A DNA stretch of 64,000 bases, from contig JAKSTC010000001.1 of assembly GCA_024402765.1 (NCBI GenBank), forward strand, positions 67,170-131,169, read 5' to 3'. The translations under genes and the position numbers were made by a program. This document shows positions 1 to 64,000 of this stretch, in pieces. The notes under the pieces were generated by a model, which was not told where the DNA came from, made no database searches, and saw only the letters and a program-made list of their open reading frames with translations. The stretch's first letter is position 1. Every line of letters starts with the position of its first letter. This stretch comes from Alphaproteobacteria bacterium. Its GTDB lineage: Bacteria > Pseudomonadota > Alphaproteobacteria > Rs-D84.

Positions 1-303
1 CGGCGTACTGGTCAGTGGCACCGTAGTTATTTGATCCAAAGATTTATCAAAAAAATATAAATCATCACCATCAGAAATTAATTGAACCGGTGCATCATTG
101 TAATCCAGGCGCACACGTCCCGGGCGTAACATAGAAAATACACCCTTATCCGTTTTCCCGTTGGACGTTTGAACAAAATCACCCATCAATCCCGTTATAG
201 AATTCAAATATTTTTCAGCAGACGCAATCAGTTTTGTATCAACCGCAGCAAAAGTATTAACAGAAAACAGACAACCTAAAAACACTAATATAATTTTTCT
301 CAT
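1..303 (-). CDS. lolA: LolA-family outer-membrane lipoprotein carrier, C-terminus outside window
   Basis: The first 101 residues are visible; the gene runs off the left edge. An N-terminal signal peptide of about 19 residues (MRKIILVFLGC... ending NTFA) is followed by the LolA-like stretch YLNSITGLMGDFVQ and MLRPGRVRLDY, the region that forms the lipid-binding half-barrel. In the known family the protein carries lipoproteins through the periplasm from LolCDE to the outer membrane. It starts 4 bases after the DHH phosphoesterase stop and is probably the last gene of that minus-strand operon. LolA-like sterol/polysaccharide-associated proteins share the fold, so a LolA-like role other than lipoprotein transport is possible. 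Confidence 0.72.
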   Translation of the reverse strand, partial: MRKIILVFLGCLFSVNTFAAVDTKLIASAEKYLNSITGLMGDFVQTSNGKTDKGVFSMLRPGRVRLDYNDAPVQLISDGDDLYFFDKSLDQITTVPLTSTP

Positions 304-307
304 CTCT

Positions 308-1258
308 TTATTTCCCTTCAAACATTTTTAAAACTTTTGCGCGCACATTTTCGAGTGTATCATGAACAACCGCACCCGCAGCAAATGCATGACCACCACC
401 GCCCAAACTTTCTGCCAAATCATTTATCGGACTTGTTTTACTGCGCAATGATACACCAATTTGTTCTGCCTTTTGTTGCTTTAACAAAACAATGTATTCC
501 ACACCCTTTATTTGGTTTAACAAATTCAAAACAATTTCACCACGACCATCAATATTCCTGTACGCCTTGGTATCTATGGTTGCCAAAACCAAACGACGAT
601 TATAAAAGAACTCTGCCTCTGATGCGACACGTGCCTCTGTCTGAACTGCCTTGTACGGTTTATTGTTTAACAGCGCCATAAGGCGACCAATATTAACCCC
701 CGCATCAACCATATCCGCCATTATACGCAGTGAGTGTCCCGAACGAACAAATTTAAACATTCCCGTATCTGTCAATATAGCCAGCGCCAACAGATTTAAA
801 ATCTTTTCGTCTTTCTGCCACCCCAATTCGCACATAATATCATATATCATTGCACCAGTTGCGGCAGCCGTTTCATCATCAATACAGGTATGACCCAACT
901 TGTTATCGTTTTTATGGTGATCTATTTCAATAATGTATTTTGCGTTATCAACAAAGACCTTTGTTCCACCAATATTATTCGGTGTTCCATAATCAAGCAA
1001 CAACACCAAATCATAAGGGTTTGATGAATCAACATTATTAAAATATTTCATACGCGCGCGCAGTGGAACATAATCCAACGCATCAGGAATATTACCATCA
1101 TAAACGCAAACACAATCTTTATCAAAATTCAACTTTATTAATTGCATTAAAGCCAAACAACTGCACAACGCATCCGCATCAGGATTTTTATGTGCCATAA
1201 TGGCAATAGATTTTGCCTGGGATATTTTTTCAATTAAAACTTTCAATTCTGTGTTCAT
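308..1258 (-). CDS. nrnA: DHH/DHHA1 phosphoesterase, NrnA-like (nanoRNase / pAp phosphatase)
   Basis: A 316-residue protein with an N-terminal DHH domain: NPDADA near residues 25-30, DYG near 89-91 and the DHH triad at 113-115 supply metal ligands. The C-terminal DHHA1 domain ends in GGGGHAFAAGA. NrnA-type enzymes hydrolyse 2-5-nucleotide RNA fragments and, in many bacteria, 3'-phosphoadenosine 5'-phosphate in the cytoplasm. The ATG overlaps the recJ stop by 4 bases, so translation is coupled to RecJ, a second DHH-superfamily nuclease. Length is normal for the family. NrnA versus a close DHH paralogue cannot be separated from sequence alone. Confidence 0.85.
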   Translation of the reverse strand: MNTELKVLIEKISQAKSIAIMAHKNPDADALCSCLALMQLIKLNFDKDCVCVYDGNIPDALDYVPLRARMKYFNNVDSSNPYDLVLLLDYGTPNNIGGTKVFVDNAKYIIEIDHHKNDNKLGHTCIDDETAAATGAMIYDIMCELGWQKDEKILNLLALAILTDTGMFKFVRSGHSLRIMADMVDAGVNIGRLMALLNNKPYKAVQTEARVASEAEFFYNRRLVLATIDTKAYRNIDGRGEIVLNLLNQIKGVEYIVLLKQQKAEQIGVSLRSKTSPINDLAESLGGGGHAFAAGAVVHDTLENVRAKVLKMFEGK

Positions 1259-3006
1259 ATTATTGCTATATCTTCTAGTACAAATTGCGCCGATGTCCGA
1301 CCGTTATATTCGTTTTCTTTTAATCGACCCAACATTGTTATTTTAGTGTTTGTATTCGCTTCGTCCAGTAAAAAATCACCAACAGGCGTCCCCATTAAAT
1401 TAAACCCAACGAAAGCCAAACTTGAACCATCTGCAGTTGACACACTGCCCCGCACATGGGCGCCATTTCCCATTGTGGTTGCAAACCGCAATACTGCACC
1501 GTGCAAAATCAGTATTGGTTCTGGATTCCCCTGGCCAAATGGTTCCAATGCCGACAACGCATTAACCAATTTCATATTTGCACCCGACGCATCCAGTTCG
1601 GCATCAGCCATTACTTCTGGCACAGGGACAACACCATTTAATTGCCCCAGAACTGCTTCCTCAAGAAACTCACAAAATTCGTTTTCTTTTTCTGCGGGCA
1701 ACGAAAATCCTGCGGCTGCGGCATGACCACCACCCTCACTCACAATTCCAGCAGCAATCGCATCATGGATAATTTTACCTAAATCAACCGATGGTATTGA
1801 ACGCCCTGAACCATTTATAACACCATCTATACGTGTTGCAACACATGTTGGTAAATTATATTTGTCTTTTAGGCGACCAGCAACAATTCCCATAACCCCA
1901 CCATGCCAATTATCACCACAAACGAACAAACTGCAATGCCCCTTGTCACAACAGGCCTGCGCCATATCAATAGCATCCAGCATAATCGCATTTTGTATAT
2001 CAACGCGTTCTTGATTCATTTTATGTAATTTTTCAGCCAAATCGTTTACAATCAATGGATTATCGCTTAACAATAATTCCAGCGCAGGCGATGCAGAATC
2101 TAAACGCCCTGCTGCATTAAGACGTGGACCAATAACAAAACCCGCAGAATAAACAGTAACCCTTTTTACCCCTGCGACCCGCATTAATGCCCTTAATCCA
2201 ATATTTTGTTGCAAAGACATAATTTTCAAACCTGTCGCAACAAAAGCACGATTTAATCCAATCAACGGCATTGTGTCACATATCGTTCCCAGTGCCACCA
2301 AATCAAGATAATTTAATAAATTAATTTGTTCGGCTTTATCACGAATATCACCATTGTTACACGATTTTAATTTCCGATTCAACGCAACCAAAGTTACAAA
2401 AGCAACCCCAACCCCCGCCAGATAATTAAGACCAGATGTATCATCAATACGTTTTGGATTAACAACCGCATCGGCATTTGGTAAATTTTCTTCTGGTAAA
2501 TGGTGATCCGTAACAACAACTTGCATTCCCAAATCATGAATATGATTAACCTCTGTCACACAACTAATACCACAATCAACAGTAATAATTAAATCAACCG
2601 CCAATGTCTTGATTTCATCAATTGCGGATATATTAAGTCCGTAACCTTCGCCATCACGTGTTGGGATATGCCAAACAACATCCACCGACAGCGCACGCAA
2701 ATATTTAACAAAAATGGCAGTAGATGTAATACCATCAACATCATAATCACCATAAATCGCAATCTTTTTCTTATTTAATATTGCGTTTTCTATGATAGCA
2801 ATCGCCCTATCCATATCAATCAACGACGATGGATCAGGCATTTCATTTTTGACACTGGGGGTTAAAAAACGTTCAACATCATCGTCAGTCTCAATTCCAC
2901 GATTATGCAAAATACTTTTTACCAAATTATCATCAGATACACTTACACTAACGTCTGGCACAAGCCATGCCTGTCCAAGCACGGACTTATCAACTATTCT
3001 TTTCAC
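1255..3006 (-). CDS. recJ: Single-stranded-DNA 5'-3' exonuclease RecJ
   Basis: 583 residues with the full RecJ motif series: YGDYDVDGITS (motif I), DHHLP (motif III), NPKR, GPRLNAAGRLDSA and the C-terminal GGGHAAAAGFS. RecJ degrades single-stranded DNA 5' to 3' in recombination and mismatch repair, using Mn/Mg held by the DHH motifs. The first codon appears to be GTG, preceded by a GAGTGAA ribosome-binding site. It lies 43 bases downstream of ftsI and overlaps the next DHH gene by 4 bases. Both the DHH and DHHA1 regions and the C-terminal OB-like part (about residues 460-583) are present, so it looks complete. Confidence 0.95.
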   Translation of the reverse strand: MKRIVDKSVLGQAWLVPDVSVSVSDDNLVKSILHNRGIETDDDVERFLTPSVKNEMPDPSSLIDMDRAIAIIENAILNKKKIAIYGDYDVDGITSTAIFVKYLRALSVDVVWHIPTRDGEGYGLNISAIDEIKTLAVDLIITVDCGISCVTEVNHIHDLGMQVVVTDHHLPEENLPNADAVVNPKRIDDTSGLNYLAGVGVAFVTLVALNRKLKSCNNGDIRDKAEQINLLNYLDLVALGTICDTMPLIGLNRAFVATGLKIMSLQQNIGLRALMRVAGVKRVTVYSAGFVIGPRLNAAGRLDSASPALELLLSDNPLIVNDLAEKLHKMNQERVDIQNAIMLDAIDMAQACCDKGHCSLFVCGDNWHGGVMGIVAGRLKDKYNLPTCVATRIDGVINGSGRSIPSVDLGKIIHDAIAAGIVSEGGGHAAAAGFSLPAEKENEFCEFLEEAVLGQLNGVVPVPEVMADAELDASGANMKLVNALSALEPFGQGNPEPILILHGAVLRFATTMGNGAHVRGSVSTADGSSLAFVGFNLMGTPVGDFLLDEANTNTKITMLGRLKENEYNGRTSAQFVLEDIAII

Positions 3007-3049
3007 GCTTCACTCTTTTTTTTATTATCAATGATATTATACAAAAAAT

Positions 3050-4672
3050 TTATTCAAATAGCAATGGTATGATTCCATCCAGGATTTTTCCCGTAACTGG
3101 AACGGCATTCCACGCGGCTGTTTTCCAACCCCACGATTCTTTTGTTGCCTTTGGTTCATCCAAAGTCACCAAAGAAATATACTGTGGCGCTTCTACTGGG
3201 AACACACTGATAAATGTGGTTACATTACGCGTTTTATCGGTCTTACCATTTGGCAGACGTTTTTCCGCAGTTCCTGTTTTACCACCGATATTAATGCCTG
3301 CGATTTTCGACTGTGCACTTTTACCACTAGTATCAGATGCAACATGGCGCATATTATCACGCAATTTAGCAGAAATTTCAGAATCCAATACCCGTTCACC
3401 AACCACACGCCCAACATTACGTTTTTTTAATGTAGGATAAATATAAAAACCACCGTTTGTCATTGCATTAACCGCCAAAAATGCGTGCATAGGTGTCACG
3501 GATATTCCATGTCCAATCGCAACTGTTGCCTTTTCTGTAATTTCCCACTGCCGCGGCATTTGTGGTCTTTCTGTGCGTCCAAATTCCAAATCAAGCGGTT
3601 GATTAAAATGTAAACGTTCAAAGAATTCTTTCTGTGTTCCATCTGGTAAATCTAATGCAATTTGCGCACTTCCAACATTACAAGAATGTATCATAATTTC
3701 ATCAATATTAAAGTATGGTTTTGTTGGTTTAAAACTACTTACATCTGAAATAGTTGCAATATATTTACCGCGTTTTGTATATAATGGATATGGTTTTTTT
3801 ATGTAATACAATTTATTTATTTTTTGTTCATATGCCATCGCAGTATTAAATATCTTAAATATAGATCCCATTTCTAAAATATCACGCATTGGTTTAAATT
3901 TTCTATTTACAACAGGATCCGCCCCGATGTTTGATGGGTTATAATCCGGCAAAGACACCATCGCAATAATTTCTCCTGTCCGCGAATTCATAAGCATACC
4001 CATTGCAGCCTTGGCTTGATATTCCTGCATAGCAATAGTTAATTGAGTATAAAATTGTTCTTGTACATGGGCATCTATGGATAAGTATAATGGGTCTTTA
4101 TTTTCACTTAAATATTTATCATAGACTCTTTCTGCACCTTCTAATCCATAACCATCTCTTCCTACAAAACCTATTATATGTGAAAAACGACGACCTTTTG
4201 GATAATGGCGCATATACGTTGGTTCTATTTCCAATCCCGGCAATTTAGCTTTTTTTACTATATCGAGTTGCACATCATTGGCATATTTTTTTAAATATAC
4301 AAACTTGCCAGCATTAATAAAATTAATAGCATCATTCACAGAATACTCTGGTATTGCTTTGTGTATAATCTGGGCAGTTGTATCAATATCATCAACAGCT
4401 ACAGGCCTTAACATAATATGTCCAGAAATGACATTTTTAGCCAACACTTCGCCGTTTCTGTCAAAAATTTCCGCCCTTTCAGCTAAATTATTTTGTGTAT
4501 AACTTTTTTGTTTTGCGTTTCCTTGTATTCCCAGCACTAATGTCCAAACCGCAAATAAGCAAAACAAACCAAGTATAATAATGTGAATGACTCTTAGTCT
4601 TACTTTATATCCGCCAGCGACGTTTTCACGTATATAACAAAATCTGCAAATATCCTTTCCTATTTCAAACAA
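3050..4672 (-). CDS. ftsI: Septal peptidoglycan transpeptidase FtsI (PBP3)
   Basis: 540 residues: a short cytoplasmic tail, one membrane segment at about residues 28-50, a dimerisation domain starting with AEIFDRNGEVLA, and a penicillin-binding transpeptidase domain. The active-site motifs are SIFK (Ser270, Lys273), SCN (330-332) and KTG (465-467). FtsI cross-links septal peptidoglycan in the divisome with FtsW. The start codon appears to be TTG, with GAGGTAGG just upstream inside the FtsL-like stop region; only 4 bases separate the two genes. No C-terminal PASTA domain is visible. Genes of the usual dcw cluster (mraZ, mraW, murE) are not adjacent, so the division pair sits apart here. Confidence 0.92.
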   Translation of the reverse strand: MFEIGKDICRFCYIRENVAGGYKVRLRVIHIIILGLFCLFAVWTLVLGIQGNAKQKSYTQNNLAERAEIFDRNGEVLAKNVISGHIMLRPVAVDDIDTTAQIIHKAIPEYSVNDAINFINAGKFVYLKKYANDVQLDIVKKAKLPGLEIEPTYMRHYPKGRRFSHIIGFVGRDGYGLEGAERVYDKYLSENKDPLYLSIDAHVQEQFYTQLTIAMQEYQAKAAMGMLMNSRTGEIIAMVSLPDYNPSNIGADPVVNRKFKPMRDILEMGSIFKIFNTAMAYEQKINKLYYIKKPYPLYTKRGKYIATISDVSSFKPTKPYFNIDEIMIHSCNVGSAQIALDLPDGTQKEFFERLHFNQPLDLEFGRTERPQMPRQWEITEKATVAIGHGISVTPMHAFLAVNAMTNGGFYIYPTLKKRNVGRVVGERVLDSEISAKLRDNMRHVASDTSGKSAQSKIAGINIGGKTGTAEKRLPNGKTDKTRNVTTFISVFPVEAPQYISLVTLDEPKATKESWGWKTAAWNAVPVTGKILDGIIPLLFE

Positions 4673-4676
4673 ATGC

Positions 4677-4961
4677 CTACCTCATTGGGATATCATCAAT
4701 AGAAATATATTTTGTTGAGCCAACAATTTCTGCCTTTGGATTCATTTCAACAACCGCACCACGCAAAAATTCAGGTCTGGTTAACGACTCGAATCGCGTC
4801 TGGGCAACTGTAAGATTCTGACTTGTAATTTTTGTTTCTCTTCTTATGTCGTTCAATGCATTTTTTTGTGTCCTGTAACACACCTGCAAACCAACAGTCA
4901 ACAAAGCAACCGCAATCAATGCACGTACACCAATTTGAAACATTTTCTCATCTTCGCCCAT
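4677..4961 (-). CDS. ftsL: FtsL-like division protein (single membrane segment, short coiled coil)
   Basis: A 94-residue protein with one N-terminal membrane helix (about residues 10-27: GVRALIAVALLTVGLQVCY), a short periplasmic helical region, and a C-terminal stretch ending in YISIDDIPM. That topology, the size and the position directly upstream of ftsI are those of FtsL, which works with FtsQ and FtsB to activate septal synthesis. The primary sequence of FtsL is poorly conserved, so the call rests mainly on context. The ATG at 4961 has GAGGGTGAT immediately upstream, better than the internal ATG at 4943. Confidence 0.66.
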   Translation of the reverse strand: MGEDEKMFQIGVRALIAVALLTVGLQVCYRTQKNALNDIRRETKITSQNLTVAQTRFESLTRPEFLRGAVVEMNPKAEIVGSTKYISIDDIPMR

Positions 4962-4987
4962 ATCACCCTCTTATCATAGACATTTTA

Positions 4988-5350
4988 TCATAAATTTTTA
5001 AAAAAACTAGCCATAGAATTTATTCCACCTAACCTAGCAATTCCTAAATTTATATTTAACTCTGATATTTCTTGTGCTATATCCATCGATTTAATTTCTG
5101 CTATTGTTTTACCGTCAATCATCGCCATAATTAAAGCAACAATACCAGCAACCAATTTCGAATCGGCGCGCCCATAAAATTTATCCCCATGACGACAAAT
5201 TTCAACATAGGACGAACAACCTAAAATCTCAGTGCACTTTGCCCCCGCTGGCACGGGCGATAAAGACTTTCCAAAATCCATAACCATTTCCAACTTTTCA
5301 ACTGGGTCTGTAATAGACTGTAAAATTTGCTTTATCTCACTATATTCCAT
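4988..5350 (-). CDS. sufE: SufE cysteine-desulfuration protein
   Basis: About 120 residues. Conserved features are the EILGCSSYV loop, whose cysteine (Cys48 counted from the upstream GTG) accepts persulfide sulfur, and the helical GRADSKLVAGIVALI segment. SufE takes sulfur from SufS and passes it to the SufBCD scaffold. The ATG at 5350 has a GGGGTGG ribosome-binding site and lies 2 bases after the SufT-like stop; a GTG at 5359 would add three residues. It forms a sufS-sufT-sufE unit. SufBCD genes are not in the window. Confidence 0.93.
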   Translation of the reverse strand: MEYSEIKQILQSITDPVEKLEMVMDFGKSLSPVPAGAKCTEILGCSSYVEICRHGDKFYGRADSKLVAGIVALIMAMIDGKTIAEIKSMDIAQEISELNINLGIARLGGINSMASFFKNL

Positions 5351-5352
5351 TT

Positions 5353-5664
5353 CTACCACCCCTGATTTGTTAAGTCTAATTCTAAACGCGCTTTATCTGA
5401 CATGCGCGACAAATCCCATGCAGGTTCCCAAACCAAATTGACAACGATATTTAGCCCATGTGCAATCTCTGATACCTTTGATTTAACCTGACCTAATATT
5501 TCATCCATTAATGGACATGTCGGACTTGTAAAGGTCATATCAATTTTTATATCAGTTTCGGAAATTTCTATATTATAAATTAAACCCATATCCCAGATAT
5601 TCACAGGAACCTCTGGGTCATATATTGTTTGCAAAACATCTATAACATCTTGTTTAGTTATCAT
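5353..5664 (-). CDS. sufT: MIP18/DUF59-family Fe-S assembly protein (SufT-like)
   Basis: 103 residues with the family signature YDPEVPVNIWDMGLIY, a TSPTCP motif with the conserved cysteine, and VNLVWEPAWDLSRMSDKAR. Members of this family (SufT, the MIP18 domain) help mature iron-sulfur proteins. The gene overlaps the sufS stop by 4 bases and is followed by sufE, which supports the Fe-S role. It is close to single-domain length. Confidence 0.88.
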   Translation of the reverse strand: MITKQDVIDVLQTIYDPEVPVNIWDMGLIYNIEISETDIKIDMTFTSPTCPLMDEILGQVKSKVSEIAHGLNIVVNLVWEPAWDLSRMSDKARLELDLTNQGW

Positions 5665-6764
5665 TTTATTATTTTATTTATTATTTTAATTGCGTATTTT
5701 ATATCATGCATTGTATTCCATGAACCCACAGATATTCTGATTGAGCCATCAACACCAAAGAACTTATGTATCCATGACGCACACATATTTCCGACACGCA
5801 TACAAATATTATACTGTGCAATTAATGCCCCAAAATCTAGAACATGCATATCATCAATAACAAAACTTAAAACAGACGAATTTGGTTTTGATATAATATG
5901 TATTCTTTTATTCTTAGACAATTCATCATACATAAATTTAATTAAATTTAAATCGGGTCTGTGCTTTTCTAATTCTGTAATAGTGACTGACAACCCGGCA
6001 ATCTGTGTTATCGGCAATGTTCCCGCTTCAAATCGATTCGGTTCTTGTTCCAAAATCCATTTTTTATCAACGATTCTTTTAACCATTCCACCGCCGAATT
6101 TATCAGGACTAAAACGTTCTGGATTTTTGATATACATTACCCCAACACCTGTATCCGCGCCAATTTTATGACCCGAAAAGCACATAAAATCACAATCCCA
6201 TTTTTTGACATCTATTGCGTTATGAACGACGTACTGGGCACAGTCAACAACCGTAATTACATTTGGATTTTTTTTGCGTGCATATTTTATAATTTTTTCA
6301 ACATCCTGGGGCACTCCCAACACATTCGACATTGCGGTTATCAATAAAACATCACAATATGGAATTTTTTTGTAATCTATATTCAAATTTTTATCCAATG
6401 GGCAAACAACAAATTTAGATTCTGAATTTTCAAATGGCCCCCTTAAACTATGATGATCTAAATCAGACCCACAGCAAACAGTATTTTTACCCCACATTCC
6501 CTTGGTCGCGCGTAAGATATTTAAAATCCTGTTAACACCGTCAGTTGTCCCAAAAGTAAACACAACATTTTCCGAATCACAATTGATGAATTTTGCCACT
6601 AATTCGCGTGTAACACGAACCATATTATCAACATTTGACACGCGGGCGCACACCCCACGCCCTGAATTTGCATATTCATTTCGCAAAAAATTAGCCTGCC
6701 GTTTTATCATTTTTTCAGGCTTTAAATATGTTGCCGCCGCATCCAAATATATGATTTTTTTCAT
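5661..6764 (-). CDS. sufS: Cysteine desulfurase, SufS-like (class V aminotransferase fold)
   Basis: 367 residues. It has the PLP-binding lysine in FSGHKIGAD (Lys200), the upstream VVDCAQ aspartate that contacts the pyridine nitrogen, and the catalytic cysteine in RVGNMCAS (Cys328). The enzyme mobilises sulfur from L-cysteine as a persulfide for Fe-S clusters, handing it to SufE, which is encoded two genes downstream. It is somewhat shorter than typical SufS (about 400), mainly at the N-terminus, where it begins directly with IYLDAAATYLKP. First gene of the suf trio; ATG start. Confidence 0.9.
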   Translation of the reverse strand: MKKIIYLDAAATYLKPEKMIKRQANFLRNEYANSGRGVCARVSNVDNMVRVTRELVAKFINCDSENVVFTFGTTDGVNRILNILRATKGMWGKNTVCCGSDLDHHSLRGPFENSESKFVVCPLDKNLNIDYKKIPYCDVLLITAMSNVLGVPQDVEKIIKYARKKNPNVITVVDCAQYVVHNAIDVKKWDCDFMCFSGHKIGADTGVGVMYIKNPERFSPDKFGGGMVKRIVDKKWILEQEPNRFEAGTLPITQIAGLSVTITELEKHRPDLNLIKFMYDELSKNKRIHIISKPNSSVLSFVIDDMHVLDFGALIAQYNICMRVGNMCASWIHKFFGVDGSIRISVGSWNTMHDIKYAIKIINKIIK

Positions 6765-6836
6765 TATGATTTCTCTTGCTTTTTCTAGTGATTATAATAC
6801 ACTCTTTAACATTATCAACAACCAAAGGAGAAAAAA

Positions 6837-7154
6837 ATGGCTTTGGAACATGCAAACGACGTAACATTTACATCTATGATTAAAGACGGTATAACATTGG
6901 TGGACTTTTGGGCATCTTGGTGTGGTCCATGCCGTATGTTTGGTCCAATATTTGAATCCGTATCCACTGAGGTCAACGATGTTCATTTTGTAAAATTTGA
7001 GATTGATGATACAAATCGAACAACGCCTACAAAATTTGGCATTCGTAGTATTCCATCTGTTTTGGCATTTAAAAATGGCGAATTAGTTGAGGCCAGAACT
7101 GGTCTTATGGATGAAGACACCTTAAAAGCATGGATTCAAGAACTAAAAGGATGA
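6837..7154 (+). CDS. trxA: Thioredoxin
   Basis: 105 residues with the redox centre WCGPC (Cys29, Cys32) in LVDFWASWCGPC and the cis-proline in RSIPS. It reduces protein disulfides and is itself reduced by thioredoxin reductase; a trxB gene is at 38.8 kb. AAAGGAG lies just upstream of the ATG, and a TATAAT hexamer at 6793-6798 could be the -10 element, with no clear -35. The dksA gene follows after 4 bases. The sequence is normal in length and motif. Confidence 0.95.
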   Translation: MALEHANDVTFTSMIKDGITLVDFWASWCGPCRMFGPIFESVSTEVNDVHFVKFEIDDTNRTTPTKFGIRSIPSVLAFKNGELVEARTGLMDEDTLKAWIQELKG

Positions 7155-7158
7155 TAAG

Positions 7159-7590
7159 ATGGCTCCTAAAAAAGATTACAAGAACATAGAACTACCACCT
7201 AAGTACATTCCAAAAAAATCAGAACCATATATGTGTCCTGAACATTTAGCGTATTTCTATCAATTATTATCTGCACAAAAGCAAGAACTTGAAAGTGATG
7301 CAACATCTATGTTAAATTCCGTACGTCTTGCCGATCAAACAGATACCGGCAGTGTTGGTGATGATACAGATAACGCATCAATGGAAGAAGAGATAACAAA
7401 AAATCTGCGCATGCAACAACGCGATAATAATATGATGAAAAAAATCAATGCTGCACTTGATCGGATTGCGGATGGCACATATGGTTATAGCGTTGTATCT
7501 GGCGAAGAAATTGGATTGCAACGAATGTTAGCACGCCCACTTGCAACAATGACTATCGAAGAACAGGAAGAACACGAACAAAAAGAATAA
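7159..7590 (+). CDS. dksA: DksA-family RNA polymerase secondary-channel regulator, zinc-less variant
   Basis: 143 residues. The coiled-coil half (about 35-105) keeps DTGSVGDDTDNAS near the tip, where DksA probes the polymerase secondary channel with ppGpp. In the C-terminal half GTYGYSVVSGEEIGLQRM and ARPLATMTIEEQ align with the DksA finger, but the four zinc cysteines are Ser, Ser, Thr and Glu. From family knowledge, alphaproteobacterial DksA proteins commonly lack part of this finger; here no finger cysteine remains. Position next to trxA and before a terminator suggests a two-gene operon. Confidence 0.88.
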   Translation: MAPKKDYKNIELPPKYIPKKSEPYMCPEHLAYFYQLLSAQKQELESDATSMLNSVRLADQTDTGSVGDDTDNASMEEEITKNLRMQQRDNNMMKKINAALDRIADGTYGYSVVSGEEIGLQRMLARPLATMTIEEQEEHEQKE

Positions 7591-7594
7591 AAAA

Positions 7595-7622
7595 ACACCC
7601 GCTAAATTGGCGGGTATTTTTT
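7595..7622. terminator. Bidirectional terminator between dksA and tatA
   Basis: A hairpin with stem ACCCGC/GCGGGT (7597-7602 with 7610-7615), A-rich on the left and T-rich on the right. It serves dksA on the plus strand and, read from the other side, tatA on the minus strand. Confidence 0.8.
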
Positions 7623-7815
7623 ATTTTTTTTCAACTTTCTTTCCATGTTTGATTGATTTTTTCTTCTCGGCTGGTTTTTGTGCAATTTCTTTTTTAAAGA
7701 TTTTTACACCATCAGCTACATTTTTCATCATGCCAGGAATTTTGTTATAACCAAACAAAACAATAACTAACAAAACAATTACAAGAATTTCAATCCAACC
7801 AAGTCTTCCAAACAT
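7621..7815 (-). CDS. tatA: Twin-arginine translocase subunit TatA
   Basis: 64 residues: one N-terminal membrane helix (about 6-22), the FG hinge in LFGYNKIPG, an amphipathic helix (about 28-45) and a lysine-rich tail. TatA oligomers form the pathway for folded proteins. TatB and TatC are not adjacent. A SPOR-domain gene lies directly upstream, as in many alphaproteobacteria where SPOR, segregation and Tat genes cluster (family knowledge). Confidence 0.93.
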   Translation of the reverse strand: MFGRLGWIEILVIVLLVIVLFGYNKIPGMMKNVADGVKIFKKEIAQKPAEKKKSIKHGKKVEKK

Positions 7816-7831
7816 TTTTATCCCCTTTTAT

Positions 7832-8548
7832 TTATTTTGCGACATAACAGTCTAAACCATCTGATTTAGCATTACGACAAAAACCATTAGCATCATTTTG
7901 ATTATTGAACGAAACACGCAAACGATATGTTGTTGTTCCATTTTTCAACACAGCCGCCAAAATTGTTGTTTGCATACCACTAAACAATGCTGGATGTTCT
8001 GCGCGTAATTTGCGTTCACCATTTTCAGCGAGTGCACGTGAACTATACGACCCAAGTTGCACATACCATGCGCCTGCAGGTGCTTTTGATACAGGTTTTG
8101 ATACTGGTGCTTTTTTTACAGGCTGCTTGGTATCTACAGTTTGTGCAGGATTAAATGTAACATCCTTTCTATCCTGAACCTGACGAACATGGACACTAGC
8201 ATTTTCTTGAACAACGGGTTTAGTTTCTGGCACTGTCGCAGGTTTTACCGCAGGTTGTGGCAACGGTTGCACAACTGGTTTTGCCACCGGTGCCGGTTTT
8301 AAATCAGCAATAGCACCATCAACCACCAATGCGGGCGCGTCCAAGTCAATATCTACAGATGACGAAGAATTTCCACCAACTGTTTTTACAATAACATATG
8401 TTGCGAGAACAATTATTGCAACTGCGACCCCCAACAACAGCCAAGGTTTTTTCGGTCTTGGCGCGCTTAATGGTGCAACATCTGGCAAAACATCACCAGT
8501 ATCGTCGTCCAGGTCAAGTAAGTCTAAAGTTTCTTCGTCGTTATTCAT
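7832..8548 (-). CDS. SPOR-domain membrane protein
   Basis: 238 residues: an acidic cytoplasmic start (EETLDLLDLDDDTGD), one membrane helix at about 35-56, a long Pro/Ala/Val-rich periplasmic linker (about 75-155), and a C-terminal SPOR domain from about 160 (WYVQLGSYSSRALAENG ... YRLRVSF). SPOR domains bind denuded glycan strands at the division septum. Start ATG at 8548. It probably shares a transcript with tatA, 16 bases downstream. Confidence 0.85.
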   Translation of the reverse strand: MNNDEETLDLLDLDDDTGDVLPDVAPLSAPRPKKPWLLLGVAVAIIVLATYVIVKTVGGNSSSSVDIDLDAPALVVDGAIADLKPAPVAKPVVQPLPQPAVKPATVPETKPVVQENASVHVRQVQDRKDVTFNPAQTVDTKQPVKKAPVSKPVSKAPAGAWYVQLGSYSSRALAENGERKLRAEHPALFSGMQTTILAAVLKNGTTTYRLRVSFNNQNDANGFCRNAKSDGLDCYVAK

Positions 8549-8620
8549 AAGGTTTCCCCCCTTGTTTTAAATATGTACTCATGGTATATTATACCACAAA
8601 AACAAATCATTACGAATAAT

Positions 8621-8764
8621 TTATTTTGGCATATTACCAAAATTTGGTGGAACGATTAACTTTTGGTTCTCTTGAACCATTGGTTCACTTTTGCAGTTAC
8701 AAGCACATCCTGCAACTGCAAACACAACACCCCCCAACATCAACACAGATATTATTTTTTTCAT
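8621..8764 (-). CDS. Small lipoprotein (47 aa), DUF3035-like tail
   Basis: A 47-residue reading frame with a lipoprotein signal peptide: MKKIISVLMLGGVVFAVAG followed by Cys20, a good lipobox. The mature part is only 28 residues, contains three further cysteines or cysteine-like positions (CACNC) and ends with LIVPPNFGNMPK. That ending resembles the short conserved VPP-N/D-F/Y motif of alphaproteobacterial DUF3035 lipoproteins. AAGGTGA precedes the ATG. It lies 11 bases downstream of thrS on the same strand. Function unknown. Confidence 0.68.
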   Translation of the reverse strand: MKKIISVLMLGGVVFAVAGCACNCKSEPMVQENQKLIVPPNFGNMPK

Positions 8765-8775
8765 TTTTTCACCTT

Positions 8776-10509
8776 TTATTCTGGCATTTTAATTGCCGAT
8801 TTCATTTGTTCAACAAATTCAGATAATGAAATGACTTCCTGTTTTTCAACTCCCAAACGACGCAGAGTTACAGATTTATCCGCCATTTCTTTTTCGCCGA
8901 CAACCGCAATAATTGGTGTCTTGGACAATGACAATTCACGCACTTTGTAATTAACCTTTTCGTCACGCCAGTCACCACGCGAATTAACACCCGCGTTTTT
9001 CAACTGCGCTACGACATATTCGGCATAGTCGCGATATTTTTCAGATACCGGAACAACAACAACGGGTTCTGGGGACAACCACAATGGTAAATTACCACCT
9101 GTTGATTCAAGTAATATTCCCATAAAGCGTTCAATAGAACCCAACATAGCACGATGCAACATAATTGGACGATGCTTTTCACCATCTTCACCAATATAAG
9201 ACAAATCAAAACGTTCTGGTAAATTCATATCCAATTGAACAGTCCCACATTGCCATACACGTCCCATAGAATCTTTCAGATAATTATCAATTTTGGGACC
9301 ATAGAACGCCGCATCATTTTCTGCGATTTCATATTCTATACCATTTTTATCCAATGCATTTTTAAGCGCGCCCTCTGCTTTATCCCATACTTCATCAGAC
9401 CCAATGCGGAATTCAGACAATGGACGTGTTGCCAATTTCATAGAAATTTTATCAAATCCAAATTTGCCATAAATATCCTTAATAAAGCGCAAGATTTTTA
9501 CAACCTCTGTTTCCAATTGTTCTTCGGTACAGAAAATATGTGCATCATCTTGGGTAAATTCACGAACACGCATTAACCCCGCCAGTGAACCTGCGGCTTC
9601 ATACCGATTTACCTTACCAAACTCTGCCAAATAAAGTGGCAAATCTTTATATGATTTAATACCCTGACCAAACACTAACATTCCACCTGGGCACGACATA
9701 GGCTTCACACAAAACACTTTACCATCTTGTGTTTTACCAGAATAATTATGCGCGCCATATTTTGCCCAATGGCCCGACCGTTCCCACAAACACCTATCCA
9801 TCACAGAAGGTGTTGATATTTCCTGATACCCTGCCTTTTCCTGACGCATACGAATATATTCAATCAACTTGCGATAAATTTTATAACCCTTGTCATGCCA
9901 AAATACTGCACCCGGTGCATATTCAGGTTCAAAATGGAACAGGTCCATATCTCTACCCAGTTTACGATTATCGCGCGCCGCCGCTTCTTCCTGCATTTTC
10001 AAGAATTCATCTAATGCCTCTTTGGATTCAAACGCATCAACATAAATACGTTGCAACATTTTATTTTTGGAATCACCCTTCCAATATGCGCCCGCCACAG
10101 ATTTAATTTTAAACCCATCCTTTGGTAAATCTTTGGATGATGCAACATGTGGTCCACGACACAAATCAACAAAATCACGGAAAGTGTACACAGACAATTT
10201 TTCCCCATTTGCATCATATTCTGACAACCATTCCATTTTATATGGTTGATCTGCAAAGATTTCCTTAGCCTCTGACAGTGATACAATTTTTTGTTCAAAA
10301 CGACCATCTGACTTAATCAAAGATTTCATTTCTTTTTCAATCGCCGCAAAGTCTTCTTCGGAAAAACGATGTTCTGTATCAAAATCATAATAGAACCCAT
10401 TTTCAATCGCAGGACCACCAGCAAATTTAACATCTGGATATAATTTTTTAATTGCCGCCGCCATAACATGCGCCAGTGAGTGACGAATAATTTCAATTGG
10501 ATAAGACAT
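8776..10509 (-). CDS. thrS: Threonyl-tRNA synthetase lacking the TGS domain
   Basis: 577 residues. The N2 editing domain opens almost at once with IIRHSLAHVMAAAIK (HxxxH at 10-14) and continues through RGPHVASS and GAYWKGDSKN. The class II catalytic core has motif 2 with KPMSCPGGM, where the cysteine is a zinc ligand, and motif 3 around HRAMLGSIERFMG. An anticodon-binding domain follows. The usual N-terminal TGS domain of about 60 residues is absent, and an in-frame stop lies about 30 bases upstream of the ATG, so it is not hidden by a wrong start. The enzyme charges tRNA-Thr and deacylates Ser-tRNA-Thr. It is preceded by a strong promoter. Confidence 0.95.
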   Translation of the reverse strand: MSYPIEIIRHSLAHVMAAAIKKLYPDVKFAGGPAIENGFYYDFDTEHRFSEEDFAAIEKEMKSLIKSDGRFEQKIVSLSEAKEIFADQPYKMEWLSEYDANGEKLSVYTFRDFVDLCRGPHVASSKDLPKDGFKIKSVAGAYWKGDSKNKMLQRIYVDAFESKEALDEFLKMQEEAAARDNRKLGRDMDLFHFEPEYAPGAVFWHDKGYKIYRKLIEYIRMRQEKAGYQEISTPSVMDRCLWERSGHWAKYGAHNYSGKTQDGKVFCVKPMSCPGGMLVFGQGIKSYKDLPLYLAEFGKVNRYEAAGSLAGLMRVREFTQDDAHIFCTEEQLETEVVKILRFIKDIYGKFGFDKISMKLATRPLSEFRIGSDEVWDKAEGALKNALDKNGIEYEIAENDAAFYGPKIDNYLKDSMGRVWQCGTVQLDMNLPERFDLSYIGEDGEKHRPIMLHRAMLGSIERFMGILLESTGGNLPLWLSPEPVVVVPVSEKYRDYAEYVVAQLKNAGVNSRGDWRDEKVNYKVRELSLSKTPIIAVVGEKEMADKSVTLRRLGVEKQEVISLSEFVEQMKSAIKMPE

Positions 10510-10551
10510 AATAAACTACCTTATATTTTTTAATTTGTTAGATTTTTGATT

Positions 10552-10580
10552 ATTATAATACGCGTGCACAATTCGTGCAA
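10552..10580 (-). promoter_or_regulatory. Sigma70-type promoter for thrS
   Basis: On the minus strand, TTGCAC (10580-10575) and TATAAT (10557-10552) are separated by exactly 17 bases. The -10 is a consensus match, and the thrS ATG begins 43 bases downstream. The rest of the 10510-10678 intergenic region holds only a weak 5-bp hairpin (10591-10604 area). Confidence 0.7.
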
Positions 10581-10678
10581 ATAGAAATTATACCCCCAAA
10601 GGGGTTGCAGTAGTTGAGACAAATAACAAACCAAGTAATTTCATAACGTCTTTATTGTATAACTCCATTTCCCAAAAG

Positions 10679-12673
10679 TCAATGTTTTTTACCGATTGCC
10701 CAAACCAATAGCCCCGCCAAAGCAACCAATATCAGCATCCAATAATTTAATCCTATTGTTCTGTATGGGGTTAAATGCGCTCCAAACACAAATCCATCGA
10801 GCGTTCCACGCACCCCAACCGGCAATGACGATACCACTTCGCCCTCTGCCGACACAAACGCACTTATGCCCGAATAATTTGCACGGATAATTGGCACACC
10901 CGATTCAATTGCATACCTGCGCACCATATCCAGATGTTGGTATGTTCCCGGTGTCCCACCAAACCAATTATCGTTTGTAATATTTATAATTGCATCTAAA
11001 TCTTGGCGACCAACGAGTGAATTCGAAAATATAATTTCATAGCAAATCGCCGGTGCGAACAAAAATTCTTGTTCTTCGCCATAAGGAATACTTATTAATT
11101 CAGGCCCCAATCCCGGTGTTAATTCCGCCGTTGCCTTAAAGAAACTAAACGGACTATATTCACCAAACGGTACCAGGTGCGATTTATAATACATTTCTGT
11201 AATCTGACCATCTTTATCTGCAATGACCATTGAATTATAAAATTCATTTCCAGAAAAAGTATTTGCACCAATAATTACATTATTTTGTAATGCCTGGGCT
11301 ATTGGCATAATATCACCACGTCGTGCAACAAATGGATATGTTGTTTCTGGATACACAATTAAATCGACGTCTATTTCACCCTGACCCAAATCTACCAATT
11401 CAGAAATTCTATTTTGCGCATATTGCAACATATCTTCACGCGTCATTGGTGATTTTGAGGATTGACTTGTTGCGGGTTGCACAATTCGGATAATTGGCAT
11501 TGGTGCGTCTAACCCGATATTTGCATATTCTATATTCGCCCTGCCCGCGACAAGGCCAATTCCAAACAACGCAACAAAACACAAAAATCCAAACCAACAT
11601 GTTCCACATTTTATGTTACGCAAAACGGTAACCCAATAAGCAATCAAGCCAATAATTACAAAAGACAAACCCAACGCCCCCCACAATGCCATTGAATTTG
11701 CAACGATTGGGAAACCCAACATAATATTTGCAATTGGATTCCATGGAAAACCTGTAAAGATCCATTCACGCAACCATAATATGGCACTGCACGCTAATGC
11801 AAACAAAACCGGTTTTATATTATTTCTGATTTTTTTAAATCCAATTAACCCAAATGGCAGGGCAAAAAATATTGCCCCAACAATACCGATTCCAATAACC
11901 GCAGGTATTGTCCACACAGAATATACCTGGGCCAACGCAGGCACAACATATATCGAATGCAATGTCCACCAAAACATCGCAATTGCATACATTGCACCAA
12001 ATGGCATTGCGCGCAACCATGATTTCCAAAAACCAACATTTTCATCACGTGTTGCAAAATGATATGCACCCATAAATGCCAAAACAGTTGCCCACCACAT
12101 ATTAAACGGCGCAAACCCCAACGCAGCAATCGCACCAAAAAGTGCATTTAAAATCAAATGCCACACACCACCAGATTTAATATGAAAACGATTAAAGAAT
12201 TTTATTAATTTATTTCCAGGGCAACTCGAACACAATTCACATATCGAATCTGCGTATGGATTTTTTATACCCAATTTTTGTAATATTTTTATTTCTTTGG
12301 ATTCCATAATGGTTGCTTGCTTGTTATTCAAATGATCATAGCCTAACAAATGTAAAACGCCATGAACAATCATGTGGGCGGTATGTTCTTCGACACTAAT
12401 ATTTGCATCCTTGGCTTCGCGCTTAACGGTATCGAGTGAGATATAAATATCCCCCAATAAAACATCATCACCCAATTCAAAAGACAAAACATTTGTGGGT
12501 TTATCCATACCACGATATTCGCGATTTAATTTGTGTATTTCTTTATCACCCGTAAGTGTGATTGATACCTCTGCATCTTTATACTGCGCGCCCACACCAG
12601 CATTTGCAATTTTTTCAAAATCTATATCGTATTTTTTCCAAGCACGATTATTATAGTTCACGTATACTTTCAT
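10679..12673 (-). CDS. ybeY-lnt: Fusion of endoribonuclease YbeY and apolipoprotein N-acyltransferase Lnt
   Basis: About 664 residues from the ATG at 12673 (GAGGT lies 11-15 bases upstream). Residues 1-150 are a complete YbeY, the rRNA-maturation endoribonuclease, with zinc motif HGVLHLLGYDH (His104, His108, His114). From about 160 the protein becomes Lnt: several membrane helices, then a nitrilase-like periplasmic domain with the catalytic glutamate in VYPETTYPF, lysine in YYKSHLVPFGEYSPF and cysteine in PAICYEIIF. Lnt adds the third acyl chain to lipoproteins. In many alphaproteobacteria ybeY, a CorC-like gene and lnt are neighbours, so a fusion after loss of the middle gene is a plausible origin. 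No stop or frameshift separates the parts. Confidence 0.9.
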   Translation of the reverse strand: MKVYVNYNNRAWKKYDIDFEKIANAGVGAQYKDAEVSITLTGDKEIHKLNREYRGMDKPTNVLSFELGDDVLLGDIYISLDTVKREAKDANISVEEHTAHMIVHGVLHLLGYDHLNNKQATIMESKEIKILQKLGIKNPYADSICELCSSCPGNKLIKFFNRFHIKSGGVWHLILNALFGAIAALGFAPFNMWWATVLAFMGAYHFATRDENVGFWKSWLRAMPFGAMYAIAMFWWTLHSIYVVPALAQVYSVWTIPAVIGIGIVGAIFFALPFGLIGFKKIRNNIKPVLFALACSAILWLREWIFTGFPWNPIANIMLGFPIVANSMALWGALGLSFVIIGLIAYWVTVLRNIKCGTCWFGFLCFVALFGIGLVAGRANIEYANIGLDAPMPIIRIVQPATSQSSKSPMTREDMLQYAQNRISELVDLGQGEIDVDLIVYPETTYPFVARRGDIMPIAQALQNNVIIGANTFSGNEFYNSMVIADKDGQITEMYYKSHLVPFGEYSPFSFFKATAELTPGLGPELISIPYGEEQEFLFAPAICYEIIFSNSLVGRQDLDAIINITNDNWFGGTPGTYQHLDMVRRYAIESGVPIIRANYSGISAFVSAEGEVVSSLPVGVRGTLDGFVFGAHLTPYRTIGLNYWMLILVALAGLLVWAIGKKH

Positions 12674-12771
12674 ATCCCATTGACCTCTGTTTTGTCTATA
12701 ATTTATCATTTGCTTATAGCGAATATCTTTATTACAATTATACCACAAAAGATATATAAAATTAAAATAAA

Positions 12772-14046
12772 ATGAAATCAGAATCGCGTCCTTTGGCCGA
12801 CCTTATGCGTCCCAATACAATTGACGAAGTTGTTGGGCAAACTGCCCTGCTGGGTGAAAACGGTCTGGTTCGTAAAATGGTTGAAAATCATAAATTATCA
12901 AACCTGATACTGTGGGGGCCACCGGGCTGTGGCAAAACGACAATTGCGCGCGCACTCGCCAATTCTGTGGACATGGATTTTGTCCCAATGTCTGCGGTAT
13001 TTTCTGGAACGGCTGATGTAAAAAAGGCAATGGATGCTGCGCGTATGAATCGCGAAATCGGACGCGGCACATTATTATTCATAGATGAAATCCATCGTTT
13101 TAATAAAACACAACAGGATACATTGTTACCATATCTCGAAGATGGTACTGTTGTTTTTATGGGTGCAACCACCGAAAACCCCAGTTTTAATTTGAATAAC
13201 GCGTTACTGTCGCGTTGTCATGTTGGGGTTTTGTCACCATTAAACACAGATGATTTATTAATATTAATTAATCGCGCTGAAAAATTTTTAGATAAAAAAT
13301 TACCTTTGACAAATGATGCGCGAACCCACCTTGCCCAGATATCAGATGGTGATGCCAGATTTTTATTAAATACCGTTGAGTATTTAATCAGTGCAAATTT
13401 TAAAAACGATTTAGATTCTGAAGATTTAGACAAGGTTATTCAAAAACGTGCACCTCTGGGCGACAAACACGGTGACGAACATTATAATTTAATATCTGCG
13501 GTTCATAAATCTTTGCGTGCATCAGACACTGATGCCGCACTTTATTGGACTGCGCGCATGATGACATCAGGCCAGGATCCAATGTATTTATTCCGACGTT
13601 TAACACGGTTTGCAATGGAAGATATTGGTTTGGCTGATCCAAATGCATTACAAATTGCGATTTCTGCATGGCAGGCATACGAAAGAATGGGTAGCCCAGA
13701 AGGCGACCTCGCATTAACAGAACTGGTTATATATCTGGGGACATCGCCAAAAAGCACCGCTAATTATCGCGCGCAATCTGCGGCATACGCATGTGCCAAG
13801 GAAAGCGGCAGTTTACCACCACCAAAAAACATTTTAAACGCCCCAACAAAAATGATGAAAGAAATGGGATATGGAGATGGTTATATATATGAGCCAGATA
13901 CAGCATCAGGTTTCAGTGGTCAAAACTGTTTTCCAGAAAAAATGTCCCGGCAAAAATTTTATAATCCGATTGAACGTGGTTTCGAACGAGAGATAAAAAA
14001 ACGTGTTGAATATTGGGATAATTTACGCGAACAAATTAAAAAATAA
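12772..14046 (+). CDS. rarA: Replication-associated recombination ATPase RarA (MgsA)
   Basis: 424 residues. It starts with the family signature LADLMRPNTIDEVVGQ, followed by Walker A GPPGCGKTT (about 50-57), Walker B LLFIDEIHRFNK, sensor 1 GATTENPSF and a C-terminal oligomerisation domain with GSPEGDLALTE. RarA is a clamp-loader-like AAA+ ATPase acting at stalled forks and gaps. It is transcribed away from ybeY-lnt and ends at a bidirectional terminator. Confidence 0.95.
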   Translation: MKSESRPLADLMRPNTIDEVVGQTALLGENGLVRKMVENHKLSNLILWGPPGCGKTTIARALANSVDMDFVPMSAVFSGTADVKKAMDAARMNREIGRGTLLFIDEIHRFNKTQQDTLLPYLEDGTVVFMGATTENPSFNLNNALLSRCHVGVLSPLNTDDLLILINRAEKFLDKKLPLTNDARTHLAQISDGDARFLLNTVEYLISANFKNDLDSEDLDKVIQKRAPLGDKHGDEHYNLISAVHKSLRASDTDAALYWTARMMTSGQDPMYLFRRLTRFAMEDIGLADPNALQIAISAWQAYERMGSPEGDLALTELVIYLGTSPKSTANYRAQSAAYACAKESGSLPPPKNILNAPTKMMKEMGYGDGYIYEPDTASGFSGQNCFPEKMSRQKFYNPIERGFEREIKKRVEYWDNLREQIKK

Positions 14047-14070
14047 ATCGCCAAATGGCGATTTACTTTT
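14045..14070. terminator. Bidirectional terminator between rarA and an outer-membrane protein gene
   Basis: AAATCGCC/GGCGATTT (14045-14052 with 14057-14064), loop of four. The T-rich tail is strongest on the minus strand, although the hairpin lies after both stop codons and overlaps the rarA stop. Confidence 0.7.
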
Positions 14071-14893
14071 AAAACAGTATATTTAATTTTAACCCGACCA
14101 ACAATTGCTTTTCTTCAAATTCATATTCTAGCATTCCTACATATTGTGTCCAACCAAATTGATGAACCAACTTAAAATTCATCCATTCTTGGTCACGCAA
14201 TAAATTACGACTTGTAGATTTCAAAAAATCAAATCCAGCCCCCAGACGCCATTCATCGTTCAAACGAAAATATGCTTCGGGAACAAAATTCAAATATGCC
14301 ATTCCACGTTCATCACTAAAAATCCAATTAGATTTAATAGTTCCTGCCAAACTTAGACCTTTCCATTGTTTTCCGAAACGCAACCCCGCATAATAAGTAG
14401 AGTTTGCATATTCCGGACTTCTGACTTGTTCAGAGCCACCAAATTTTAATCCAAACAAAACATCATAAACCATACCTGCACTATTATCAGAGGCAATTCC
14501 CATACGATATTTAGCCCCTAAGTCAAACGCAGAAAAACCATTTCCCCCATGATTAAAACCAAACTGATAGTGGATATTACCCTGTAGTGTAAATCTATCA
14601 TTTAAACCATAAGATAAAGTTTCACCAACACGTAAAATTTCATCATAATATCTAACATCCGTTTCAGACATGACAGATTGGGCCGCCAACATAAACAATG
14701 GATCTGATGTATCATTCGCTAGCGTATGTGGTACCTTTGCTGTTTCTTTAGCAGCAACTTCACCACCACCATACATTTGCCCAGATGATGATGAAGTATC
14801 TAAATCATCGGGTGAAAAAGTATCTGCAATTTCTATTGCATATGCCCCCGAACAAAACACACTTAAAAACACAAAAAATAAAAATTTACGCAT
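14069..14893 (-). CDS. Predicted outer-membrane beta-barrel protein
   Basis: 274 residues with a signal peptide (MRKFLFFVFLSVFCSGAYA), then a Ser/Asp-rich linker with GQMYGGGEV, and from about residue 90 alternating amphipathic strands (for example LSYGLNDRFTLQGNIHY, FSAFDLGAKYRM). It ends in LVGLKLNILF. The terminal phenylalanine and strand pattern fit a BamA-inserted barrel; no specific family is recognised. AGGGAGAAATT precedes the ATG. The next minus-strand gene is a larger protein of the same kind. Confidence 0.6.
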   Translation of the reverse strand: MRKFLFFVFLSVFCSGAYAIEIADTFSPDDLDTSSSSGQMYGGGEVAAKETAKVPHTLANDTSDPLFMLAAQSVMSETDVRYYDEILRVGETLSYGLNDRFTLQGNIHYQFGFNHGGNGFSAFDLGAKYRMGIASDNSAGMVYDVLFGLKFGGSEQVRSPEYANSTYYAGLRFGKQWKGLSLAGTIKSNWIFSDERGMAYLNFVPEAYFRLNDEWRLGAGFDFLKSTSRNLLRDQEWMNFKLVHQFGWTQYVGMLEYEFEEKQLLVGLKLNILF

Positions 14894-14961
14894 AATTTCT
14901 CCCTCATAGTAAGATAAATACTATCCAGACACAAACTATCTGGATAGTATTTTAAAAACAC

Positions 14962-16200
14962 CTAGAACATAAATATCGCCTGTAATCCAACAGAATATTC
15001 TTGATAATCACTAAGGTGAGCACCACCCCATGGATACCATCTTGTTGCTGGTTTTTTAAATTCCATATCCTCATACAAACCTGTACTACGGTAATAAACG
15101 TCAATATCTTTTGATTTAGCACTATCATATAATGCAGCACGACCGTACAAATTCAACGCAAACCAATCATTTGGTTGCCAACCAAATGCCGCTTTTAATG
15201 ACAACTGGTTATGCCAATCATAATAACCAAACAATGCCTCTATATTCAACGTCCAATCCTTGGCCAACACAGTAAAATCACCAAAACCTAATTCGCCATA
15301 GAATGCATTATCGACATCTTTTTTGTATGCTAAAAATATAGTTGCCCATTCTTCACCATCATCGCGTCCGCTTATACCATTACCATAGGTATTTCCGTCA
15401 AAATCAACAAGCCAACCACGTCCCAAGACATAAAGTGTAGATTGGGAAATTTTATATCCCGCCTTTAATTCCAATATGAAATTATTTGCGAAATCTTTTT
15501 GATGTTCAAAATAGAAAGATGTTGTTGCAATCCAATCATCGGTATCAACGATACGTCCCTGAACACCCAACCCCCACATGTTTAGACCACTTGTTGTCTC
15601 AGAATCAGATGTTCCGTTACTCCAATCAAATTTTGAATCCGTATAATCATAACGCAACATACCCATCAACGCCAATCTGTCAGTAATACCAAAACTTAAA
15701 TCTTCTTTAATAGAAAAACCAGAACCCGTCCATTTAGCACCCTGCCCATCAAGAGGAATAACATCACCCTTTGGACTGTACAACACAGGTCCTTGACCAA
15801 AGAAATCAACATTATATCTATTATAGTTATAAGCAAAATCTGTCACAGAACCAAATTTATATTGCAATGGTTGAAAAAATGGATGCGCTAAATAATATTT
15901 GCGTCTTGAACTAGACCAATCAGAAATTGATTTTGCATTTTTCACAGATCTCGCATTTTTGGAATCATCAATGCCTTTATATAATACAGCTTTTTTTGAG
16001 GCAACAGTAATATCATCTGGACAATCTTTTCCAACAACTCCCCCTGTCTTGATCTTGGTTGGATAACCAATATAATTTATATTGTTATAAACCTTAACCG
16101 ATGGGGTTTTGGCACAATTTGTGCATTTTGCAGCATTTGCATATCCAACACCCGTCATTGCCATCAAAGCCGCAACAGCAATTGAGAACTGAACTTTCAT
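14962..16200 (-). CDS. Predicted outer-membrane beta-barrel protein, larger relative of its neighbour
   Basis: 412 residues: signal peptide ending near GYANA, a CxxC pair (CTNC) just after it, and then many aromatic-rich amphipathic strands (LSFGITDRLALMGMLRYDY, WLVDFDGNTYGNG, FALNLYGRAALYD). It ends in GLQAIFMF with a terminal phenylalanine. The shared style with the 14069-14893 product (SYGLNDRFTL versus SFGITDRLAL) suggests distant paralogy. AAGGAG lies upstream of the ATG. Transport substrate unknown. Confidence 0.62.
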   Translation of the reverse strand: MKVQFSIAVAALMAMTGVGYANAAKCTNCAKTPSVKVYNNINYIGYPTKIKTGGVVGKDCPDDITVASKKAVLYKGIDDSKNARSVKNAKSISDWSSSRRKYYLAHPFFQPLQYKFGSVTDFAYNYNRYNVDFFGQGPVLYSPKGDVIPLDGQGAKWTGSGFSIKEDLSFGITDRLALMGMLRYDYTDSKFDWSNGTSDSETTSGLNMWGLGVQGRIVDTDDWIATTSFYFEHQKDFANNFILELKAGYKISQSTLYVLGRGWLVDFDGNTYGNGISGRDDGEEWATIFLAYKKDVDNAFYGELGFGDFTVLAKDWTLNIEALFGYYDWHNQLSLKAAFGWQPNDWFALNLYGRAALYDSAKSKDIDVYYRSTGLYEDMEFKKPATRWYPWGGAHLSDYQEYSVGLQAIFMF

Positions 16201-16270
16201 ATAAAAACTCCTTACTTTCTGATGTCAATTATATCATAAAAACGAATCAGAAAAAAGCACTTTCTATAAT

Positions 16271-18493
16271 TTATAAAATATGACGTTTATTGTTTGCATC
16301 TGGGGCACTAACAATACCTTCTTGCTCCATCTTTTCCATAAAACTTGCCGCCTTGTTGTAACCAACACCTAATCTGCGTTGCAGATATGAAATTGTTGGT
16401 TTTTTATCACGCAATATAATTTCTTTTGCCTGGATATATAAATCTGCATTTTTGGCTTCTTTACTATTATTGGCATCCACACCAGCACCATTTCCAACCG
16501 CAATACTTTCTTCGGATTCCGTAACACCACTAACATAATCAGGACTACATTGTTTGCGCAAGAAATTACCAACTTTGGTCAATTCATCATCAGATATAAA
16601 CGCACCATGTATACGCACAGGGATACGGCCGGCCTCACTAAACAACATATCGCCACATGCCAATAATTGTTCAGCACCTTTTTCGCCCAGTGTTGTCATA
16701 GAGTCAATAACACTTCGCGCCTGGAAAGAAACACGTGTCGGGAAATTCGCTTTGATAACACCTGTAATTGTTGTCGCATCTGGTCGCTGTGTCGCCATAA
16801 CCAGGTGAATACCTGCTGCACGTGCCTTTTGTGCGATACGCTGAACACAGGCTTCAACCTCTTTCCGGGCGAGTGACATCAGGTCTGCAACCTCATCAAT
16901 AATAATAACAATATAAGGCATATCAGACAAATCGACTTCTTGTTCTTCAAATAACAATTCGCCTGTTTCTTCATCTGTACCAACAGGAACCTGACGCGTA
17001 ACCGTTTCGCCACTTTCACGCTTTTCTGCTGCGATTTCATTATAACTTTCTATATTACGTGCATTCAGAACCTGCAATTGTTTATATCTTTCTTCCATTT
17101 CACGCACAGCCCACTTTAAAACATTAACTGCCGCAGCCGCATCCAATTTTACAATTGGTGTAATCAAATGTGGAATATCATCCCAGAATCCAAAATCAAC
17201 TCCCTTTGGATCAATAATAATCAACTTACATTTATCGGGCGTAAAGTGATACACGATTGATGTGATAATAGATTGAACAAATACAGATTTTCCAGACCCA
17301 GTTCGACCTGCGATTAACATATGCGGCATTTTTGCCAAATCGTAATACATTGGATTACCACCAATATCCACCCCCAGCGCAAGCGGTATACGAAACTTAG
17401 AATTTATAAAAAACTCATTATCTATCAGTGTTTGATAGCGCACTGTTTGCGGACTCATATTAACCATTTCTACACCAATTAATTGTGTGCGCGGAATATG
17501 TGCAATACGAATTTTTTCGGTTGCCATCGCACGCACCATATCGGTCACAGTTTTACTAATATCTGCCATACGAACACCATCTTGGGGCATAAATTCATAC
17601 AATGTAACGATTGGCCCTGGGCGAATTCCTGTAACCTTACCAACCACACCATAGTTTTCAAAATTAGCCTCCATCAATTCGGCTGTCCGTTTCAATTCAG
17701 GTGTAACAATATTTTTACCAAATACAGATTTTTGTAAAAACCGGGGATCTGGTAATTGAAAATCTTCCGCCATGGCACAACTAACCGCCATTGGCACCAC
17801 ACGCCTGCGCGATTTTTTCTTTGTTTTTTCTTCTTCCTCTACTTCTTCGTCTGTTTCTTCTTCTTCGTATTCTTCTTCAGCTTCTTCTTCTTCAACCTCT
17901 ATTGGTGCAACAATATGGAATGCGGCAAGTATCCATCTGATAACACGCCAAACCTTGCGTCCAATAGAGACAATATTATCCCACTTTATATTTAATAAAG
18001 CACCAGCCAACAAACAAAAACCAACCAACAACAAAGCCCCGACCAATACACACCAATTCCCAATAAGTGAATAAACATCAGATGCAGCAATAAAACCCAA
18101 CATTCCACCAAATGATGACTTTGGCACAACCATTCCAATACCAGCACTACCTATACACAACGCAATGAAAGTTCGTAAAAAATTATATTCTGGTGCAAAA
18201 GTATCTATATCGCCAACCAAACACGCAATTCCCCAACGAATAACACATAAAAAGATAAATAACGTGGGAACAAAGCCAACACCATATCGCAAAAAACCGA
18301 CAATATTTCCCATTATTGACTGATTGCCAAATGTACTGGCCGTCGCCCAACCATCTAAATACGGATTATGAAAGAACAACGCAAGCACCGCCCATAGTCC
18401 CACCAGCACCAACACCACACCTGCAATACGGGTCAAGCCATGCTTTAATGCCACAGAAAAACTTTCTGGTAAAAAACGTTTTCTCGATTCCAT
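16271..18493 (-). CDS. ftsK: DNA translocase FtsK
   Basis: About 740 residues from the ATG at 18493; a TTG at 18529 would extend it by 12 residues, and neither start has a clear ribosome-binding site. Four N-terminal membrane helices (about 20-190) lead into a short linker dominated by glutamate (a run of acidic residues around 210-240). The motor follows, with Walker A GRTGSGKS and Walker B IIIIDEVADL, and then the gamma domain ending DANNKRHIL (QRRLGVGYNKAASFMEKM), which reads KOPS sites. FtsK pumps chromosome termini through the septum and activates XerCD. It lies directly after the PAP2 gene. Confidence 0.94.
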   Translation of the reverse strand: MESRKRFLPESFSVALKHGLTRIAGVVLVLVGLWAVLALFFHNPYLDGWATASTFGNQSIMGNIVGFLRYGVGFVPTLFIFLCVIRWGIACLVGDIDTFAPEYNFLRTFIALCIGSAGIGMVVPKSSFGGMLGFIAASDVYSLIGNWCVLVGALLLVGFCLLAGALLNIKWDNIVSIGRKVWRVIRWILAAFHIVAPIEVEEEEAEEEYEEEETDEEVEEEEKTKKKSRRRVVPMAVSCAMAEDFQLPDPRFLQKSVFGKNIVTPELKRTAELMEANFENYGVVGKVTGIRPGPIVTLYEFMPQDGVRMADISKTVTDMVRAMATEKIRIAHIPRTQLIGVEMVNMSPQTVRYQTLIDNEFFINSKFRIPLALGVDIGGNPMYYDLAKMPHMLIAGRTGSGKSVFVQSIITSIVYHFTPDKCKLIIIDPKGVDFGFWDDIPHLITPIVKLDAAAAVNVLKWAVREMEERYKQLQVLNARNIESYNEIAAEKRESGETVTRQVPVGTDEETGELLFEEQEVDLSDMPYIVIIIDEVADLMSLARKEVEACVQRIAQKARAAGIHLVMATQRPDATTITGVIKANFPTRVSFQARSVIDSMTTLGEKGAEQLLACGDMLFSEAGRIPVRIHGAFISDDELTKVGNFLRKQCSPDYVSGVTESEESIAVGNGAGVDANNSKEAKNADLYIQAKEIILRDKKPTISYLQRRLGVGYNKAASFMEKMEQEGIVSAPDANNKRHIL

Positions 18494-18532
18494 ACGGAGT
18501 ATTTTATCATAAAAAAACAGAAAAAACAAAAT

Positions 18533-19210
18533 TTACTTACGAAAATGTGCCAACACAAAATCTGCGACAACCATTCCGATAAATGCACCCAACAAAACAT
18601 CTGTTGGCCAATGTGCACCAACAGCAACACGCGACACACCAATTAATATTGCGAATGACCAAGTAAGCGGTTTATACTTTGGCTTTAACATCCCCACCAT
18701 AACCAGCGCAGCAAATGTCGCAAATGTATGCCCCGACGGCATCGAATTAAATGCCCAATCTGTCGCAAACGGTTTAAAACCCGTTATACCCAACGCTTCA
18801 AAAAATACAGGTCTGAAACGACCAATACAAATCTTTAATATTTTACCAATAACACTTGCACACAATACCGAACAAAACATCCAAAACGCATAATTGTTTT
18901 TAACCTTTGCATATGCATCTTTTATAATACTAATTAATTTTAAATTTTTTACATTATTCTTAAAACTATTTGGTGATTTCAGAATTTTCTTTATATACAC
19001 ATATAATGTAACAATACCAAAACCAACCAACCAAACCCATGCATCAAATACATATTCAAAAATTTTAAACAAACCACAATCCAGGTTACGCAACAAAACA
19101 TATAGCGGTTTATCAAACCACGCGACACCCAACACGCACAATACGATTACGACTATTGCGCTAAAACCCAACAAGCGCCATTTGATTTTATTATCTTTGG
19201 ATAGAAACAT
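18533..19210 (-). CDS. PAP2-family membrane phosphatase
   Basis: 225 residues with about six membrane helices and all three PAP2 signatures: KICIGRFRP (K-x6-RP), PSGH in FNSMPSGHTFA, and SRVAVGAHWPTD (SR-x5-H-x3-D). Members dephosphorylate undecaprenyl pyrophosphate, phosphatidate or lipid A. The position between the sec cluster and ftsK does not decide the substrate. AGGGGAAA precedes the ATG. Confidence 0.88.
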   Translation of the reverse strand: MFLSKDNKIKWRLLGFSAIVVIVLCVLGVAWFDKPLYVLLRNLDCGLFKIFEYVFDAWVWLVGFGIVTLYVYIKKILKSPNSFKNNVKNLKLISIIKDAYAKVKNNYAFWMFCSVLCASVIGKILKICIGRFRPVFFEALGITGFKPFATDWAFNSMPSGHTFATFAALVMVGMLKPKYKPLTWSFAILIGVSRVAVGAHWPTDVLLGAFIGMVVADFVLAHFRK

Positions 19211-19220
19211 GCAATTTCCC

Positions 19221-20723
19221 CTATTCTGAAATTAAACGATTATAAATTTTATCATCTGTCAAAATTTTAACAGACATCGCCGCAGATAATGCGTCTTCAT
19301 CTTCGCCCGATGTAATAACAGGACACCCACGACGCAGGGCATTTATATCAACGTCTGTATCCTGATTATAATCATGACGATTGAAATCATTATTTATAAC
19401 ATTTACCAAAAACGCACTCTGTTGTGATTCAGAACGAATATTAGACAAACACACTAACGGAAAAACACCACGACCATCTATATTTCTACCGCTATTTGTT
19501 TTTAATGACTTATTCATCAACTCTAATATACCACCATTTTTTAAATCTATACGTGTTGCGACACGGCCCACGCCTGCTGTTGGTGTTCCAATCAACACTG
19601 CGCGTTCATATTCATATAATGCCGCGGCTATTGCCTCTGCGGTGCCACGCGTCATATCAGACACCACCGCAACAATTTTTGCGTCGGTTACTGCATCACC
19701 ACCCGGTACCACCTCAACCTCTTGGGCCATGGTTTCAACAACACGCATTATTGGCACCGCCCCCAAGAACAAACCAGACATCTGTGCCGCAGAACGAATA
19801 TCATCACCCGTTGCAGAACGCAAATCTAAAATTATACCACTGGTCGACGCATATTTTTCCAACGCTTCACTCACAATTGCCACGGAATTATCAGATACAC
19901 GATGAACAACAATTTCCAATATTTCTTCACCATCTGTTGTTGTTCTGTGAATTATATCTGCATCACTAAGTACAACTGTTGCGCGTCTTAATACAACATC
20001 ACGATTGCCCATCGGTGTTAATAAATGTAATTTAAGTGTCCCCGAACTTAATCCATTGAATGCGACATCTATATCACCATCTGACAATTCTGATATTTCA
20101 CGTCCATTTATTTTATCAATTAAATCACCTTCGGATATACCGGCAATATCCGCAGGCGAAGATTTATAAATCCCAGTGATACGAAAATTACCATACTGAT
20201 CACGTGCGCCTTGAATTCCTGCACTGGTTAAAATTCGTCCATCTTGTAACAAATCTTGTTCAGAATAAATATAACGTCCATTTTCATCAATACCCTTTAC
20301 CAACGCATCAACCAGAATCTTATAAATTTGCTCTTCGCTGAATTGCTGTAATCTGGAATCATTTTCCATTATCTTTAATAAAACCGCGGTTGTTATTTCA
20401 CCAAAGGAACGCCAATCTTTATCGCTTGGGCGCGGATAATTTCCGATAATAGAATCCCCCCAAACCAAAACAACGCGTTCATCAGTCGCGGCGATATGCG
20501 CCTTAGGATTAAGGTTTTCCAACGATTCAATTGCGACATTTACACTTTTACCCGCCCAACGAACACCGTCTAGTTTTTCATAAATATCAGCAATATTATC
20601 AGATAGCACAGATAGGTTTATACCATTGGGTGCACGGTCTGTTTCGGTAAACATACCATCACCCAAACAGATAGCGGGAATAAACCCGAAAACCAAGATT
20701 GAAATCAATTTTAATATTTTCAT
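19221..20723 (-). CDS. S41 C-terminal-processing-protease homologue lacking the catalytic Ser/Lys dyad
   Basis: 500 residues with a signal peptide (about 20), a PDZ domain (about 170-240, GDLIDKINGREISEL) and an S41 domain. Aligned with the E. coli Prc core, the motif that normally reads SASASE is here TRGTAE, so the nucleophilic serine position is glycine. The general-base lysine of FGKG is valine in TAGVGRV. Spacing between the two positions is conserved (25 residues), so the alignment is reliable. The protein is therefore probably a periplasmic non-proteolytic relative. It sits directly downstream of secF. Confidence 0.85.
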   Translation of the reverse strand: MKILKLISILVFGFIPAICLGDGMFTETDRAPNGINLSVLSDNIADIYEKLDGVRWAGKSVNVAIESLENLNPKAHIAATDERVVLVWGDSIIGNYPRPSDKDWRSFGEITTAVLLKIMENDSRLQQFSEEQIYKILVDALVKGIDENGRYIYSEQDLLQDGRILTSAGIQGARDQYGNFRITGIYKSSPADIAGISEGDLIDKINGREISELSDGDIDVAFNGLSSGTLKLHLLTPMGNRDVVLRRATVVLSDADIIHRTTTDGEEILEIVVHRVSDNSVAIVSEALEKYASTSGIILDLRSATGDDIRSAAQMSGLFLGAVPIMRVVETMAQEVEVVPGGDAVTDAKIVAVVSDMTRGTAEAIAAALYEYERAVLIGTPTAGVGRVATRIDLKNGGILELMNKSLKTNSGRNIDGRGVFPLVCLSNIRSESQQSAFLVNVINNDFNRHDYNQDTDVDINALRRGCPVITSGEDEDALSAAMSVKILTDDKIYNRLISE

Positions 20724-20749
20724 ATTTATCCCCCTACTGTGTGTAGTAA

Positions 20750-21616
20750 TTACTTTATATCTGATTCACGTAAGTTAAAGTGATACAAAATTACATTCGA
20801 TATATACATACTGGTCAAAGTTCCAGATACGACCGAGAATGTCATAGCAATTGCAAAATCACGCAACATTGCACCACCGAACAAATATATACCAACCAAC
20901 GCCAATATCGTTGATACAGATGTCATAACCGTTCTGCGTAACATTTCATTAACAGACAAATCAATAACATCACTCATTGGCATTTTATGATAACGTTTCA
21001 TATTTTCTTCGATTCGGTCATAGTTCACAACCTTATCATTAATGGAATATCCAACACCCATCAAAATAACCGCAATCGCTGTTTGGTCAAATTCCAATCC
21101 CATAATCGAATAAAAACCAAACATTAAAACAAAGTCTATTAACAACGAAACAAACGATCCGATTGCATATCCACCGCGATATTGTATCCAAACATAAATT
21201 GCCATCATGACAAACGAAACCAAGATAGCCAAGATACCACCACGAACCAATTCGCCACCGATTTTTGGTCCAACAATCTGGACCTGGGAATATGTAACAT
21301 TTTCACCTAAGATATTTTTTATTTCGTGCACACGTTCATTTTGTTGTGTATCCGTCGCCCCCTTGGGCAAACCAACACGCACCAAAACCGAACCACCGTC
21401 CACAGCCTGTAATTCAGGGTCAAATGCAGACAATTCATGTCGCATTTTATCAATGGTATATTCTGCGTTAACTGGTGTCACCTCCATCGAAATACCACCA
21501 GCAAAATCAATACCATAATTTAAGCCTTTGAATATCAAAGACAACACAGATAAAACCATCGCAATACCAAAAACCCAATACGATAATTTACGATATTTCA
21601 TAAAATGTAGTTGCAT
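20750..21616 (-). CDS. secF: Protein-export membrane protein SecF
   Basis: 288 residues with six predicted membrane helices, the N-terminal NYGIDFAGGISMEV motif and the C-terminal VGYSINDKVVNYDRI motif that identify SecF. With SecD it uses the proton gradient to help late stages of Sec translocation. The start is 2 bases after secD and the order is yajC-secD-secF. Confidence 0.96.
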   Translation of the reverse strand: MQLHFMKYRKLSYWVFGIAMVLSVLSLIFKGLNYGIDFAGGISMEVTPVNAEYTIDKMRHELSAFDPELQAVDGGSVLVRVGLPKGATDTQQNERVHEIKNILGENVTYSQVQIVGPKIGGELVRGGILAILVSFVMMAIYVWIQYRGGYAIGSFVSLLIDFVLMFGFYSIMGLEFDQTAIAVILMGVGYSINDKVVNYDRIEENMKRYHKMPMSDVIDLSVNEMLRRTVMTSVSTILALVGIYLFGGAMLRDFAIAMTFSVVSGTLTSMYISNVILYHFNLRESDIK

Positions 21617-21618
21617 AA

Positions 21619-23187
21619 TTATTCCCCTTTACGAACTTTAACATAATCAATTGCTCTATTCTTGCCAGCCATGTACCAATCAATAAGGACACGCGACAAG
21701 CATAAACATGTGAATAATGTTGTAATAACACCGACCGATAATGTGACTGCAAATCCACGAATCGGTCCTGCACCAAATTGGAACAACACCAATGCGCAAA
21801 TCAAATTAGTCAATTCACTATCCATTACTGTTTTTGCAGAACGACGGAAACCTTCATCAACCGCACGCAATGTTGGAACACCCGCCCTGACTTCATCGCG
21901 GATTCGTTCGAATGGCAAAATGTTTGCGTCAACCGCCATACCCAATGTTAATACAATACCCGCAATACCCGGCAATGTAAGTGTTGCACCAAATAACGCG
22001 GACACACCGATAATCATCGCCAAATTTACCATCAAAACCAAATCTGCAATAGCCCCAAATCTGCCGTATAACAATATCATAAACAAAACAACAAACAGAA
22101 CACCAACCGCAGACCCAATTTTACCGGCCGCAATTGTATCGGCACCCAAACCTGCACCAACTGTTCTTTCTTCGATAACCTGCAGGGGTGCCGGCAATGC
22201 ACCACTGCGCAACAGCACCGCTAAATCTTTGGCCCCCTGAAGCGTAAAGCCACCTGATATTTGACCACGACCGCCCGGAATTGGTTCACGAATTGTTGGC
22301 GCAGACAGAACACGTCCGTCCAATACAATTGCGAATCGTTCATTAACATGTTCTGTTGTTAATCTCGCAAAACGACGCGCACCTGTTGTATCAAACACAG
22401 TTGTAACAACCGGCATATTATTTTGATCAAAATCCGCCTGGGAATCTTTTAACGATTCGCCTGACACCTCTACATGCGAATACACCGGCACCATTTGTGA
22501 TGGCGAATCCATATACGGTAAAAATTCTGTTCCGTTTGGTGCACGTCCAGACGCCAACTGTTCCTGGGTAATATTTTCATTTACCAAATGGAAAGTCATT
22601 TTGGCGGTTTGACCAATTAACTCTTTGATATGTTCTGGGTTATCAACACCCGGCAACTGAATCAAAATATATTTACCGCCCTGGGATTGAATTGATGGTT
22701 CTTTGGTCCCCAATGCATCAATACGACGACGCACAATTTCAATACTACGCGCCAGCGCATCATCAATCATTTCTTGCTTATGTTTATCGGTATATTCAAG
22801 TGTGACTGTATTACCTGTGGACGAAATATCAACACCCACACCCAACGCACTGCGCAAACGTCCCTTGGCATCAGATATATCCGATGAATCACGAACATTA
22901 AATGAAATAACACCATCATTATTACGCAGCCCAGAAAAACGAATCACACCCTTGTTTCTATCAATCAATGCACTACGTGTTTCATCATACAGTTGAACCG
23001 CTTTATCTTTGAACATTGCGGTTGTATCAACCTCTAATAACAATTGCGCCCCACCCTTTAGATCCAATCCAAGTGGAACCGGTTGCACCCATGACGGATA
23101 ATATTTTTGTAAATTTGAATCAAGCGTTGGTCCAACCAACCACACACCAAATATAGAAATCAGAATAATTAACCATTTCTTCCACAT
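21619..23187 (-). CDS. secD: Protein-export membrane protein SecD
   Basis: 522 residues: one N-terminal helix, GLDLKGGAQLLLEVD, a large periplasmic P1 domain (RRIDALGTKEPSIQSQG), then five membrane helices with GMAVDANILPFERIRDE near the C-terminus. This is the normal alphaproteobacterial length. It pairs with SecF immediately downstream and YajC 11 bases upstream. Confidence 0.97.
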   Translation of the reverse strand: MWKKWLIILISIFGVWLVGPTLDSNLQKYYPSWVQPVPLGLDLKGGAQLLLEVDTTAMFKDKAVQLYDETRSALIDRNKGVIRFSGLRNNDGVISFNVRDSSDISDAKGRLRSALGVGVDISSTGNTVTLEYTDKHKQEMIDDALARSIEIVRRRIDALGTKEPSIQSQGGKYILIQLPGVDNPEHIKELIGQTAKMTFHLVNENITQEQLASGRAPNGTEFLPYMDSPSQMVPVYSHVEVSGESLKDSQADFDQNNMPVVTTVFDTTGARRFARLTTEHVNERFAIVLDGRVLSAPTIREPIPGGRGQISGGFTLQGAKDLAVLLRSGALPAPLQVIEERTVGAGLGADTIAAGKIGSAVGVLFVVLFMILLYGRFGAIADLVLMVNLAMIIGVSALFGATLTLPGIAGIVLTLGMAVDANILPFERIRDEVRAGVPTLRAVDEGFRRSAKTVMDSELTNLICALVLFQFGAGPIRGFAVTLSVGVITTLFTCLCLSRVLIDWYMAGKNRAIDYVKVRKGE

Positions 23188-23198
23188 AACAAAAACCT

Positions 23199-23507
23199 TT
23201 ATTTTTCAACACTTGCAATTGCACCTTTGGAAACCTCTATAACTACACCTTTTGCAATTTCCATTTCAATTGTTTTTTCATTAATCTTTTTCACAGTGCC
23301 ATAAATACCCGCCGCCAAAATACGATTACCAACCTTGATAGAATCAACCATTTTCTGATATTCTGCCATACGCTTTTTATTTGGACGAACCATTAACAAA
23401 TAAATTATTCCGAAAATAACAGCACAATAAATTACCAAACCTAAAAAACTACCCTGTTGTGCCGGTGCTGTTTGTGTTACTGTATCAACAACTTGTGTCG
23501 CTTCCAT
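23199..23507 (-). CDS. yajC: Preprotein translocase accessory subunit YajC
   Basis: 102 residues from the ATG at 23507, which has AAGGAG 7 bases upstream; the longer frame has no such site. One membrane helix (about 22-43) leads into MVRPNKKRMAEYQKM and a small beta domain (VGNRILAAGIYGTVKKI). YajC associates with SecDF and heads the sec operon. Confidence 0.95.
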   Translation of the reverse strand: MEATQVVDTVTQTAPAQQGSFLGLVIYCAVIFGIIYLLMVRPNKKRMAEYQKMVDSIKVGNRILAAGIYGTVKKINEKTIEMEIAKGVVIEVSKGAIASVEK

Positions 23508-23592
23508 ATTTAATCTCCTTTTTATTATGGTTCCAGAATAGACGATATTTCCTGTTGTGTAAAGCAAAAAACAGCACAACTTACAGCAAATA

Positions 23593-23616
23593 AAAAATGC
23601 CCGAACGGGCATTTTT
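23593..23616. terminator. Terminator downstream of ppdK
   Basis: AAAAATGCCC/GGGCATTTTT with loop GAAC (stem 23593-23602 with 23607-23616). It lies 3 bases beyond the ppdK stop and before yajC, so it separates the two minus-strand units. Confidence 0.85.
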
Positions 23617-23618
23617 TA

Positions 23619-26279
23619 TTATTTATTGCGTGGGTATTTGACCGCCGCTTGTGCCGCCGCCAGACGTGCGATTGGCACGCGGAACGGACTGCACGATACA
23701 GAATCAAAACCAACCTGGTGGAAAAATTGGATAGAGTCCGGATCCCCACCATGTTCACCACAAACCCCTAAGTGAATATTTGCACCCTTGGTTGCGCGTG
23801 CTTTTGCAACTGCATCCTTTATCAACAGACCAACGCCCAATTGATCAACAGATGCAAATGGATCTGCAACATATACACCACGTGCGCGATATTCTTCCAA
23901 GATTTTACCTGTATCATCACGTGACATACCGAGTGTTGTTTGTGTCAAATCGTTTGTTCCAAATTCAAAGAACGAACAGCTTTCTGCGATTTCATTGGCC
24001 AGTAATGCCGCACGTGGCAATTCAATCATTGAACCAACTGTGTATTCAACTTTTTCACCTGTTTCTGCAAACAATGCAGATGCAGTTGAATCAATCACAG
24101 CCTTAACAATATCAACTTCTTTCTTGGAACCAACCAATGGCACTTCGATTTCTGGGAATACGCGAACACCCGCCTTTTGGCATTCCAATGCCGCAGACAA
24201 AATCGCACGTGTTTGCATTTCGCAAATTTCAGGATATGTAATTGCCAATCTGCAACCACGATGTCCCAACATTGGATTTTGTTCACGCAATGCTTCACTA
24301 CGCGCCTTGATGAATTCTACTGATTTGCCAATATGCTTAGACAACACTTCGATTTCTTCATCTGTATGTGGCAAGAATTCATGTAGTGGTGGATCAATCA
24401 AACGAATTGTAACCGGCAGACCGTCCATAATTTTGAACAATTCAACCATATCCGCTTTTTGATAAGGCAACAATTTTGCCAATGCTGCGCGACGGCCTGC
24501 TTCATCATCAGCCAAAATCATTTCGCGCAAATCTTGGATACGTGATGGGTCAAAGAACATATGTTCTGTACGAACCAAACCAATACCTTCGGCACCAAAG
24601 TCGCGTGCTTGTTTTGCATCTTTTGGTGTTTCTGCATTTGCCTTTACCTTCAAAACTTTGATTTCATCAACCCATTGCATCAATGTTCCAAAGTTACCAG
24701 TCAACTCCACAGATACTGTTGGAACCGCACCTTCGATGATTTGCCCTTTGGCACCATCGATAGAAACCCAATCACCTTCGTGAATAACTGCGCCAGATGT
24801 TGTTTTCAAAGTTTTCGCTTCATAGTCAATTTTAATATCAGGCGATCCAGATACGCATGGTGTTCCCATACCACGTGCAACCACCGCAGCGTGTGATGTC
24901 ATACCACCACGTGCAGTAATAACACCCTGGGCTGCATTCATACCGGCAATATCTTCGGGCGATGTTTCAATACGAATCAACATAACCTTTTTGCCTTCTT
25001 TGTTCCATTTTTCTGCATCTTCGGCATTAAATACTGCCTGACCTACTGCTGCCCCTGGGGATGCTGGCAAACCATTTGCAATAACTTTCTTTTCTGCTTT
25101 TGGATCCAACATTGGGTGCAACAAGTGATTCAACTGGTCTGCACCAACGCGCAAAATTGCTTCTTCTTTGGTAAGCAAACCTTCAGACACCATTTCAACC
25201 GCCATACGAACAGCCGCCGCCGCAGTACGTTTACCATTACGGCATTGCAACATCCACAATTTTTTATGTTCAATTGTGAATTCCATATCTTGCATATCTT
25301 TATAATGCTGTTCCAATTTATTGCGAACATCAACCAACTGGGCATAAACCTCTGGCATCGCTTCTTCTAATGATACACGACCCGATTCGTCTTTGGCCAT
25401 TGGCTGTGGTGTACGAATACCCGCCACAACATCTTCCCCTTGGGCATTAATTAAATATTCACCATAGAATTTATTTTCACCTGTTGCAGGGTCACGACTG
25501 AAACACACACCCGTTGCAGAATCATCACCAGAATTTCCAAACACCATCGCCTGGACATTCACAGCGGTTCCCCAATCGCCAGGGATATTATTCAACTTAC
25601 GATATGTGATCGCTTTCTTGGACATCCAAGAACCAAATACGGCACCAATACCCAACTCTAATTGTTCCCATGGATCCTGGGGGAATACTTTACCGATTTT
25701 AACACCGATTTCTTTGAACTTTTCAACCAAGTCTTTCAAATCATCAGCGGTCAATTCTGTATCAACTTTGTAACCCTTATCTTCCTTCATGCGTTCCAAA
25801 GTGTGTTCGAACAAATCAATATCTGCGCCCAACACAACATCACTAAACATCATGATAAAGCGACGATAAGAATCATATGCAAAACGCTCCGATCCTGAAA
25901 TTTTTGCCAACGCTTTTACTGTTTCATCGTTTAAGCCTAAATTCAAAACTGTATCCATCATACCCGGCATAGAAACACGCGCGCCCGAACGAACAGACAC
26001 CAACAATGGATTTTCCATATCTGCGAACTTTTTACCCATAATTGTTTCAATATGTGAAATACCGTCACGCACCTGGTCCATCAGGTCCGATGGATATGTT
26101 TGACCATTTTCATAATAATATGTACAAACATCAGTTGTAACCGTAAATCCCGCAGGAACCGGCAAACCAACCAAATTCATTTCTGCCAAATTAGCACCCT
26201 TACCACCCAGCAGATTACGCATATCTGCACGTCCTTCGGCGGCACCATTACCGAATTTATATACCCATTTTTCGCTCAT
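23619..26279 (-). CDS. ppdK: Pyruvate, phosphate dikinase
   Basis: 886 residues from the ATG at 26279 (MSEKWVYKFG), which is preceded by AAAGGAGA; the 58-codon upstream extension has no such site. The N-terminal ATP-grasp domain contains GGKGANLAEM. The phosphohistidine domain has GGMTSHAAVVARGMG (His is the swivelling phospho-carrier), and the C-terminal PEP-binding barrel has the catalytic cysteine in GVCGEHGGDP. It interconverts pyruvate + ATP + Pi with PEP + AMP + PPi, common in anaerobes using PPi-linked glycolysis. It appears monocistronic and ends at a strong hairpin. Confidence 0.97.
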   Translation of the reverse strand: MSEKWVYKFGNGAAEGRADMRNLLGGKGANLAEMNLVGLPVPAGFTVTTDVCTYYYENGQTYPSDLMDQVRDGISHIETIMGKKFADMENPLLVSVRSGARVSMPGMMDTVLNLGLNDETVKALAKISGSERFAYDSYRRFIMMFSDVVLGADIDLFEHTLERMKEDKGYKVDTELTADDLKDLVEKFKEIGVKIGKVFPQDPWEQLELGIGAVFGSWMSKKAITYRKLNNIPGDWGTAVNVQAMVFGNSGDDSATGVCFSRDPATGENKFYGEYLINAQGEDVVAGIRTPQPMAKDESGRVSLEEAMPEVYAQLVDVRNKLEQHYKDMQDMEFTIEHKKLWMLQCRNGKRTAAAAVRMAVEMVSEGLLTKEEAILRVGADQLNHLLHPMLDPKAEKKVIANGLPASPGAAVGQAVFNAEDAEKWNKEGKKVMLIRIETSPEDIAGMNAAQGVITARGGMTSHAAVVARGMGTPCVSGSPDIKIDYEAKTLKTTSGAVIHEGDWVSIDGAKGQIIEGAVPTVSVELTGNFGTLMQWVDEIKVLKVKANAETPKDAKQARDFGAEGIGLVRTEHMFFDPSRIQDLREMILADDEAGRRAALAKLLPYQKADMVELFKIMDGLPVTIRLIDPPLHEFLPHTDEEIEVLSKHIGKSVEFIKARSEALREQNPMLGHRGCRLAITYPEICEMQTRAILSAALECQKAGVRVFPEIEVPLVGSKKEVDIVKAVIDSTASALFAETGEKVEYTVGSMIELPRAALLANEIAESCSFFEFGTNDLTQTTLGMSRDDTGKILEEYRARGVYVADPFASVDQLGVGLLIKDAVAKARATKGANIHLGVCGEHGGDPDSIQFFHQVGFDSVSCSPFRVPIARLAAAQAAVKYPRNK

Positions 26280-26405
26280 AATATCTCCTTTGATAAAAGC
26301 CTTGCGATTGTGGGGCAAAAGTATCCCAAAAGCAAGTAAAAATTTGTTAATTTTAAGATTTCTTTCCAAGCGCAGATTTTTACAACCTGTGTTAAAATTT
26401 ATGAT

Positions 26406-26891
26406 ATGAAACGAAAATTTGATAGCTATGGCGCAATTATACTGGGGATACACGACGCAGTGGTCAGTATAACTGGAACAATCGCAGGTTTAACATTTAC
26501 ATTAACCAATCGGCGATTACTATTGCTGACCTGTATCATAATGTCCGTTGTTGATGCAATGTCTATGACGGCGGCAAACTACCTGGCAACCAAGACCGAT
26601 AATGTTCGTAATGCAAAAATCGCAGGATTCGCAACAGGCGCAGCATATATCATAACATCTGTGCTATTATTGGCACCATTTGCAATATTCACAAATGTAA
26701 ATACTGCATTTGTTTCAACTATATTGATTGCGATTGGAATACTGCTTGGGTTTAATATTTGTGTTGGTCACCACAGACGCAGCGATTTTGTAAAACCATT
26801 TATAGAAATGCTGATAATTTGCACAGTTGTATCAATTGTCGCATTCGCCATCGGTCAATACGCAAAAATTTTCTTGGGGATAGAAATATAG
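26406..26891 (+). CDS. Small VIT1/CCC1-family membrane protein
   Basis: 161 residues with four or five membrane helices. GIHDAVVSITGTIAGL at the N-terminus and MSMTAANYLATKTD match the two hallmark segments of the VIT1/CCC1 iron/manganese transporter family (normally GxxDGxxxxxGxxxGL and SMAxxEYxS). Several usual acidic metal ligands are missing in the middle, and the protein is shorter than typical (about 230), so metal transport is uncertain. It is divergent from ppdK and ends 6 bases before a convergent gene. Confidence 0.65.
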   Translation: MKRKFDSYGAIILGIHDAVVSITGTIAGLTFTLTNRRLLLLTCIIMSVVDAMSMTAANYLATKTDNVRNAKIAGFATGAAYIITSVLLLAPFAIFTNVNTAFVSTILIAIGILLGFNICVGHHRRSDFVKPFIEMLIICTVVSIVAFAIGQYAKIFLGIEI

Positions 26892-26900
26892 TTCGCACTA
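26889..26900. repeat. Small tetraloop palindrome overlapping the stop codon of tip-variable protein 1
   Basis: TAGT-TCGC-ACTA on the plus strand, 4-bp arms and a 4-base loop, overlapping the stop codon of the minus-strand gene. A similar palindrome sits at the same place in the paralogue (32788-32801). Confidence 0.4.
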
Positions 26901-27641
26901 ATTCCCAACTGACCCGAACATAGCCGAACGAAAGCCCGAGTAGACCCGGAAGCCGTCCCCGCAGTGGTCCGCACAATAGAACGCGCAAGCGGCCGCAGAG
27001 GCGCGGTCGATGTAGAACACCCAACGCGACACAGCCGGAAACGTCATTTTACACCAGCAATACTGTCCCTTATCTGTTTGGTTAAAGTTTTGGTTCGTAG
27101 ATTGTGCATATGTACCAGGTGTGCTATTACACGATGCTATGCCCTTTACTATGCCATAACTAAATGTCACACTCCAGGTTTGGTCTGTTGTCAGGCCGTA
27201 TGTAGCGGTGTTTTTGGTCCATGCACCAGATTCCCCAGTACTATCATTCATAAAGCCGTAATCTGTCCCATTCGGATCTGGATCTATGCATTGGCTAAAA
27301 CCGAGGTAGTATTGTCCGTTCGGGCATTGTGAATGTGGAACAAGTTCAAATACAAAATTGCCTGTATTGCCGTTCCATACTAGGTTATACCGACCTCCAC
27401 TCGGGCCCGTTGGTAGTTTATCCTGTTTTGTTGAATCGTGATAACTGGTTGTTATGTATCCACTATCGTTCGTAAATGAACTTAGGTTTGTGGGTTTGTT
27501 GCTTAAATCATCATATGAACCTGTTTTTGCAACCGCCGGCAAAGAATCAACAACACTGTCCACATATGTCGTTGATGCAATATCGGCATATGATATATTA
27601 CATATCGTTATTAAACCTGATATTATAAATATTCTTTTCAT
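26898..27641 (-). CDS. Secreted tail-fibre-like protein with variable cysteine-scaffolded tip, paralogue 1
   Basis: 247 residues: signal peptide (MKRIFIISGLITICNISYA), then IASTTYVDSVV, a stalk with fibre-type repeats (GSYDDLSNKPT), the shared block GGRYNLVWNGNTGNFVFE, a middle domain with FSQCIDPD, and a C-terminal domain from about 185 (YCWCKMTFP). The last 41 residues begin RWVFY and keep C-x3-C-x3-C and FGSVG with the second copy at 32.8 kb, but most residues between differ. The tip DNA is GC-rich with many NNC codons, unlike the AT-rich surroundings. The gene follows a conserved structured leader. Surface adhesin or receptor-binding tip is inferred; no enzyme motif is seen. Confidence 0.7.
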   Translation of the reverse strand: MKRIFIISGLITICNISYADIASTTYVDSVVDSLPAVAKTGSYDDLSNKPTNLSSFTNDSGYITTSYHDSTKQDKLPTGPSGGRYNLVWNGNTGNFVFELVPHSQCPNGQYYLGFSQCIDPDPNGTDYGFMNDSTGESGAWTKNTATYGLTTDQTWSVTFSYGIVKGIASCNSTPGTYAQSTNQNFNQTDKGQYCWCKMTFPAVSRWVFYIDRASAAACAFYCADHCGDGFRVYSGFRSAMFGSVGN

Positions 27642-27866
27642 TTTCCTTTCGTCCCCCCACAGGTTTTAATCTTTGGTGGTGGCGTATAAATGCGTGGAAA
27701 TACGCCACCAAAAAAACCGCAACATTTGTTAGCGGTTGGAGGTTCAAGACTATAATTTTCGAAAAATAGCGGGTTTATTTAGATATATCACCGCCCTCCA
27801 ACCCACAGTTGGAGATATATTTTTACACCCACACGGGCAACGAAAATTCAGAGGTCTTGACGCCCC
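27642..27866 (-). ncRNA. Structured 5' leader RNA, copy 1 (candidate cis-regulatory RNA)
   Basis: This 225-base element fills the space upstream of tip-variable protein 1, up to the AAAGGAAA ribosome-binding site. Helices in window coordinates: P1 27744-27750/27854-27860; P2 27754-27761/27841-27848; P3 hairpin 27827-27838; P4 27796-27802/27808-27814; P5 27769-27772/27791-27794; P6 27715-27720/27732-27737; P7 27677-27686/27701-27710. P2, P3, P5, P6 and the inner part of P6 differ in sequence from the copy at 33.6 kb yet stay paired. A second possible helix, 27734-27742 with 27795-27803 (9 bp), competes with P4 and P6. It matches no riboswitch class that I recognise. Confidence 0.75.
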
Positions 27867-27964
27867 AACAACATCTTCATGCTGTCAAACAATAGGTTAA
27901 ACAAAAAAACATTTTGTTTCAATATAAAAATATCTTTACATATACGCGCATCGGGTATAAATTT

Positions 27965-28540
27965 ATGCCCATGACAAATTTACAAGATTCTGAATTTATA
28001 AAAAGATTAAATGTCCACCTGAATAATGGTGGCGTTATCGCATTTCCAACAGATACTGTGTGGGGGTTGGGCGCGTTGCCAAACCAAAATGGTGCAGACG
28101 CATTATTTGAAATAAAACAACGTCCGCACGAAAAACACCTTATAATTATGTCTGATGCATTGGAACATATAAAACCGTATATGAAAAATTATCCGGAAAG
28201 CGCATTTGATTTGGCAAAAAAGTATTGGCCGGGCGCATTAACGATTGGCGTGCCTGTCGCAGACACAAACACTATGTCATTTGGTGGCGTGCGTATCCCG
28301 AATTACAAACCGTTTCATGAACTGTGTGCGGTGATTAACGGTCATTGTTTGGCGACAACATCTGCGAACATATCAGGAATGACACCATTACAAAATGCCG
28401 ATGAAATTCGTGCACAATTTCCAGATATTATTGTAGTGGATAACGCATTTGAAAAAATGGGTGGTGCGCCGAGTACTGTTGCAATTTTATCAGATGATAA
28501 AATTAACATTGTTCGTCAGGGTGCTGTTGTCATCGAATAA
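27965..28540 (+). CDS. tsaC: Threonylcarbamoyl-AMP synthase (Sua5/YciO/YrdC family)
   Basis: About 190 residues from the ATG at 27965 (a second ATG lies at 27971). The YrdC signature is clear: GGVIAFPTDTVWGLG, KQRPHEKHLIIM, YWPGALTIGV and LATTSANISG. TsaC/Sua5 enzymes make threonylcarbamoyl-AMP from threonine, bicarbonate and ATP for the t6A modification at tRNA position 37. It lacks the C-terminal Sua5 domain, so it is TsaC-like. A YciO-type paralogue is possible. It ends at a hairpin shared with the convergent next gene. Confidence 0.88.
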   Translation: MPMTNLQDSEFIKRLNVHLNNGGVIAFPTDTVWGLGALPNQNGADALFEIKQRPHEKHLIIMSDALEHIKPYMKNYPESAFDLAKKYWPGALTIGVPVADTNTMSFGGVRIPNYKPFHELCAVINGHCLATTSANISGMTPLQNADEIRAQFPDIIVVDNAFEKMGGAPSTVAILSDDKINIVRQGAVVIE

Positions 28541-28562
28541 AAAATGCCCAAATGGGCATTTT
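28541..28562. terminator. Bidirectional terminator after tsaC
   Basis: AAAATGCCC/GGGCATTTT (28541-28549 with 28554-28562), loop AAAT, followed by a T-rich run on the plus strand. It lies between convergent tsaC and the 28563-29084 gene. Confidence 0.85.
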
Positions 28563-29084
28563 TTATTTTTTATTACTTTTTTTTGCATGCTTTCTTTTTG
28601 GAATTGGTTTTGGTTCATACTCATCTTCATATTCCAAATCATCATCATCAAAGTCATCATCTAGTTCTAAACTAAATTCAAAATTCCCAGACAAAATATC
28701 CTGTATCGCTTTGCGAAACTTTGGATGATTTGATGAATATTTTTTTAGTCCTGCCAATGCCGCCGCCGCAATATATTTTTCAATATCTTCGCGTGATACA
28801 TGTTTATTAATACCATCACGAACATGCGACATCATATCGGCAACCGCGCCACGCGCACGCCGCCAAAAGCGATGCTTACGCGCCCGAATAATTGCACGCA
28901 CCCACATGCAAATTAAAAACACTAATAACGGAATAATTACAACCGCGACAAAGTAACGCATCCAATCTTGGCATACAGTTGTCCCCAGCAAAGGAACGCA
29001 TATGCGTTGACAATGCAACAGCACAACCATAATTATTTCATACAGTGCAAATATAGTGAAACCCATTTTTAATTTGAATAACAT
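28563..29084 (-). CDS. Membrane protein of unknown function with charged C-terminus
   Basis: 173 residues with two hydrophobic segments (about 5-30 and 42-62), a basic stretch (RAIIRARKHRFWRRAR), an alpha-helical middle, a strongly acidic run near 142-155 (DDDFDDDD) and a lysine-rich end. AAGGAGATACAA precedes the ATG. It is not recognised as any family. It lies downstream of nrdG on the same strand, 69 bases apart, so it may be read from the same transcript. Confidence 0.6.
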   Translation of the reverse strand: MLFKLKMGFTIFALYEIIMVVLLHCQRICVPLLGTTVCQDWMRYFVAVVIIPLLVFLICMWVRAIIRARKHRFWRRARGAVADMMSHVRDGINKHVSREDIEKYIAAAALAGLKKYSSNHPKFRKAIQDILSGNFEFSLELDDDFDDDDLEYEDEYEPKPIPKRKHAKKSNKK

Positions 29085-29153
29085 TTGTATCTCCTTTATT
29101 TTATGCTACAAATGTTACCACAAAAACATACACACAACACTAGGAAGCAATCC

Positions 29154-29855
29154 TTATTCGCGCCACGCGACACTTTCGAACATAGAATTTATTTTTTGGC
29201 GCAATTCATCATCTGTAAAAAACTGATTACGCATCTCTGCTGTTGTTTTGTTATCATCATCTTCGAAATGCGGAATATATTTTTGCACCGCAATATTTTT
29301 AACACCGCGCCCTGCACAATCAGTGGCAATTGTTAATAAATCATCCTTGTCCACAAAACGCGGATCACAGGTTATCCGGACCTCTAAACTCTTACCCGTG
29401 GACAGCCAGAAATCTAAACTCTTGCTCATTCTATCAAATGCAATTGAATTACCGACCAGACTTTCATATTTTTCACGTGTTGCCTTATAATCAAGTCCAA
29501 TCCAATCAACAATACTGGACACAGATTTTAATAATTCTGGATAAAAACCATTTGTATGCAAACCAACAAAGAAACCTAAATCACGAACACTTTGCATATA
29601 GTCTATTGCAGGTTTCCCCTGCATTAACGCTTCGCCACCTGAAAAAACGACGGCCTCAAGCCGCCCGACCCTGCTCTGCAACCAATCGAACATTTTTACC
29701 GGGTCATATTCACCATCACCAACATCTATTAAATGAGGATTGGAACAATACCTGCACCGCAAAGGACATCCACGCAAGAACAAAACACACGCAAGTTTCC
29801 CTGGATAATCAATTGTTGTAAACGAAACTAATCCTCCGATTTGAATGTCTTTCAT
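29154..29855 (-). CDS. nrdG: Anaerobic ribonucleotide reductase activating enzyme NrdG
   Basis: 233 residues of the radical-SAM type. The CPLRCRYC motif (C-x3-C-x2-C) binds the 4Fe-4S cluster, and GGEALMQG and related segments bind SAM. It opens with GGLVSFTTIDYPGKLACVLF, typical of NrdG and related activases. It generates the glycyl radical on NrdD. Neighbours are the glycyl-radical subunit (8 bases upstream) and the large NrdD subunit, fixing the role. Confidence 0.93.
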   Translation of the reverse strand: MKDIQIGGLVSFTTIDYPGKLACVLFLRGCPLRCRYCSNPHLIDVGDGEYDPVKMFDWLQSRVGRLEAVVFSGGEALMQGKPAIDYMQSVRDLGFFVGLHTNGFYPELLKSVSSIVDWIGLDYKATREKYESLVGNSIAFDRMSKSLDFWLSTGKSLEVRITCDPRFVDKDDLLTIATDCAGRGVKNIAVQKYIPHFEDDDNKTTAEMRNQFFTDDELRQKINSMFESVAWRE

Positions 29856-29863
29856 ATTTTTAC

Positions 29864-30049
29864 TTACGCAACCTTTTTCAACAATTCACTGTGACGCAAA
29901 CCAGTTGTTAAACTATTTTGTTCTGTAAAAGTTTTTCTTTCACAAAATTCAGAATACTTGCCAATATTAAAATTAGATACTGGTCTGATAAAACCCATTG
30001 AACGGGAAAATACTTCACATTTTGTTCTTTGGCATTCACAGTTTGTCAT
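29864..30049 (-). CDS. nrdD: Glycyl-radical small subunit of class III ribonucleotide reductase (split NrdD C-terminus)
   Basis: 61 residues: RTKCEVFSRSMGFIRPVSNF, then NIGKYSEFCERKTF. This is the conserved C-terminus of class III NrdD, with the radical glycine expected in the SMGF segment (usually R-x-x-G-Y/F). The upstream NrdD ends just after its zinc finger. This frame differs from that of nrdD, and the small gene has its own ATG and an AGGAG ribosome-binding site. It is thus a separate polypeptide and not a sequencing break. Family knowledge: similar small NRDD-domain proteins occur in other alphaproteobacteria. Confidence 0.85.
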   Translation of the reverse strand: MTNCECQRTKCEVFSRSMGFIRPVSNFNIGKYSEFCERKTFTEQNSLTTGLRHSELLKKVA

Positions 30050-30073
30050 TTTTTACTCTCCTTTCTTTTTTTA

Positions 30074-32095
30074 TTAATTATTTTTATTCTGGTTTGCAGC
30101 GATTTCTGCATCGCACTTTGGGCAAAACTCATGCTTACCCGGCAAATATCCATGCTTTGGGCATATAGAAAATGTCGGTGTCAAAGTCATATATGGAATC
30201 TTGTAATTTTCAAATATGGTTCTGACGATTTTCTGTGCCGCCTCACCCGAAGAAACCGGTTCACCCATATACAAATGCAACATTGTCCCACCGGTATATT
30301 TTCTCTGCAATTCTTCCTGGTGTTCCAACGCAACAAATGGGTCATCTGTAAAGTTCACAGGTAATTGTGTAGAATTTGTATAATATGGTGCTTCGCGTGT
30401 TCCCGCCGTAATAATGTCAGGGAAATTCTTAACATCTGTTTTTGCAAAACGGTATGAACATCCTTCGGCTGGTGTCGCTTCCAGGTTATACAGGTTACCA
30501 GTTTCTTCCTGGAAGTTTGCCAAATGTTCACGGATAAAGTCCATAACATCAACGACTAACTTTTTACCAAATACAGTCGCGATATTATCTGCGCCATTTG
30601 TAAAGTTCAAAACCATTTCATTTGCACCATTAACACCAATGGTTGAAAAATGATGATTCCAATCCCCCAGATAACGTTTTGTAAATGGGTATAGTCCGCG
30701 TTCCATATTTTTGGAAATAATTTTTCTTTTAATTTCCAGCGCATCACGACCATATGTAATAAGTCTTTCCAAATCTTTGAACAAGCCTTCGCGGTCGCCC
30801 TTGTGCAAATAGCCCAACCGCGCGAGGTTAATTGTCACCACACCAATAGAGCCCGTTTTTTCCGCAGATCCAAACAAACCACCACCGCGCTTTAACAATT
30901 CCCTAACATCCAAACGCAATCTGCAACACATAGAACGCACATCTGTTGGGTTCAAATCAGAGTTTAAGAAATTCTGGAAATTTGGAATACCATACTTTGC
31001 CGCCAAATCAAACAACGGTTTAACATTTGGGTGATTCCATGGGAAATCATCTGTGATATTATATGTTGGAATTGGGAAAGTAAATGGACGTCCCTGTGCA
31101 TCACCTTCGGTCATAACTTCCAAAAATGCCTTATTAATAATATCCATTTCTTCCTGCAAATCACCATAAGTAAAGTCAACATGTTTTTTACCAACAAACG
31201 GATGTTGATCACGCAAATCTTTTGGACATGTCCAGTCAAAAGTAAAGTTAATAAACGGTGTTTGTGTTCCCCAACGACATGGCACAGCGCAATTAAATAT
31301 CAATGTCTGCATCGCATTTTTAACATCAGCATAACTCAAATTATCAATACGAACATAAGGTGCCAGGTAAGTATCAACCGAAGAAAACGCCTGGGCACCT
31401 GCAAATTCATTTTGTAATGTCCCAAGGAAATTCACCATGTGCGAAATAGCAGTCGCCATGTGTTTCGCAGGTTCACATTGCAGATATCCCGGCACACCGT
31501 TAAATCCCTCATACAATAATTCACGCAGAGACCATCCTGCACAATAACCTGTTAACCATCCTAAATCATGAATATGAATCGCTGCGGACTTATGTGCCTC
31601 TGCAATTTCTTTGGGATATAAACTAAGCCAATATTCAGCAGTCACACGTTCACTGGTACGCAAAATCAAACCACCAATAGAATAACCGATATTTGCATTT
31701 TCTTTGACACGCCAATTTGATCCACCGACATAACCATCAATAACCTCAACCGCATCCACCGATGCTTCGCGTATTTCAGTGCGTTTTTTTCGATATATAA
31801 TATATGCCTCTGCTGTCTTATACGCACGCACATCCATCAGTGTTTGCACAACGATATCTTGGACCTCTTCAACCGACGGAGTTGAATCGCCAAATTTATC
31901 ATCCAACTTTGACAAAATAATACGAACAATAGAAACCAATTGTTCATCTGTTAATTCTTTGGTAACAGCCACCGCCCCAGAAATAGCCTTGGCTATTTTA
32001 GTGGCATCAAAATCAACAGTGTTACCCGAACGCTTTTTTATCTTTTTAATACGGCAAGGCAAACTTGCAACATTTTGTAAAACTATACCTTCCAT
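30074..32095 (-). CDS. nrdD: Class III anaerobic ribonucleoside-triphosphate reductase, large subunit without glycyl-radical end
   Basis: About 673 residues from the ATG at 32095 (AAAGGAAAC upstream); a TTG at 32119 is less likely. An N-terminal ATP-cone (KKRSGNTVDFDATKIAKAI) gives allosteric control. The catalytic barrel has cysteines in FNCAVPCRWGTQTPF, and the C-terminus is a zinc finger (CPKHGY...FCPKC). The glycyl-radical tail is on the next gene. The enzyme reduces NTPs to dNTPs without oxygen. Two NrdR-type boxes lie immediately upstream. Confidence 0.94.
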   Translation of the reverse strand: MEGIVLQNVASLPCRIKKIKKRSGNTVDFDATKIAKAISGAVAVTKELTDEQLVSIVRIILSKLDDKFGDSTPSVEEVQDIVVQTLMDVRAYKTAEAYIIYRKKRTEIREASVDAVEVIDGYVGGSNWRVKENANIGYSIGGLILRTSERVTAEYWLSLYPKEIAEAHKSAAIHIHDLGWLTGYCAGWSLRELLYEGFNGVPGYLQCEPAKHMATAISHMVNFLGTLQNEFAGAQAFSSVDTYLAPYVRIDNLSYADVKNAMQTLIFNCAVPCRWGTQTPFINFTFDWTCPKDLRDQHPFVGKKHVDFTYGDLQEEMDIINKAFLEVMTEGDAQGRPFTFPIPTYNITDDFPWNHPNVKPLFDLAAKYGIPNFQNFLNSDLNPTDVRSMCCRLRLDVRELLKRGGGLFGSAEKTGSIGVVTINLARLGYLHKGDREGLFKDLERLITYGRDALEIKRKIISKNMERGLYPFTKRYLGDWNHHFSTIGVNGANEMVLNFTNGADNIATVFGKKLVVDVMDFIREHLANFQEETGNLYNLEATPAEGCSYRFAKTDVKNFPDIITAGTREAPYYTNSTQLPVNFTDDPFVALEHQEELQRKYTGGTMLHLYMGEPVSSGEAAQKIVRTIFENYKIPYMTLTPTFSICPKHGYLPGKHEFCPKCDAEIAANQNKNN

Positions 32096-32120
32096 GTTTC
32101 CTTTCCTATTTTTTGTCAAA

Positions 32121-32169
32121 ATACAACATATAGTATTGTTTTTATTTGTTCAAACACAATATATAGTAA
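32121..32169 (-). promoter_or_regulatory. Tandem NrdR boxes directly upstream of nrdD
   Basis: Two 16-base sites, ATACAACATATAGTAT (32121-32136) and ACACAATATATAGTAA (32154-32169), lie 33 bases apart start to start, about three helical turns. Both resemble the NrdR operator ACACWATATATWGTGT. NrdR represses ribonucleotide reductase genes when dATP is high; the position 26 bases before the nrdD start fits. Confidence 0.7.
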
Positions 32170-32330
32170 ATCACAAAACACAACAATAAATAAAAAGCAA
32201 AAAAATTTATTTTTTTACTTGTATTTCTGTAATAGGCACAAATCCAGTATTTTTATTTTCGTAAAGCTCCAAAAACAACACACAAAACAAAATTTTGTAT
32301 TAAAAAACCTCATCGATCCGATTCGTAAAA

Positions 32331-32378
32331 ACACAAAATATAGTTATATTTTTCGATTCGATATACTATATGTTGACA
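32331..32378 (-). promoter_or_regulatory. Second pair of NrdR-like boxes, distal nrdD promoter region
   Basis: ACACAAAATATAGTTA (32331-32346) and ATACTATATGTTGACA (32363-32378, matching the reverse orientation) are 32 bases apart, the same spacing as the proximal pair. A TATAGT -10-like hexamer on the minus strand falls inside the outer box. The sequence between the two pairs (32170-32330) shows nothing else. Confidence 0.5.
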
Positions 32379-32441
32379 AAATTGTTTTTATACAAACAAT
32401 ATTTTCAATAAACTTTTACTTCATAAAATTATAAAAAAATA

Positions 32442-32469
32442 CTTGCATTTATTAAAATGCTTGTATACT
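32442..32469 (+). promoter_or_regulatory. Promoter for tRNA-Asp
   Basis: CTTGCA (32442-32447) and TATACT (32464-32469) with a 16-base spacer. The -10 ends 16 bases before the tRNA 5' end. Confidence 0.6.
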
Positions 32470-32485
32470 ATATGCAGTGCTTTAC

Positions 32486-32563
32486 GGGGTTGTAGCTCAG
32501 CTGGTTTAGAGCGTCTGCCTGTCACGCAGAAGGTCGAGGGTTCGAGCCCCTTCAATCCCGCCA
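32486..32563 (+). tRNA. tRNA-Asp(GTC)
   Basis: A complete cloverleaf: acceptor GGGGTTG/CAATCCC with one G-T pair, D-arm GCTC/GAGC, anticodon arm TCTGC-CTGTCAC-GCAGA with anticodon GTC, and T-arm GAGGG-TTCGAGC-CCCTT, though the outermost T-stem pair is G-T. Discriminator G at 32560, followed by an encoded CCA. Confidence 0.97.
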
Positions 32564-32570
32564 GGAATTT

Positions 32571-32597
32571 AACCGCCCATCCGGGCGGTTTTTTTTT
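32571..32597 (+). terminator. Rho-independent terminator of the tRNA-Asp transcript
   Basis: AACCGCCC/GGGCGGTT (32571-32578 with 32583-32590), loop ATCC, followed by an unbroken T run. Confidence 0.92.
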
Positions 32598-32653
32598 GTG
32601 ATTCGTTTTATATTTCCCACATTCGTCATTGCGAGTTATTGCTTTTTTACTCT

Positions 32654-32757
32654 CCTTTGTCATTGCGAGGGAACGATAGTGACCGTGGCAATCCAGTAAA
32701 TACGTTTTTATACCTTATTATGACTGGATTGCTTCGCTGCGCTCGCAATGACAAAGG
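32654..32757. repeat. Palindromic interspersed repeat of the TCATTGCGAG type
   Basis: The outer arms CCTTTGTCATTGCGAG (32654-32669) and CTCGCAATGACAAAGG (32742-32757) are exact inverted repeats. The inner arms GGCAATCCAGT (32687-32697) and ACTGGATTGC (32723-32732) also pair. It has the look of a non-coding palindromic repeat that occurs scattered in several bacterial groups. A lone half-arm, CGTCATTGCGAG, lies at 32624-32635. No transposase or reading frame is inside. Confidence 0.8.
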
Positions 32758-32787
32758 GGAATAAACGAAACGCGCGGCATAAGGAAA

Positions 32788-32801
32788 CAATACTATTATT
32801 G
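32788..32801. repeat. Small tetraloop palindrome overlapping the stop codon of tip-variable protein 2
   Basis: CAATA-CTAT-TATTG, 5-bp arms and 4-base loop, overlapping the stop codon of the minus-strand gene, in the same place as the palindrome of paralogue 1. Confidence 0.4.
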
Positions 32802-33602
32802 ACCAACCGACCCAAAAATGCTCGACCGGAAATCGGAAGAGCTCCGTACGGCGCCAAAGCAGCCGGAAACACAAAGGTACGCGCAACTGTCGTCGAAGCT
32901 GTCGTAGAACACCCAACGCGAAGCAGCCGGACTTGTTATCTTGCACCAGCAATACCCGCCCTCACTACTCTGGCTAAATTCTTCAGTGGTGGTTTCACCC
33001 ATTGTACTACCAGGTGTGCTATTGCATGATGCTATACCTGTTACTTTATCACCAGTATATAATGTCGTACCCCATGTCCCGTTTTCTGTTAAGCCATAGG
33101 CGTCTGCTGCGTATGATGTACCATTATGTTTTATATAACCATATGATGTGCCATTTTGACTCACGTCTATGCACTGACTAAAGCCGATGTCGTATGTCCC
33201 AGATGGACATTGCAATGGTTCACGTGGCATTTCTTTAAACATAAACTGACCCGTTTCGCCGTTCCACACTAAATTATACTTTTTGCCGTCGGTTGGACCC
33301 GTAGGGATGTTTGGTATTGTTGGTTTGTTTGACAAATCGTTATATGAACCCGATGTTGCAACTGTCGCCAATGTGGGTTTGCCAGATAAATCAGCATATG
33401 CACCTGATGTTGCGACCGTTGATAATGATGATGGTTGAACCGCCGTTGCGCCCAATCCCGCACCAGTGCGAATCGTCGCCAGGTCGGAAATACTGTCCTG
33501 CTTTGTTGCAACAACACTATCCACATAGCCCACTGATGCAATATCTGCGTATGATGTATTACATATCGTTATTAAGCATAAAATCAAAAATATTCTTTTC
33601 AT
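32796..33602 (-). CDS. Secreted tail-fibre-like protein with variable cysteine-scaffolded tip, paralogue 2
   Basis: 268 residues from the ATG at 33602 (AAAGGAA upstream); the longer frame would translate the leader RNA. Signal peptide MKRIFLILCLITICNTSYA, then IASVGYVDSVV, a longer stalk than paralogue 1 with two fibre-type repeats (GAYADLSGKPT and GSYNDLSNKPT), the shared GKKYNLVWNGETGQFMF block, IASCNSTPG, YCWCKIT, and a 39-residue tip starting RWVFY. The tip keeps C-x3-C-x3-C and FGSVG but is two residues shorter than in paralogue 1 and differs at most other positions. The stalk repeats resemble phage tail-fibre sequences. Function unknown; surface recognition is inferred. Confidence 0.7.
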   Translation of the reverse strand: MKRIFLILCLITICNTSYADIASVGYVDSVVATKQDSISDLATIRTGAGLGATAVQPSSLSTVATSGAYADLSGKPTLATVATSGSYNDLSNKPTIPNIPTGPTDGKKYNLVWNGETGQFMFKEMPREPLQCPSGTYDIGFSQCIDVSQNGTSYGYIKHNGTSYAADAYGLTENGTWGTTLYTGDKVTGIASCNSTPGSTMGETTTEEFSQSSEGGYCWCKITSPAASRWVFYDSFDDSCAYLCVSGCFGAVRSSSDFRSSIFGSVGQ

Positions 33603-33827
33603 TTCCTTTCGTCCCCCCGGTTTTAATCCTTGGTGGTGGCGTAGAAATGCGTGGAAATACGCCACCAAAAAAACCACCGATTTGTGTCGAGTGGTTGGAG
33701 GTTCAAGACTATAATTTGAGAAAAATAGTGGGTTTATTCAGATATATCACCACCCTCCAACCGAAGTTGGAGATTTTTTACGTCCGGCACAAAACGGACA
33801 ACTCAAATTTACGGGTCTTGACACCCC
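33603..33827 (-). ncRNA. Structured 5' leader RNA, copy 2 (candidate cis-regulatory RNA)
   Basis: 225 bases, the same length as copy 1. P1 33703-33709/33815-33821; P2 33713-33720/33802-33809; P3 33782-33786/33795-33799; P4 33755-33761/33766-33772; P5 33728-33731/33750-33753; P6 33672-33677/33691-33696; P7 33634-33643/33658-33667. On the gene strand P4 is capped by UUCG between C and G, the very stable RNA tetraloop. The 3' end (GGGGGGACGAAAGGA) is identical to copy 1 and includes the ribosome-binding site. Beyond the element, 33828-33906 holds only a 6-bp hairpin (33829-33847 area) before mutL. Confidence 0.75.
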
Positions 33828-33906
33828 ATTACGGTAACCCACCGTAACAACCTTATCTTACTATATTTATGTTTTTTAAGTCCAGGGAAAAATACATTAA
33901 AAATTT

Positions 33907-35652
33907 TTAACTGCGTTCAAACCAGGTATCAATTTCAGAAAATGGTATTATTTTATAAACTGGGCGGCCATGATTGCATTGACCGGCACGTTCTGTATTT
34001 TCAATATCACGAAGTAAAGCATTCATTTGCGCGACATCTAACCTTTGCCCTGCCCGCACAGAATGATGACACGCATAATTTGCCAATTTTAAATGCAACC
34101 GTTCACCCAATTGTGACGAATGACCGTTTGCCCGTACCTCATCCGCAATATCATGCAAAACAGCACCCCAATTCAAATCCCAATCAGACGGCTTTTCAAA
34201 AATCGCCACCGCATCATCACCAAATTCTTCTATGGTTAACCCAGATTGCTTTATTTCATCCGCCACTGATAGCACCGCCATAACATCTTCGGCACGTAAA
34301 TTAACAACAATCGGTGTTAATAACGGTTGCGACTTTATTGCATGATTACGCAGATGTTCATATGTAATGCGTTCATGTGCAGCATGTTGATCAACAACAA
34401 TTAAATTATCGCCATTGGTCGCCAAAATATATTTATTCCCAATCTGGGCCAGTGCATGCCCCAATGGAAAATCAGAAAACACATCATCCACAGAATTAAC
34501 ATTTTGATTCGGTGTCGGCGCATTATTTACCGATGCAAAAAAATCAGGTGTTGTTTTAATTGGCGAACATACATTTATATTTTTATTTTCCCAATTTCTA
34601 TTATCACTATGAAATGTCCGAAACATATTTTGCACTGGCGCACTTTCAACCCGTGGTGCAAATTGCACGGGTTTCGAATCGGTTATGGTTTGTGCCAACC
34701 TATCCCGCAATGCCTTGATAATAAAAGAACGCACATGTGATGGCTCTAAAAAATGCACCTCTGTCTTGGCCGGCGAAACATTAACATCAACCGCATTTGA
34801 ATCCAGGTTTAAATACAATGCACACAATGGAAATTCACGTGCATGCATAACATCCATATATGCCGCACGCAACGCACCAACCAAAACCTTATCCTTGACA
34901 CAACGATTATTAACAAATAAATATTGATCAACCGACGATGCACGACGAAGTGTCGGTTCAGATATAACACCATACAGGTGCATATTTGACGAAGATGACG
35001 AAACATCAATATCCAACATTCGTCCCCTAACATCATCACCCATAATTGCAATTACGCGTTCAGACAAATCCTGATTTTTTGGAAACCGCCATTTGTTATT
35101 AAGGATAAAACCAACATCCATGCGCGACATAGCAAGTCTTTTTACAATATCAACCACCGCCATCAACTCTGCCCTATCCCCATGCAGGAATTTTAATCGC
35201 GCAGGCGTTTTTGCAAACAGGTTTTCAACCCTAATTCGTGTTCCACATTCCCAATCAGACGGACGAATATCACCATCATCAACACACAGTTGCCAACCAT
35301 GTGGCTCGGTCACATTAAATGTATCAATCGTCATATTTGATACAGATGCAATTGATGGTAATGCTTCGCCACGAAAGCCCATATATGTAATATTTGATAA
35401 ATTATCATCTGGCAATTTTGATGTTGCGTGGCGTGATACAGATTTTGCCAAATCATCGCGCGTCATACCACACCCATTATCAACAACACTTATCAGTGTG
35501 CGACCGCCATCAACAACATCAATAATAATTTGGTCTGCACCCGCGTCCAGCGCATTTTCCACCAATTCTTTGACAACCGATGCGGGGCGTTCTATGACCT
35601 CACCCGCGGCAATTTGGTTAACCAAAAAATCAGGCAGAACACGAACCGGCAT
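33907..35652 (-). CDS. mutL: DNA mismatch repair protein MutL
   Basis: 581 residues. The N-terminal GHKL ATPase has LVENALDAGA, DNGCGM, SRHATSKL and GFRGEALPSI. The C-terminal dimerisation domain holds the endonuclease motif DQHAAHERITYE and the CNHGRP metal-site element, so this is the nicking type of MutL used in bacteria without MutH. It links MutS mismatch recognition to strand removal; RecJ at 1.3 kb is a possible downstream nuclease. One base separates it from greA. Confidence 0.95.
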   Translation of the reverse strand: MPVRVLPDFLVNQIAAGEVIERPASVVKELVENALDAGADQIIIDVVDGGRTLISVVDNGCGMTRDDLAKSVSRHATSKLPDDNLSNITYMGFRGEALPSIASVSNMTIDTFNVTEPHGWQLCVDDGDIRPSDWECGTRIRVENLFAKTPARLKFLHGDRAELMAVVDIVKRLAMSRMDVGFILNNKWRFPKNQDLSERVIAIMGDDVRGRMLDIDVSSSSSNMHLYGVISEPTLRRASSVDQYLFVNNRCVKDKVLVGALRAAYMDVMHAREFPLCALYLNLDSNAVDVNVSPAKTEVHFLEPSHVRSFIIKALRDRLAQTITDSKPVQFAPRVESAPVQNMFRTFHSDNRNWENKNINVCSPIKTTPDFFASVNNAPTPNQNVNSVDDVFSDFPLGHALAQIGNKYILATNGDNLIVVDQHAAHERITYEHLRNHAIKSQPLLTPIVVNLRAEDVMAVLSVADEIKQSGLTIEEFGDDAVAIFEKPSDWDLNWGAVLHDIADEVRANGHSSQLGERLHLKLANYACHHSVRAGQRLDVAQMNALLRDIENTERAGQCNHGRPVYKIIPFSEIDTWFERS

Positions 35653-35653
35653 T

Positions 35654-36124
35654 TTATTCCTTAAACTTTACATCCAAAATTTCAAACTCTTTTTCCCCAG
35701 ATGGCAAGCGCACAGTGCATGTATCACCAATACAACGACCAATAAACGCACGGCCAACCGGCGAAGTGCACGATATAATTTGACGACCATCGGCCTCTAC
35801 ATCCGACAGTATACGACATTGCATTTTATTTCCATCTTCATCTTCGGCAACAACGCGTGCACCAAAAACAACACGATTCCCAGACAGTGATTCTATATCA
35901 ATCACCTCTGCATTGCCGACAATACTTTCAATATATTGAATGCGTTTATCAATCTGTCTTTGTTTTTCTTTGGCGGCACTATAATCAGCATTTTCAGACA
36001 AATCACCCAGCGATCGCGCCCATTGCACAACCTTTAGTATTTCTGGTCGTTGGTTTTCTTTTAAATCTTTTAATTCTTTCAACAAAGAATCAAAGCCTTC
36101 CCTGGATATTGGTTTTTTTTCCAT
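35654..36124 (-). CDS. greA: Transcription elongation factor GreA
   Basis: 156 residues: an N-terminal coiled coil (about 1-75, ISREGFDSLLKELKDLK ... GDLSENADYSAAKE) with the acidic tip that enters the polymerase secondary channel, and a C-terminal FKBP-like domain (SPVGRAFIGRCIGD). GreA rescues backtracked RNA polymerase by stimulating transcript cleavage. It competes in principle with the DksA at 7.2 kb for the same channel. Confidence 0.96.
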   Translation of the reverse strand: MEKKPISREGFDSLLKELKDLKENQRPEILKVVQWARSLGDLSENADYSAAKEKQRQIDKRIQYIESIVGNAEVIDIESLSGNRVVFGARVVAEDEDGNKMQCRILSDVEADGRQIISCTSPVGRAFIGRCIGDTCTVRLPSGEKEFEILDVKFKE

Positions 36125-36210
36125 AACTTTTACACCTTTTTATTACTGTGAATTATAAACCATCATTTTAATTTTGCAATTAACAAATCATAGGGTATAA
36201 TTAATAGGTT

Positions 36211-37272
36211 ATGGCAACATCGCGTATTTTAAACAGGTTTCTTAGCCGCAGATTCTTTTCTGGGGTTGGTTTGGTTGTATTGGTTGTATGCGGAATAATA
36301 TTTGCAGTAACGTTTGTTGAACGTCTGCCATCTAATCCAACTGCGGTCGCGACATTAATGGATTCTTGGACACGTCTGTTGGAATATATACCAATGTTTT
36401 TACCACTAACCGTATTTATGGGAACATTGGTTGCTGCATATAATTTAACAAAATCTTCAGAAATGATAATTATGTCGGGGGCCGGTCTGTCAACGTATCA
36501 AACGGCACGACCAATATTATTGGGTGCTGCATTGATTGGTATATTTGCAACAACCGTATTAAACCCTTATTCTGTAAAACTTAGCACACGCAACATAACA
36601 TCTGATAAATTGCAACTGGTGGCGGGTTCTATTTGGCTACGCGAAGAATCTGATAACGGATACATAACCCTTATATCCAAGGGTATGCAACGTGCAGGCA
36701 ATAACGACCTTATATTTACCGATTCGACAATATATATTCAAAATAAAGATTTTAAGTTACAACAACGCATATATGCTGACGCCGTTACATTATCAGATTT
36801 TGGTCTATCCTCAGACTCTGTTAAATCATGGAATAAAAATGGGAAAATGACAAAAACAAAGTGGTCCAAGGAAACAAAAATAAATCCACAAACTGTCCTG
36901 GATCGCTATCTGCAACCTGATCAAATTTCATTTTGGCAACTACCAAAATTTATACATAAAATGGAATCTATTGGAATCCCTGTTCGTGGGCATTGGGTTC
37001 AATTTTGGACATTGCTATTTTTACCATTGACTATGATTTCAATGGCAGTATTGGGTGTTGCTTTTTCCCAAACAAAACAACGACGCAATTATACATTTGG
37101 TGTAAAGTTCGCATTAGGAATCGTAACATGTTTTGCTGTATATTTTCTAATAAGTTTATTTAATGCACTGGGGGCCAGTGGTGCATTACCACCAATATTA
37201 GCAATCATTGCACCACCACTTATTATTATTGCGGGTGCCGGAACGTTTATTGCGGGCTTTGACACAATGTAG
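36211..37272 (+). CDS. lptG: LptF/LptG-family lipopolysaccharide export permease, LptG-like
   Basis: 353 residues: three membrane helices at the N-terminus (FFSGVGLVVLVVCGIIF, PMFLPLTVFMGTLVAAY, ARPILLGAALIGIFATTVL), a periplasmic beta-jellyroll domain (about 125-250, with LREESDNGYITLISKG) and three C-terminal helices. Motif SEMIIMSGAGLS in the second loop is characteristic of YjgP/YjgQ proteins, which with LptB drive LPS from the inner membrane to the LptC-LptA bridge. LptF is not adjacent, so F versus G is inferred from length and topology. Confidence 0.8.
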   Translation: MATSRILNRFLSRRFFSGVGLVVLVVCGIIFAVTFVERLPSNPTAVATLMDSWTRLLEYIPMFLPLTVFMGTLVAAYNLTKSSEMIIMSGAGLSTYQTARPILLGAALIGIFATTVLNPYSVKLSTRNITSDKLQLVAGSIWLREESDNGYITLISKGMQRAGNNDLIFTDSTIYIQNKDFKLQQRIYADAVTLSDFGLSSDSVKSWNKNGKMTKTKWSKETKINPQTVLDRYLQPDQISFWQLPKFIHKMESIGIPVRGHWVQFWTLLFLPLTMISMAVLGVAFSQTKQRRNYTFGVKFALGIVTCFAVYFLISLFNALGASGALPPILAIIAPPLIIIAGAGTFIAGFDTM

Positions 37273-37284
37273 AAAGGGAAAGAC

Positions 37285-37413
37285 ATGCCGTTAAAGAAAA
37301 AAACATCACATAAAAAAATAATAATTTGGGCAATTATAATTATATTGTTGGTCTTGATGGTTATATATTTTCCACCAACACAAAACATGATAGAAATTGA
37401 ATTATTCTCATGA
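37285..37413 (+). CDS. 42-residue single-pass membrane peptide
   Basis: MPLKKKTSHKK is followed by a hydrophobic segment from III to VIYF (about residues 12-29) and a short tail ending ELFS. AAAGGGAAAGAC precedes the ATG, and the stop TGA overlaps the xerD ATG in the sequence ATGA. Placement between lptG and xerD with coupled translation supports a real gene. The positive N-terminus predicts an N-in topology. Function unknown. Confidence 0.65.
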   Translation: MPLKKKTSHKKIIIWAIIIILLVLMVIYFPPTQNMIEIELFS

Positions 37414-38276
37414 ATTATATAGATATATTTTTAGAAGCCCTGTCTGCAGAAAAAGGACGCAGTGAAAAAACCCTAACCAGTTATGCATCTGATTTAAACC
37501 ATGCAAACGATTCGATACCTGGGGGTTTAATGTCTGCAACCACAGGCGATATTCAAAGTTATTTATCACATCTGCCGGACAAGGCATCATCTGTCGCACG
37601 CAAGGCCAGTGCCCTACGCGGGTTTTATAAATTTTTAATGCTTGAAAAAGTAATCAATGTTAACCCAACGCAAAATCTGGAATTACCAAAACGGTCGCGA
37701 CCCCTGCCTAAATTTTTAAGTGTCGAAGAAATAGATTTATTAATATCTTCGGCGGGCGATACGAAAAATTCTGTTCGTTTGCGGGCGATGATTGAATTGC
37801 TATACGCATCTGGATTGCGTGTATCTGAATTATGCGAAATGCCAATTACTGCAAACCTGGGCGACAAATTATTAATCCATGGCAAGGGCGCCAAAGAACG
37901 AATCGTCCCAATGCACGAAGGTGCACAAATCGCACTGAGGAAATGGATGAGTATGCGTGAACCCGCCGAATCAAAATATGTATTTCCATCAAATTCACAG
38001 ACAGGACACATAACACGCGATGGGTTCTTTAAGATATTAAAAAAATGTGCTGTGCTCGCTGGTATCGACCCCAATCGCGTATCACCCCACGTTCTGCGTC
38101 ATTCGTTTGCTTCGCACTTACTTGCGGGGGGTGCAAACCTACGTGCAATACAAACAATGCTGGGACACGAAGATATCTCGACAACACAAATTTATACACA
38201 TGTTTTACCTGAAAAATTGCGCCAGACCGTTGTGCAATATCACCCATTATCTGAAAATAAGGTTAGTAAAAAATGA
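37410..38276 (+). CDS. xerD: XerC/XerD tyrosine recombinase
   Basis: 288 residues. The N-terminal SAM-like domain (FLEALSAEKGRSEKTLTSY) and a C-terminal catalytic domain carry all residues: Arg in YASGLRVSEL, Lys in HGKGAKERIVP, HVLRHSFASHLL, GHEDISTTQIYTHV with the nucleophilic tyrosine. Such enzymes resolve chromosome dimers at dif together with FtsK, whose gene is at 16.3 kb. Only one Xer gene lies in the window, so C and D cannot be told apart. It overlaps the J-protein gene by 4 bases. Confidence 0.9.
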   Translation: MNYIDIFLEALSAEKGRSEKTLTSYASDLNHANDSIPGGLMSATTGDIQSYLSHLPDKASSVARKASALRGFYKFLMLEKVINVNPTQNLELPKRSRPLPKFLSVEEIDLLISSAGDTKNSVRLRAMIELLYASGLRVSELCEMPITANLGDKLLIHGKGAKERIVPMHEGAQIALRKWMSMREPAESKYVFPSNSQTGHITRDGFFKILKKCAVLAGIDPNRVSPHVLRHSFASHLLAGGANLRAIQTMLGHEDISTTQIYTHVLPEKLRQTVVQYHPLSENKVSKK

Positions 38277-38773
38277 TAAAAAAATGTGACAAACCCGGAT
38301 GTTCTAAGGCCGGCACATGTCGTGCTCCAAAGTCACGCGATTTGCGTGAATACTGGTGGTTTTGCCCAGAGCATGCTGCAGAATATAACAAGGATTGGAA
38401 TTATTATGCAGATATGACCGAAGAAGAAATAGAAGCAGATTGGGAACGACAAACATTTGGCACCCCATTAAAAGACAAACAAACAGCCAATGCGGACGAA
38501 GCAGACTACATTAAATTCTTGAACGATTTTATAATGGGACGCAGTGCATTTGATCATGTTGCACCTAAAAAAACAGTATCTTCACAAATATCAAACGCAT
38601 TTAAGGTTTTTGATTTACCTCTTTCTGCATCGTGGCGCGAAGTGGGGGTACGCTATCGTGCACTTGCCAAGAAATACCATCCTGACACCGCAAAAGACAA
38701 AAAATCTGCAACAGAGGAATTTACAAAAATAACCTCTGCATACGAAATATTGAAAAAATATTTCAAGAAATAG
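38273..38773 (+). CDS. J-domain protein with N-terminal cysteine motif
   Basis: 166 residues. The C-terminal J-domain (about 105-166) has the HPD motif in LAKKYHPDTAKD, which stimulates DnaK ATPase. The N-terminal half carries CDKPGCSKAGTCRAPKSR and YWWFCPEHAAEYN, a cysteine/histidine cluster typical of a small J-protein group in alphaproteobacteria. It is not DnaJ itself: no Gly/Phe or zinc-ribbon region follows the J-domain. Last gene of the lptG operon. Confidence 0.85.
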   Translation: MIKKCDKPGCSKAGTCRAPKSRDLREYWWFCPEHAAEYNKDWNYYADMTEEEIEADWERQTFGTPLKDKQTANADEADYIKFLNDFIMGRSAFDHVAPKKTVSSQISNAFKVFDLPLSASWREVGVRYRALAKKYHPDTAKDKKSATEEFTKITSAYEILKKYFKK

Positions 38774-38776
38774 TTT

Positions 38777-38804
38777 TTGTTTACATTTTCGCCAAATTTA
38801 TGCT
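38777..38804 (+). promoter_or_regulatory. Predicted promoter for trxB
   Basis: TTGTTT (38777-38782) and TATGCT (38799-38804), spacer 16, starting 31 bases before the trxB ATG. Confidence 0.45.
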
Positions 38805-38834
38805 AAGGTGAGCGCAAGGAAACAAGGAAAAACT

Positions 38835-39737
38835 ATGTTTGATACGATTATTTTAGGTTCTGGACCTGCTGGATTAACCGCTGCATTATACTGTGCCCGC
38901 GCTAACAAAAGCACTTTAATCATTGCTGGCGACACGTTGGGCGGTCAAACATCAGAAATTGCACGCTTAGAAAATTATCCTGGGTTCACTGGGACAGGTA
39001 TGGAATTAATTCAATTTATGTTAAAACAAGCAACCGCTTTTGGCGCAACCATCGTGTACACATCCGCAACAAATATCTCATGGGATGATAATTTTAACTA
39101 TAGTATAACATGCGATAACGGTAAACAATACGAATCAAAAACAGTTGTTGTTGCAACTGGTGCACGCCCGAGACAGCTATCTATTGATGGTGCACGCGAA
39201 TTAATCGGTCGTGGTGTATCTTATTGTGCAACATGTGATGGATTTTTCTATTCTGGAAAAAATGTATTGATTATTGGTGGTGGGAATTGTGCTTTGAATG
39301 ATGCGTTGTATTTATCAGACTTGGCACACGATGTTAAAATTATTTACCGCCGTGCATCATTCACGCGCGCCGAAGAAATTCTTGTGGATCGCGTAAACGA
39401 ACGTAAAAACATTACACCTGTATTTAATACCGAATTAACATCGATTCGGCAAAATCCCGATTCCCAGAATGGTGAGTTGATTGCAACATTATCAACAGGT
39501 GATGAAATTGTTTGTGATGGGATATTTGTTGCGATTGGACATGAAGCAAATACAGATTACCTGTCAGAGACAATCAAACGCGATGATTTGGGGCGTCTAT
39601 CCCCCGATTCATTACCAGCAGGAATGTTTGTATCCGGCGATGTCCACAGTGGCATAAAGATGCAGGTTGCAACCGCTGTTGGCACAGGTTGCACTGCGGC
39701 AATGGATGCAATTGCTTACTTAAATTCAAAGGAATAA
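38835..39737 (+). CDS. trxB: Thioredoxin reductase
   Basis: 300 residues from the ATG at 38835 (ACAAGGAAA upstream). FAD-binding GSGPAGLTAALY, the redox pair CATC in SYCATCDGFFYSG, NADPH-binding GGGNCALNDALYL and the C-terminal GDVHSGIKMQVATAVGTG complete the class. It passes electrons from NADPH to thioredoxin (trxA at 6.8 kb). The second GGG motif has NCALND where GDSA is more usual, so cofactor preference should be treated with care. serS follows after 4 bases. Confidence 0.93.
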   Translation: MFDTIILGSGPAGLTAALYCARANKSTLIIAGDTLGGQTSEIARLENYPGFTGTGMELIQFMLKQATAFGATIVYTSATNISWDDNFNYSITCDNGKQYESKTVVVATGARPRQLSIDGARELIGRGVSYCATCDGFFYSGKNVLIIGGGNCALNDALYLSDLAHDVKIIYRRASFTRAEEILVDRVNERKNITPVFNTELTSIRQNPDSQNGELIATLSTGDEIVCDGIFVAIGHEANTDYLSETIKRDDLGRLSPDSLPAGMFVSGDVHSGIKMQVATAVGTGCTAAMDAIAYLNSKE

Positions 39738-39741
39738 TAAA

Positions 39742-41019
39742 ATGTTAGATATAAAATTTATTCGTGAAAATCCAGACATTGTAAAAAATGCATGCAAGGT
39801 TAAAGGATTTACAGATTACACTGATGAAATATTAAAGTTGGACGTACGTGTTCGTGAACTAAAAACACTGACACAAACAATGACTGCGGAAAAAAATAAA
39901 ATTTCCAAAGAAATTCCCACAGCATCTGACAAAGCATCTTTAGTCGCACGCAGCAAAGAAATTTCAAACGAAATTGCGGCCGATATGGACGAACTGGCAC
40001 AAAAAGAATGTGAATTAAACGAACTGTTACATATGGTTCCACAAATTCCAGACGCATCCGCCCCGATTGGTCCAGACGAAGATTCTAATATAGAGGTTAA
40101 ACGTGTTGGAACACCACGAGAGTTTGATTTCACCCCACGTCCACAATGGGAACTACTTGATATGAATGGCTGGTGGGCACCTGATAAAATCGCACAAATT
40201 TGTGGTCAACGCGTTTATTGTTTAATTGGCGAAGCCGCCGAACTTGAATTAGCAGTCCAGACATATGTGATACAAAAATTAATTCAGAAAGGATTTATCT
40301 TTATTAATTGCCCTTCTATCACAAAGCCACAAACTATATTTAACGCAGGCCATTTTAAGGGTACTGATTTATCCGTTATGGACAACGATGTATTTATGCT
40401 AACTGATACAGATAGATGTTTGGCTGGAACTGCAGAAATCATATTAAACTCTCTGCACTCTGGCGAAGTATTAAATGAAAAAGATCTACCAATTAAATAT
40501 GCTGGTTTTTCACCATGTTTTCGTAAAGAAGCCGGTGCTGCCGGTCGTGACACCCGCGGAATCGTGCGTATACATCAATTTAACAAGGTGGAACAATATG
40601 TTTATTGCACACCACAGCAAAGCGATGAAATGCATGAACATATATTAAATAATCTATGTGAATTTATGCAGGACTTTGAATTACCGTATCGTGTAATTGC
40701 AAATTCTACCGGCGACATGGGCTTTAACAAGGTTAAAATGAATGATGTAGAAGCATGGTTCCCATCTGAAAACACATATCGCGAGGTTGGTTCTTGTTCA
40801 TCCATTGGTCAATTCCAAGCACGCAGAACCAACACACGTTATCGCGACAAAGACGGCAATATGCAATTCTGTGCAACATTAAACAATACTGCTATCGCCC
40901 TGCCCCGTGCATTGGTTCCAATAATTGAAAACCATCAAAATCCAGATGGATCTGTTAATATTCCAAAGGTCTTACAACCCCTTATGGGTGGCCGAACCAA
41001 GATTGGTGGAAAACACTAA
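39742..41019 (+). CDS. serS: Seryl-tRNA synthetase
   Basis: 425 residues: N-terminal coiled-coil arm (about 28-105) that contacts the long variable arm of tRNA-Ser, then a class II core with YAGFSPCFRKEAGAAGRDTRGIVRIHQF (motif 2, quoted in parts), and motif 3 near NNTAIALPRALVPIIE. Full length and all motifs are present. The gene ends 1 base before a terminator shared with a convergent gene. Confidence 0.96.
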   Translation: MLDIKFIRENPDIVKNACKVKGFTDYTDEILKLDVRVRELKTLTQTMTAEKNKISKEIPTASDKASLVARSKEISNEIAADMDELAQKECELNELLHMVPQIPDASAPIGPDEDSNIEVKRVGTPREFDFTPRPQWELLDMNGWWAPDKIAQICGQRVYCLIGEAAELELAVQTYVIQKLIQKGFIFINCPSITKPQTIFNAGHFKGTDLSVMDNDVFMLTDTDRCLAGTAEIILNSLHSGEVLNEKDLPIKYAGFSPCFRKEAGAAGRDTRGIVRIHQFNKVEQYVYCTPQQSDEMHEHILNNLCEFMQDFELPYRVIANSTGDMGFNKVKMNDVEAWFPSENTYREVGSCSSIGQFQARRTNTRYRDKDGNMQFCATLNNTAIALPRALVPIIENHQNPDGSVNIPKVLQPLMGGRTKIGGKH

Positions 41020-41020
41020 A

Positions 41021-41044
41021 AAACGCCCAAACGGGCGTTTTTTT
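41021..41044. terminator. Bidirectional terminator after serS
   Basis: AAACGCCC/GGGCGTTT (41021-41028 with 41033-41040), loop AAAC, T run beyond. Confidence 0.88.
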
Positions 41045-41551
41045 TTATTTCACACGCTCTCTAACTGCAAAATAATCCAGCGGTAAATGCATACACACAT
41101 AAGACCGAATTTTATTTAATGGTTTTTGTAATGCTTTCCAATCCCTATACAACATCAACACTTCATACTTGGCATAATATTTGTTGGTTACCTTATCATC
41201 GCCATAATATATCTGCAAATTACGTATCAATTTTTGATACATATCAAAAAGCTTTGTATCTGATTTATCAATACAATACATACCATTTTTATCTTTCACA
41301 ATCGGCAAAAAGCCATCAGCTGTCATGAACAAACCATACTTCTGCATCGCACTTTCCTGGATAAAGTGTTTTGGATTAGTCGCTATAGTAGAACCACGTA
41401 ATATATTTGCGTGTATTGCTTTTATTATTGTTTTATCACACAACACTCTGCACGAACGTTTATTCAAAGCATACAAATTCTTATTCAGTAATGCATCTAT
41501 ATCCTCAAAAAACGCAATCACTGTCTTGTCAAAATTTATTTGTTTCAGCAT
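41045..41551 (-). CDS. Hypothetical protein, unrecognised
   Basis: 168 residues from the ATG at 41551 (AGAGGAAA upstream). No signal peptide or membrane segment is seen. It is rich in Lys, Tyr and Ile, with a region VTNKYYAKYEVLMLYRDW near 120-140 that looks helical. No family was recognised. It stands alone between serS and typA. Confidence 0.55.
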   Translation of the reverse strand: MLKQINFDKTVIAFFEDIDALLNKNLYALNKRSCRVLCDKTIIKAIHANILRGSTIATNPKHFIQESAMQKYGLFMTADGFLPIVKDKNGMYCIDKSDTKLFDMYQKLIRNLQIYYGDDKVTNKYYAKYEVLMLYRDWKALQKPLNKIRSYVCMHLPLDYFAVRERVK

Positions 41552-41625
41552 AGTATTTCCTCTTTTTACTAACAAAAGTTTAAGACAAAAAGCAAACTAG
41601 TCAACAAAAAAAAACACACAAAATG

Positions 41626-41653
41626 TTGAATTTTTAAAAATTTACGATAAAAT
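41626..41653 (+). promoter_or_regulatory. Predicted promoter for typA
   Basis: TTGAAT (41626-41631) and TAAAAT (41648-41653) with a 16-base spacer, 32 bases before the typA ATG. Confidence 0.55.
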
Positions 41654-41685
41654 ATAGCCCTGCAAAATAAAAACAGGTAAAAAGT

Positions 41686-43533
41686 ATGAAAATTAGAAAT
41701 ATTGCAATTATTGCACACGTTGACCACGGAAAAACAACTTTGGTTGACAATATGTTGAAACAATCTGGAACTTTTCGTGAAAATGAAAAGGTTGAAGATC
41801 GCATCATGGACAGCGGTGATATTGAACGTGAACGCGGAATTACTATTTCTGCAAAACCAACATCTGTGCAATGGGGCGAATATAAAATTAATATTGTTGA
41901 TACACCGGGACACGCCGATTTTGGTGGCGAAGTTGAACGTATTTTATCCATGGTTGATGGCGTTGTTTTATTGGTCGATAGCGCCGAAGGCCCCCTGCCA
42001 CAAACAAAATTTGTTTTGTCCAAGGCATTAAAACTGGGGCTGCGTCCTATCGTATGTATCAATAAAATTGACCGCAGTGATGCACGCCCTGATGAAGTAT
42101 TAACCGAGACATTTGACCTGTTTGATAAATTAGGTGCAACCGATTCGCAACTTGATTTTCCATATCTTTATTCATGCGGACGTGATGGTTGGGCGATTCG
42201 TGATTTAAATGATATAAATAATGAGCACAAGGATTTAACACCCCTATTTCAATTAATTGTTGATCATGTGCCAGCCCCCGATTGTAATGGCGACCGTTGC
42301 CAAATTGATGCACCATTTAAAATGTTGGCAACCACACTTGAGGCTGATCCATATGTTGGTCGTATCTTAACCGGCAAAATTGAATCTGGTACGGTTAAGG
42401 TTGGGCAAAGTGTTAAAGCAATTAATATGAACGGCGAATTTATTGAAAACGCCAAAATCACAAAAATCATTGAACACCAGGGTGTCCAGAAAATTTCCCG
42501 CGACAGTGCATCTGCGGGTGACATTGTTGTTGTTGCCGGATTTTCCAAGGCAACTGTGGCGGACACATTATGCGATCCATCTGTGAACGAACCTATTCCT
42601 GCAATGCCAATTGACCCACCAACCCTGACCATGACTTTCTTTGTTAACACATCACCATTGGCGGGCAAGTCTGGTAAAAAATTAACATCGCGTATGATTG
42701 GCGAAAGATTGTTTAAAGAAGCCGAAACAAATATTGCCCTGCGCGTTACACAAAGTGAAAACAACGAAGCATTTGAGGTTTCCGGTCGTGGCGAATTGCA
42801 ACTGGGGATTTTAATTGAAACAATGCGCCGCGAAGGTTTTGAATTATCTGTATCACGTCCACGCGTTGTTATGCAAACTGGCGCAAACGGCGAAAAGTTA
42901 GAACCAATTGAAGAAGTTGTTATTGATGTTGATGACGAATTCAGCGGAACCGTTATTGAAAAAATGACAAAACGCAAAGCGATGATTACAGAAATGAAAG
43001 CGTCTGGTGTTGGCAAAACACGTATTGTATTTTCTGCACCATCACGTGGTTTAATTGGTTATTTGTCTGAATTCAGAACAGATACACGCGGAACCGGAAT
43101 TATGAACCGTGTATTTGATAAATATGATGAATATCGTGGTCCTATTGATTGGTATCGCCCGGGGGTTCTTGTTTCGATGGAGGCTGGACAAACCGCAACC
43201 TATGCCCTGCATAATTTGGAACCACGCGGAACCTTGTTTGTCGGTCCACAAACAGAAGTGTATTCTGGGATGATTATTGGTGAACATAGCAAGGAAAATG
43301 ATATAGAGGTTAATCCTGTGCGCGGTAAACAATTAACCAATGTTCGCAGTGTAACCGCTGATGAAAAATTATTCCTGGCGCCACCACGTAAAATATCATT
43401 GGAAGAAGCGTTGTCTTATATCCAAGATGATGAGTTGGTAGAGGTAACCCCTGCAACAATTCGTCTGCGCAAAAAAGAACTGGATAGCGGCAAGCGCAAA
43501 AAAGCGTATCGCTTCGCCGAAAGTTATGATTAA
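41686..43533 (+). CDS. typA: Ribosome-associated GTPase TypA/BipA
   Basis: 615 residues. G1 AHVDHGKTT, switch I RGITISAK, G3 DTPGHADFGGE and G4 NKIDR define the GTPase. Domains II, III and V follow as in EF-G, and the BipA-specific C-terminal domain ends near KAYRFAESYD. BipA helps 50S assembly and growth at low temperature or stress. It appears monocistronic, with its own promoter and terminator. Confidence 0.97.
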   Translation: MKIRNIAIIAHVDHGKTTLVDNMLKQSGTFRENEKVEDRIMDSGDIERERGITISAKPTSVQWGEYKINIVDTPGHADFGGEVERILSMVDGVVLLVDSAEGPLPQTKFVLSKALKLGLRPIVCINKIDRSDARPDEVLTETFDLFDKLGATDSQLDFPYLYSCGRDGWAIRDLNDINNEHKDLTPLFQLIVDHVPAPDCNGDRCQIDAPFKMLATTLEADPYVGRILTGKIESGTVKVGQSVKAINMNGEFIENAKITKIIEHQGVQKISRDSASAGDIVVVAGFSKATVADTLCDPSVNEPIPAMPIDPPTLTMTFFVNTSPLAGKSGKKLTSRMIGERLFKEAETNIALRVTQSENNEAFEVSGRGELQLGILIETMRREGFELSVSRPRVVMQTGANGEKLEPIEEVVIDVDDEFSGTVIEKMTKRKAMITEMKASGVGKTRIVFSAPSRGLIGYLSEFRTDTRGTGIMNRVFDKYDEYRGPIDWYRPGVLVSMEAGQTATYALHNLEPRGTLFVGPQTEVYSGMIIGEHSKENDIEVNPVRGKQLTNVRSVTADEKLFLAPPRKISLEEALSYIQDDELVEVTPATIRLRKKELDSGKRKKAYRFAESYD

Positions 43534-43560
43534 AAAAACGCCCAAACGGGCGTTTTTATT
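43534..43560 (+). terminator. Terminator after typA
   Basis: AAAAACGCCC/GGGCGTTTTT (43534-43543 with 43548-43557), loop AAAC; the core is identical to the serS terminator. Confidence 0.88.
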
Positions 43561-43613
43561 GTTGTTTTTTTATTGAATAAAATTTATTATAAAAACACAA
43601 AGGGTTTGCAATT

Positions 43614-44330
43614 ATGTGGAAAACTTTTTTTGTTATTTGTGAATTTCTATCTTACCTTATACCAAATCGTAAAAAACAATTATATATAAGGGAACACATG
43701 TTATTTGATTGGAAAAACAAATACAAAAGTCTAAAAAGCGGATGTCCTAATTTACAATTTAAACATGTAAAAATTATTCGTGGTGGTTGGAATATTGGTT
43801 TTATTGTTGATAATAAATACGTGTTCAAAATTGCCAAATTCTATGACGAAACAAAAACAATTAACAAGGTTACACGTGAAAAACGTATTACAGACGCATT
43901 CAGGAATGCTGTCAAAATAAAGGTTCCAAAGATTGTGATAATAAAAACCCCTAAGTTTGTGTTTTACCGCTATGATTTTATCGCTGGAAAAAATTTAAAC
44001 CATCTGCCGGCACGCATCATAAAAAGATATTGCAATCGATTTGCTTCTGAAATTGCACAATTTATTTATGCGGTTCATAACACAACTCCTGCAGAAATCA
44101 ATGATTTAAAAGTTAGCGATGGCGACGGATGGAATCATAATGATATTTGTAATAATATGATTGTAGATACCAAGTCCCACAAAATTGTTGGCATTATTGA
44201 TTGGGAATATGCTGGATACGGAACACTTGAAACAGAATTTAATAACTGTGTTCGGTTTTCAAGTAGATTACGCAAATCTGATATACTAGATTCTATAAAA
44301 TCAGAATATCAAAAACTACAACATAAATAA
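43614..44330 (+). CDS. Phosphotransferase-fold (APH/choline-kinase-like) protein, polysaccharide locus
   Basis: 238 residues. The catalytic loop HNDICNNM (His-x-Asp-x4-Asn) and the metal-binding DWEYAGYG motif are those of the aminoglycoside-phosphotransferase/choline-kinase superfamily. KVPKIVIIKTPKFVFYRYDFIAG precedes them as the lobe hinge. In a surface-glycan locus such kinases often phosphorylate a sugar or an amino-alcohol substituent, which is inference. The N-terminus has a hydrophobic piece ending LIPNRKKQLYIR, a motif seen elsewhere in this locus. The next gene is a paralogue. Confidence 0.78.
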   Translation: MWKTFFVICEFLSYLIPNRKKQLYIREHMLFDWKNKYKSLKSGCPNLQFKHVKIIRGGWNIGFIVDNKYVFKIAKFYDETKTINKVTREKRITDAFRNAVKIKVPKIVIIKTPKFVFYRYDFIAGKNLNHLPARIIKRYCNRFASEIAQFIYAVHNTTPAEINDLKVSDGDGWNHNDICNNMIVDTKSHKIVGIIDWEYAGYGTLETEFNNCVRFSSRLRKSDILDSIKSEYQKLQHK

Positions 44331-44353
44331 ACATATACAAATGGAGAAAGAAC

Positions 44354-45148
44354 ATGCCCTCTAGAGCAAGACGACTTTTTGCTAATATAATATGCGGAAT
44401 AATACCATCAAAAACAACCAGAGATAAAGTTCGTGCAAAAATTTGTTATTTTGAAAAAATTTTAAAATATAAAGAGTTTGTAAAACAATACGCAAAAGAA
44501 AACAACATTCCATATAAATCTAAATTATGTTTTGGTTATGGGTGTTATAACGCAATAATTATTTTAAATCAACAATGGGTATTTAAGTTTCCTTTGTGGG
44601 CATACAGAATGTCCGAAAACAAAAAACTTGCTACAAAAGAAAAAAGAATTGTTGATGCATTTAAAAACATTTCCCCCATTAAAATACCCAATGTGGAATT
44701 AATAGAATGGAACGGGGTAGTCGTTCGCAAATATGAATATATACCGGGTAAAGTATTAACCGATTTTACAGAAGAACAAATAGTAAAACATATATCATAT
44801 TTTGCAAAAGAATTAGCAAACTTTTTATATATAATCGCAAAACACGACCCAAAAGAAATACAAGATTTAAAACCGTCAAAAAAATTAAAACCGGGGTTCT
44901 TGTATGGATGGTGCCAATGTGACATTTGGGCAAATTTTATGATAGACCCAAAAACAATGAAAATACTCGGTTTTATAGATTGGGAATTGGCAGAATTTGG
45001 GGACTTCAAAGGCACAATACACTTGGCTCTATTACGTTGGCGTAAACATGGTAAAGGTACATCAAGATTAGTAATAGAAATCATGGAACAATATGCTAAA
45101 TTGTATTATAGCAACAATCACACAAAACATGTATCACAAAACGTATAA
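44354..45148 (+). CDS. Phosphotransferase-fold protein, paralogue of the preceding gene, variant catalytic loop
   Basis: 264 residues with the same plan as its neighbour: N-terminal GIIPSKTTRDKVRAK, lobe hinge VVVRKYEYIPGKVL, catalytic loop CQCDIWANFM and metal motif DWELAEFGD. The usual histidine of the loop (H-x-D) is a glutamine while Asp and Asn are kept, so activity is plausible but not certain. GGAGAAAG precedes the ATG. The two genes are read together, 23 bases apart. Confidence 0.75.
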   Translation: MPSRARRLFANIICGIIPSKTTRDKVRAKICYFEKILKYKEFVKQYAKENNIPYKSKLCFGYGCYNAIIILNQQWVFKFPLWAYRMSENKKLATKEKRIVDAFKNISPIKIPNVELIEWNGVVVRKYEYIPGKVLTDFTEEQIVKHISYFAKELANFLYIIAKHDPKEIQDLKPSKKLKPGFLYGWCQCDIWANFMIDPKTMKILGFIDWELAEFGDFKGTIHLALLRWRKHGKGTSRLVIEIMEQYAKLYYSNNHTKHVSQNV

Positions 45149-45164
45149 ACTTATCTTTCATAAT

Positions 45165-46361
45165 TTATATTAGTTTTAATTTTCTTTTTAACCACCTACG
45201 ATAGTTTCCCCTGTTTTCCCGTCCAGGAATAAAGCACGCCGACAAATGAATAAATTTACGTTTTATCCACACAGATATATTACCCCCATGCATTTCATTA
45301 TATTGCTGTAACAAATTATCATAATTATCCATATCAACCTGCCGAAACACTGGCAAAGTTTTATCATAGATAAAATTATTCTTATCAAAAAACAAACGCA
45401 TATATTTATTTAATCCAATTATCTGTGGTGTAAAAGCCCCATGGTCTGTTTTTTGTTTTTCTATTGACGCATCAACAAAAACACTATTCAGCCCAACTGT
45501 ATTGTTGATTAAATATTGTGTATCAGAATTGTCTTTTAATATACGATTACGTTTTATTTGTATAACTGTTCCCCCAGGTTTCATAAACAACGCTAAATGT
45601 AATGCTGTCCCGGCACAGCCAGCCAAACACTTGCAATTTTTTATAATGCCTATTTGGGCAGTCAAAGGTAATTGTTCTGGCCAAATAATTTTGTATCCAT
45701 TATTCTTAAATATTTCTTGAACAAATTCTTCACCAAAAGTTTTTCTTTCATTCATTGCACTTCTGGATACATATACTTTATCGTATATTTCCTCTGATGA
45801 CGGGACGTTATCAGCCATCGCAGCATAAGTTTTTCCAAAATCATTTGATGAATATATAGGAATATTAAATCCTTGTTCTGGAATATATACATTTTTGAAT
45901 TGGGTGGTTTCATTCAAAATTAAAACATCCTTGGCCCCCAACATTTTCAACAATTCAATCATATAATTTGGCACAGGATTTACATCTTTATTATTTATTA
46001 AAACTACCTTCATATTTTTATATTTTTTATACAATAAAGCATACGCCCTATTCATGTGTTCAAGCAAAAAATGTCCAAATTGAGGATAAACGTTTCCAAC
46101 AAAGATTACATCTTCATCAATATACGGTATGTTTTTATGATTAAATTTTGGAATAAATTGACCGTCTTTTTTACGCTTCTGACTAGACGCCTTTACAAAT
46201 TTAAAATTGTTATCAAAGACCCCAAAACTATGTTTATGTTCATTAACAATGATACCACGCGTAATTTGAAAGATTTTTACATCTTGTTTAATATACTGTT
46301 TACAAGTATGTCTAACAAACCATCTTTTCCATACCTGTCGTCCAAAAATATCTAATTTCAT
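45165..46361 (-). CDS. Family 61-type (DUF563) glycosyltransferase
   Basis: 398 residues from the ATG at 46361; a TTG lies two codons upstream. Family features are VGNVYPQFGHFLLEHMNRAY, the KVYVSRSAMNERK block with conserved Arg, the WPEQLPLTAQIGII segment and CAGTALHLALFMKPG. GT61 enzymes transfer pentoses or GlcNAc; the substrate is not predictable. The C-terminus ends CFIPGRENRGNYRRW, the shared basic motif of this locus. It is convergent with the two kinase-like genes. Confidence 0.78.
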   Translation of the reverse strand: MKLDIFGRQVWKRWFVRHTCKQYIKQDVKIFQITRGIIVNEHKHSFGVFDNNFKFVKASSQKRKKDGQFIPKFNHKNIPYIDEDVIFVGNVYPQFGHFLLEHMNRAYALLYKKYKNMKVVLINNKDVNPVPNYMIELLKMLGAKDVLILNETTQFKNVYIPEQGFNIPIYSSNDFGKTYAAMADNVPSSEEIYDKVYVSRSAMNERKTFGEEFVQEIFKNNGYKIIWPEQLPLTAQIGIIKNCKCLAGCAGTALHLALFMKPGGTVIQIKRNRILKDNSDTQYLINNTVGLNSVFVDASIEKQKTDHGAFTPQIIGLNKYMRLFFDKNNFIYDKTLPVFRQVDMDNYDNLLQQYNEMHGGNISVWIKRKFIHLSACFIPGRENRGNYRRWLKRKLKLI

Positions 46362-46429
46362 GTTCAAACACTCTTTTTTATTAAAAACAATAGAATCAAA
46401 CCAAACAAAGTTATATTTTTTCTACATAT

Positions 46430-47314
46430 TCAAGACCCGAAATATCCACGAACTTTATGTCTAAGGTTTTTATTTGGGATAAAACATGCAACCACACGAC
46501 ACACACGTATCATCATCCTAGTAAATGCAGTATCCGGCATCTTTTTATCTGTTTTTCCGCGCAACCACGCAGCGCCACCATATTTTGGATCTTCTTTATG
46601 ACGACTAATAATTTTGATTATCGCAAGTACCTTGGGTGATAAGCCACGTAATTTTGCCTCTGGAAAACCATAAGCTTGGCCGCATAATAGATATTCTTTA
46701 TCAACCAGATATGCATTCAAATGCGATTCATCATCAACACAAGCATTTATATTATTCTTTATATCAATCCTAACATTTTTAGACAAAACCGCGCACATTT
46801 TCAAAAAACCAGTTGATGTTCCACCATTAAAAGCCCCACAAACATAATGTTTACCGCACCCAAACGGAATATAAGCCGTAGATTCGGACCGTCTTTCATA
46901 CGGAAATTTGTCAGGTTGATTATCAAGTATATCACCATATTTTCCAGGATGTATCCCTGCAACAATTCCAGAAGTATGCCACAAATGTGGTGCAATTTCA
47001 GACAAATCTACATCATTTATAAATTCCATATTTGCATTAAAAAAATACATATAATCATATTTTTGTAATTCATCTTTTTTTTCTAAAAACATTTCAAAGC
47101 GCAACAAAGAATCATAAGGCCAACCCTTTTTCTGCGCAGAAACAACTGTAACATTCTTATTTTTTGAAAAATCAAAATCAGTATTATCTGTCCAAATAAA
47201 ATAATGTTTTTCACAATTGAGTAAATGCTTTTCACAAGACAAATAAAAATCTTTCCAAAAACAGATATAACGACCAAGGGCAATATACAAAATAGCAACT
47301 TTAGGTTTCTTCAT
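46430..47314 (-). CDS. Family 6 glycosyltransferase (ABO/alpha-Gal type), NXN variant
   Basis: 294 residues from the ATG at 47314 (AGAGGAAAC upstream). The GT6 order is clear: VAILYIALGRYICFWKDFY, HYFIWTDN, GWPYDSLLRFEMFL, YMYFFNANMEF, CGAFNGGTSTGFLKM and the acceptor-site block DDESHLNAYL. The metal-binding DXD of mammalian GT6 is NAN here, as in bacterial GT6 members that work without metal (family knowledge). GT6 enzymes add alpha-1,3 Gal or GalNAc. The C-terminal CFIPNKNLRHKVR recurs elsewhere in the locus. Confidence 0.88.
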   Translation of the reverse strand: MKKPKVAILYIALGRYICFWKDFYLSCEKHLLNCEKHYFIWTDNTDFDFSKNKNVTVVSAQKKGWPYDSLLRFEMFLEKKDELQKYDYMYFFNANMEFINDVDLSEIAPHLWHTSGIVAGIHPGKYGDILDNQPDKFPYERRSESTAYIPFGCGKHYVCGAFNGGTSTGFLKMCAVLSKNVRIDIKNNINACVDDESHLNAYLVDKEYLLCGQAYGFPEAKLRGLSPKVLAIIKIISRHKEDPKYGGAAWLRGKTDKKMPDTAFTRMMIRVCRVVACFIPNKNLRHKVRGYFGS

Positions 47315-47420
47315 TTGTTTCCTCTTATAACCGAGGATATTATAAACAAAAACGATAAAATTTGCAAGTTTCTCTAGTTTATTTGTTTTATTGAAAAAAC
47401 TTAATTTATCTTGTACATTA

Positions 47421-48272
47421 ATGCTTATGTTAGGCAACAAACGATTGTTTTTATTTGCTGGATACGATAATGATAACATCATAGACGATGCATTGGTATA
47501 TTATGTTCGTGCGCTATCTATGATTGGCGATGTAATTTTTATTGGCGATTCTGATTTTTCAGGTAAAGAATTAAATAAAATCAAACCATACACGATTTAT
47601 GCCGCTGGGAAACGTCACAGCGAATATGATTTTGGTTCATATAAACGCGCATACCAATATGCAGATGATAAAAAACTATTTTCTAAATATGATTACATCT
47701 ATATGGTAAATGATTCTGTTTACGGTCCATTATTTGATTTGGAATCAACCCTACAAAAAATAGAATCCGCTGATACAGATGTGTTTGGCCTGGTCCAAAG
47801 CAAACATAAAACATATGCACCAATTGAATCTTGGTTTATTGGCATGCGCACTAAAATCACCAAAACCAAATGGTTTAAGACTTTTATAAACTCTATAACT
47901 CAACAGAAATTCAAGACAGACGTGACTATATTATACGAAAACGGCTTTACCGATTTATTAATTAAACATAATGTATCTTGGCATTGTATGATAACTGTTC
48001 ATGGGCGCGATACTTATAACCGTATAAAAAAACTATTTAAAGCGGGCTGTCCTTTTATAAAAAAATCTGCATTTACGCGTCACAACGGTGCGCTGGGTCG
48101 TCAGATTTTATATGTGTTAAAAAGAACAAACGCACGCGATGTAATTTTATCAAGTGCCAATCGTATATATGGAATAAAATATATTGATTGGTTATTAACA
48201 AACAACCCTATAAAAATTTTATATAGAAATATTACATACGGAATAACCAAACTAAGAAATGGTGGAATATGA
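47421..48272 (+). CDS. RgpF-like rhamnan-synthesis/glycosyltransferase protein
   Basis: About 283 residues from the ATG at 47421. Other starts are a TTG at 47391 and an ATG at 47427; none has a strong ribosome-binding site. Family features are FLFAGYDNDNIIDD, a second part ALVYYVRAL, EYDFGSYKRAY and MVNDSVYGPLFD, characteristic of the rhamnan synthesis protein F group. The stop overlaps the next ATG (ATGA). It is transcribed divergently from the GT6 gene. Confidence 0.75.
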   Translation: MLMLGNKRLFLFAGYDNDNIIDDALVYYVRALSMIGDVIFIGDSDFSGKELNKIKPYTIYAAGKRHSEYDFGSYKRAYQYADDKKLFSKYDYIYMVNDSVYGPLFDLESTLQKIESADTDVFGLVQSKHKTYAPIESWFIGMRTKITKTKWFKTFINSITQQKFKTDVTILYENGFTDLLIKHNVSWHCMITVHGRDTYNRIKKLFKAGCPFIKKSAFTRHNGALGRQILYVLKRTNARDVILSSANRIYGIKYIDWLLTNNPIKILYRNITYGITKLRNGGI

Positions 48273-49108
48273 AAAAAGAAAATAAAAAGATTGCGGTTAT
48301 AACAATGGCGCGTGGCGATGAATTCTTTTTGCGTCGTTGGATTGCATATTATGGAAAAAATTTTGGCACCGAAAACCTTTATATTATTCTGGATGGAATT
48401 GACCAAAAAAAGCCCGCAAACGCTGGTCGCGCACACATTACAAAATTACCACACACAGACATGTCTCGGCATATCGGCGACAAATACAGAATTGGAAAAT
48501 TAAACGAACTTGCACACAAACTATTAAAAACATATGACATTGTAATTGGTTGTGATAGTGATGAATTTCTAATTGTTGATCCAAAGACACACCAAACATT
48601 ATCTGAATATTTATCAAACAAAAAAATTAAAAACACTCTATCGGGATTAGGGTTGGATGTTGGTCAAAATATGAAAACAGAATCTGCCCTGGACACAGAT
48701 GCCCCATTATTGGAACAACGTGGATATGCCCTGCTCTCTACCCGTTATACAAAGCCGGTTGTAATAAACAAACCTGTATTTTGGGGAAGTGGTTTTCACA
48801 GCATCAAGCATCATAATTTTCATATAGATAAAAACTTATATTTATTTCATTTCGGATCAGTCGATATGAATATGCTGATTAAAAAGGCACAAAAACGCGG
48901 ACCTGATTGGTTAAACCATTTAAAGCGTCGTGGCAACGGAACAATAAATGCTATTACTAACAAAAAACCAAAATCTGAGAAATGGTTAAAGATAGCAAGA
49001 ATTTTACAAACCTATCTGCGTCCGATATACGCCCCACGAAAACCAGCAATGTTGGGATTACAGATTGTTGTAAACATACCGAAACGATTTAAGAAATCTG
49101 GGATATAA
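48269..49108 (+). CDS. Glycosyltransferase family 2-type protein (PF13704-like)
   Basis: 279 residues opening with IAVITMARGDEFFLRRWIAYY, then YIILDGIDQ and CDSDEFLIVDP, a DxD-like centre. This matches the short GT2-related family found in polysaccharide loci. The end contains IPKRFKKSGI, another occurrence of the IP-plus-basic motif. Its last 20 bases overlap the end of the convergent GT2 gene on the other strand. Confidence 0.75.
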   Translation: MKKENKKIAVITMARGDEFFLRRWIAYYGKNFGTENLYIILDGIDQKKPANAGRAHITKLPHTDMSRHIGDKYRIGKLNELAHKLLKTYDIVIGCDSDEFLIVDPKTHQTLSEYLSNKKIKNTLSGLGLDVGQNMKTESALDTDAPLLEQRGYALLSTRYTKPVVINKPVFWGSGFHSIKHHNFHIDKNLYLFHFGSVDMNMLIKKAQKRGPDWLNHLKRRGNGTINAITNKKPKSEKWLKIARILQTYLRPIYAPRKPAMLGLQIVVNIPKRFKKSGI

Positions 49109-50084
49109 AATTTTCGATTCTGCGTTTATATTTTCTGGCGCGGATTGTTGGTGGATTATCAAACATACCAATATTGTTCATTTCGATCAACCGTTTCAAA
49201 ATATGTTTTTTATTTTTACATTTATTAGCAGAACGCATAAATATTATAATAAATGGCCACAAAAATTCACGTCGCCAATTTTTTACCCAATGCCCAGATA
49301 ATTTATTTTGCATAACGATTTTAAAAGCTTCTTGTGTTGCTAATGAAACATTATCAAAAACATTTTGTTCATCTGCGGAACGCAACGCAGACATTGGATT
49401 CGGAATATAAAAATATAATGGTGTGCGTATTATTATGCCAGTCGTTTTTTTTACCAAAACATCTGTCCAGAAAGGAAAATCTTCTGATATTTTTATCCTT
49501 GTATTAAATTTAATATTTTTTATTAAATCACGTTTAAACAAATGCAACACAGGATAACAATGTCTTATCTTGTACATTCCCCACGAATGATTTCTTTCAG
49601 TAGCAAATTTTATCAAATCACTTGTTTTTTTATAATGTATTTTATGTAACATAAAATTTGTGTTTAAGCGCTTTTCAAAGATTTTATTTACGTCTTGTCC
49701 TTGTAATATTTTATTGTACAAATCTCTGTCGTATCTAAAAGACACAATATCAACATGATGCATCGTTGCAAGATTATAAAGTATTTCTAATGTTTGCGGA
49801 TGGATACAATCGTCACTATCCAAAAACATTATGTATTCAGCCAAAGATTTAGACACCCCAACATTTCTAGCATTACTAACACCACCATTTTTTTTATGAA
49901 GAACAACAAATCGTTTATCGCGCGCCGCATACTCTTCGGCTATTTCACCAGACTTATCAGGACTGCCGTCATCAACACAAATCGCCTGCCAATCTTTAAA
50001 AGTCTGATTTTGAACAGAATCTAAACACCGACGCAGATATTTTTCTACTTTATACATCGGGATAATTATCGAAACTTTTGACAT
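49089..50084 (-). CDS. GT2 glycosyltransferase, mosaic paralogue A
   Basis: 331 residues, GT-A fold: VSIIIPMYKVEKYLRRCLDSV, DDGSP (nucleotide-binding Asp), NGGVSNARN, DxD in FLDSDDCIHPQT. Residues 10-75 are almost identical to paralogue B, while the rest diverges, so the donor domain seems recombined or recently copied onto different acceptor domains. Three bases separate it from B on the same strand. Confidence 0.86.
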   Translation of the reverse strand: MSKVSIIIPMYKVEKYLRRCLDSVQNQTFKDWQAICVDDGSPDKSGEIAEEYAARDKRFVVLHKKNGGVSNARNVGVSKSLAEYIMFLDSDDCIHPQTLEILYNLATMHHVDIVSFRYDRDLYNKILQGQDVNKIFEKRLNTNFMLHKIHYKKTSDLIKFATERNHSWGMYKIRHCYPVLHLFKRDLIKNIKFNTRIKISEDFPFWTDVLVKKTTGIIIRTPLYFYIPNPMSALRSADEQNVFDNVSLATQEAFKIVMQNKLSGHWVKNWRREFLWPFIIIFMRSANKCKNKKHILKRLIEMNNIGMFDNPPTIRARKYKRRIENFISQIS

Positions 50085-50087
50085 ATT

Positions 50088-51101
50088 TTATTTTCCTATA
50101 AAAGCATAAATTTGTTCACGCAATTCATACCATTGATTTGGTACATTATCAAATATACCGAGTTTATTCATTTCAATAAATTCTTGTTTAGCCACTTTGA
50201 TTTCTTCATCTGATTTAAAATACTTTAATTTTCTAAATGCCCAATTTATAAAATACCACAAGAAATTTTCAGTCCATTTTGCCATTTGATATTGTGACGC
50301 TTTTTCAGAATATAATTTATACGCATATTTTATCCCTGTACACAAACTCTGCATTATGCGCAACTGTTTTGCAGATAATACAATTCCACCAAAATTAGGT
50401 ATATAAAAATACAACGGTAATGGTGCAATTGTCACACGCGGATTTTTAAGCATAATTGCACTCCACCATGGAAAATCTTCAAATAAAATTCCCTTGATAA
50501 AAGGTGTATCGTCTATCAGAGTTTTACGATACATATTTTTCCAAACCTGACAATGTTTAATAAGCCATTTGCGATTTGGATTAAACCTATTATGTGCACG
50601 CTCTGTTGCATATTCAAAAACATCATCTGTGGTTCGTGTTTTTATTTTATCAATATTATATTTTTTCTTTATACCAAACGGCACGACATTATCAGTGTCT
50701 AAATGTAACACATGGCGCACCATCAATTGCGGACGATAAAACCTGTCGTATGTAAATGATACGATATCAGACTTGTTTTTTTCTGCCAACGAATATGCTA
50801 TTTCCATTGTTTGCGGGTGTATAAAATCATCACTATCCAGATACATAATATACTTACCCTTGGCATATTTCATACCAAAATTACGTGCATCAGACAAACC
50901 GCCATTTTTTTTATGCACAACAACAAAACGTTTATCACGTGATGCATATTCTTCTGCTATTTCACCAGATTTATCAGGACTGCCATCATCAACACAAATC
51001 GCCTGCCAATCTTTAAAGGTCTGATTTTGAACAGAATCTAAACACCGACGCAGATATTTTTCAACACCATACATTGGAATAATAATAGATATTTTTGGCA
51101 T
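50088..51101 (-). CDS. GT2 glycosyltransferase, mosaic paralogue B
   Basis: 337 residues, GT-A fold: ISIIIPMYGVEKYLRRCLDSV, DDGSP, NGGLSDARN and YLDSDDFIHPQT. The first 100 residues match paralogue A far more closely than the remaining two thirds, which carries its own acceptor-binding part (KTLIDDTPFIKGILFEDFPWW). Together with A, and the capsular-type gene upstream, it forms a minus-strand glycosyltransferase run downstream of recA. Confidence 0.86.
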   Translation of the reverse strand: MPKISIIIPMYGVEKYLRRCLDSVQNQTFKDWQAICVDDGSPDKSGEIAEEYASRDKRFVVVHKKNGGLSDARNFGMKYAKGKYIMYLDSDDFIHPQTMEIAYSLAEKNKSDIVSFTYDRFYRPQLMVRHVLHLDTDNVVPFGIKKKYNIDKIKTRTTDDVFEYATERAHNRFNPNRKWLIKHCQVWKNMYRKTLIDDTPFIKGILFEDFPWWSAIMLKNPRVTIAPLPLYFYIPNFGGIVLSAKQLRIMQSLCTGIKYAYKLYSEKASQYQMAKWTENFLWYFINWAFRKLKYFKSDEEIKVAKQEFIEMNKLGIFDNVPNQWYELREQIYAFIGK

Positions 51102-51111
51102 AAATATACCC

Positions 51112-52008
51112 TTACATTTTGTTAATCATTTCATCTGCAAAAGACCCTGGAATAATATTATCGGTTCCACGATAAGTTGTCTTTTGAAAGAAAGTTTTTG
51201 ATGCGATTTCATCAAATATCTTTTTATCAAACGGCGCATTTTGATACGCCCACCAAAGTGCATGTGTTGGGTCCTGATCTACATGCGGCATTTTTGCAAA
51301 ATATTTTTTTGCACGAGGATCATTTGTCACCAAAGTTTTGAATAGTAATTGGTGCATAAAATAATCAAAACTACGGTTTTCATTCATCCAATAATCAAGT
51401 ATCATCGCACGCCACGCAGCAAGCAAATAAGCACCCTTGCGCGCACGAATAAAACAATTTTGAACAAAAGAATATGGACTGCCTGCATGACCGGTTAAAA
51501 ACATAAAAAAGTCTTGTTCAGAAATCCAATCTGGGATTGGGCTTGTTGCAAATCCAGTTGCATCCAACCAATAACCGCCATATTGATAAAGCAATTCCAC
51601 ACGACAGATATCAGCAAAATGCGCATTTTTAATTTTGCCAGCACGTCGTTTTTCCATAATTTTTTCGGGCAGTCGTATATAATCAAATACAGTTTTTTCA
51701 TCCAATACGATTAATTCCTGACTACAATGTTTACGAACATTACGAAAACAAGCCTTAACCAATGCCGGCGCATTTTCTTCACCTTGCAACCACAGTGTAA
51801 AAATTTTGTCAGCATTGTCATTGTTTATTGCCTTGGTTTCACGAACCGCTGCTGCCGCCGGTAAATAGCGTTTAAAATAGCGCGGTATTACACGCGAAAT
51901 AACATTACTGCGTATTTCGCGTCTTTTATCGCGGGACAACCAAAAAGGATTTAGTATATGTCCCCACAATATTATATCTGCAACAGCAACAGCGCGTGAT
52001 AAATTCAT
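51112..52008 (-). CDS. Capsular polysaccharide synthesis-type (GT32-like) glycosyltransferase
   Basis: 298 residues. FTLWLQGEENAPALVKACF, AHFADICRVELLYQYGGYWLDATG and the later TGHAGSPYSFVQNCFI are diagnostic of the capsular polysaccharide synthesis / Gly_transf_sug fold, with the DxT-type motif replacing DXD. The N-terminus includes LNPFWLSRDKRREIR. AAAGGATG precedes the ATG. It lies 12 bases downstream of recA on the same strand, so the glycosyltransferase run may be partly read from the recA promoter. Confidence 0.8.
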   Translation of the reverse strand: MNLSRAVAVADIILWGHILNPFWLSRDKRREIRSNVISRVIPRYFKRYLPAAAAVRETKAINNDNADKIFTLWLQGEENAPALVKACFRNVRKHCSQELIVLDEKTVFDYIRLPEKIMEKRRAGKIKNAHFADICRVELLYQYGGYWLDATGFATSPIPDWISEQDFFMFLTGHAGSPYSFVQNCFIRARKGAYLLAAWRAMILDYWMNENRSFDYFMHQLLFKTLVTNDPRAKKYFAKMPHVDQDPTHALWWAYQNAPFDKKIFDEIASKTFFQKTTYRGTDNIIPGSFADEMINKM

Positions 52009-52020
52009 GATTCATCCTTT

Positions 52021-53091
52021 TTATTCTTGTACTTCCCCAGAATCATCGTCATCAGCTGGTCCTGTTGTCATTTCTTCTGCGATACCATTGGATATTGCCA
52101 TAATTTTTTGCAACAATTCTTCTTGGACATCTGGATGTTCTTTAATCCAGGTGTGCGCGTTTAATTCACCCTGGCCTATTCTTTCATTATTATACGAATA
52201 AAACGAACCAGCCTTTTCAATAATGTTGTATTTTACACCCATATCCAAAATTTCGCTAATACGCGATATCCCCTCACCATACATAATTTTGAAATCAACC
52301 GTTCTGAAAGGCGGTGCAACTTTATTTTTAACAACTTTGACCCTGGTTTCATTTCCAATAACATTTTCTTTATCTTTGATTGCGCCAGTTCTGCGAATAT
52401 CCAAACGCACAGACGCATAGAATTTTAATGCATTACCACCAGATGTTGTTTCAGGATTACCAAACATAACACCGATTTTCATTCTAATTTGGTTAATAAA
52501 GATTAAAAGCGTATTTGTGCGTGAAACACTGCCCGCCAATTTTTTCAATGATTGCGACATCAGGCGCGCCGTTGTTCCCACAAAAGAATCACCAATATTT
52601 CCTTCTAACTCTGCCTTGGGCACCAATGCTGCGACCGAATCAATAACAACAACATCAACCGCCCCAGATTTAATCAAAGTATCTGCAATCTCTAATGCCT
52701 GTTCACCCGAATCAGGTTGCGAAATTATCAATTCAGAAACATTAACACCTAACTTTTTCGCATAACTGGGGTCCAACGCATTTTCCGCATCAATATACGC
52801 ACATGTTCCACCTTTCTTTTGTGCTTCTGCCACCGCATGCAGGGCAAGTGTTGTTTTGCCCGAACTTTCAGGTCCATAAATTTCAACAATTCGACCACGT
52901 GGATACCCACCAATACCCAATGCGATATCCAAGCCGAGCGAGCCCGAAGATATTGCTTCTATATTCTGTTGTGAACCATCACCCATTTTCATAATGGCTT
53001 CTTTACCGAATTGTTTTTGAATTTGTGCCAATGCAGATTCCAGCGCAGGATTTTTTACACCTGCCACAGTTGCTGTTTCTTTCTTTGCCAT
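52021..53091 (-). CDS. recA: Recombinase A
   Basis: 356 residues. Walker [26 protein letters not shown], the L1/L2 loop regions ([21 protein letters not shown], in parts) and a short acidic C-terminal tail (DDDDSG). RecA forms filaments on single-stranded DNA for recombination and SOS signalling. Strong predicted promoter upstream; no clear GTTC-N7-GTTC type LexA box was found there. Confidence 0.98.
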
Positions 53092-53122
53092 ACCTTTTCC
53101 TTTTGTTTAATTTTCTGTTAAA

Positions 53123-53151
53123 ATCATACAAAGAAAAACCACAAAACGCAA
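53123..53151 (-). promoter_or_regulatory. Sigma70-type promoter for recA
   Basis: On the minus strand TTGCGT (53151-53146) and TATGAT (53128-53123) with a 17-base spacer, 32 bases before the ATG. Confidence 0.65.
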
Positions 53152-53160
53152 GCAAGATAA

Positions 53161-54372
53161 TTATTTGTGTGGCGCCCACAACACCGCAGTTGCAAGCATT
53201 GCGATAGTGCCACTAACATACCATACTGCCGAAGTCGACCCAAAAGTTGCGATACATACCGCACCCAAAATTGGGGTTATAATACTGGGTAAATTAACAC
53301 TGGTTCTGAATATTCCATAAAAGCGCGATTGTTCACTTTTTTTCGTATTATCAAAGAACAACAAATCATGCACCGGTTCCATAAACGCCCCTGATATTTG
53401 CCATGCGACAAAAACAGCTAATAATGAATAACCTGTTAAACGGGTTGCCATAAATGCCAATACCGCCAAAGACACCAAACCAATCGTCATAAATAAACGG
53501 CTACCATTTTTTCTGACTAGTTTACCAATAAACAAATCTATCACAATATATGGTATTATACCAAGCGTCAAAACAATACCGAGGGTTGTTGCAGAGAATC
53601 CATATTCTATAACAATGATCGGCACATACACAAAACGCAACGCACGCAGGGCATAATATCCAAAATTAACACCATATGCACGCGCCATATTTGGATAAAC
53701 AAAAAATGATTTTGCAGCCCGCATTAGCGAATTAAATGTTCTTTTTGGACTAACCTTGGCGATTTGTTTTTCTTCCTGCACAATACCGAATCGTTTAAAG
53801 AACATAAGCCCCGTCAAATACACAAGTGCAGACGCAAAAAAAGCCAACCTATTACTTGAAAAATATGAAGCGATTGATGTCGCAATCAACGGTGCCGCCA
53901 ATGCCCCAACATTATTCCAAAAGTGATATCGCGCATTAAGATTTGCCATACCAACATTCTTTGAAAAATCTGCCATAAACAAAGGAATCAAAAGCATTAT
54001 TAAAGTATACGCAACCCCTGATAAATAGTCCATTGTAACAAATGTTGTCATATTAACCGACATACTCATTATCGTATAACAGGCACCGATTAAAATCATA
54101 GAAGCATATAACAAACGCGCTTTGTTAAACCAGCGCAATAGTTGATTAGAAAACAATCCAATCAACATACAAAACACAGAATAGATACCGACATACACCC
54201 CAACGGCCGCCGAAGCAATTCCTTCACCAACAATTCCTGTAAAAAGTCCCAAAATTACCAGGGAATATACCGCATTATAAATACCATCACCACACCCCAC
54301 GAACAAACCTAAATTCGCGAATGAAAACCCTGTGACATTGTCACGTATATAAAGATACTTATCTTTTGACAA
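53161..54372 (-). CDS. Major facilitator superfamily transporter
   Basis: 403 residues with about twelve predicted membrane helices. The start appears to be TTG with AGAGAGA upstream, since no early ATG exists. The helix 2-3 loop has NQLLRWFNKARLLY and the halves are joined by a basic cytoplasmic loop (FGIVQEEKQIAKVSPKR). Substrate unknown; no efflux-specific motif was found. It is 69 bases upstream of recA. Confidence 0.8.
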   Translation of the reverse strand: MSKDKYLYIRDNVTGFSFANLGLFVGCGDGIYNAVYSLVILGLFTGIVGEGIASAAVGVYVGIYSVFCMLIGLFSNQLLRWFNKARLLYASMILIGACYTIMSMSVNMTTFVTMDYLSGVAYTLIMLLIPLFMADFSKNVGMANLNARYHFWNNVGALAAPLIATSIASYFSSNRLAFFASALVYLTGLMFFKRFGIVQEEKQIAKVSPKRTFNSLMRAAKSFFVYPNMARAYGVNFGYYALRALRFVYVPIIVIEYGFSATTLGIVLTLGIIPYIVIDLFIGKLVRKNGSRLFMTIGLVSLAVLAFMATRLTGYSLLAVFVAWQISGAFMEPVHDLLFFDNTKKSEQSRFYGIFRTSVNLPSIITPILGAVCIATFGSTSAVWYVSGTIAMLATAVLWAPHK

Positions 54373-54429
54373 ATTCTCTCTCTTATGAGAAATAGTTTAT
54401 CATAAATTGAAGTGAAAATAAATTATAAA

Positions 54430-54451
54430 AAAACACCCAAACGGGTGTTTT
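54430..54451. terminator. Terminator after secB
   Basis: AAAACACCC/GGGTGTTTT (54430-54438 with 54443-54451), loop AAAC, between secB and the transporter gene; a T-rich tail is present on the minus strand. Confidence 0.85.
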
Positions 54452-54454
54452 TTT

Positions 54455-54910
54455 TTACTTGTTAGCGGGTTTATCCGCAGACTGTTGTGCTTTTTTCTGT
54501 TCATACATCGCTTCGAAATCAACAGGTTGCATTGCAAATGGTGGCATACCTGATTCCGATGTCATACGTGTTATCAACGCACGCACAGATGGGAACAGCA
54601 TTGTTGGAACATCTATTAACAAAGTGCGTTTTTTCGCCTCTTCATCTTTTTCTTCTTCCAGTTGCACTAATCCAGAATAAGTTGATTCAATAAGGAATAC
54701 TGTTTTATCACCCTCTTCCAATTTAGAATGAACCTTGGTAATCAAATCAACCATAAATACATTATTATCTGCACCCTTAATCTGAATATCAATATTGATT
54801 TCAAGTTTAGCCTGGCCATTTCCGTCCTGTTTAAAGAACAAATCCGGGACATTTGGGCTTTCAAATGAAAAGTCTTTCAAGAATTGTGTAATTATTTTAA
54901 ATTTAGACAT
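54455..54910 (-). CDS. secB: Export chaperone SecB
   Basis: 151 residues from the ATG at 54910 (AAGGAGC upstream). Features are QFLKDFSFESPNVPDLF, VDLITKVHSKLEEGD, DVPTMLFPSVRALITRMTSESGMPPF in short pieces, and a C-terminal MQPVDFEAMYEQ. SecB keeps preproteins unfolded and delivers them to SecA; it pairs with SecDF-YajC at 20-23 kb. Divergent from mltA. Confidence 0.95.
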   Translation of the reverse strand: MSKFKIITQFLKDFSFESPNVPDLFFKQDGNGQAKLEINIDIQIKGADNNVFMVDLITKVHSKLEEGDKTVFLIESTYSGLVQLEEEKDEEAKKRTLLIDVPTMLFPSVRALITRMTSESGMPPFAMQPVDFEAMYEQKKAQQSADKPANK

Positions 54911-54990
54911 GCGATTGCTCCTTTTTTTCCGCACCGTTTTATGATAATATAACATTATAAAAGAATTTTACAAGTGGGGAGTTTGGAAAA

Positions 54991-56088
54991 ATGATGATTT
55001 TTGGTAAATTTAACTTAGTATCTTTGGCTGAATTGGTTGCCATAATATTTTTATCTGGCTGCGATGTAACCCCAACAACACATTCTGGTGACAAATCTAT
55101 AATTCCATCAAATATGCGGGCCGTTTCTTATTCCGCCCTGCCCGATTGGGATGCAGACGATGTTCGTTATGCCCTGCAAGCATTTCGTAACACATGTCGC
55201 GCACGTGTTCAATTTACTGGTCGCGTTATTCCAGACCGCGAATTATTGATTGAAAAATGCAACATGTTACCCAGTGCCAGTGCAGATAACGCAACCGTTC
55301 GCGCATGGTTTGAATCAAACTTTCAACCATACCAGGTTATTGACGATATGGGACAAAAACGCGGGACATACACCGGATATTATTCCCCTGAAATTCCTGC
55401 ATGCCGGCAACAAACCGCACAATGCAACGAACCATTAATGGGTATTCCAACAGATGGTCGCAATTATAAAAATGTTGATAAAAAGACAATTGTGAATAAT
55501 AAAATCGGTCGCGTGCTGTATTGGGCAAATATTGTTGATGTCCAAAATATTCAAATTCAGGGTTCGGGCCTATTGAAACTTGATGACGGAACACATGTAA
55601 AATTAAACTTTGCCGCAACAAACGATATGCCGTTTAAATCTATTGGTGAACAATTGCGTAATCGCGGAATTAAACCATCGGGCGGTTACAGTGCAAATGC
55701 GGTTTGGACACACCTGAAACAAAATCCAACTCTCGCCCGCGAAGTAATTTATTCCAATCCGCGTTATGTGTATTTCAAGGAAGCCGAATCCAAAGATGTT
55801 GTTGGAAAATTAGGAACACCATTGTCCAAGATTCGCAGTATCGCGGTTGACGACAGTATTTATACGGTCGGCCTGCCGGTATATGTGAATACGAATTTAT
55901 CAGATGGTCGCAAATTCCGCCGCCTGATGATTGCCCAGGATACCGGCAGTGCGATTCGTGGTTGGATTCGTGCAGATATCTTTTTCGGCAGTGGTGACGA
56001 AGCATATAAATTTGCACACGGCCAACATAGCACTGGCGAAATGTATATTTTGATGCCCAAGGAATATAGTTATGTCAAACCAAAATAA
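54991..56088 (+). CDS. mltA: Lytic transglycosylase MltA, lipoprotein
   Basis: 365 residues with a lipobox in IIFLSGC (Cys about 25). The MltA domain has YTGYYSPEIPAC; a 3D-type C-terminal domain has MIAQDTGSAIRGWIRADIFFG (in parts), carrying the catalytic Asp region. It cleaves glycan strands to 1,6-anhydroMurNAc ends at the outer membrane. GGGGAG precedes the ATG. The last 17 bases overlap the DUF721 gene. Confidence 0.93.
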   Translation: MMIFGKFNLVSLAELVAIIFLSGCDVTPTTHSGDKSIIPSNMRAVSYSALPDWDADDVRYALQAFRNTCRARVQFTGRVIPDRELLIEKCNMLPSASADNATVRAWFESNFQPYQVIDDMGQKRGTYTGYYSPEIPACRQQTAQCNEPLMGIPTDGRNYKNVDKKTIVNNKIGRVLYWANIVDVQNIQIQGSGLLKLDDGTHVKLNFAATNDMPFKSIGEQLRNRGIKPSGGYSANAVWTHLKQNPTLAREVIYSNPRYVYFKEAESKDVVGKLGTPLSKIRSIAVDDSIYTVGLPVYVNTNLSDGRKFRRLMIAQDTGSAIRGWIRADIFFGSGDEAYKFAHGQHSTGEMYILMPKEYSYVKPK

Positions 56089-56401
56089 TAAACTTTCCAA
56101 ACGCGATGAACACCCTGTAACATTTGCTGGGGCGTTGGGGTCACTAATGCGTATATTTGGTATCCGTGCAAGTGATAGTGATTTAACTGCGCGTTGGTCT
56201 GAAATCATGGGCGACAAAATTTCATCGGTTGCACAACTCGTTGCGACAAAGAAAGGCCCAGACAAAAAATTTACAATCGTCCTGCGGCCATACAATCCTG
56301 CGATGGCATTGGAATTATCATACATGCGCGATGAAATCATAGAACGCATAAATAAATACTTTGGCTATGACGCAGTATCAAAACTAACATTTCGAAAGTG
56401 A
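56072..56401 (+). CDS. DciA-like (DUF721) protein
   Basis: 109 residues. The DUF721 pattern is visible: LTARWSEIMGDKISS, then LRPYNPAMALELSYMRDEIIERINKYFG. DciA in this family loads the DnaB helicase in bacteria lacking DnaC; whether that is the role here is inference. In alphaproteobacteria a DUF721 gene often neighbours mltA and secB. It overlaps mltA by 17 bases, implying coupled translation. Confidence 0.75.
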   Translation: MSNQNNKLSKRDEHPVTFAGALGSLMRIFGIRASDSDLTARWSEIMGDKISSVAQLVATKKGPDKKFTIVLRPYNPAMALELSYMRDEIIERINKYFGYDAVSKLTFRK

Positions 56402-56406
56402 AACAA

Positions 56407-56432
56407 AAAAATCTGCAAATGCAGATTTTTTT
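56407..56432. terminator. Bidirectional terminator after the DUF721 gene
   Basis: AAAAATCTGC/GCAGATTTTT (56407-56416 with 56421-56430), loop AAAT, with T runs on both sides, between convergent genes. Confidence 0.85.
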
Positions 56433-56439
56433 AATACGA

Positions 56440-58722
56440 TTAACGTGATTGAAATTGTTGTTGGCTTTTTTCGTAACAAGTTTGCGCTTTTGTAAGATTT
56501 GTACTCAAATCAGACAAACACGTTTTCACATCCGAACTGGACATACTTGTATTTAAACATTTGTTGTTTCCACCATACGTACAAGCCTTTGCATAAGTTT
56601 CTGGGACTATTATCATACCAAAAATACCTTTCAAAATTTCATGATCGGTCTTCAGTTGCTTTTTTAAATCGCTTGACATTGATGAATCTTTATATTTTGA
56701 ATTCATTATATTATAATTACTACGCAAACAAGCGATTATATCTGTAACCCCAATTTCTTCACCACAATTTCTGGCATCAGATAAGAAAATACCATTTCGC
56801 CTGTCTATATTACTGGCTGAACCAGAACTGCTTTGTGATGAACTGCTGCTTGATACACCACTTGCAACCTCTGCCTTGGTGGTCAGAACCGCCTTTTTCA
56901 ACTGGGTCTTTAAACGTTTAACAATTGATTCCAAATATTCATATTGTTTATATAACTGTTGTGTAATAACCGTTGTTTTTAATGCAATTACTTCACTCAT
57001 ATCTGCACGTTGTGAAGAATCTATACCATTTGTCGTTTGTCCAATATTATACACATGTGTTGAACATAACGCTAATGCAGGGATAACATACGGTGTAACA
57101 GATTCACCTTCTTGACATTTTGTGCCCTTCTTAGCGTCACTAGTTGGCTCATCTGTTAAGCAAATGTCAGCATCTAAATTTTTGCTTGTTGTATATCCAA
57201 ACAACTTTGTTTTTGCATTTTCATCATAACACCAATTCTTGCATTCAAGGCCGCTATCTTTTCTATAACAATTCGCAGGTGCATCCTGATTAATTAAGTT
57301 TTGTAATGTTTCAACATCCAAACTAGATTTTTTATTACGATTGCGGAACAATGCCACAGAATTCAATGCCGACGAAGCACATCCAACACGCACATTGTCG
57401 CCCAGGTCGCCCTGTTCTGCATATAACCATTGACGTTGAATTTCACCATCTTTTTCAGACAATGTTTTTTGCAACACGCAATACATATCGTCTTCGGGCG
57501 GAATTACCATACCAATAGTACATTCATGTCCACCTTTTGCTGGACCATCTTTCACAGATTTACCATTCTTACAATTACCAGCGTCGTAATACGAATAAAC
57601 GGGTTTTTCTTCTTCTTTCACTTCTACTGGTGTTCTTGTCACCGATATTCCCTCTTTGTCTTTTGTTTCTGTTATGGTAAACTTTGCCCTCTGTGAACAC
57701 AGGTATTGTCCCCATTGATTACAAGAATCATTTAACATCATATAAATATCGGTTACATCAACACCAACTGTTTGTGCCGTCATCAACGCATCATACATTT
57801 CATCCAACACTGCATTATACGGATCAAAAAATCCATTGGCTAATTCCTTAAAACGTTTTACACGTTTTGGACCGGTACAATTACTGCCCGTTGCATCACA
57901 ACCCGCATAAGTAAAGATTGATTGCCCACCTTCTTGATACATTGTCGCCTTTAATGCCTTTAATTGTGTTTCGGCATTTTCAACATTGGTTAAAATTTCG
58001 CCACTAACCTGTTGACGCACAATAATATCAGGGTCAATACCACTCGCTGCGGCAACCTGTTGTGCAACGGTTAATTCTGTGTCTAATGCCGCCTGGGTGG
58101 CCGCTGCTTTTTTCTCTGCTGCCTCTGCTGCACGGGCGGCGGCATCTGCTGCTATCTGTTTTTGTTCCGCCAGTGCACTCTGTAATTGGGCAATAGTTTG
58201 TGCATTTTGATTCGCCATATCATTTTGCATTTGTTGCATCTGGTATTGCATTTGTTGTAATTGCTGGGCACTCTGTTGTGCTGCTGCCTGGGCCGCTGCA
58301 TTTTGCGCTGCTGCCGCCGCCGCATTGGCTTTCGCTGTCGAATTTGCAACCAATTGTGCAACAACATAGTCTGTTAATCCTTGGGCCTCATACTGTCTGC
58401 ACGTGTCATTTGCCTGGATACAACCTGTAACAATACTGGTTGCAACCGATGCATCTGCACACCCTGTCCCAGAACACTTTGGTTGTGCACAACGTATAAT
58501 CAATGCATTACAATTGCCAAAGTCCGCCTCTGCTACCTTAGCACCATTTCCCACAGGCGAACGCGGATTCATCGCGGCTGCCCACTGGTTTCCAATTAAT
58601 GAAGTATTGCTGTTAAATGCTGTCAAATTGCTGCCCGCTGTTGTTGCAACCGGTGGTTCCGCCATGACCCCAAAAGGCATCGCACAAAAAATACCAAACA
58701 AAATCTGCTTAAGTGTTTTCAT
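56440..58722 (-). CDS. Large cysteine-rich secreted protein with Ala/Gln coiled coil, unknown function
   Basis: 760 residues. A signal peptide ends near FGVMA. About 26 cysteines are scattered through the mature chain (for example GNCNALIIRC, CSGTGC, CYRKDSGLEC, CLNTSM). Residues about 130-230 are an Ala/Gln/Met-rich helix (AAAQAAAQQSAQQLQQMQ, and ARAAEAAEKKAAATQ) predicted as a coiled coil. A second helical part lies around 570-640 (YKQYEYLESIVKRLKTQLK). A serine-rich spacer (SGVSSSSSSQSSSGS) precedes the C-terminal domain. It appears monocistronic. No known family was recognised; a periplasmic or surface structural role is inferred. Confidence 0.6.
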   Translation of the reverse strand: MKTLKQILFGIFCAMPFGVMAEPPVATTAGSNLTAFNSNTSLIGNQWAAAMNPRSPVGNGAKVAEADFGNCNALIIRCAQPKCSGTGCADASVATSIVTGCIQANDTCRQYEAQGLTDYVVAQLVANSTAKANAAAAAAQNAAAQAAAQQSAQQLQQMQYQMQQMQNDMANQNAQTIAQLQSALAEQKQIAADAAARAAEAAEKKAAATQAALDTELTVAQQVAAASGIDPDIIVRQQVSGEILTNVENAETQLKALKATMYQEGGQSIFTYAGCDATGSNCTGPKRVKRFKELANGFFDPYNAVLDEMYDALMTAQTVGVDVTDIYMMLNDSCNQWGQYLCSQRAKFTITETKDKEGISVTRTPVEVKEEEKPVYSYYDAGNCKNGKSVKDGPAKGGHECTIGMVIPPEDDMYCVLQKTLSEKDGEIQRQWLYAEQGDLGDNVRVGCASSALNSVALFRNRNKKSSLDVETLQNLINQDAPANCYRKDSGLECKNWCYDENAKTKLFGYTTSKNLDADICLTDEPTSDAKKGTKCQEGESVTPYVIPALALCSTHVYNIGQTTNGIDSSQRADMSEVIALKTTVITQQLYKQYEYLESIVKRLKTQLKKAVLTTKAEVASGVSSSSSSQSSSGSASNIDRRNGIFLSDARNCGEEIGVTDIIACLRSNYNIMNSKYKDSSMSSDLKKQLKTDHEILKGIFGMIIVPETYAKACTYGGNNKCLNTSMSSSDVKTCLSDLSTNLTKAQTCYEKSQQQFQSR

Positions 58723-58778
58723 TTTCTCTCTTGTAAGTAAATTTTATCATATTTGATAAAAAAATAAAAGTGAAATTA

Positions 58779-59255
58779 TCACAAACCAAAACGCGCCATA
58801 TTCGCATGTGTTAATGCAATCGCAATCGCATCAGATTCATCGGCCGTCTTTGGTTTTGCAACCGGCAGTAAAATCTTTAGCATTTTGTAAATTTGTTCCT
58901 TGTCCGCGTGCCCTGCACCGGTAAGGGCTTTTTTTATTTTATTTGCTTCATACTCAAAAATTTCAATATTATGATTTGCAACCGCCACCACTGCCGCCGC
59001 ACGCGCATGCCCCAGCGCAAGCGTGGTTTTCGGATTCATATTTGAAAAAGTAATTTCTATACTGCAAACATCAGGCTTAAAAGTATCACAAATCTCTGAC
59101 ACATTACGAAATATAAATGCCAACCTTTCTGGGAATGCAATATTTGTTGGGGGCAGGACAACCCCACTCGCTACATAGTGTAATTCTGGACCATGCGAAT
59201 CAACAATCGCCCAACCTGTATGTAACAAACCCGGATCTATGCCAAGTATCCTCAT
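58779..59255 (-). CDS. ruvC: Holliday-junction resolvase RuvC
   Basis: 158 residues. The catalytic acidic residues are in ILGIDPGLLHTGWA (Asp7), SIEITFSN (Glu), and ADESDAIAIALTHA (Asp pair). RuvC nicks Holliday junctions symmetrically with RuvAB, whose genes are not adjacent. It is the last of the gltX-hlyIII-ruvC minus-strand run; 3 bases separate it from the hlyIII gene. Confidence 0.95.
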   Translation of the reverse strand: MRILGIDPGLLHTGWAIVDSHGPELHYVASGVVLPPTNIAFPERLAFIFRNVSEICDTFKPDVCSIEITFSNMNPKTTLALGHARAAAVVAVANHNIEIFEYEANKIKKALTGAGHADKEQIYKMLKILLPVAKPKTADESDAIAIALTHANMARFGL

Positions 59256-59258
59256 TTC

Positions 59259-60011
59259 CTACCCCACATAGTCAATAATGCAACCGAATAACACTGCAAA
59301 AAAGAAACACACACTGCCCCCAATTACAAACAAATGCCACAATGCATGCGAAAATTTCATCTTGCGCCACAGGTAAAATATAACACCAACCGTATATGCT
59401 GCCGCGCCCGACATCATAAACCACATTCCGCGTGCAGGAATATACTTTATCATAATCGGCAAAATACCAACACAACACCAACCCATAATTAAATACAATG
59501 CGACCGTCCATTTGGGTTGCTGGTGCGGATTATGTAATTTCATAATTGCACCAAAAATCACAATCGCCCACAGAACGCCAAAAATACTCCACCCCAAACC
59601 GCCACGCAAATTTACCAATAAAAACGGTGTATATGTTCCAGCAATCAAAGCATAAATTGCGATTGAATCCCATACTTCAAAAAAGCATTCACTCTTACTG
59701 CCTATTGCGGCATGACACATGGTCGAACCAAAATATAATGTGAACATAGTTAAACCAAATACAGAACACGAAACAATCGCCCACACATTATGGTATAACA
59801 CCGCGAACACAACCAACAAACAAAGCCCAGCAATTGCCAAACCAATTCCAATACCATGTGTTAAAATATTCAGTGTTTCTTCGGCATGTGTGGCGGGACG
59901 TTCCCAACGGAATAGTCCCGTTGCACGCAAAACCTTTAATAATGTTTTTGCATGTGAATTTTGTTTAACTTCTTTTAATTGTTTGCGAACAACTTCTTTT
60001 GTTTTTTTCAT
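59259..60011 (-). CDS. Haemolysin III / PAQR-family membrane protein
   Basis: 250 residues with about seven membrane helices and the PAQR metal-site residues: ETLNILTHGIGIGLAIAG, YFGSTMCHAA (Ser-x3-His) and HALWHLFVIGGS (His-x3-His). Members are zinc-dependent hydrolase-like or channel-like proteins; the bacterial role is poorly defined. It overlaps gltX by 4 bases. Confidence 0.88.
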   Translation of the reverse strand: MKKTKEVVRKQLKEVKQNSHAKTLLKVLRATGLFRWERPATHAEETLNILTHGIGIGLAIAGLCLLVVFAVLYHNVWAIVSCSVFGLTMFTLYFGSTMCHAAIGSKSECFFEVWDSIAIYALIAGTYTPFLLVNLRGGLGWSIFGVLWAIVIFGAIMKLHNPHQQPKWTVALYLIMGWCCVGILPIMIKYIPARGMWFMMSGAAAYTVGVIFYLWRKMKFSHALWHLFVIGGSVCFFFAVLFGCIIDYVG

Positions 60012-61585
60012 TTTATCACCTTTTCTACTCTCTCTGATACCATTTGTTTACCCATCACCTGCATAATAGAATACAGGTCTGGCGTATTTGTGCGACCGGT
60101 TAATGCCACACGCAGATTCATCGCAACATCGCCATTTTTAACACCACGCGCGGTTGCAATCGCAACAATTTTATTCCACCAAGTATCTTTGTCATCGCCC
60201 TCATTAAATGTCGCCAAAAAGTCGCGCAACAAATCAGAGTTAAATTCATATTCTGTGTTGGCCACAAACAATTCATTCCAAAAATATCCGATTTCAGATA
60301 ATGTTTGCTTCCATGTAATAAAGTCTTTACGCACGCGTTTTGGGTTATCGCGTTCAATGGATAAAATACGGGTCAGGTAATCGACATCTGCGATTTGTTT
60401 TTTATTAACATCATCACCATATTCATTTGCCCACGCAATTACATTTGCTACCAAATCAGAAACAGTCATCGCACCAATATATTCCTTAGCCCACCACTCT
60501 AGTTTTTTCATATCAAATAGCGCACCAGACATTGGAATCTTTTTTGGTTTCATTTCGTAATCCCAGAAAGATTTAACCACACCCTTCATTTTTGCTTCTT
60601 CGTATCCAGACGCAGCAATGTTACCCAAATATTCCAAAACTGCATCTGTTGGCCAACCATCCGCCATAAAGAACGCAACATTCGCCTCTGGATCTTTACG
60701 TTTAGACAACTTGCGTTGTTTTCCTGTTTCTGCATCTATTTTATCGATTGTAGATGTATGAATATAAAGCGGTGGCAGCCATTCCATCATACGGAACAAT
60801 TGGTAATGCAATGGCAATGATGACAACCATTCTTCACCACGAATAACATGTGTCGTGCGCATAAAGTGATCATCAACCAAGTGTGCAAAATGATATGTAG
60901 GCAATCCATCATTTGATTTTATCAAAACCAAATCTTCATTATTTTCTGGGAAAGAAATCGAACCACGCACCGCATCTTTACAGAAAATTCTTTTATTTGG
61001 GTCGCCTGTTGAATACAAGCGAATTGATGGCTTTTCACCATTATCCAGATGTGTAATTATTTCTTCTTCTGTTAAATCTCTATCCCGTGCCCATTCGCCA
61101 TAAATACCTGTTGCAAATCCAGCAGATGTTTGTTTTTTTCGAATTTCATCCATCTCTTCGGGCTTTAAAAAGCAAGGATATGCCAAACCCTTTTCCAACA
61201 AATACGCAGCAACACTATGATAAATATCTTTTCTTTGCGATTGATAATAAGGACCATATTCAGGAATATCATTATATTTCAAACCAAATTTATTCAAAGA
61301 ATCTATGATTATATCAACCGCCTCTTTAACCTCACGCTTGGTATCTGTATCTTCGATTCGCAACATAAAAACACCACCTGATTGTGATGCCAATTTACAA
61401 TCAATCAACGCACCATACAGCCCCCCCAGATGCATCAATCCGGTCGGACTGGGCGCAAAACGCGTAACAAATGCCCCATCTGGCAAATTACGTGCTGGGA
61501 ACTTTGCCTCTAATTCATCCAGGGTATATTTTGGTGCACCGCCTAAGACGCGTGCTATTAAATCTTTACTTAATCCATTACGCAT
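60008..61585 (-). CDS. gltX: Glutamyl-tRNA synthetase
   Basis: 525 residues of class I. The HIGH-type motif appears as FAPSPTGLMHLGGLYGAL and the KMSKS loop as KLSKRKDPE; WLPPLYIHTSTIDKI lies between. The long C-terminal helical anticodon domain (from about 350) is present. In genomes without GlnRS the same enzyme can misacylate tRNA-Gln; a second GltX elsewhere cannot be excluded. Start of a three-gene run with hlyIII and ruvC. Confidence 0.94.
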   Translation of the reverse strand: MRNGLSKDLIARVLGGAPKYTLDELEAKFPARNLPDGAFVTRFAPSPTGLMHLGGLYGALIDCKLASQSGGVFMLRIEDTDTKREVKEAVDIIIDSLNKFGLKYNDIPEYGPYYQSQRKDIYHSVAAYLLEKGLAYPCFLKPEEMDEIRKKQTSAGFATGIYGEWARDRDLTEEEIITHLDNGEKPSIRLYSTGDPNKRIFCKDAVRGSISFPENNEDLVLIKSNDGLPTYHFAHLVDDHFMRTTHVIRGEEWLSSLPLHYQLFRMMEWLPPLYIHTSTIDKIDAETGKQRKLSKRKDPEANVAFFMADGWPTDAVLEYLGNIAASGYEEAKMKGVVKSFWDYEMKPKKIPMSGALFDMKKLEWWAKEYIGAMTVSDLVANVIAWANEYGDDVNKKQIADVDYLTRILSIERDNPKRVRKDFITWKQTLSEIGYFWNELFVANTEYEFNSDLLRDFLATFNEGDDKDTWWNKIVAIATARGVKNGDVAMNLRVALTGRTNTPDLYSIMQVMGKQMVSERVEKVIK

Positions 61586-61630
61586 ATTACAAGTCCTTGT
61601 TTTTTGATTTTATTATTTTATACTAAAAAT

Positions 61631-62263
61631 ATGGAAAAACAAGAAATAAGAACTTTTGGTCGCCGACATGGCAAAAAATTATCTGCCCGTAAAACAACCT
61701 TGATGGAAACGGTATTGCCACACATAAATCCAACAGGCATTACGACAGATGGCAATACAATTCTTGAAATCGGCTTTGGTAATGGCGAACATGTGCGTGA
61801 TTTGGCACTATCCAACCCAAACGTAACAATTATTGGTGCGGAACCATTTGCAAACGGTGTTGCCGCCCTGCTTTCTGCAATGACCGATTCGCAAAATAAA
61901 ATTTTAGATGAATACAAAAACATCTATATTTGGCCGGACGATGTGCGCCTGTATCTTGAAAACAACAACATAAAATTCAACCAGATTTGGGTTTTACACC
62001 CTGACCCATGGCCAAAAGCAAGACATAAAAAACGCAGGTTGTTATCGGCGGAATTTCTAAACATATTGTCGCAACACCTATCCCAAAATGGCGAAATTAT
62101 AATTGGCACCGACCATTGGGAATACTTTGATTGGATTGTTGAACAAGTAAAACAAACCGCGCTATACGCATCGTTTCCTGACTTTCAGGTGATTAAGACA
62201 CGTTACCAGGAAAAGAACAAGGCCGGCACAATAACCCCCAAATATTTAATTTTGAAAAACTAA
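61631..62263 (+). CDS. trmB: tRNA (guanine46-N7)-methyltransferase TrmB
   Basis: 210 residues from the ATG at 61631. The N-terminal RTFGRRHGKKLS, SAM motif LEIGFGNGEHVRDLA, and the substrate-binding block HPDPWPKARHKKRRL are typical of TrmB. It methylates G46 in tRNA variable loops. It is divergent from gltX, and its stop overlaps the end of the convergent gene by 4 bases. Confidence 0.94.
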   Translation: MEKQEIRTFGRRHGKKLSARKTTLMETVLPHINPTGITTDGNTILEIGFGNGEHVRDLALSNPNVTIIGAEPFANGVAALLSAMTDSQNKILDEYKNIYIWPDDVRLYLENNNIKFNQIWVLHPDPWPKARHKKRRLLSAEFLNILSQHLSQNGEIIIGTDHWEYFDWIVEQVKQTALYASFPDFQVIKTRYQEKNKAGTITPKYLILKN

Positions 62264-62925
62264 TTTTTATAGGTTTGAATTATTTTAATATTGATGTTCG
62301 GGCGCATAGATTGTGCCAAACGCCAAACCTGTTCATTACGCATTTCACTATCACCCAATTTCAACACCAAACCGCCATTATAAGTATCAGGCCACAAATC
62401 AAACATAGTTGTAATACGCCCAACAAAATCAGATTTATCATCCAAATCTTTGGTTAATACGATTGTCAAAGAATCAGCCTGTAATTTAATCAGACAATCA
62501 AACAAATGTTCCCAATCCAGTGCATTAACATCATCAATATCCAAACCCACAGATAAAGTTTTACCGAAAAACAAATCGTCACACACAGGGGATATAGCAT
62601 CAACAAAATCATCTAAACATTTTAATTGTATAAAAATTTGTGCCCCGTCTGCCCCACGAATAAAACCATCCTTTACAGACCGTACAAATGCCGACCAATC
62701 TGCATTTTCCGCGGCATAAAACCCGGATAATATTTTAATTTTTGTTTTTTCTGTCCATGGCCACACAACGCCAACCGCCCCAGGAACAACCGATACATAT
62801 TCAAAATTATTTTCAATCGCAAAAGCGACCGCCCCCGCCAGGGTGGTTTTATCATTATCTTGACCGCACCACAATATCGTGGGGTTGGACACCTGTTCAT
62901 CAAAAGTAATTTCTTCTTTAATCAT
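62260..62925 (-). CDS. Unrecognised protein (221 aa), cytosolic
   Basis: 221 residues, no signal peptide or membrane segment. It starts with EITFDEQVSNPTILWCGQDN and contains alternating beta/alpha-like blocks (LTIVLTKDLDDK, ILSGFYAAENADW). No Walker or SAM motif stands out; a degenerate P-loop-like NDKTTLAGAV is present near 28-37. It is transcribed away from the next gene and convergent with trmB. No function can be assigned. Confidence 0.55.
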   Translation of the reverse strand: MIKEEITFDEQVSNPTILWCGQDNDKTTLAGAVAFAIENNFEYVSVVPGAVGVVWPWTEKTKIKILSGFYAAENADWSAFVRSVKDGFIRGADGAQIFIQLKCLDDFVDAISPVCDDLFFGKTLSVGLDIDDVNALDWEHLFDCLIKLQADSLTIVLTKDLDDKSDFVGRITTMFDLWPDTYNGGLVLKLGDSEMRNEQVWRLAQSMRPNINIKIIQTYKN

Positions 62926-62949
62926 TATGCTTTATACTTTATCATAAAT

Positions 62950-63822
62950 ATGATAGAATTAAAACAAATGAAAAAGAAATTTGATAATATTTTGTTAATA
63001 ATTCTATGGTTACTCGCGATGTGCCTGGGGACATGTTTTTGGCTTAATACTCGCTACGGTTTTAATATGTTCTATGGTCCACATTGGGAATACCTATCGT
63101 ATGCCCAGGCATCTAATTTGAATATAAACAAATGGTTTTATGTATCTATTGTTGTTGCTATTGTGATTACAATCATTGGACTGTATCTAATTGTAACCCC
63201 AAATATACTCAGTAAGTGTAAGCGGTTTAAAAACATAAAAACCGCAAATGAAAAACAATCGGCACAACCAACAAACGAATCACAAGCGGCGGCAATAAAT
63301 GAACCTGTGCGTCCACCGCGCCCCAACACACCAATTGTTGTTAATAGTACGCCAATTAATCCTGTAAAGACAGAACCAACAAATATTGCACCCACACAAA
63401 TGGCAACCACCCCACAATACACCGATGAATTAAAACAGATATTCCAAGATGCGGGTTTTGTGGTAAAACAGGCACCAATAATAAACGGTGTTCAAACATC
63501 TTTGTTTGCTGCCGGCACGGGTGAGGTTGTATATATCGGTGCAACCGGCATAACACACGACAAAATGCAATCAGCAATTGATAAATTGCGCGGTGTGTTT
63601 TCTGACACATTGGACGATATAGAAATAAATATAAACGCGTTTATTGTTTCCCCATTGGATAATTCAGACAACGATAGTATTATAGATTTTGCAACAATTG
63701 ATGATTTACGCGAATACATACAGGCGCACACAAATCCACCATTACCTGATGATGACGACGGTAATTTTGATGCATTTTCTAGTTTTATAACTACGGTTGC
63801 TGAATACATAGGGAACATATGA
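62950..63822 (+). CDS. Two-pass membrane protein with proline-rich linker, unknown
   Basis: About 290 residues from the ATG at 62950 (a second ATG lies at 62968; neither has a strong ribosome-binding site). Two hydrophobic segments lie near residues 8-28 and 57-80. A Pro/Thr/Asn/Gln-rich linker follows (PRPNTPIVVNSTPINPV), then a folded C-terminal domain (QIFQDAGFVVKQAPI ... LFAAGTGEVVYIG). The stop TGA overlaps the next ATG. The C-terminal domain resembles no family I know; its cytosolic or periplasmic side is not decidable. Confidence 0.55.
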   Translation: MIELKQMKKKFDNILLIILWLLAMCLGTCFWLNTRYGFNMFYGPHWEYLSYAQASNLNINKWFYVSIVVAIVITIIGLYLIVTPNILSKCKRFKNIKTANEKQSAQPTNESQAAAINEPVRPPRPNTPIVVNSTPINPVKTEPTNIAPTQMATTPQYTDELKQIFQDAGFVVKQAPIINGVQTSLFAAGTGEVVYIGATGITHDKMQSAIDKLRGVFSDTLDDIEININAFIVSPLDNSDNDSIIDFATIDDLREYIQAHTNPPLPDDDDGNFDAFSSFITTVAEYIGNI

Positions 63823-64000
63823 TGGAACTGAACGAAACAACGGCACAACAAAGGTTAGCAGATTTAGGCATGGATGATATGCCGGTAATAGAATGCCACC
63901 CCGTTCCAACACAAGTATCCCCCGATTGGTTTATAAAATATAAAGAGTTGGTTCATCGTTTTATGGAAACATTGATGGACAGCAGTCAGGAAATTGCATT
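63819..64000 (+). CDS. Unknown protein, C-terminus beyond window
   Basis: The frame opens ATGATG, overlapping the previous stop by 4 bases, and reads MMELNETTAQQRLADLG for 60 residues to the window edge without a stop. The two genes probably form a coupled unit. No family is recognisable from the visible part. Confidence 0.55.
   Translation, partial: MMELNETTAQQRLADLGMDDMPVIECHPVPTQVSPDWFIKYKELVHRFMETLMDSSQEIA

Follow-up and report, generated by a model that had tools for sequence, protein, structure and literature searches.

A widespread family of C4/sRNA-Xcc1-type leader RNAs, probably transcription attenuators, in gut Alphaproteobacteria with reduced genomes

The window (the whole stretch of alphaproteobacterial DNA that was analysed, 64,000 nucleotides long) contains two stretches of 225 nt, at 27642-27866 and 33603-33827, which had been described in an earlier note as copies of a structured 5' leader RNA. 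Both were found as described: the whole leaders align (81-94% in ungapped blocks), both are on the minus strand, each is located immediately 5' of one of two paralogous secreted-protein genes, and both fold more stably than shuffled sequence (z -3.2 and -2.5). The helices named in the note exist, and compensatory changes preserve their pairing across the two copies. It should be noted, however, that the helix AACCGC/GCGGTT, there called P6 (a name used below for a different hairpin), is real but is the stem of an intrinsic terminator, with its T7. Similarly, the 225-nt unit is present but is composed of two modules, namely a structured part of about 165 nt, which is found genus-wide, and the last 60 nt or so, which are separate. 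The transcript probably starts about 20-25 nt upstream of 27866, and includes an additional 5' hairpin. From 5' to 3', the order is hairpin, P0 with a1 (general form across copies GGGG..CCYC), b1, P3, P4, P5, P6 with b', a', a third strand (CCUCCAACC), terminator with U-run, ribosome binding site (RBS) and start codon (Table 1).

Table 1. Parts of the two leaders and the genes that follow them, each leader given in the direction of its transcript; positions are those of the window.
Feature	Position	Strand	Basis
Copy 1, 5' hairpin, start of the RNA (probable)	27867..27886	-	MFE fold; also upstream of other copies
Copy 1, P0 hairpin GGGG-CGUCAAGA-CCUC, a1 (UCAAGAC) in loop	27851..27866	-	pair counts
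Copy 1, b1 strand AAUUUUCG, partner b' at 27754-27761	27841..27848	-	own-versus-swapped pairing test
Copy 1, P3 variable hairpin	27827..27838	-	MFE fold
Copy 1, P4 hairpin CUCCAAC/GUUGGAG, competitor of the outer (C4-type) helix	27796..27814	-	triple covariation
Copy 1, P5 hairpin, conserved loop GAUAUAUCUAAAUAA	27769..27794	-	RF02221 alignment; column conservation
Copy 1, P6 hairpin CUAU..AUAG, loop with b' CGAAAAUU (27754-27761)	27750..27769	-	pair counts
Copy 1, a' strand GUCUUGA, partner a1 in P0 loop	27744..27750	-	pair counts
Copy 1, third strand CCUCCAACC, outer-helix partner GGUUGGAGG (27795-27803)	27734..27742	-	covariation
Copy 1, intrinsic terminator AACCGC/GCGGUU + U7	27710..27737	-	sequence; T-run; covariation
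Copy 1, separate hairpin GGUGGCGUA..UACGCCACC	27678..27709	-	common to 5'UTRs of this genome's gene family
Copy 1, downstream gene: secreted protein, signal peptide, Cys-rich C-terminal domain (CWCK..RWVFY)	26898..27641	-	
Copy 2, 5' hairpin	33828..33848	-	fold
Copy 2, P0 hairpin, a1 UCAAGAC	33812..33827	-	pair counts; fold
Copy 2, b1 AAUUUGAG, partner b' CUCAAAUU (33713-33720)	33802..33809	-	own-versus-swapped pairing test
Copy 2, P4 hairpin	33755..33772	-	triple covariation; fold
Copy 2, a' GUCUUGA	33703..33709	-	pair counts; fold
Copy 2, third strand CCUCCAACC	33693..33701	-	covariation
Copy 2, intrinsic terminator AACCAC/GUGGUU + U-run	33666..33696	-	sequence; covariation; fold
Copy 2, downstream gene: paralogous secreted protein	32796..33602	-	

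The last 60 nt or so before the start codon consist of the hairpin GGTGGCGTA..TACGCCACC and the RBS, and in the gene family of this genome they also occur without the structured module. The hairpin GGTGGCGTATTTCCACGCATTTATACGCCACC plus GGGGGGACGAAAGGAAATG (27678-27709 and 33634-33665) is a nearly invariant second 5'UTR module, found with or without the C4-type RNA. The product of the gene behind copy 1 had no match in Pfam. Its Cys-rich C-terminal domain, with the pattern YCWCK..P..SRWVFY..C...C...C..FRS..F.SVG, which is shared with the product of the gene behind copy 2 and with proteins at two other loci (L116 and L084), has no Pfam family, and short segments close to the C terminus of the secreted paralogues are strongly variable.

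The leader is not limited to the two genes named in the earlier note. By plain DNA similarity, 21 places in the same genome match, and 16 of 40 neighbouring genomes contain relatives. A covariance model (R1) built from 24 copies matched 108 of 116 genomes in the genus and 177 of 190 in the order, with at least 25 copies in some of them. Elsewhere in the Alphaproteobacteria, R1 matches are rare (24 out of a class-wide sample of 385 genomes), and a sample of the phylum gave matches in just two genomes, both from the genus itself, and none beyond the class. Named records among the carriers point to Candidatus Enterousia and comparable uncultured Alphaproteobacteria of the gut, whose genomes measure about 0.9 Mb. 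The original observation is therefore right, and larger than reported: the window leader belongs to a family of leader RNAs with hundreds of members. Three IMG/VR contigs classed as viral (L206, L207 and L208) also have the leader, before host-like genes such as an ABC transporter in L207 and a secreted protein in L206; they represent either carriage by prophages or misclassified host DNA.

Selection on RNA structure, which had been proposed from two copies, is strongly supported in many, both by pair counts and by the comparison of own with swapped pairing partners. Over 119 aligned copies, the four helices P0, a1:a', P6 and terminator show standard pairs in 96.2% of cells, against 80.6% after shuffling. 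Double-sided changes number 357, where shuffling gives 103.5 and none of 500 shuffles equals the observed value; pairing drops to about 35-52% when the columns are slid by one to three. Taken singly, the a1:a' helix is paired in 99.1% of cells, with double changes at every pair, P6 in 98.9% and P0 in 86.9%, with double changes in four of four pairs. The P0 pairs provide an independent check, because P0 is not in the model structure used for fitting the alignment, and the b1:b' pairing likewise is not part of the alignment model.

The a and b strands pair in a copy-specific way. The pairing score of b' with b1 is 16.7 within the same copy and 9.1 when partners are swapped between copies, and that of a' with a1 is 16.3 and 8.4, respectively, while the crossed controls (a' with b1, b' with a1) showed no difference between own and other partners. 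The b helix is copy-specific in 135 of 156 copies, which hold 124 distinct b' strings. Among the 15 copies parsed in the genome of the window, cross-pairing is rare (8 and 12 of 210 off-diagonal combinations), which fits self-specific control. Since a1:a' crosses P0 and b1:b' crosses P6, the RNA would be pseudoknotted if all these helices form together. Compensatory changes in nearly every helix, together with copy-specific pairing, require continuing selection. A recent mobile repeat was considered as an explanation and rejected on the covariation.

A Shine-Dalgarno sequence and an ORF follow on the same strand within 160 nt in 143 of 184 copies, at a median distance of 20 nt from the RNA, while the other 41 copies have no such ORF within this distance. 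Signal-peptide-like products are encoded by 80 of the 143 ORFs (56%), compared with 24.7% of background ORFs; the Cys-rich pattern of the window proteins was recognized in 20 downstream products, and an HTH-type pattern in at least 18 small ones. The leader is therefore not specific to a single gene family, such as the tip-variable secreted-protein genes to which the note had tied it, and the downstream genes have no common pathway and no evident role in phage immunity. A TATAAT-like box (at most one mismatch) is present at the expected upstream place in 87.5% of the copies, as opposed to 23.7% of random windows. Shorter, lower-scoring copies (L185, L178, L175, L186, L145, L142 and others) precede small XRE/HTH_31 proteins with the pattern VDAKYFG..LR.AR.., which suggests that this subgroup forms a regulatory lineage of its own within the leader family. 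Moreover, two or three C4-type RNAs are found close together on the same strand at some loci (L119 2332-2998, L135 5558-6130, L143 6173-6504, L144 211-541, L110 2776-3117).

This genomic setting bears on two alternative explanations. The copies might be stand-alone, trans-acting small RNAs with their 3' ends at the terminator, and the downstream genes merely neighbours. Such a reading would account for the promoter-like box and the terminator that each RNA appears to possess, for the copies that are in tandem or have no ORF in the next 160 nt, and for the description of the related sRNA-Xcc1 as a small RNA of this kind, an 88-nt transcript detected by Northern blot and RACE (PMC2996969). We nevertheless regard it as unlikely, considering that most copies are so closely followed by a same-strand ORF, that secreted products are enriched among these ORFs, and that the pairing partners lie inside the same RNA. 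Alternatively, the leader might be a remnant or a spreading mobile element, which has inherited its RNA structure from a phage and has no present function. While relatives in phage-like and integron settings (PMC12444791), the high copy number and the tandem copies could be understood in this way, the compensatory changes, the copy-specific pairing and the strong placement of the copies before gene starts make this explanation highly improbable.

In the comparison with Rfam 15 at the gathering score, a tRNA was the sole match in the window, and the leader stretch gave weak, chance-level matches only. A known riboswitch class was thus rejected for want of an Rfam match. The statement in the note that the leader belongs to no known class holds insofar as the window copies fall below every Rfam cut-off, including the gathering threshold of 53 bits for sRNA-Xcc1 (RF02221), but the RNA is recognizably of the C4/sRNA-Xcc1 kind. 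The outer helix of the leader, P5 with its (A)AUA..GAAUAA loop and the P6 hairpin all fit the sRNA-Xcc1 consensus, the P5 loop being GAAUAUA..GAAUAA in the family and AUACAAUA..GAAUAA in sRNA-Xcc1, and a sibling copy (L044) matched the full RF02221 model with 36.2 bits (E 5.9e-5), with outer helix, P5 loop and P6 aligned. The best RF02221 matches in the same genome are L045 (1501-1592, 41.2 bits) and L046 (1501-1591, 38 bits); the former is matched weakly by R1 (25.6 bits) and the latter not at all. Because L045 has upstream a1/b1-like strands, it may represent a second subtype. Elsewhere in the genus, another two loci score above the RF02221 cut-off (57.8 and 55.5 bits).

The sRNA-Xcc1 loci of other Proteobacteria have the same 5' half as the leader (a hairpin with a1, then b1), located outside the Rfam model, and many of them have second copies of both strands (a2/b2) by the RBS of the next ORF. 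As judged from these sequences, RF02221 appears to be the 3' half only of a larger C4-type element. The ORFs that follow include those for Bro-N, KilA-N, P22_AR_N, Phage_pRha and SymE proteins. The sRNA-Xcc1 loci therefore differ from the window leader in that many carry a2/b2 near the RBS and precede genes of phage antirepressor types or symE. In the series L209-L238 (about 1370-1700 in each locus), the a1 hairpin, b1, a GC-rich hairpin with T-run and the RBS-side a2/b2 were observed beyond the RF02221 model. Among the open-access articles searched, the sole one that contains both sRNA-Xcc1 and 'C4 antisense' treats them as separate genes, so that the link may be new. Since sRNA-Xcc1 is integron-borne, an integron attC site was also considered; it was rejected because the order of the inverted repeat (GTTRRR..YYYAAC) is opposite to that of attC and the copies are dispersed before genes.

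The reference for C4 is the immI region of phage P1, annotated with a1 (48255-48261), b1 (48269-48276), c4 (48343-48419), a2 (48423-48429) and b2 (48452-48459), followed by icd and ant. The Rfam models for C4, c4-a1b1 and isrK all match it, the isrK model with 35 bits on the a1/b1 region. Like the C4 RNAs of phages P1 and P7 (RF01695; RF03163 for c4-a1b1; clan CL00128), the leader has a 5' hairpin, an a1 hairpin, b1, and a core with outer helix, inner hairpin, b' loop and a', and the 5' hairpin of copy 1 corresponds in position to the hairpin that precedes a1 in P1. The pair counts and the covariation showed a core closed by the outer helix, with b' in a hairpin loop and an a' strand, and the upstream a1 and b1 are complementary to a' and b'. 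However, downstream a2/b2 strands at the RBS are absent from the Enterousia type (mean z 0.13 and 0.06 in 156 copies), and the leader has a terminator instead. RF01695 had no match in the window, nor in any of 39 genomes of the genus at E<=0.01, although the control genomes were likewise without a match. The a2/b2 targets are what makes C4 an antisense repressor, the known mode of which is RNA-RNA pairing. Further differences from C4 are the secreted or HTH genes downstream, in place of the antirepressor operon whose translation the processed C4 RNA represses, and the many copies per chromosome. The leader is a new variant within the C4/sRNA-Xcc1 RNAs, and its description in the note as belonging to no known class has to be amended accordingly.

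Three other RNAs deserve comparison. The CI antisense RNA of satellite phage P4, set beside the leader by its description and not by sequence, also derives from its own leader and has a complementary sequence upstream, and it works by transcription termination (PMC4825925), but it has a second downstream target and gets processed. IsrK of the Salmonella prophage Gifsy-1 (RF01394) is, like the window leader, a terminator-bearing 5' part, and yields a short RNA and a read-through mRNA from one promoter (PMC4825925); it differs in acting on the translation of an antirepressor-like gene, and its model matches the window copy weakly (13 bits). The Group 1 sRNAs of Acinetobacter baumannii are multi-copy, chromosomal and C4-like, with a variable a' loop, but part of the published account describes them as phage-derived and seemingly processed from longer transcripts, rather than as terminator-controlled leaders of secreted-protein genes (PMC5320573).

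In each of 19 diverse copies, the outer helix consists of 8-11 bp between the third strand and the 3' strand of P4. In sequence variants (e.g. CUCCUGA, CUUCCUGCC, CUUCCGGUC), third strand and partner co-vary, and the 5' strand of P4 follows in most copies. Because the third strand gives the terminator the first nucleotides of its 5' arm, and its partner is also part of P4, the outer helix and the combination of P4 and terminator are mutually exclusive, at least partly; the overlap with the terminator is just 2-6 nt in the 19 copies (4 nt in copy 1), so that this exclusion may be partial. A T-run of at least four follows the terminator stem in 173 of 184 copies. For both window copies, a nested energy model, in which pseudoknots are not scored, places the state with P4, a1:a', b1:b' and terminator about 15 kcal/mol below that with the outer helix. 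An equivalent of the P4 competitor, of 10 bp, is present in phage P1. The P4 competitor was rejected as a feature of the whole superclass, as it was unsupported at the sRNA-Xcc1 loci (own 15.9 versus swapped 15.7) and is not general there.

Competing terminator and antiterminator helices, albeit with partial overlap, are also what would be expected of a riboswitch, in which the pseudoknotted core and the conserved P5 loop would bind a small molecule or a protein and thereby choose between P4 with terminator and the outer helix. The P5 loop is indeed both conserved and unpaired, and the pseudoknots and the many copies per genome would agree with such a function. On the other hand, the a1/a' and b1/b' strands vary freely among copies, and so are better suited to specificity tags than to a ligand pocket; sRNA-Xcc1, too, has the conserved loop, and its loci are laid out with a1/b1 and a2/b2 like those of C4, which is known to work by RNA-RNA pairing; and a common pathway is lacking among the downstream genes. 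A riboswitch therefore appears improbable, slightly more so than stand-alone small RNAs.

The reading we prefer, to which we assign a probability of roughly 60% on the basis of sequence analysis, is that a chromosomal RNA of the C4/sRNA-Xcc1 kind has here become a transcription attenuator, which probably acts as a self-specific on/off switch. By default, a1:a' and b1:b' would pair within one transcript while P4 keeps the core open, so that the terminator would form and a short RNA be released. If a1 and b1 were engaged elsewhere, the outer helix could close the core and weaken the terminator, and the gene would be transcribed. Candidate occupants of a1 and b1 are a protein, a stalled ribosome, or, following the example of phages P1 and P4, an RNA with the same specificity. 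By analogy with P1 C4 and P4 CI, the natural trigger could be an RNA with matching a' and b', possibly the short RNA from the same locus. The direction of the switch could be reversed, and its trigger could also be a protein or a ligand. As every locus has its own a/b code, control should be self-specific.

A broader and more tentative proposal, to which we give clearly less than even weight, is that in small gut Alphaproteobacteria an antisense RNA of phage immunity has been domesticated and now provides self-specific attenuators throughout the genome, with an individual a/b code at each of five to at least 25 loci per genome of about 0.9 Mb, where the terminated short RNA would set the read-through at its own locus. 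If this is true, surface proteins and HTH regulators could switch independently of one another.

The leader is an abundant, previously undescribed RNA of gut bacteria with reduced genomes, which is here connected with the C4 RNAs that serve phage immunity. The results also suggest that sRNA-Xcc1 is not a free-standing small RNA, but the 3' half of a C4-type cis element located before phage antirepressor and symE genes. The family also offers a case, amenable to testing, in which RNA-RNA specificity of phage type would have been turned to chromosomal gene control, and its hundreds of natural code pairs are material on how RNA specificities diverge.
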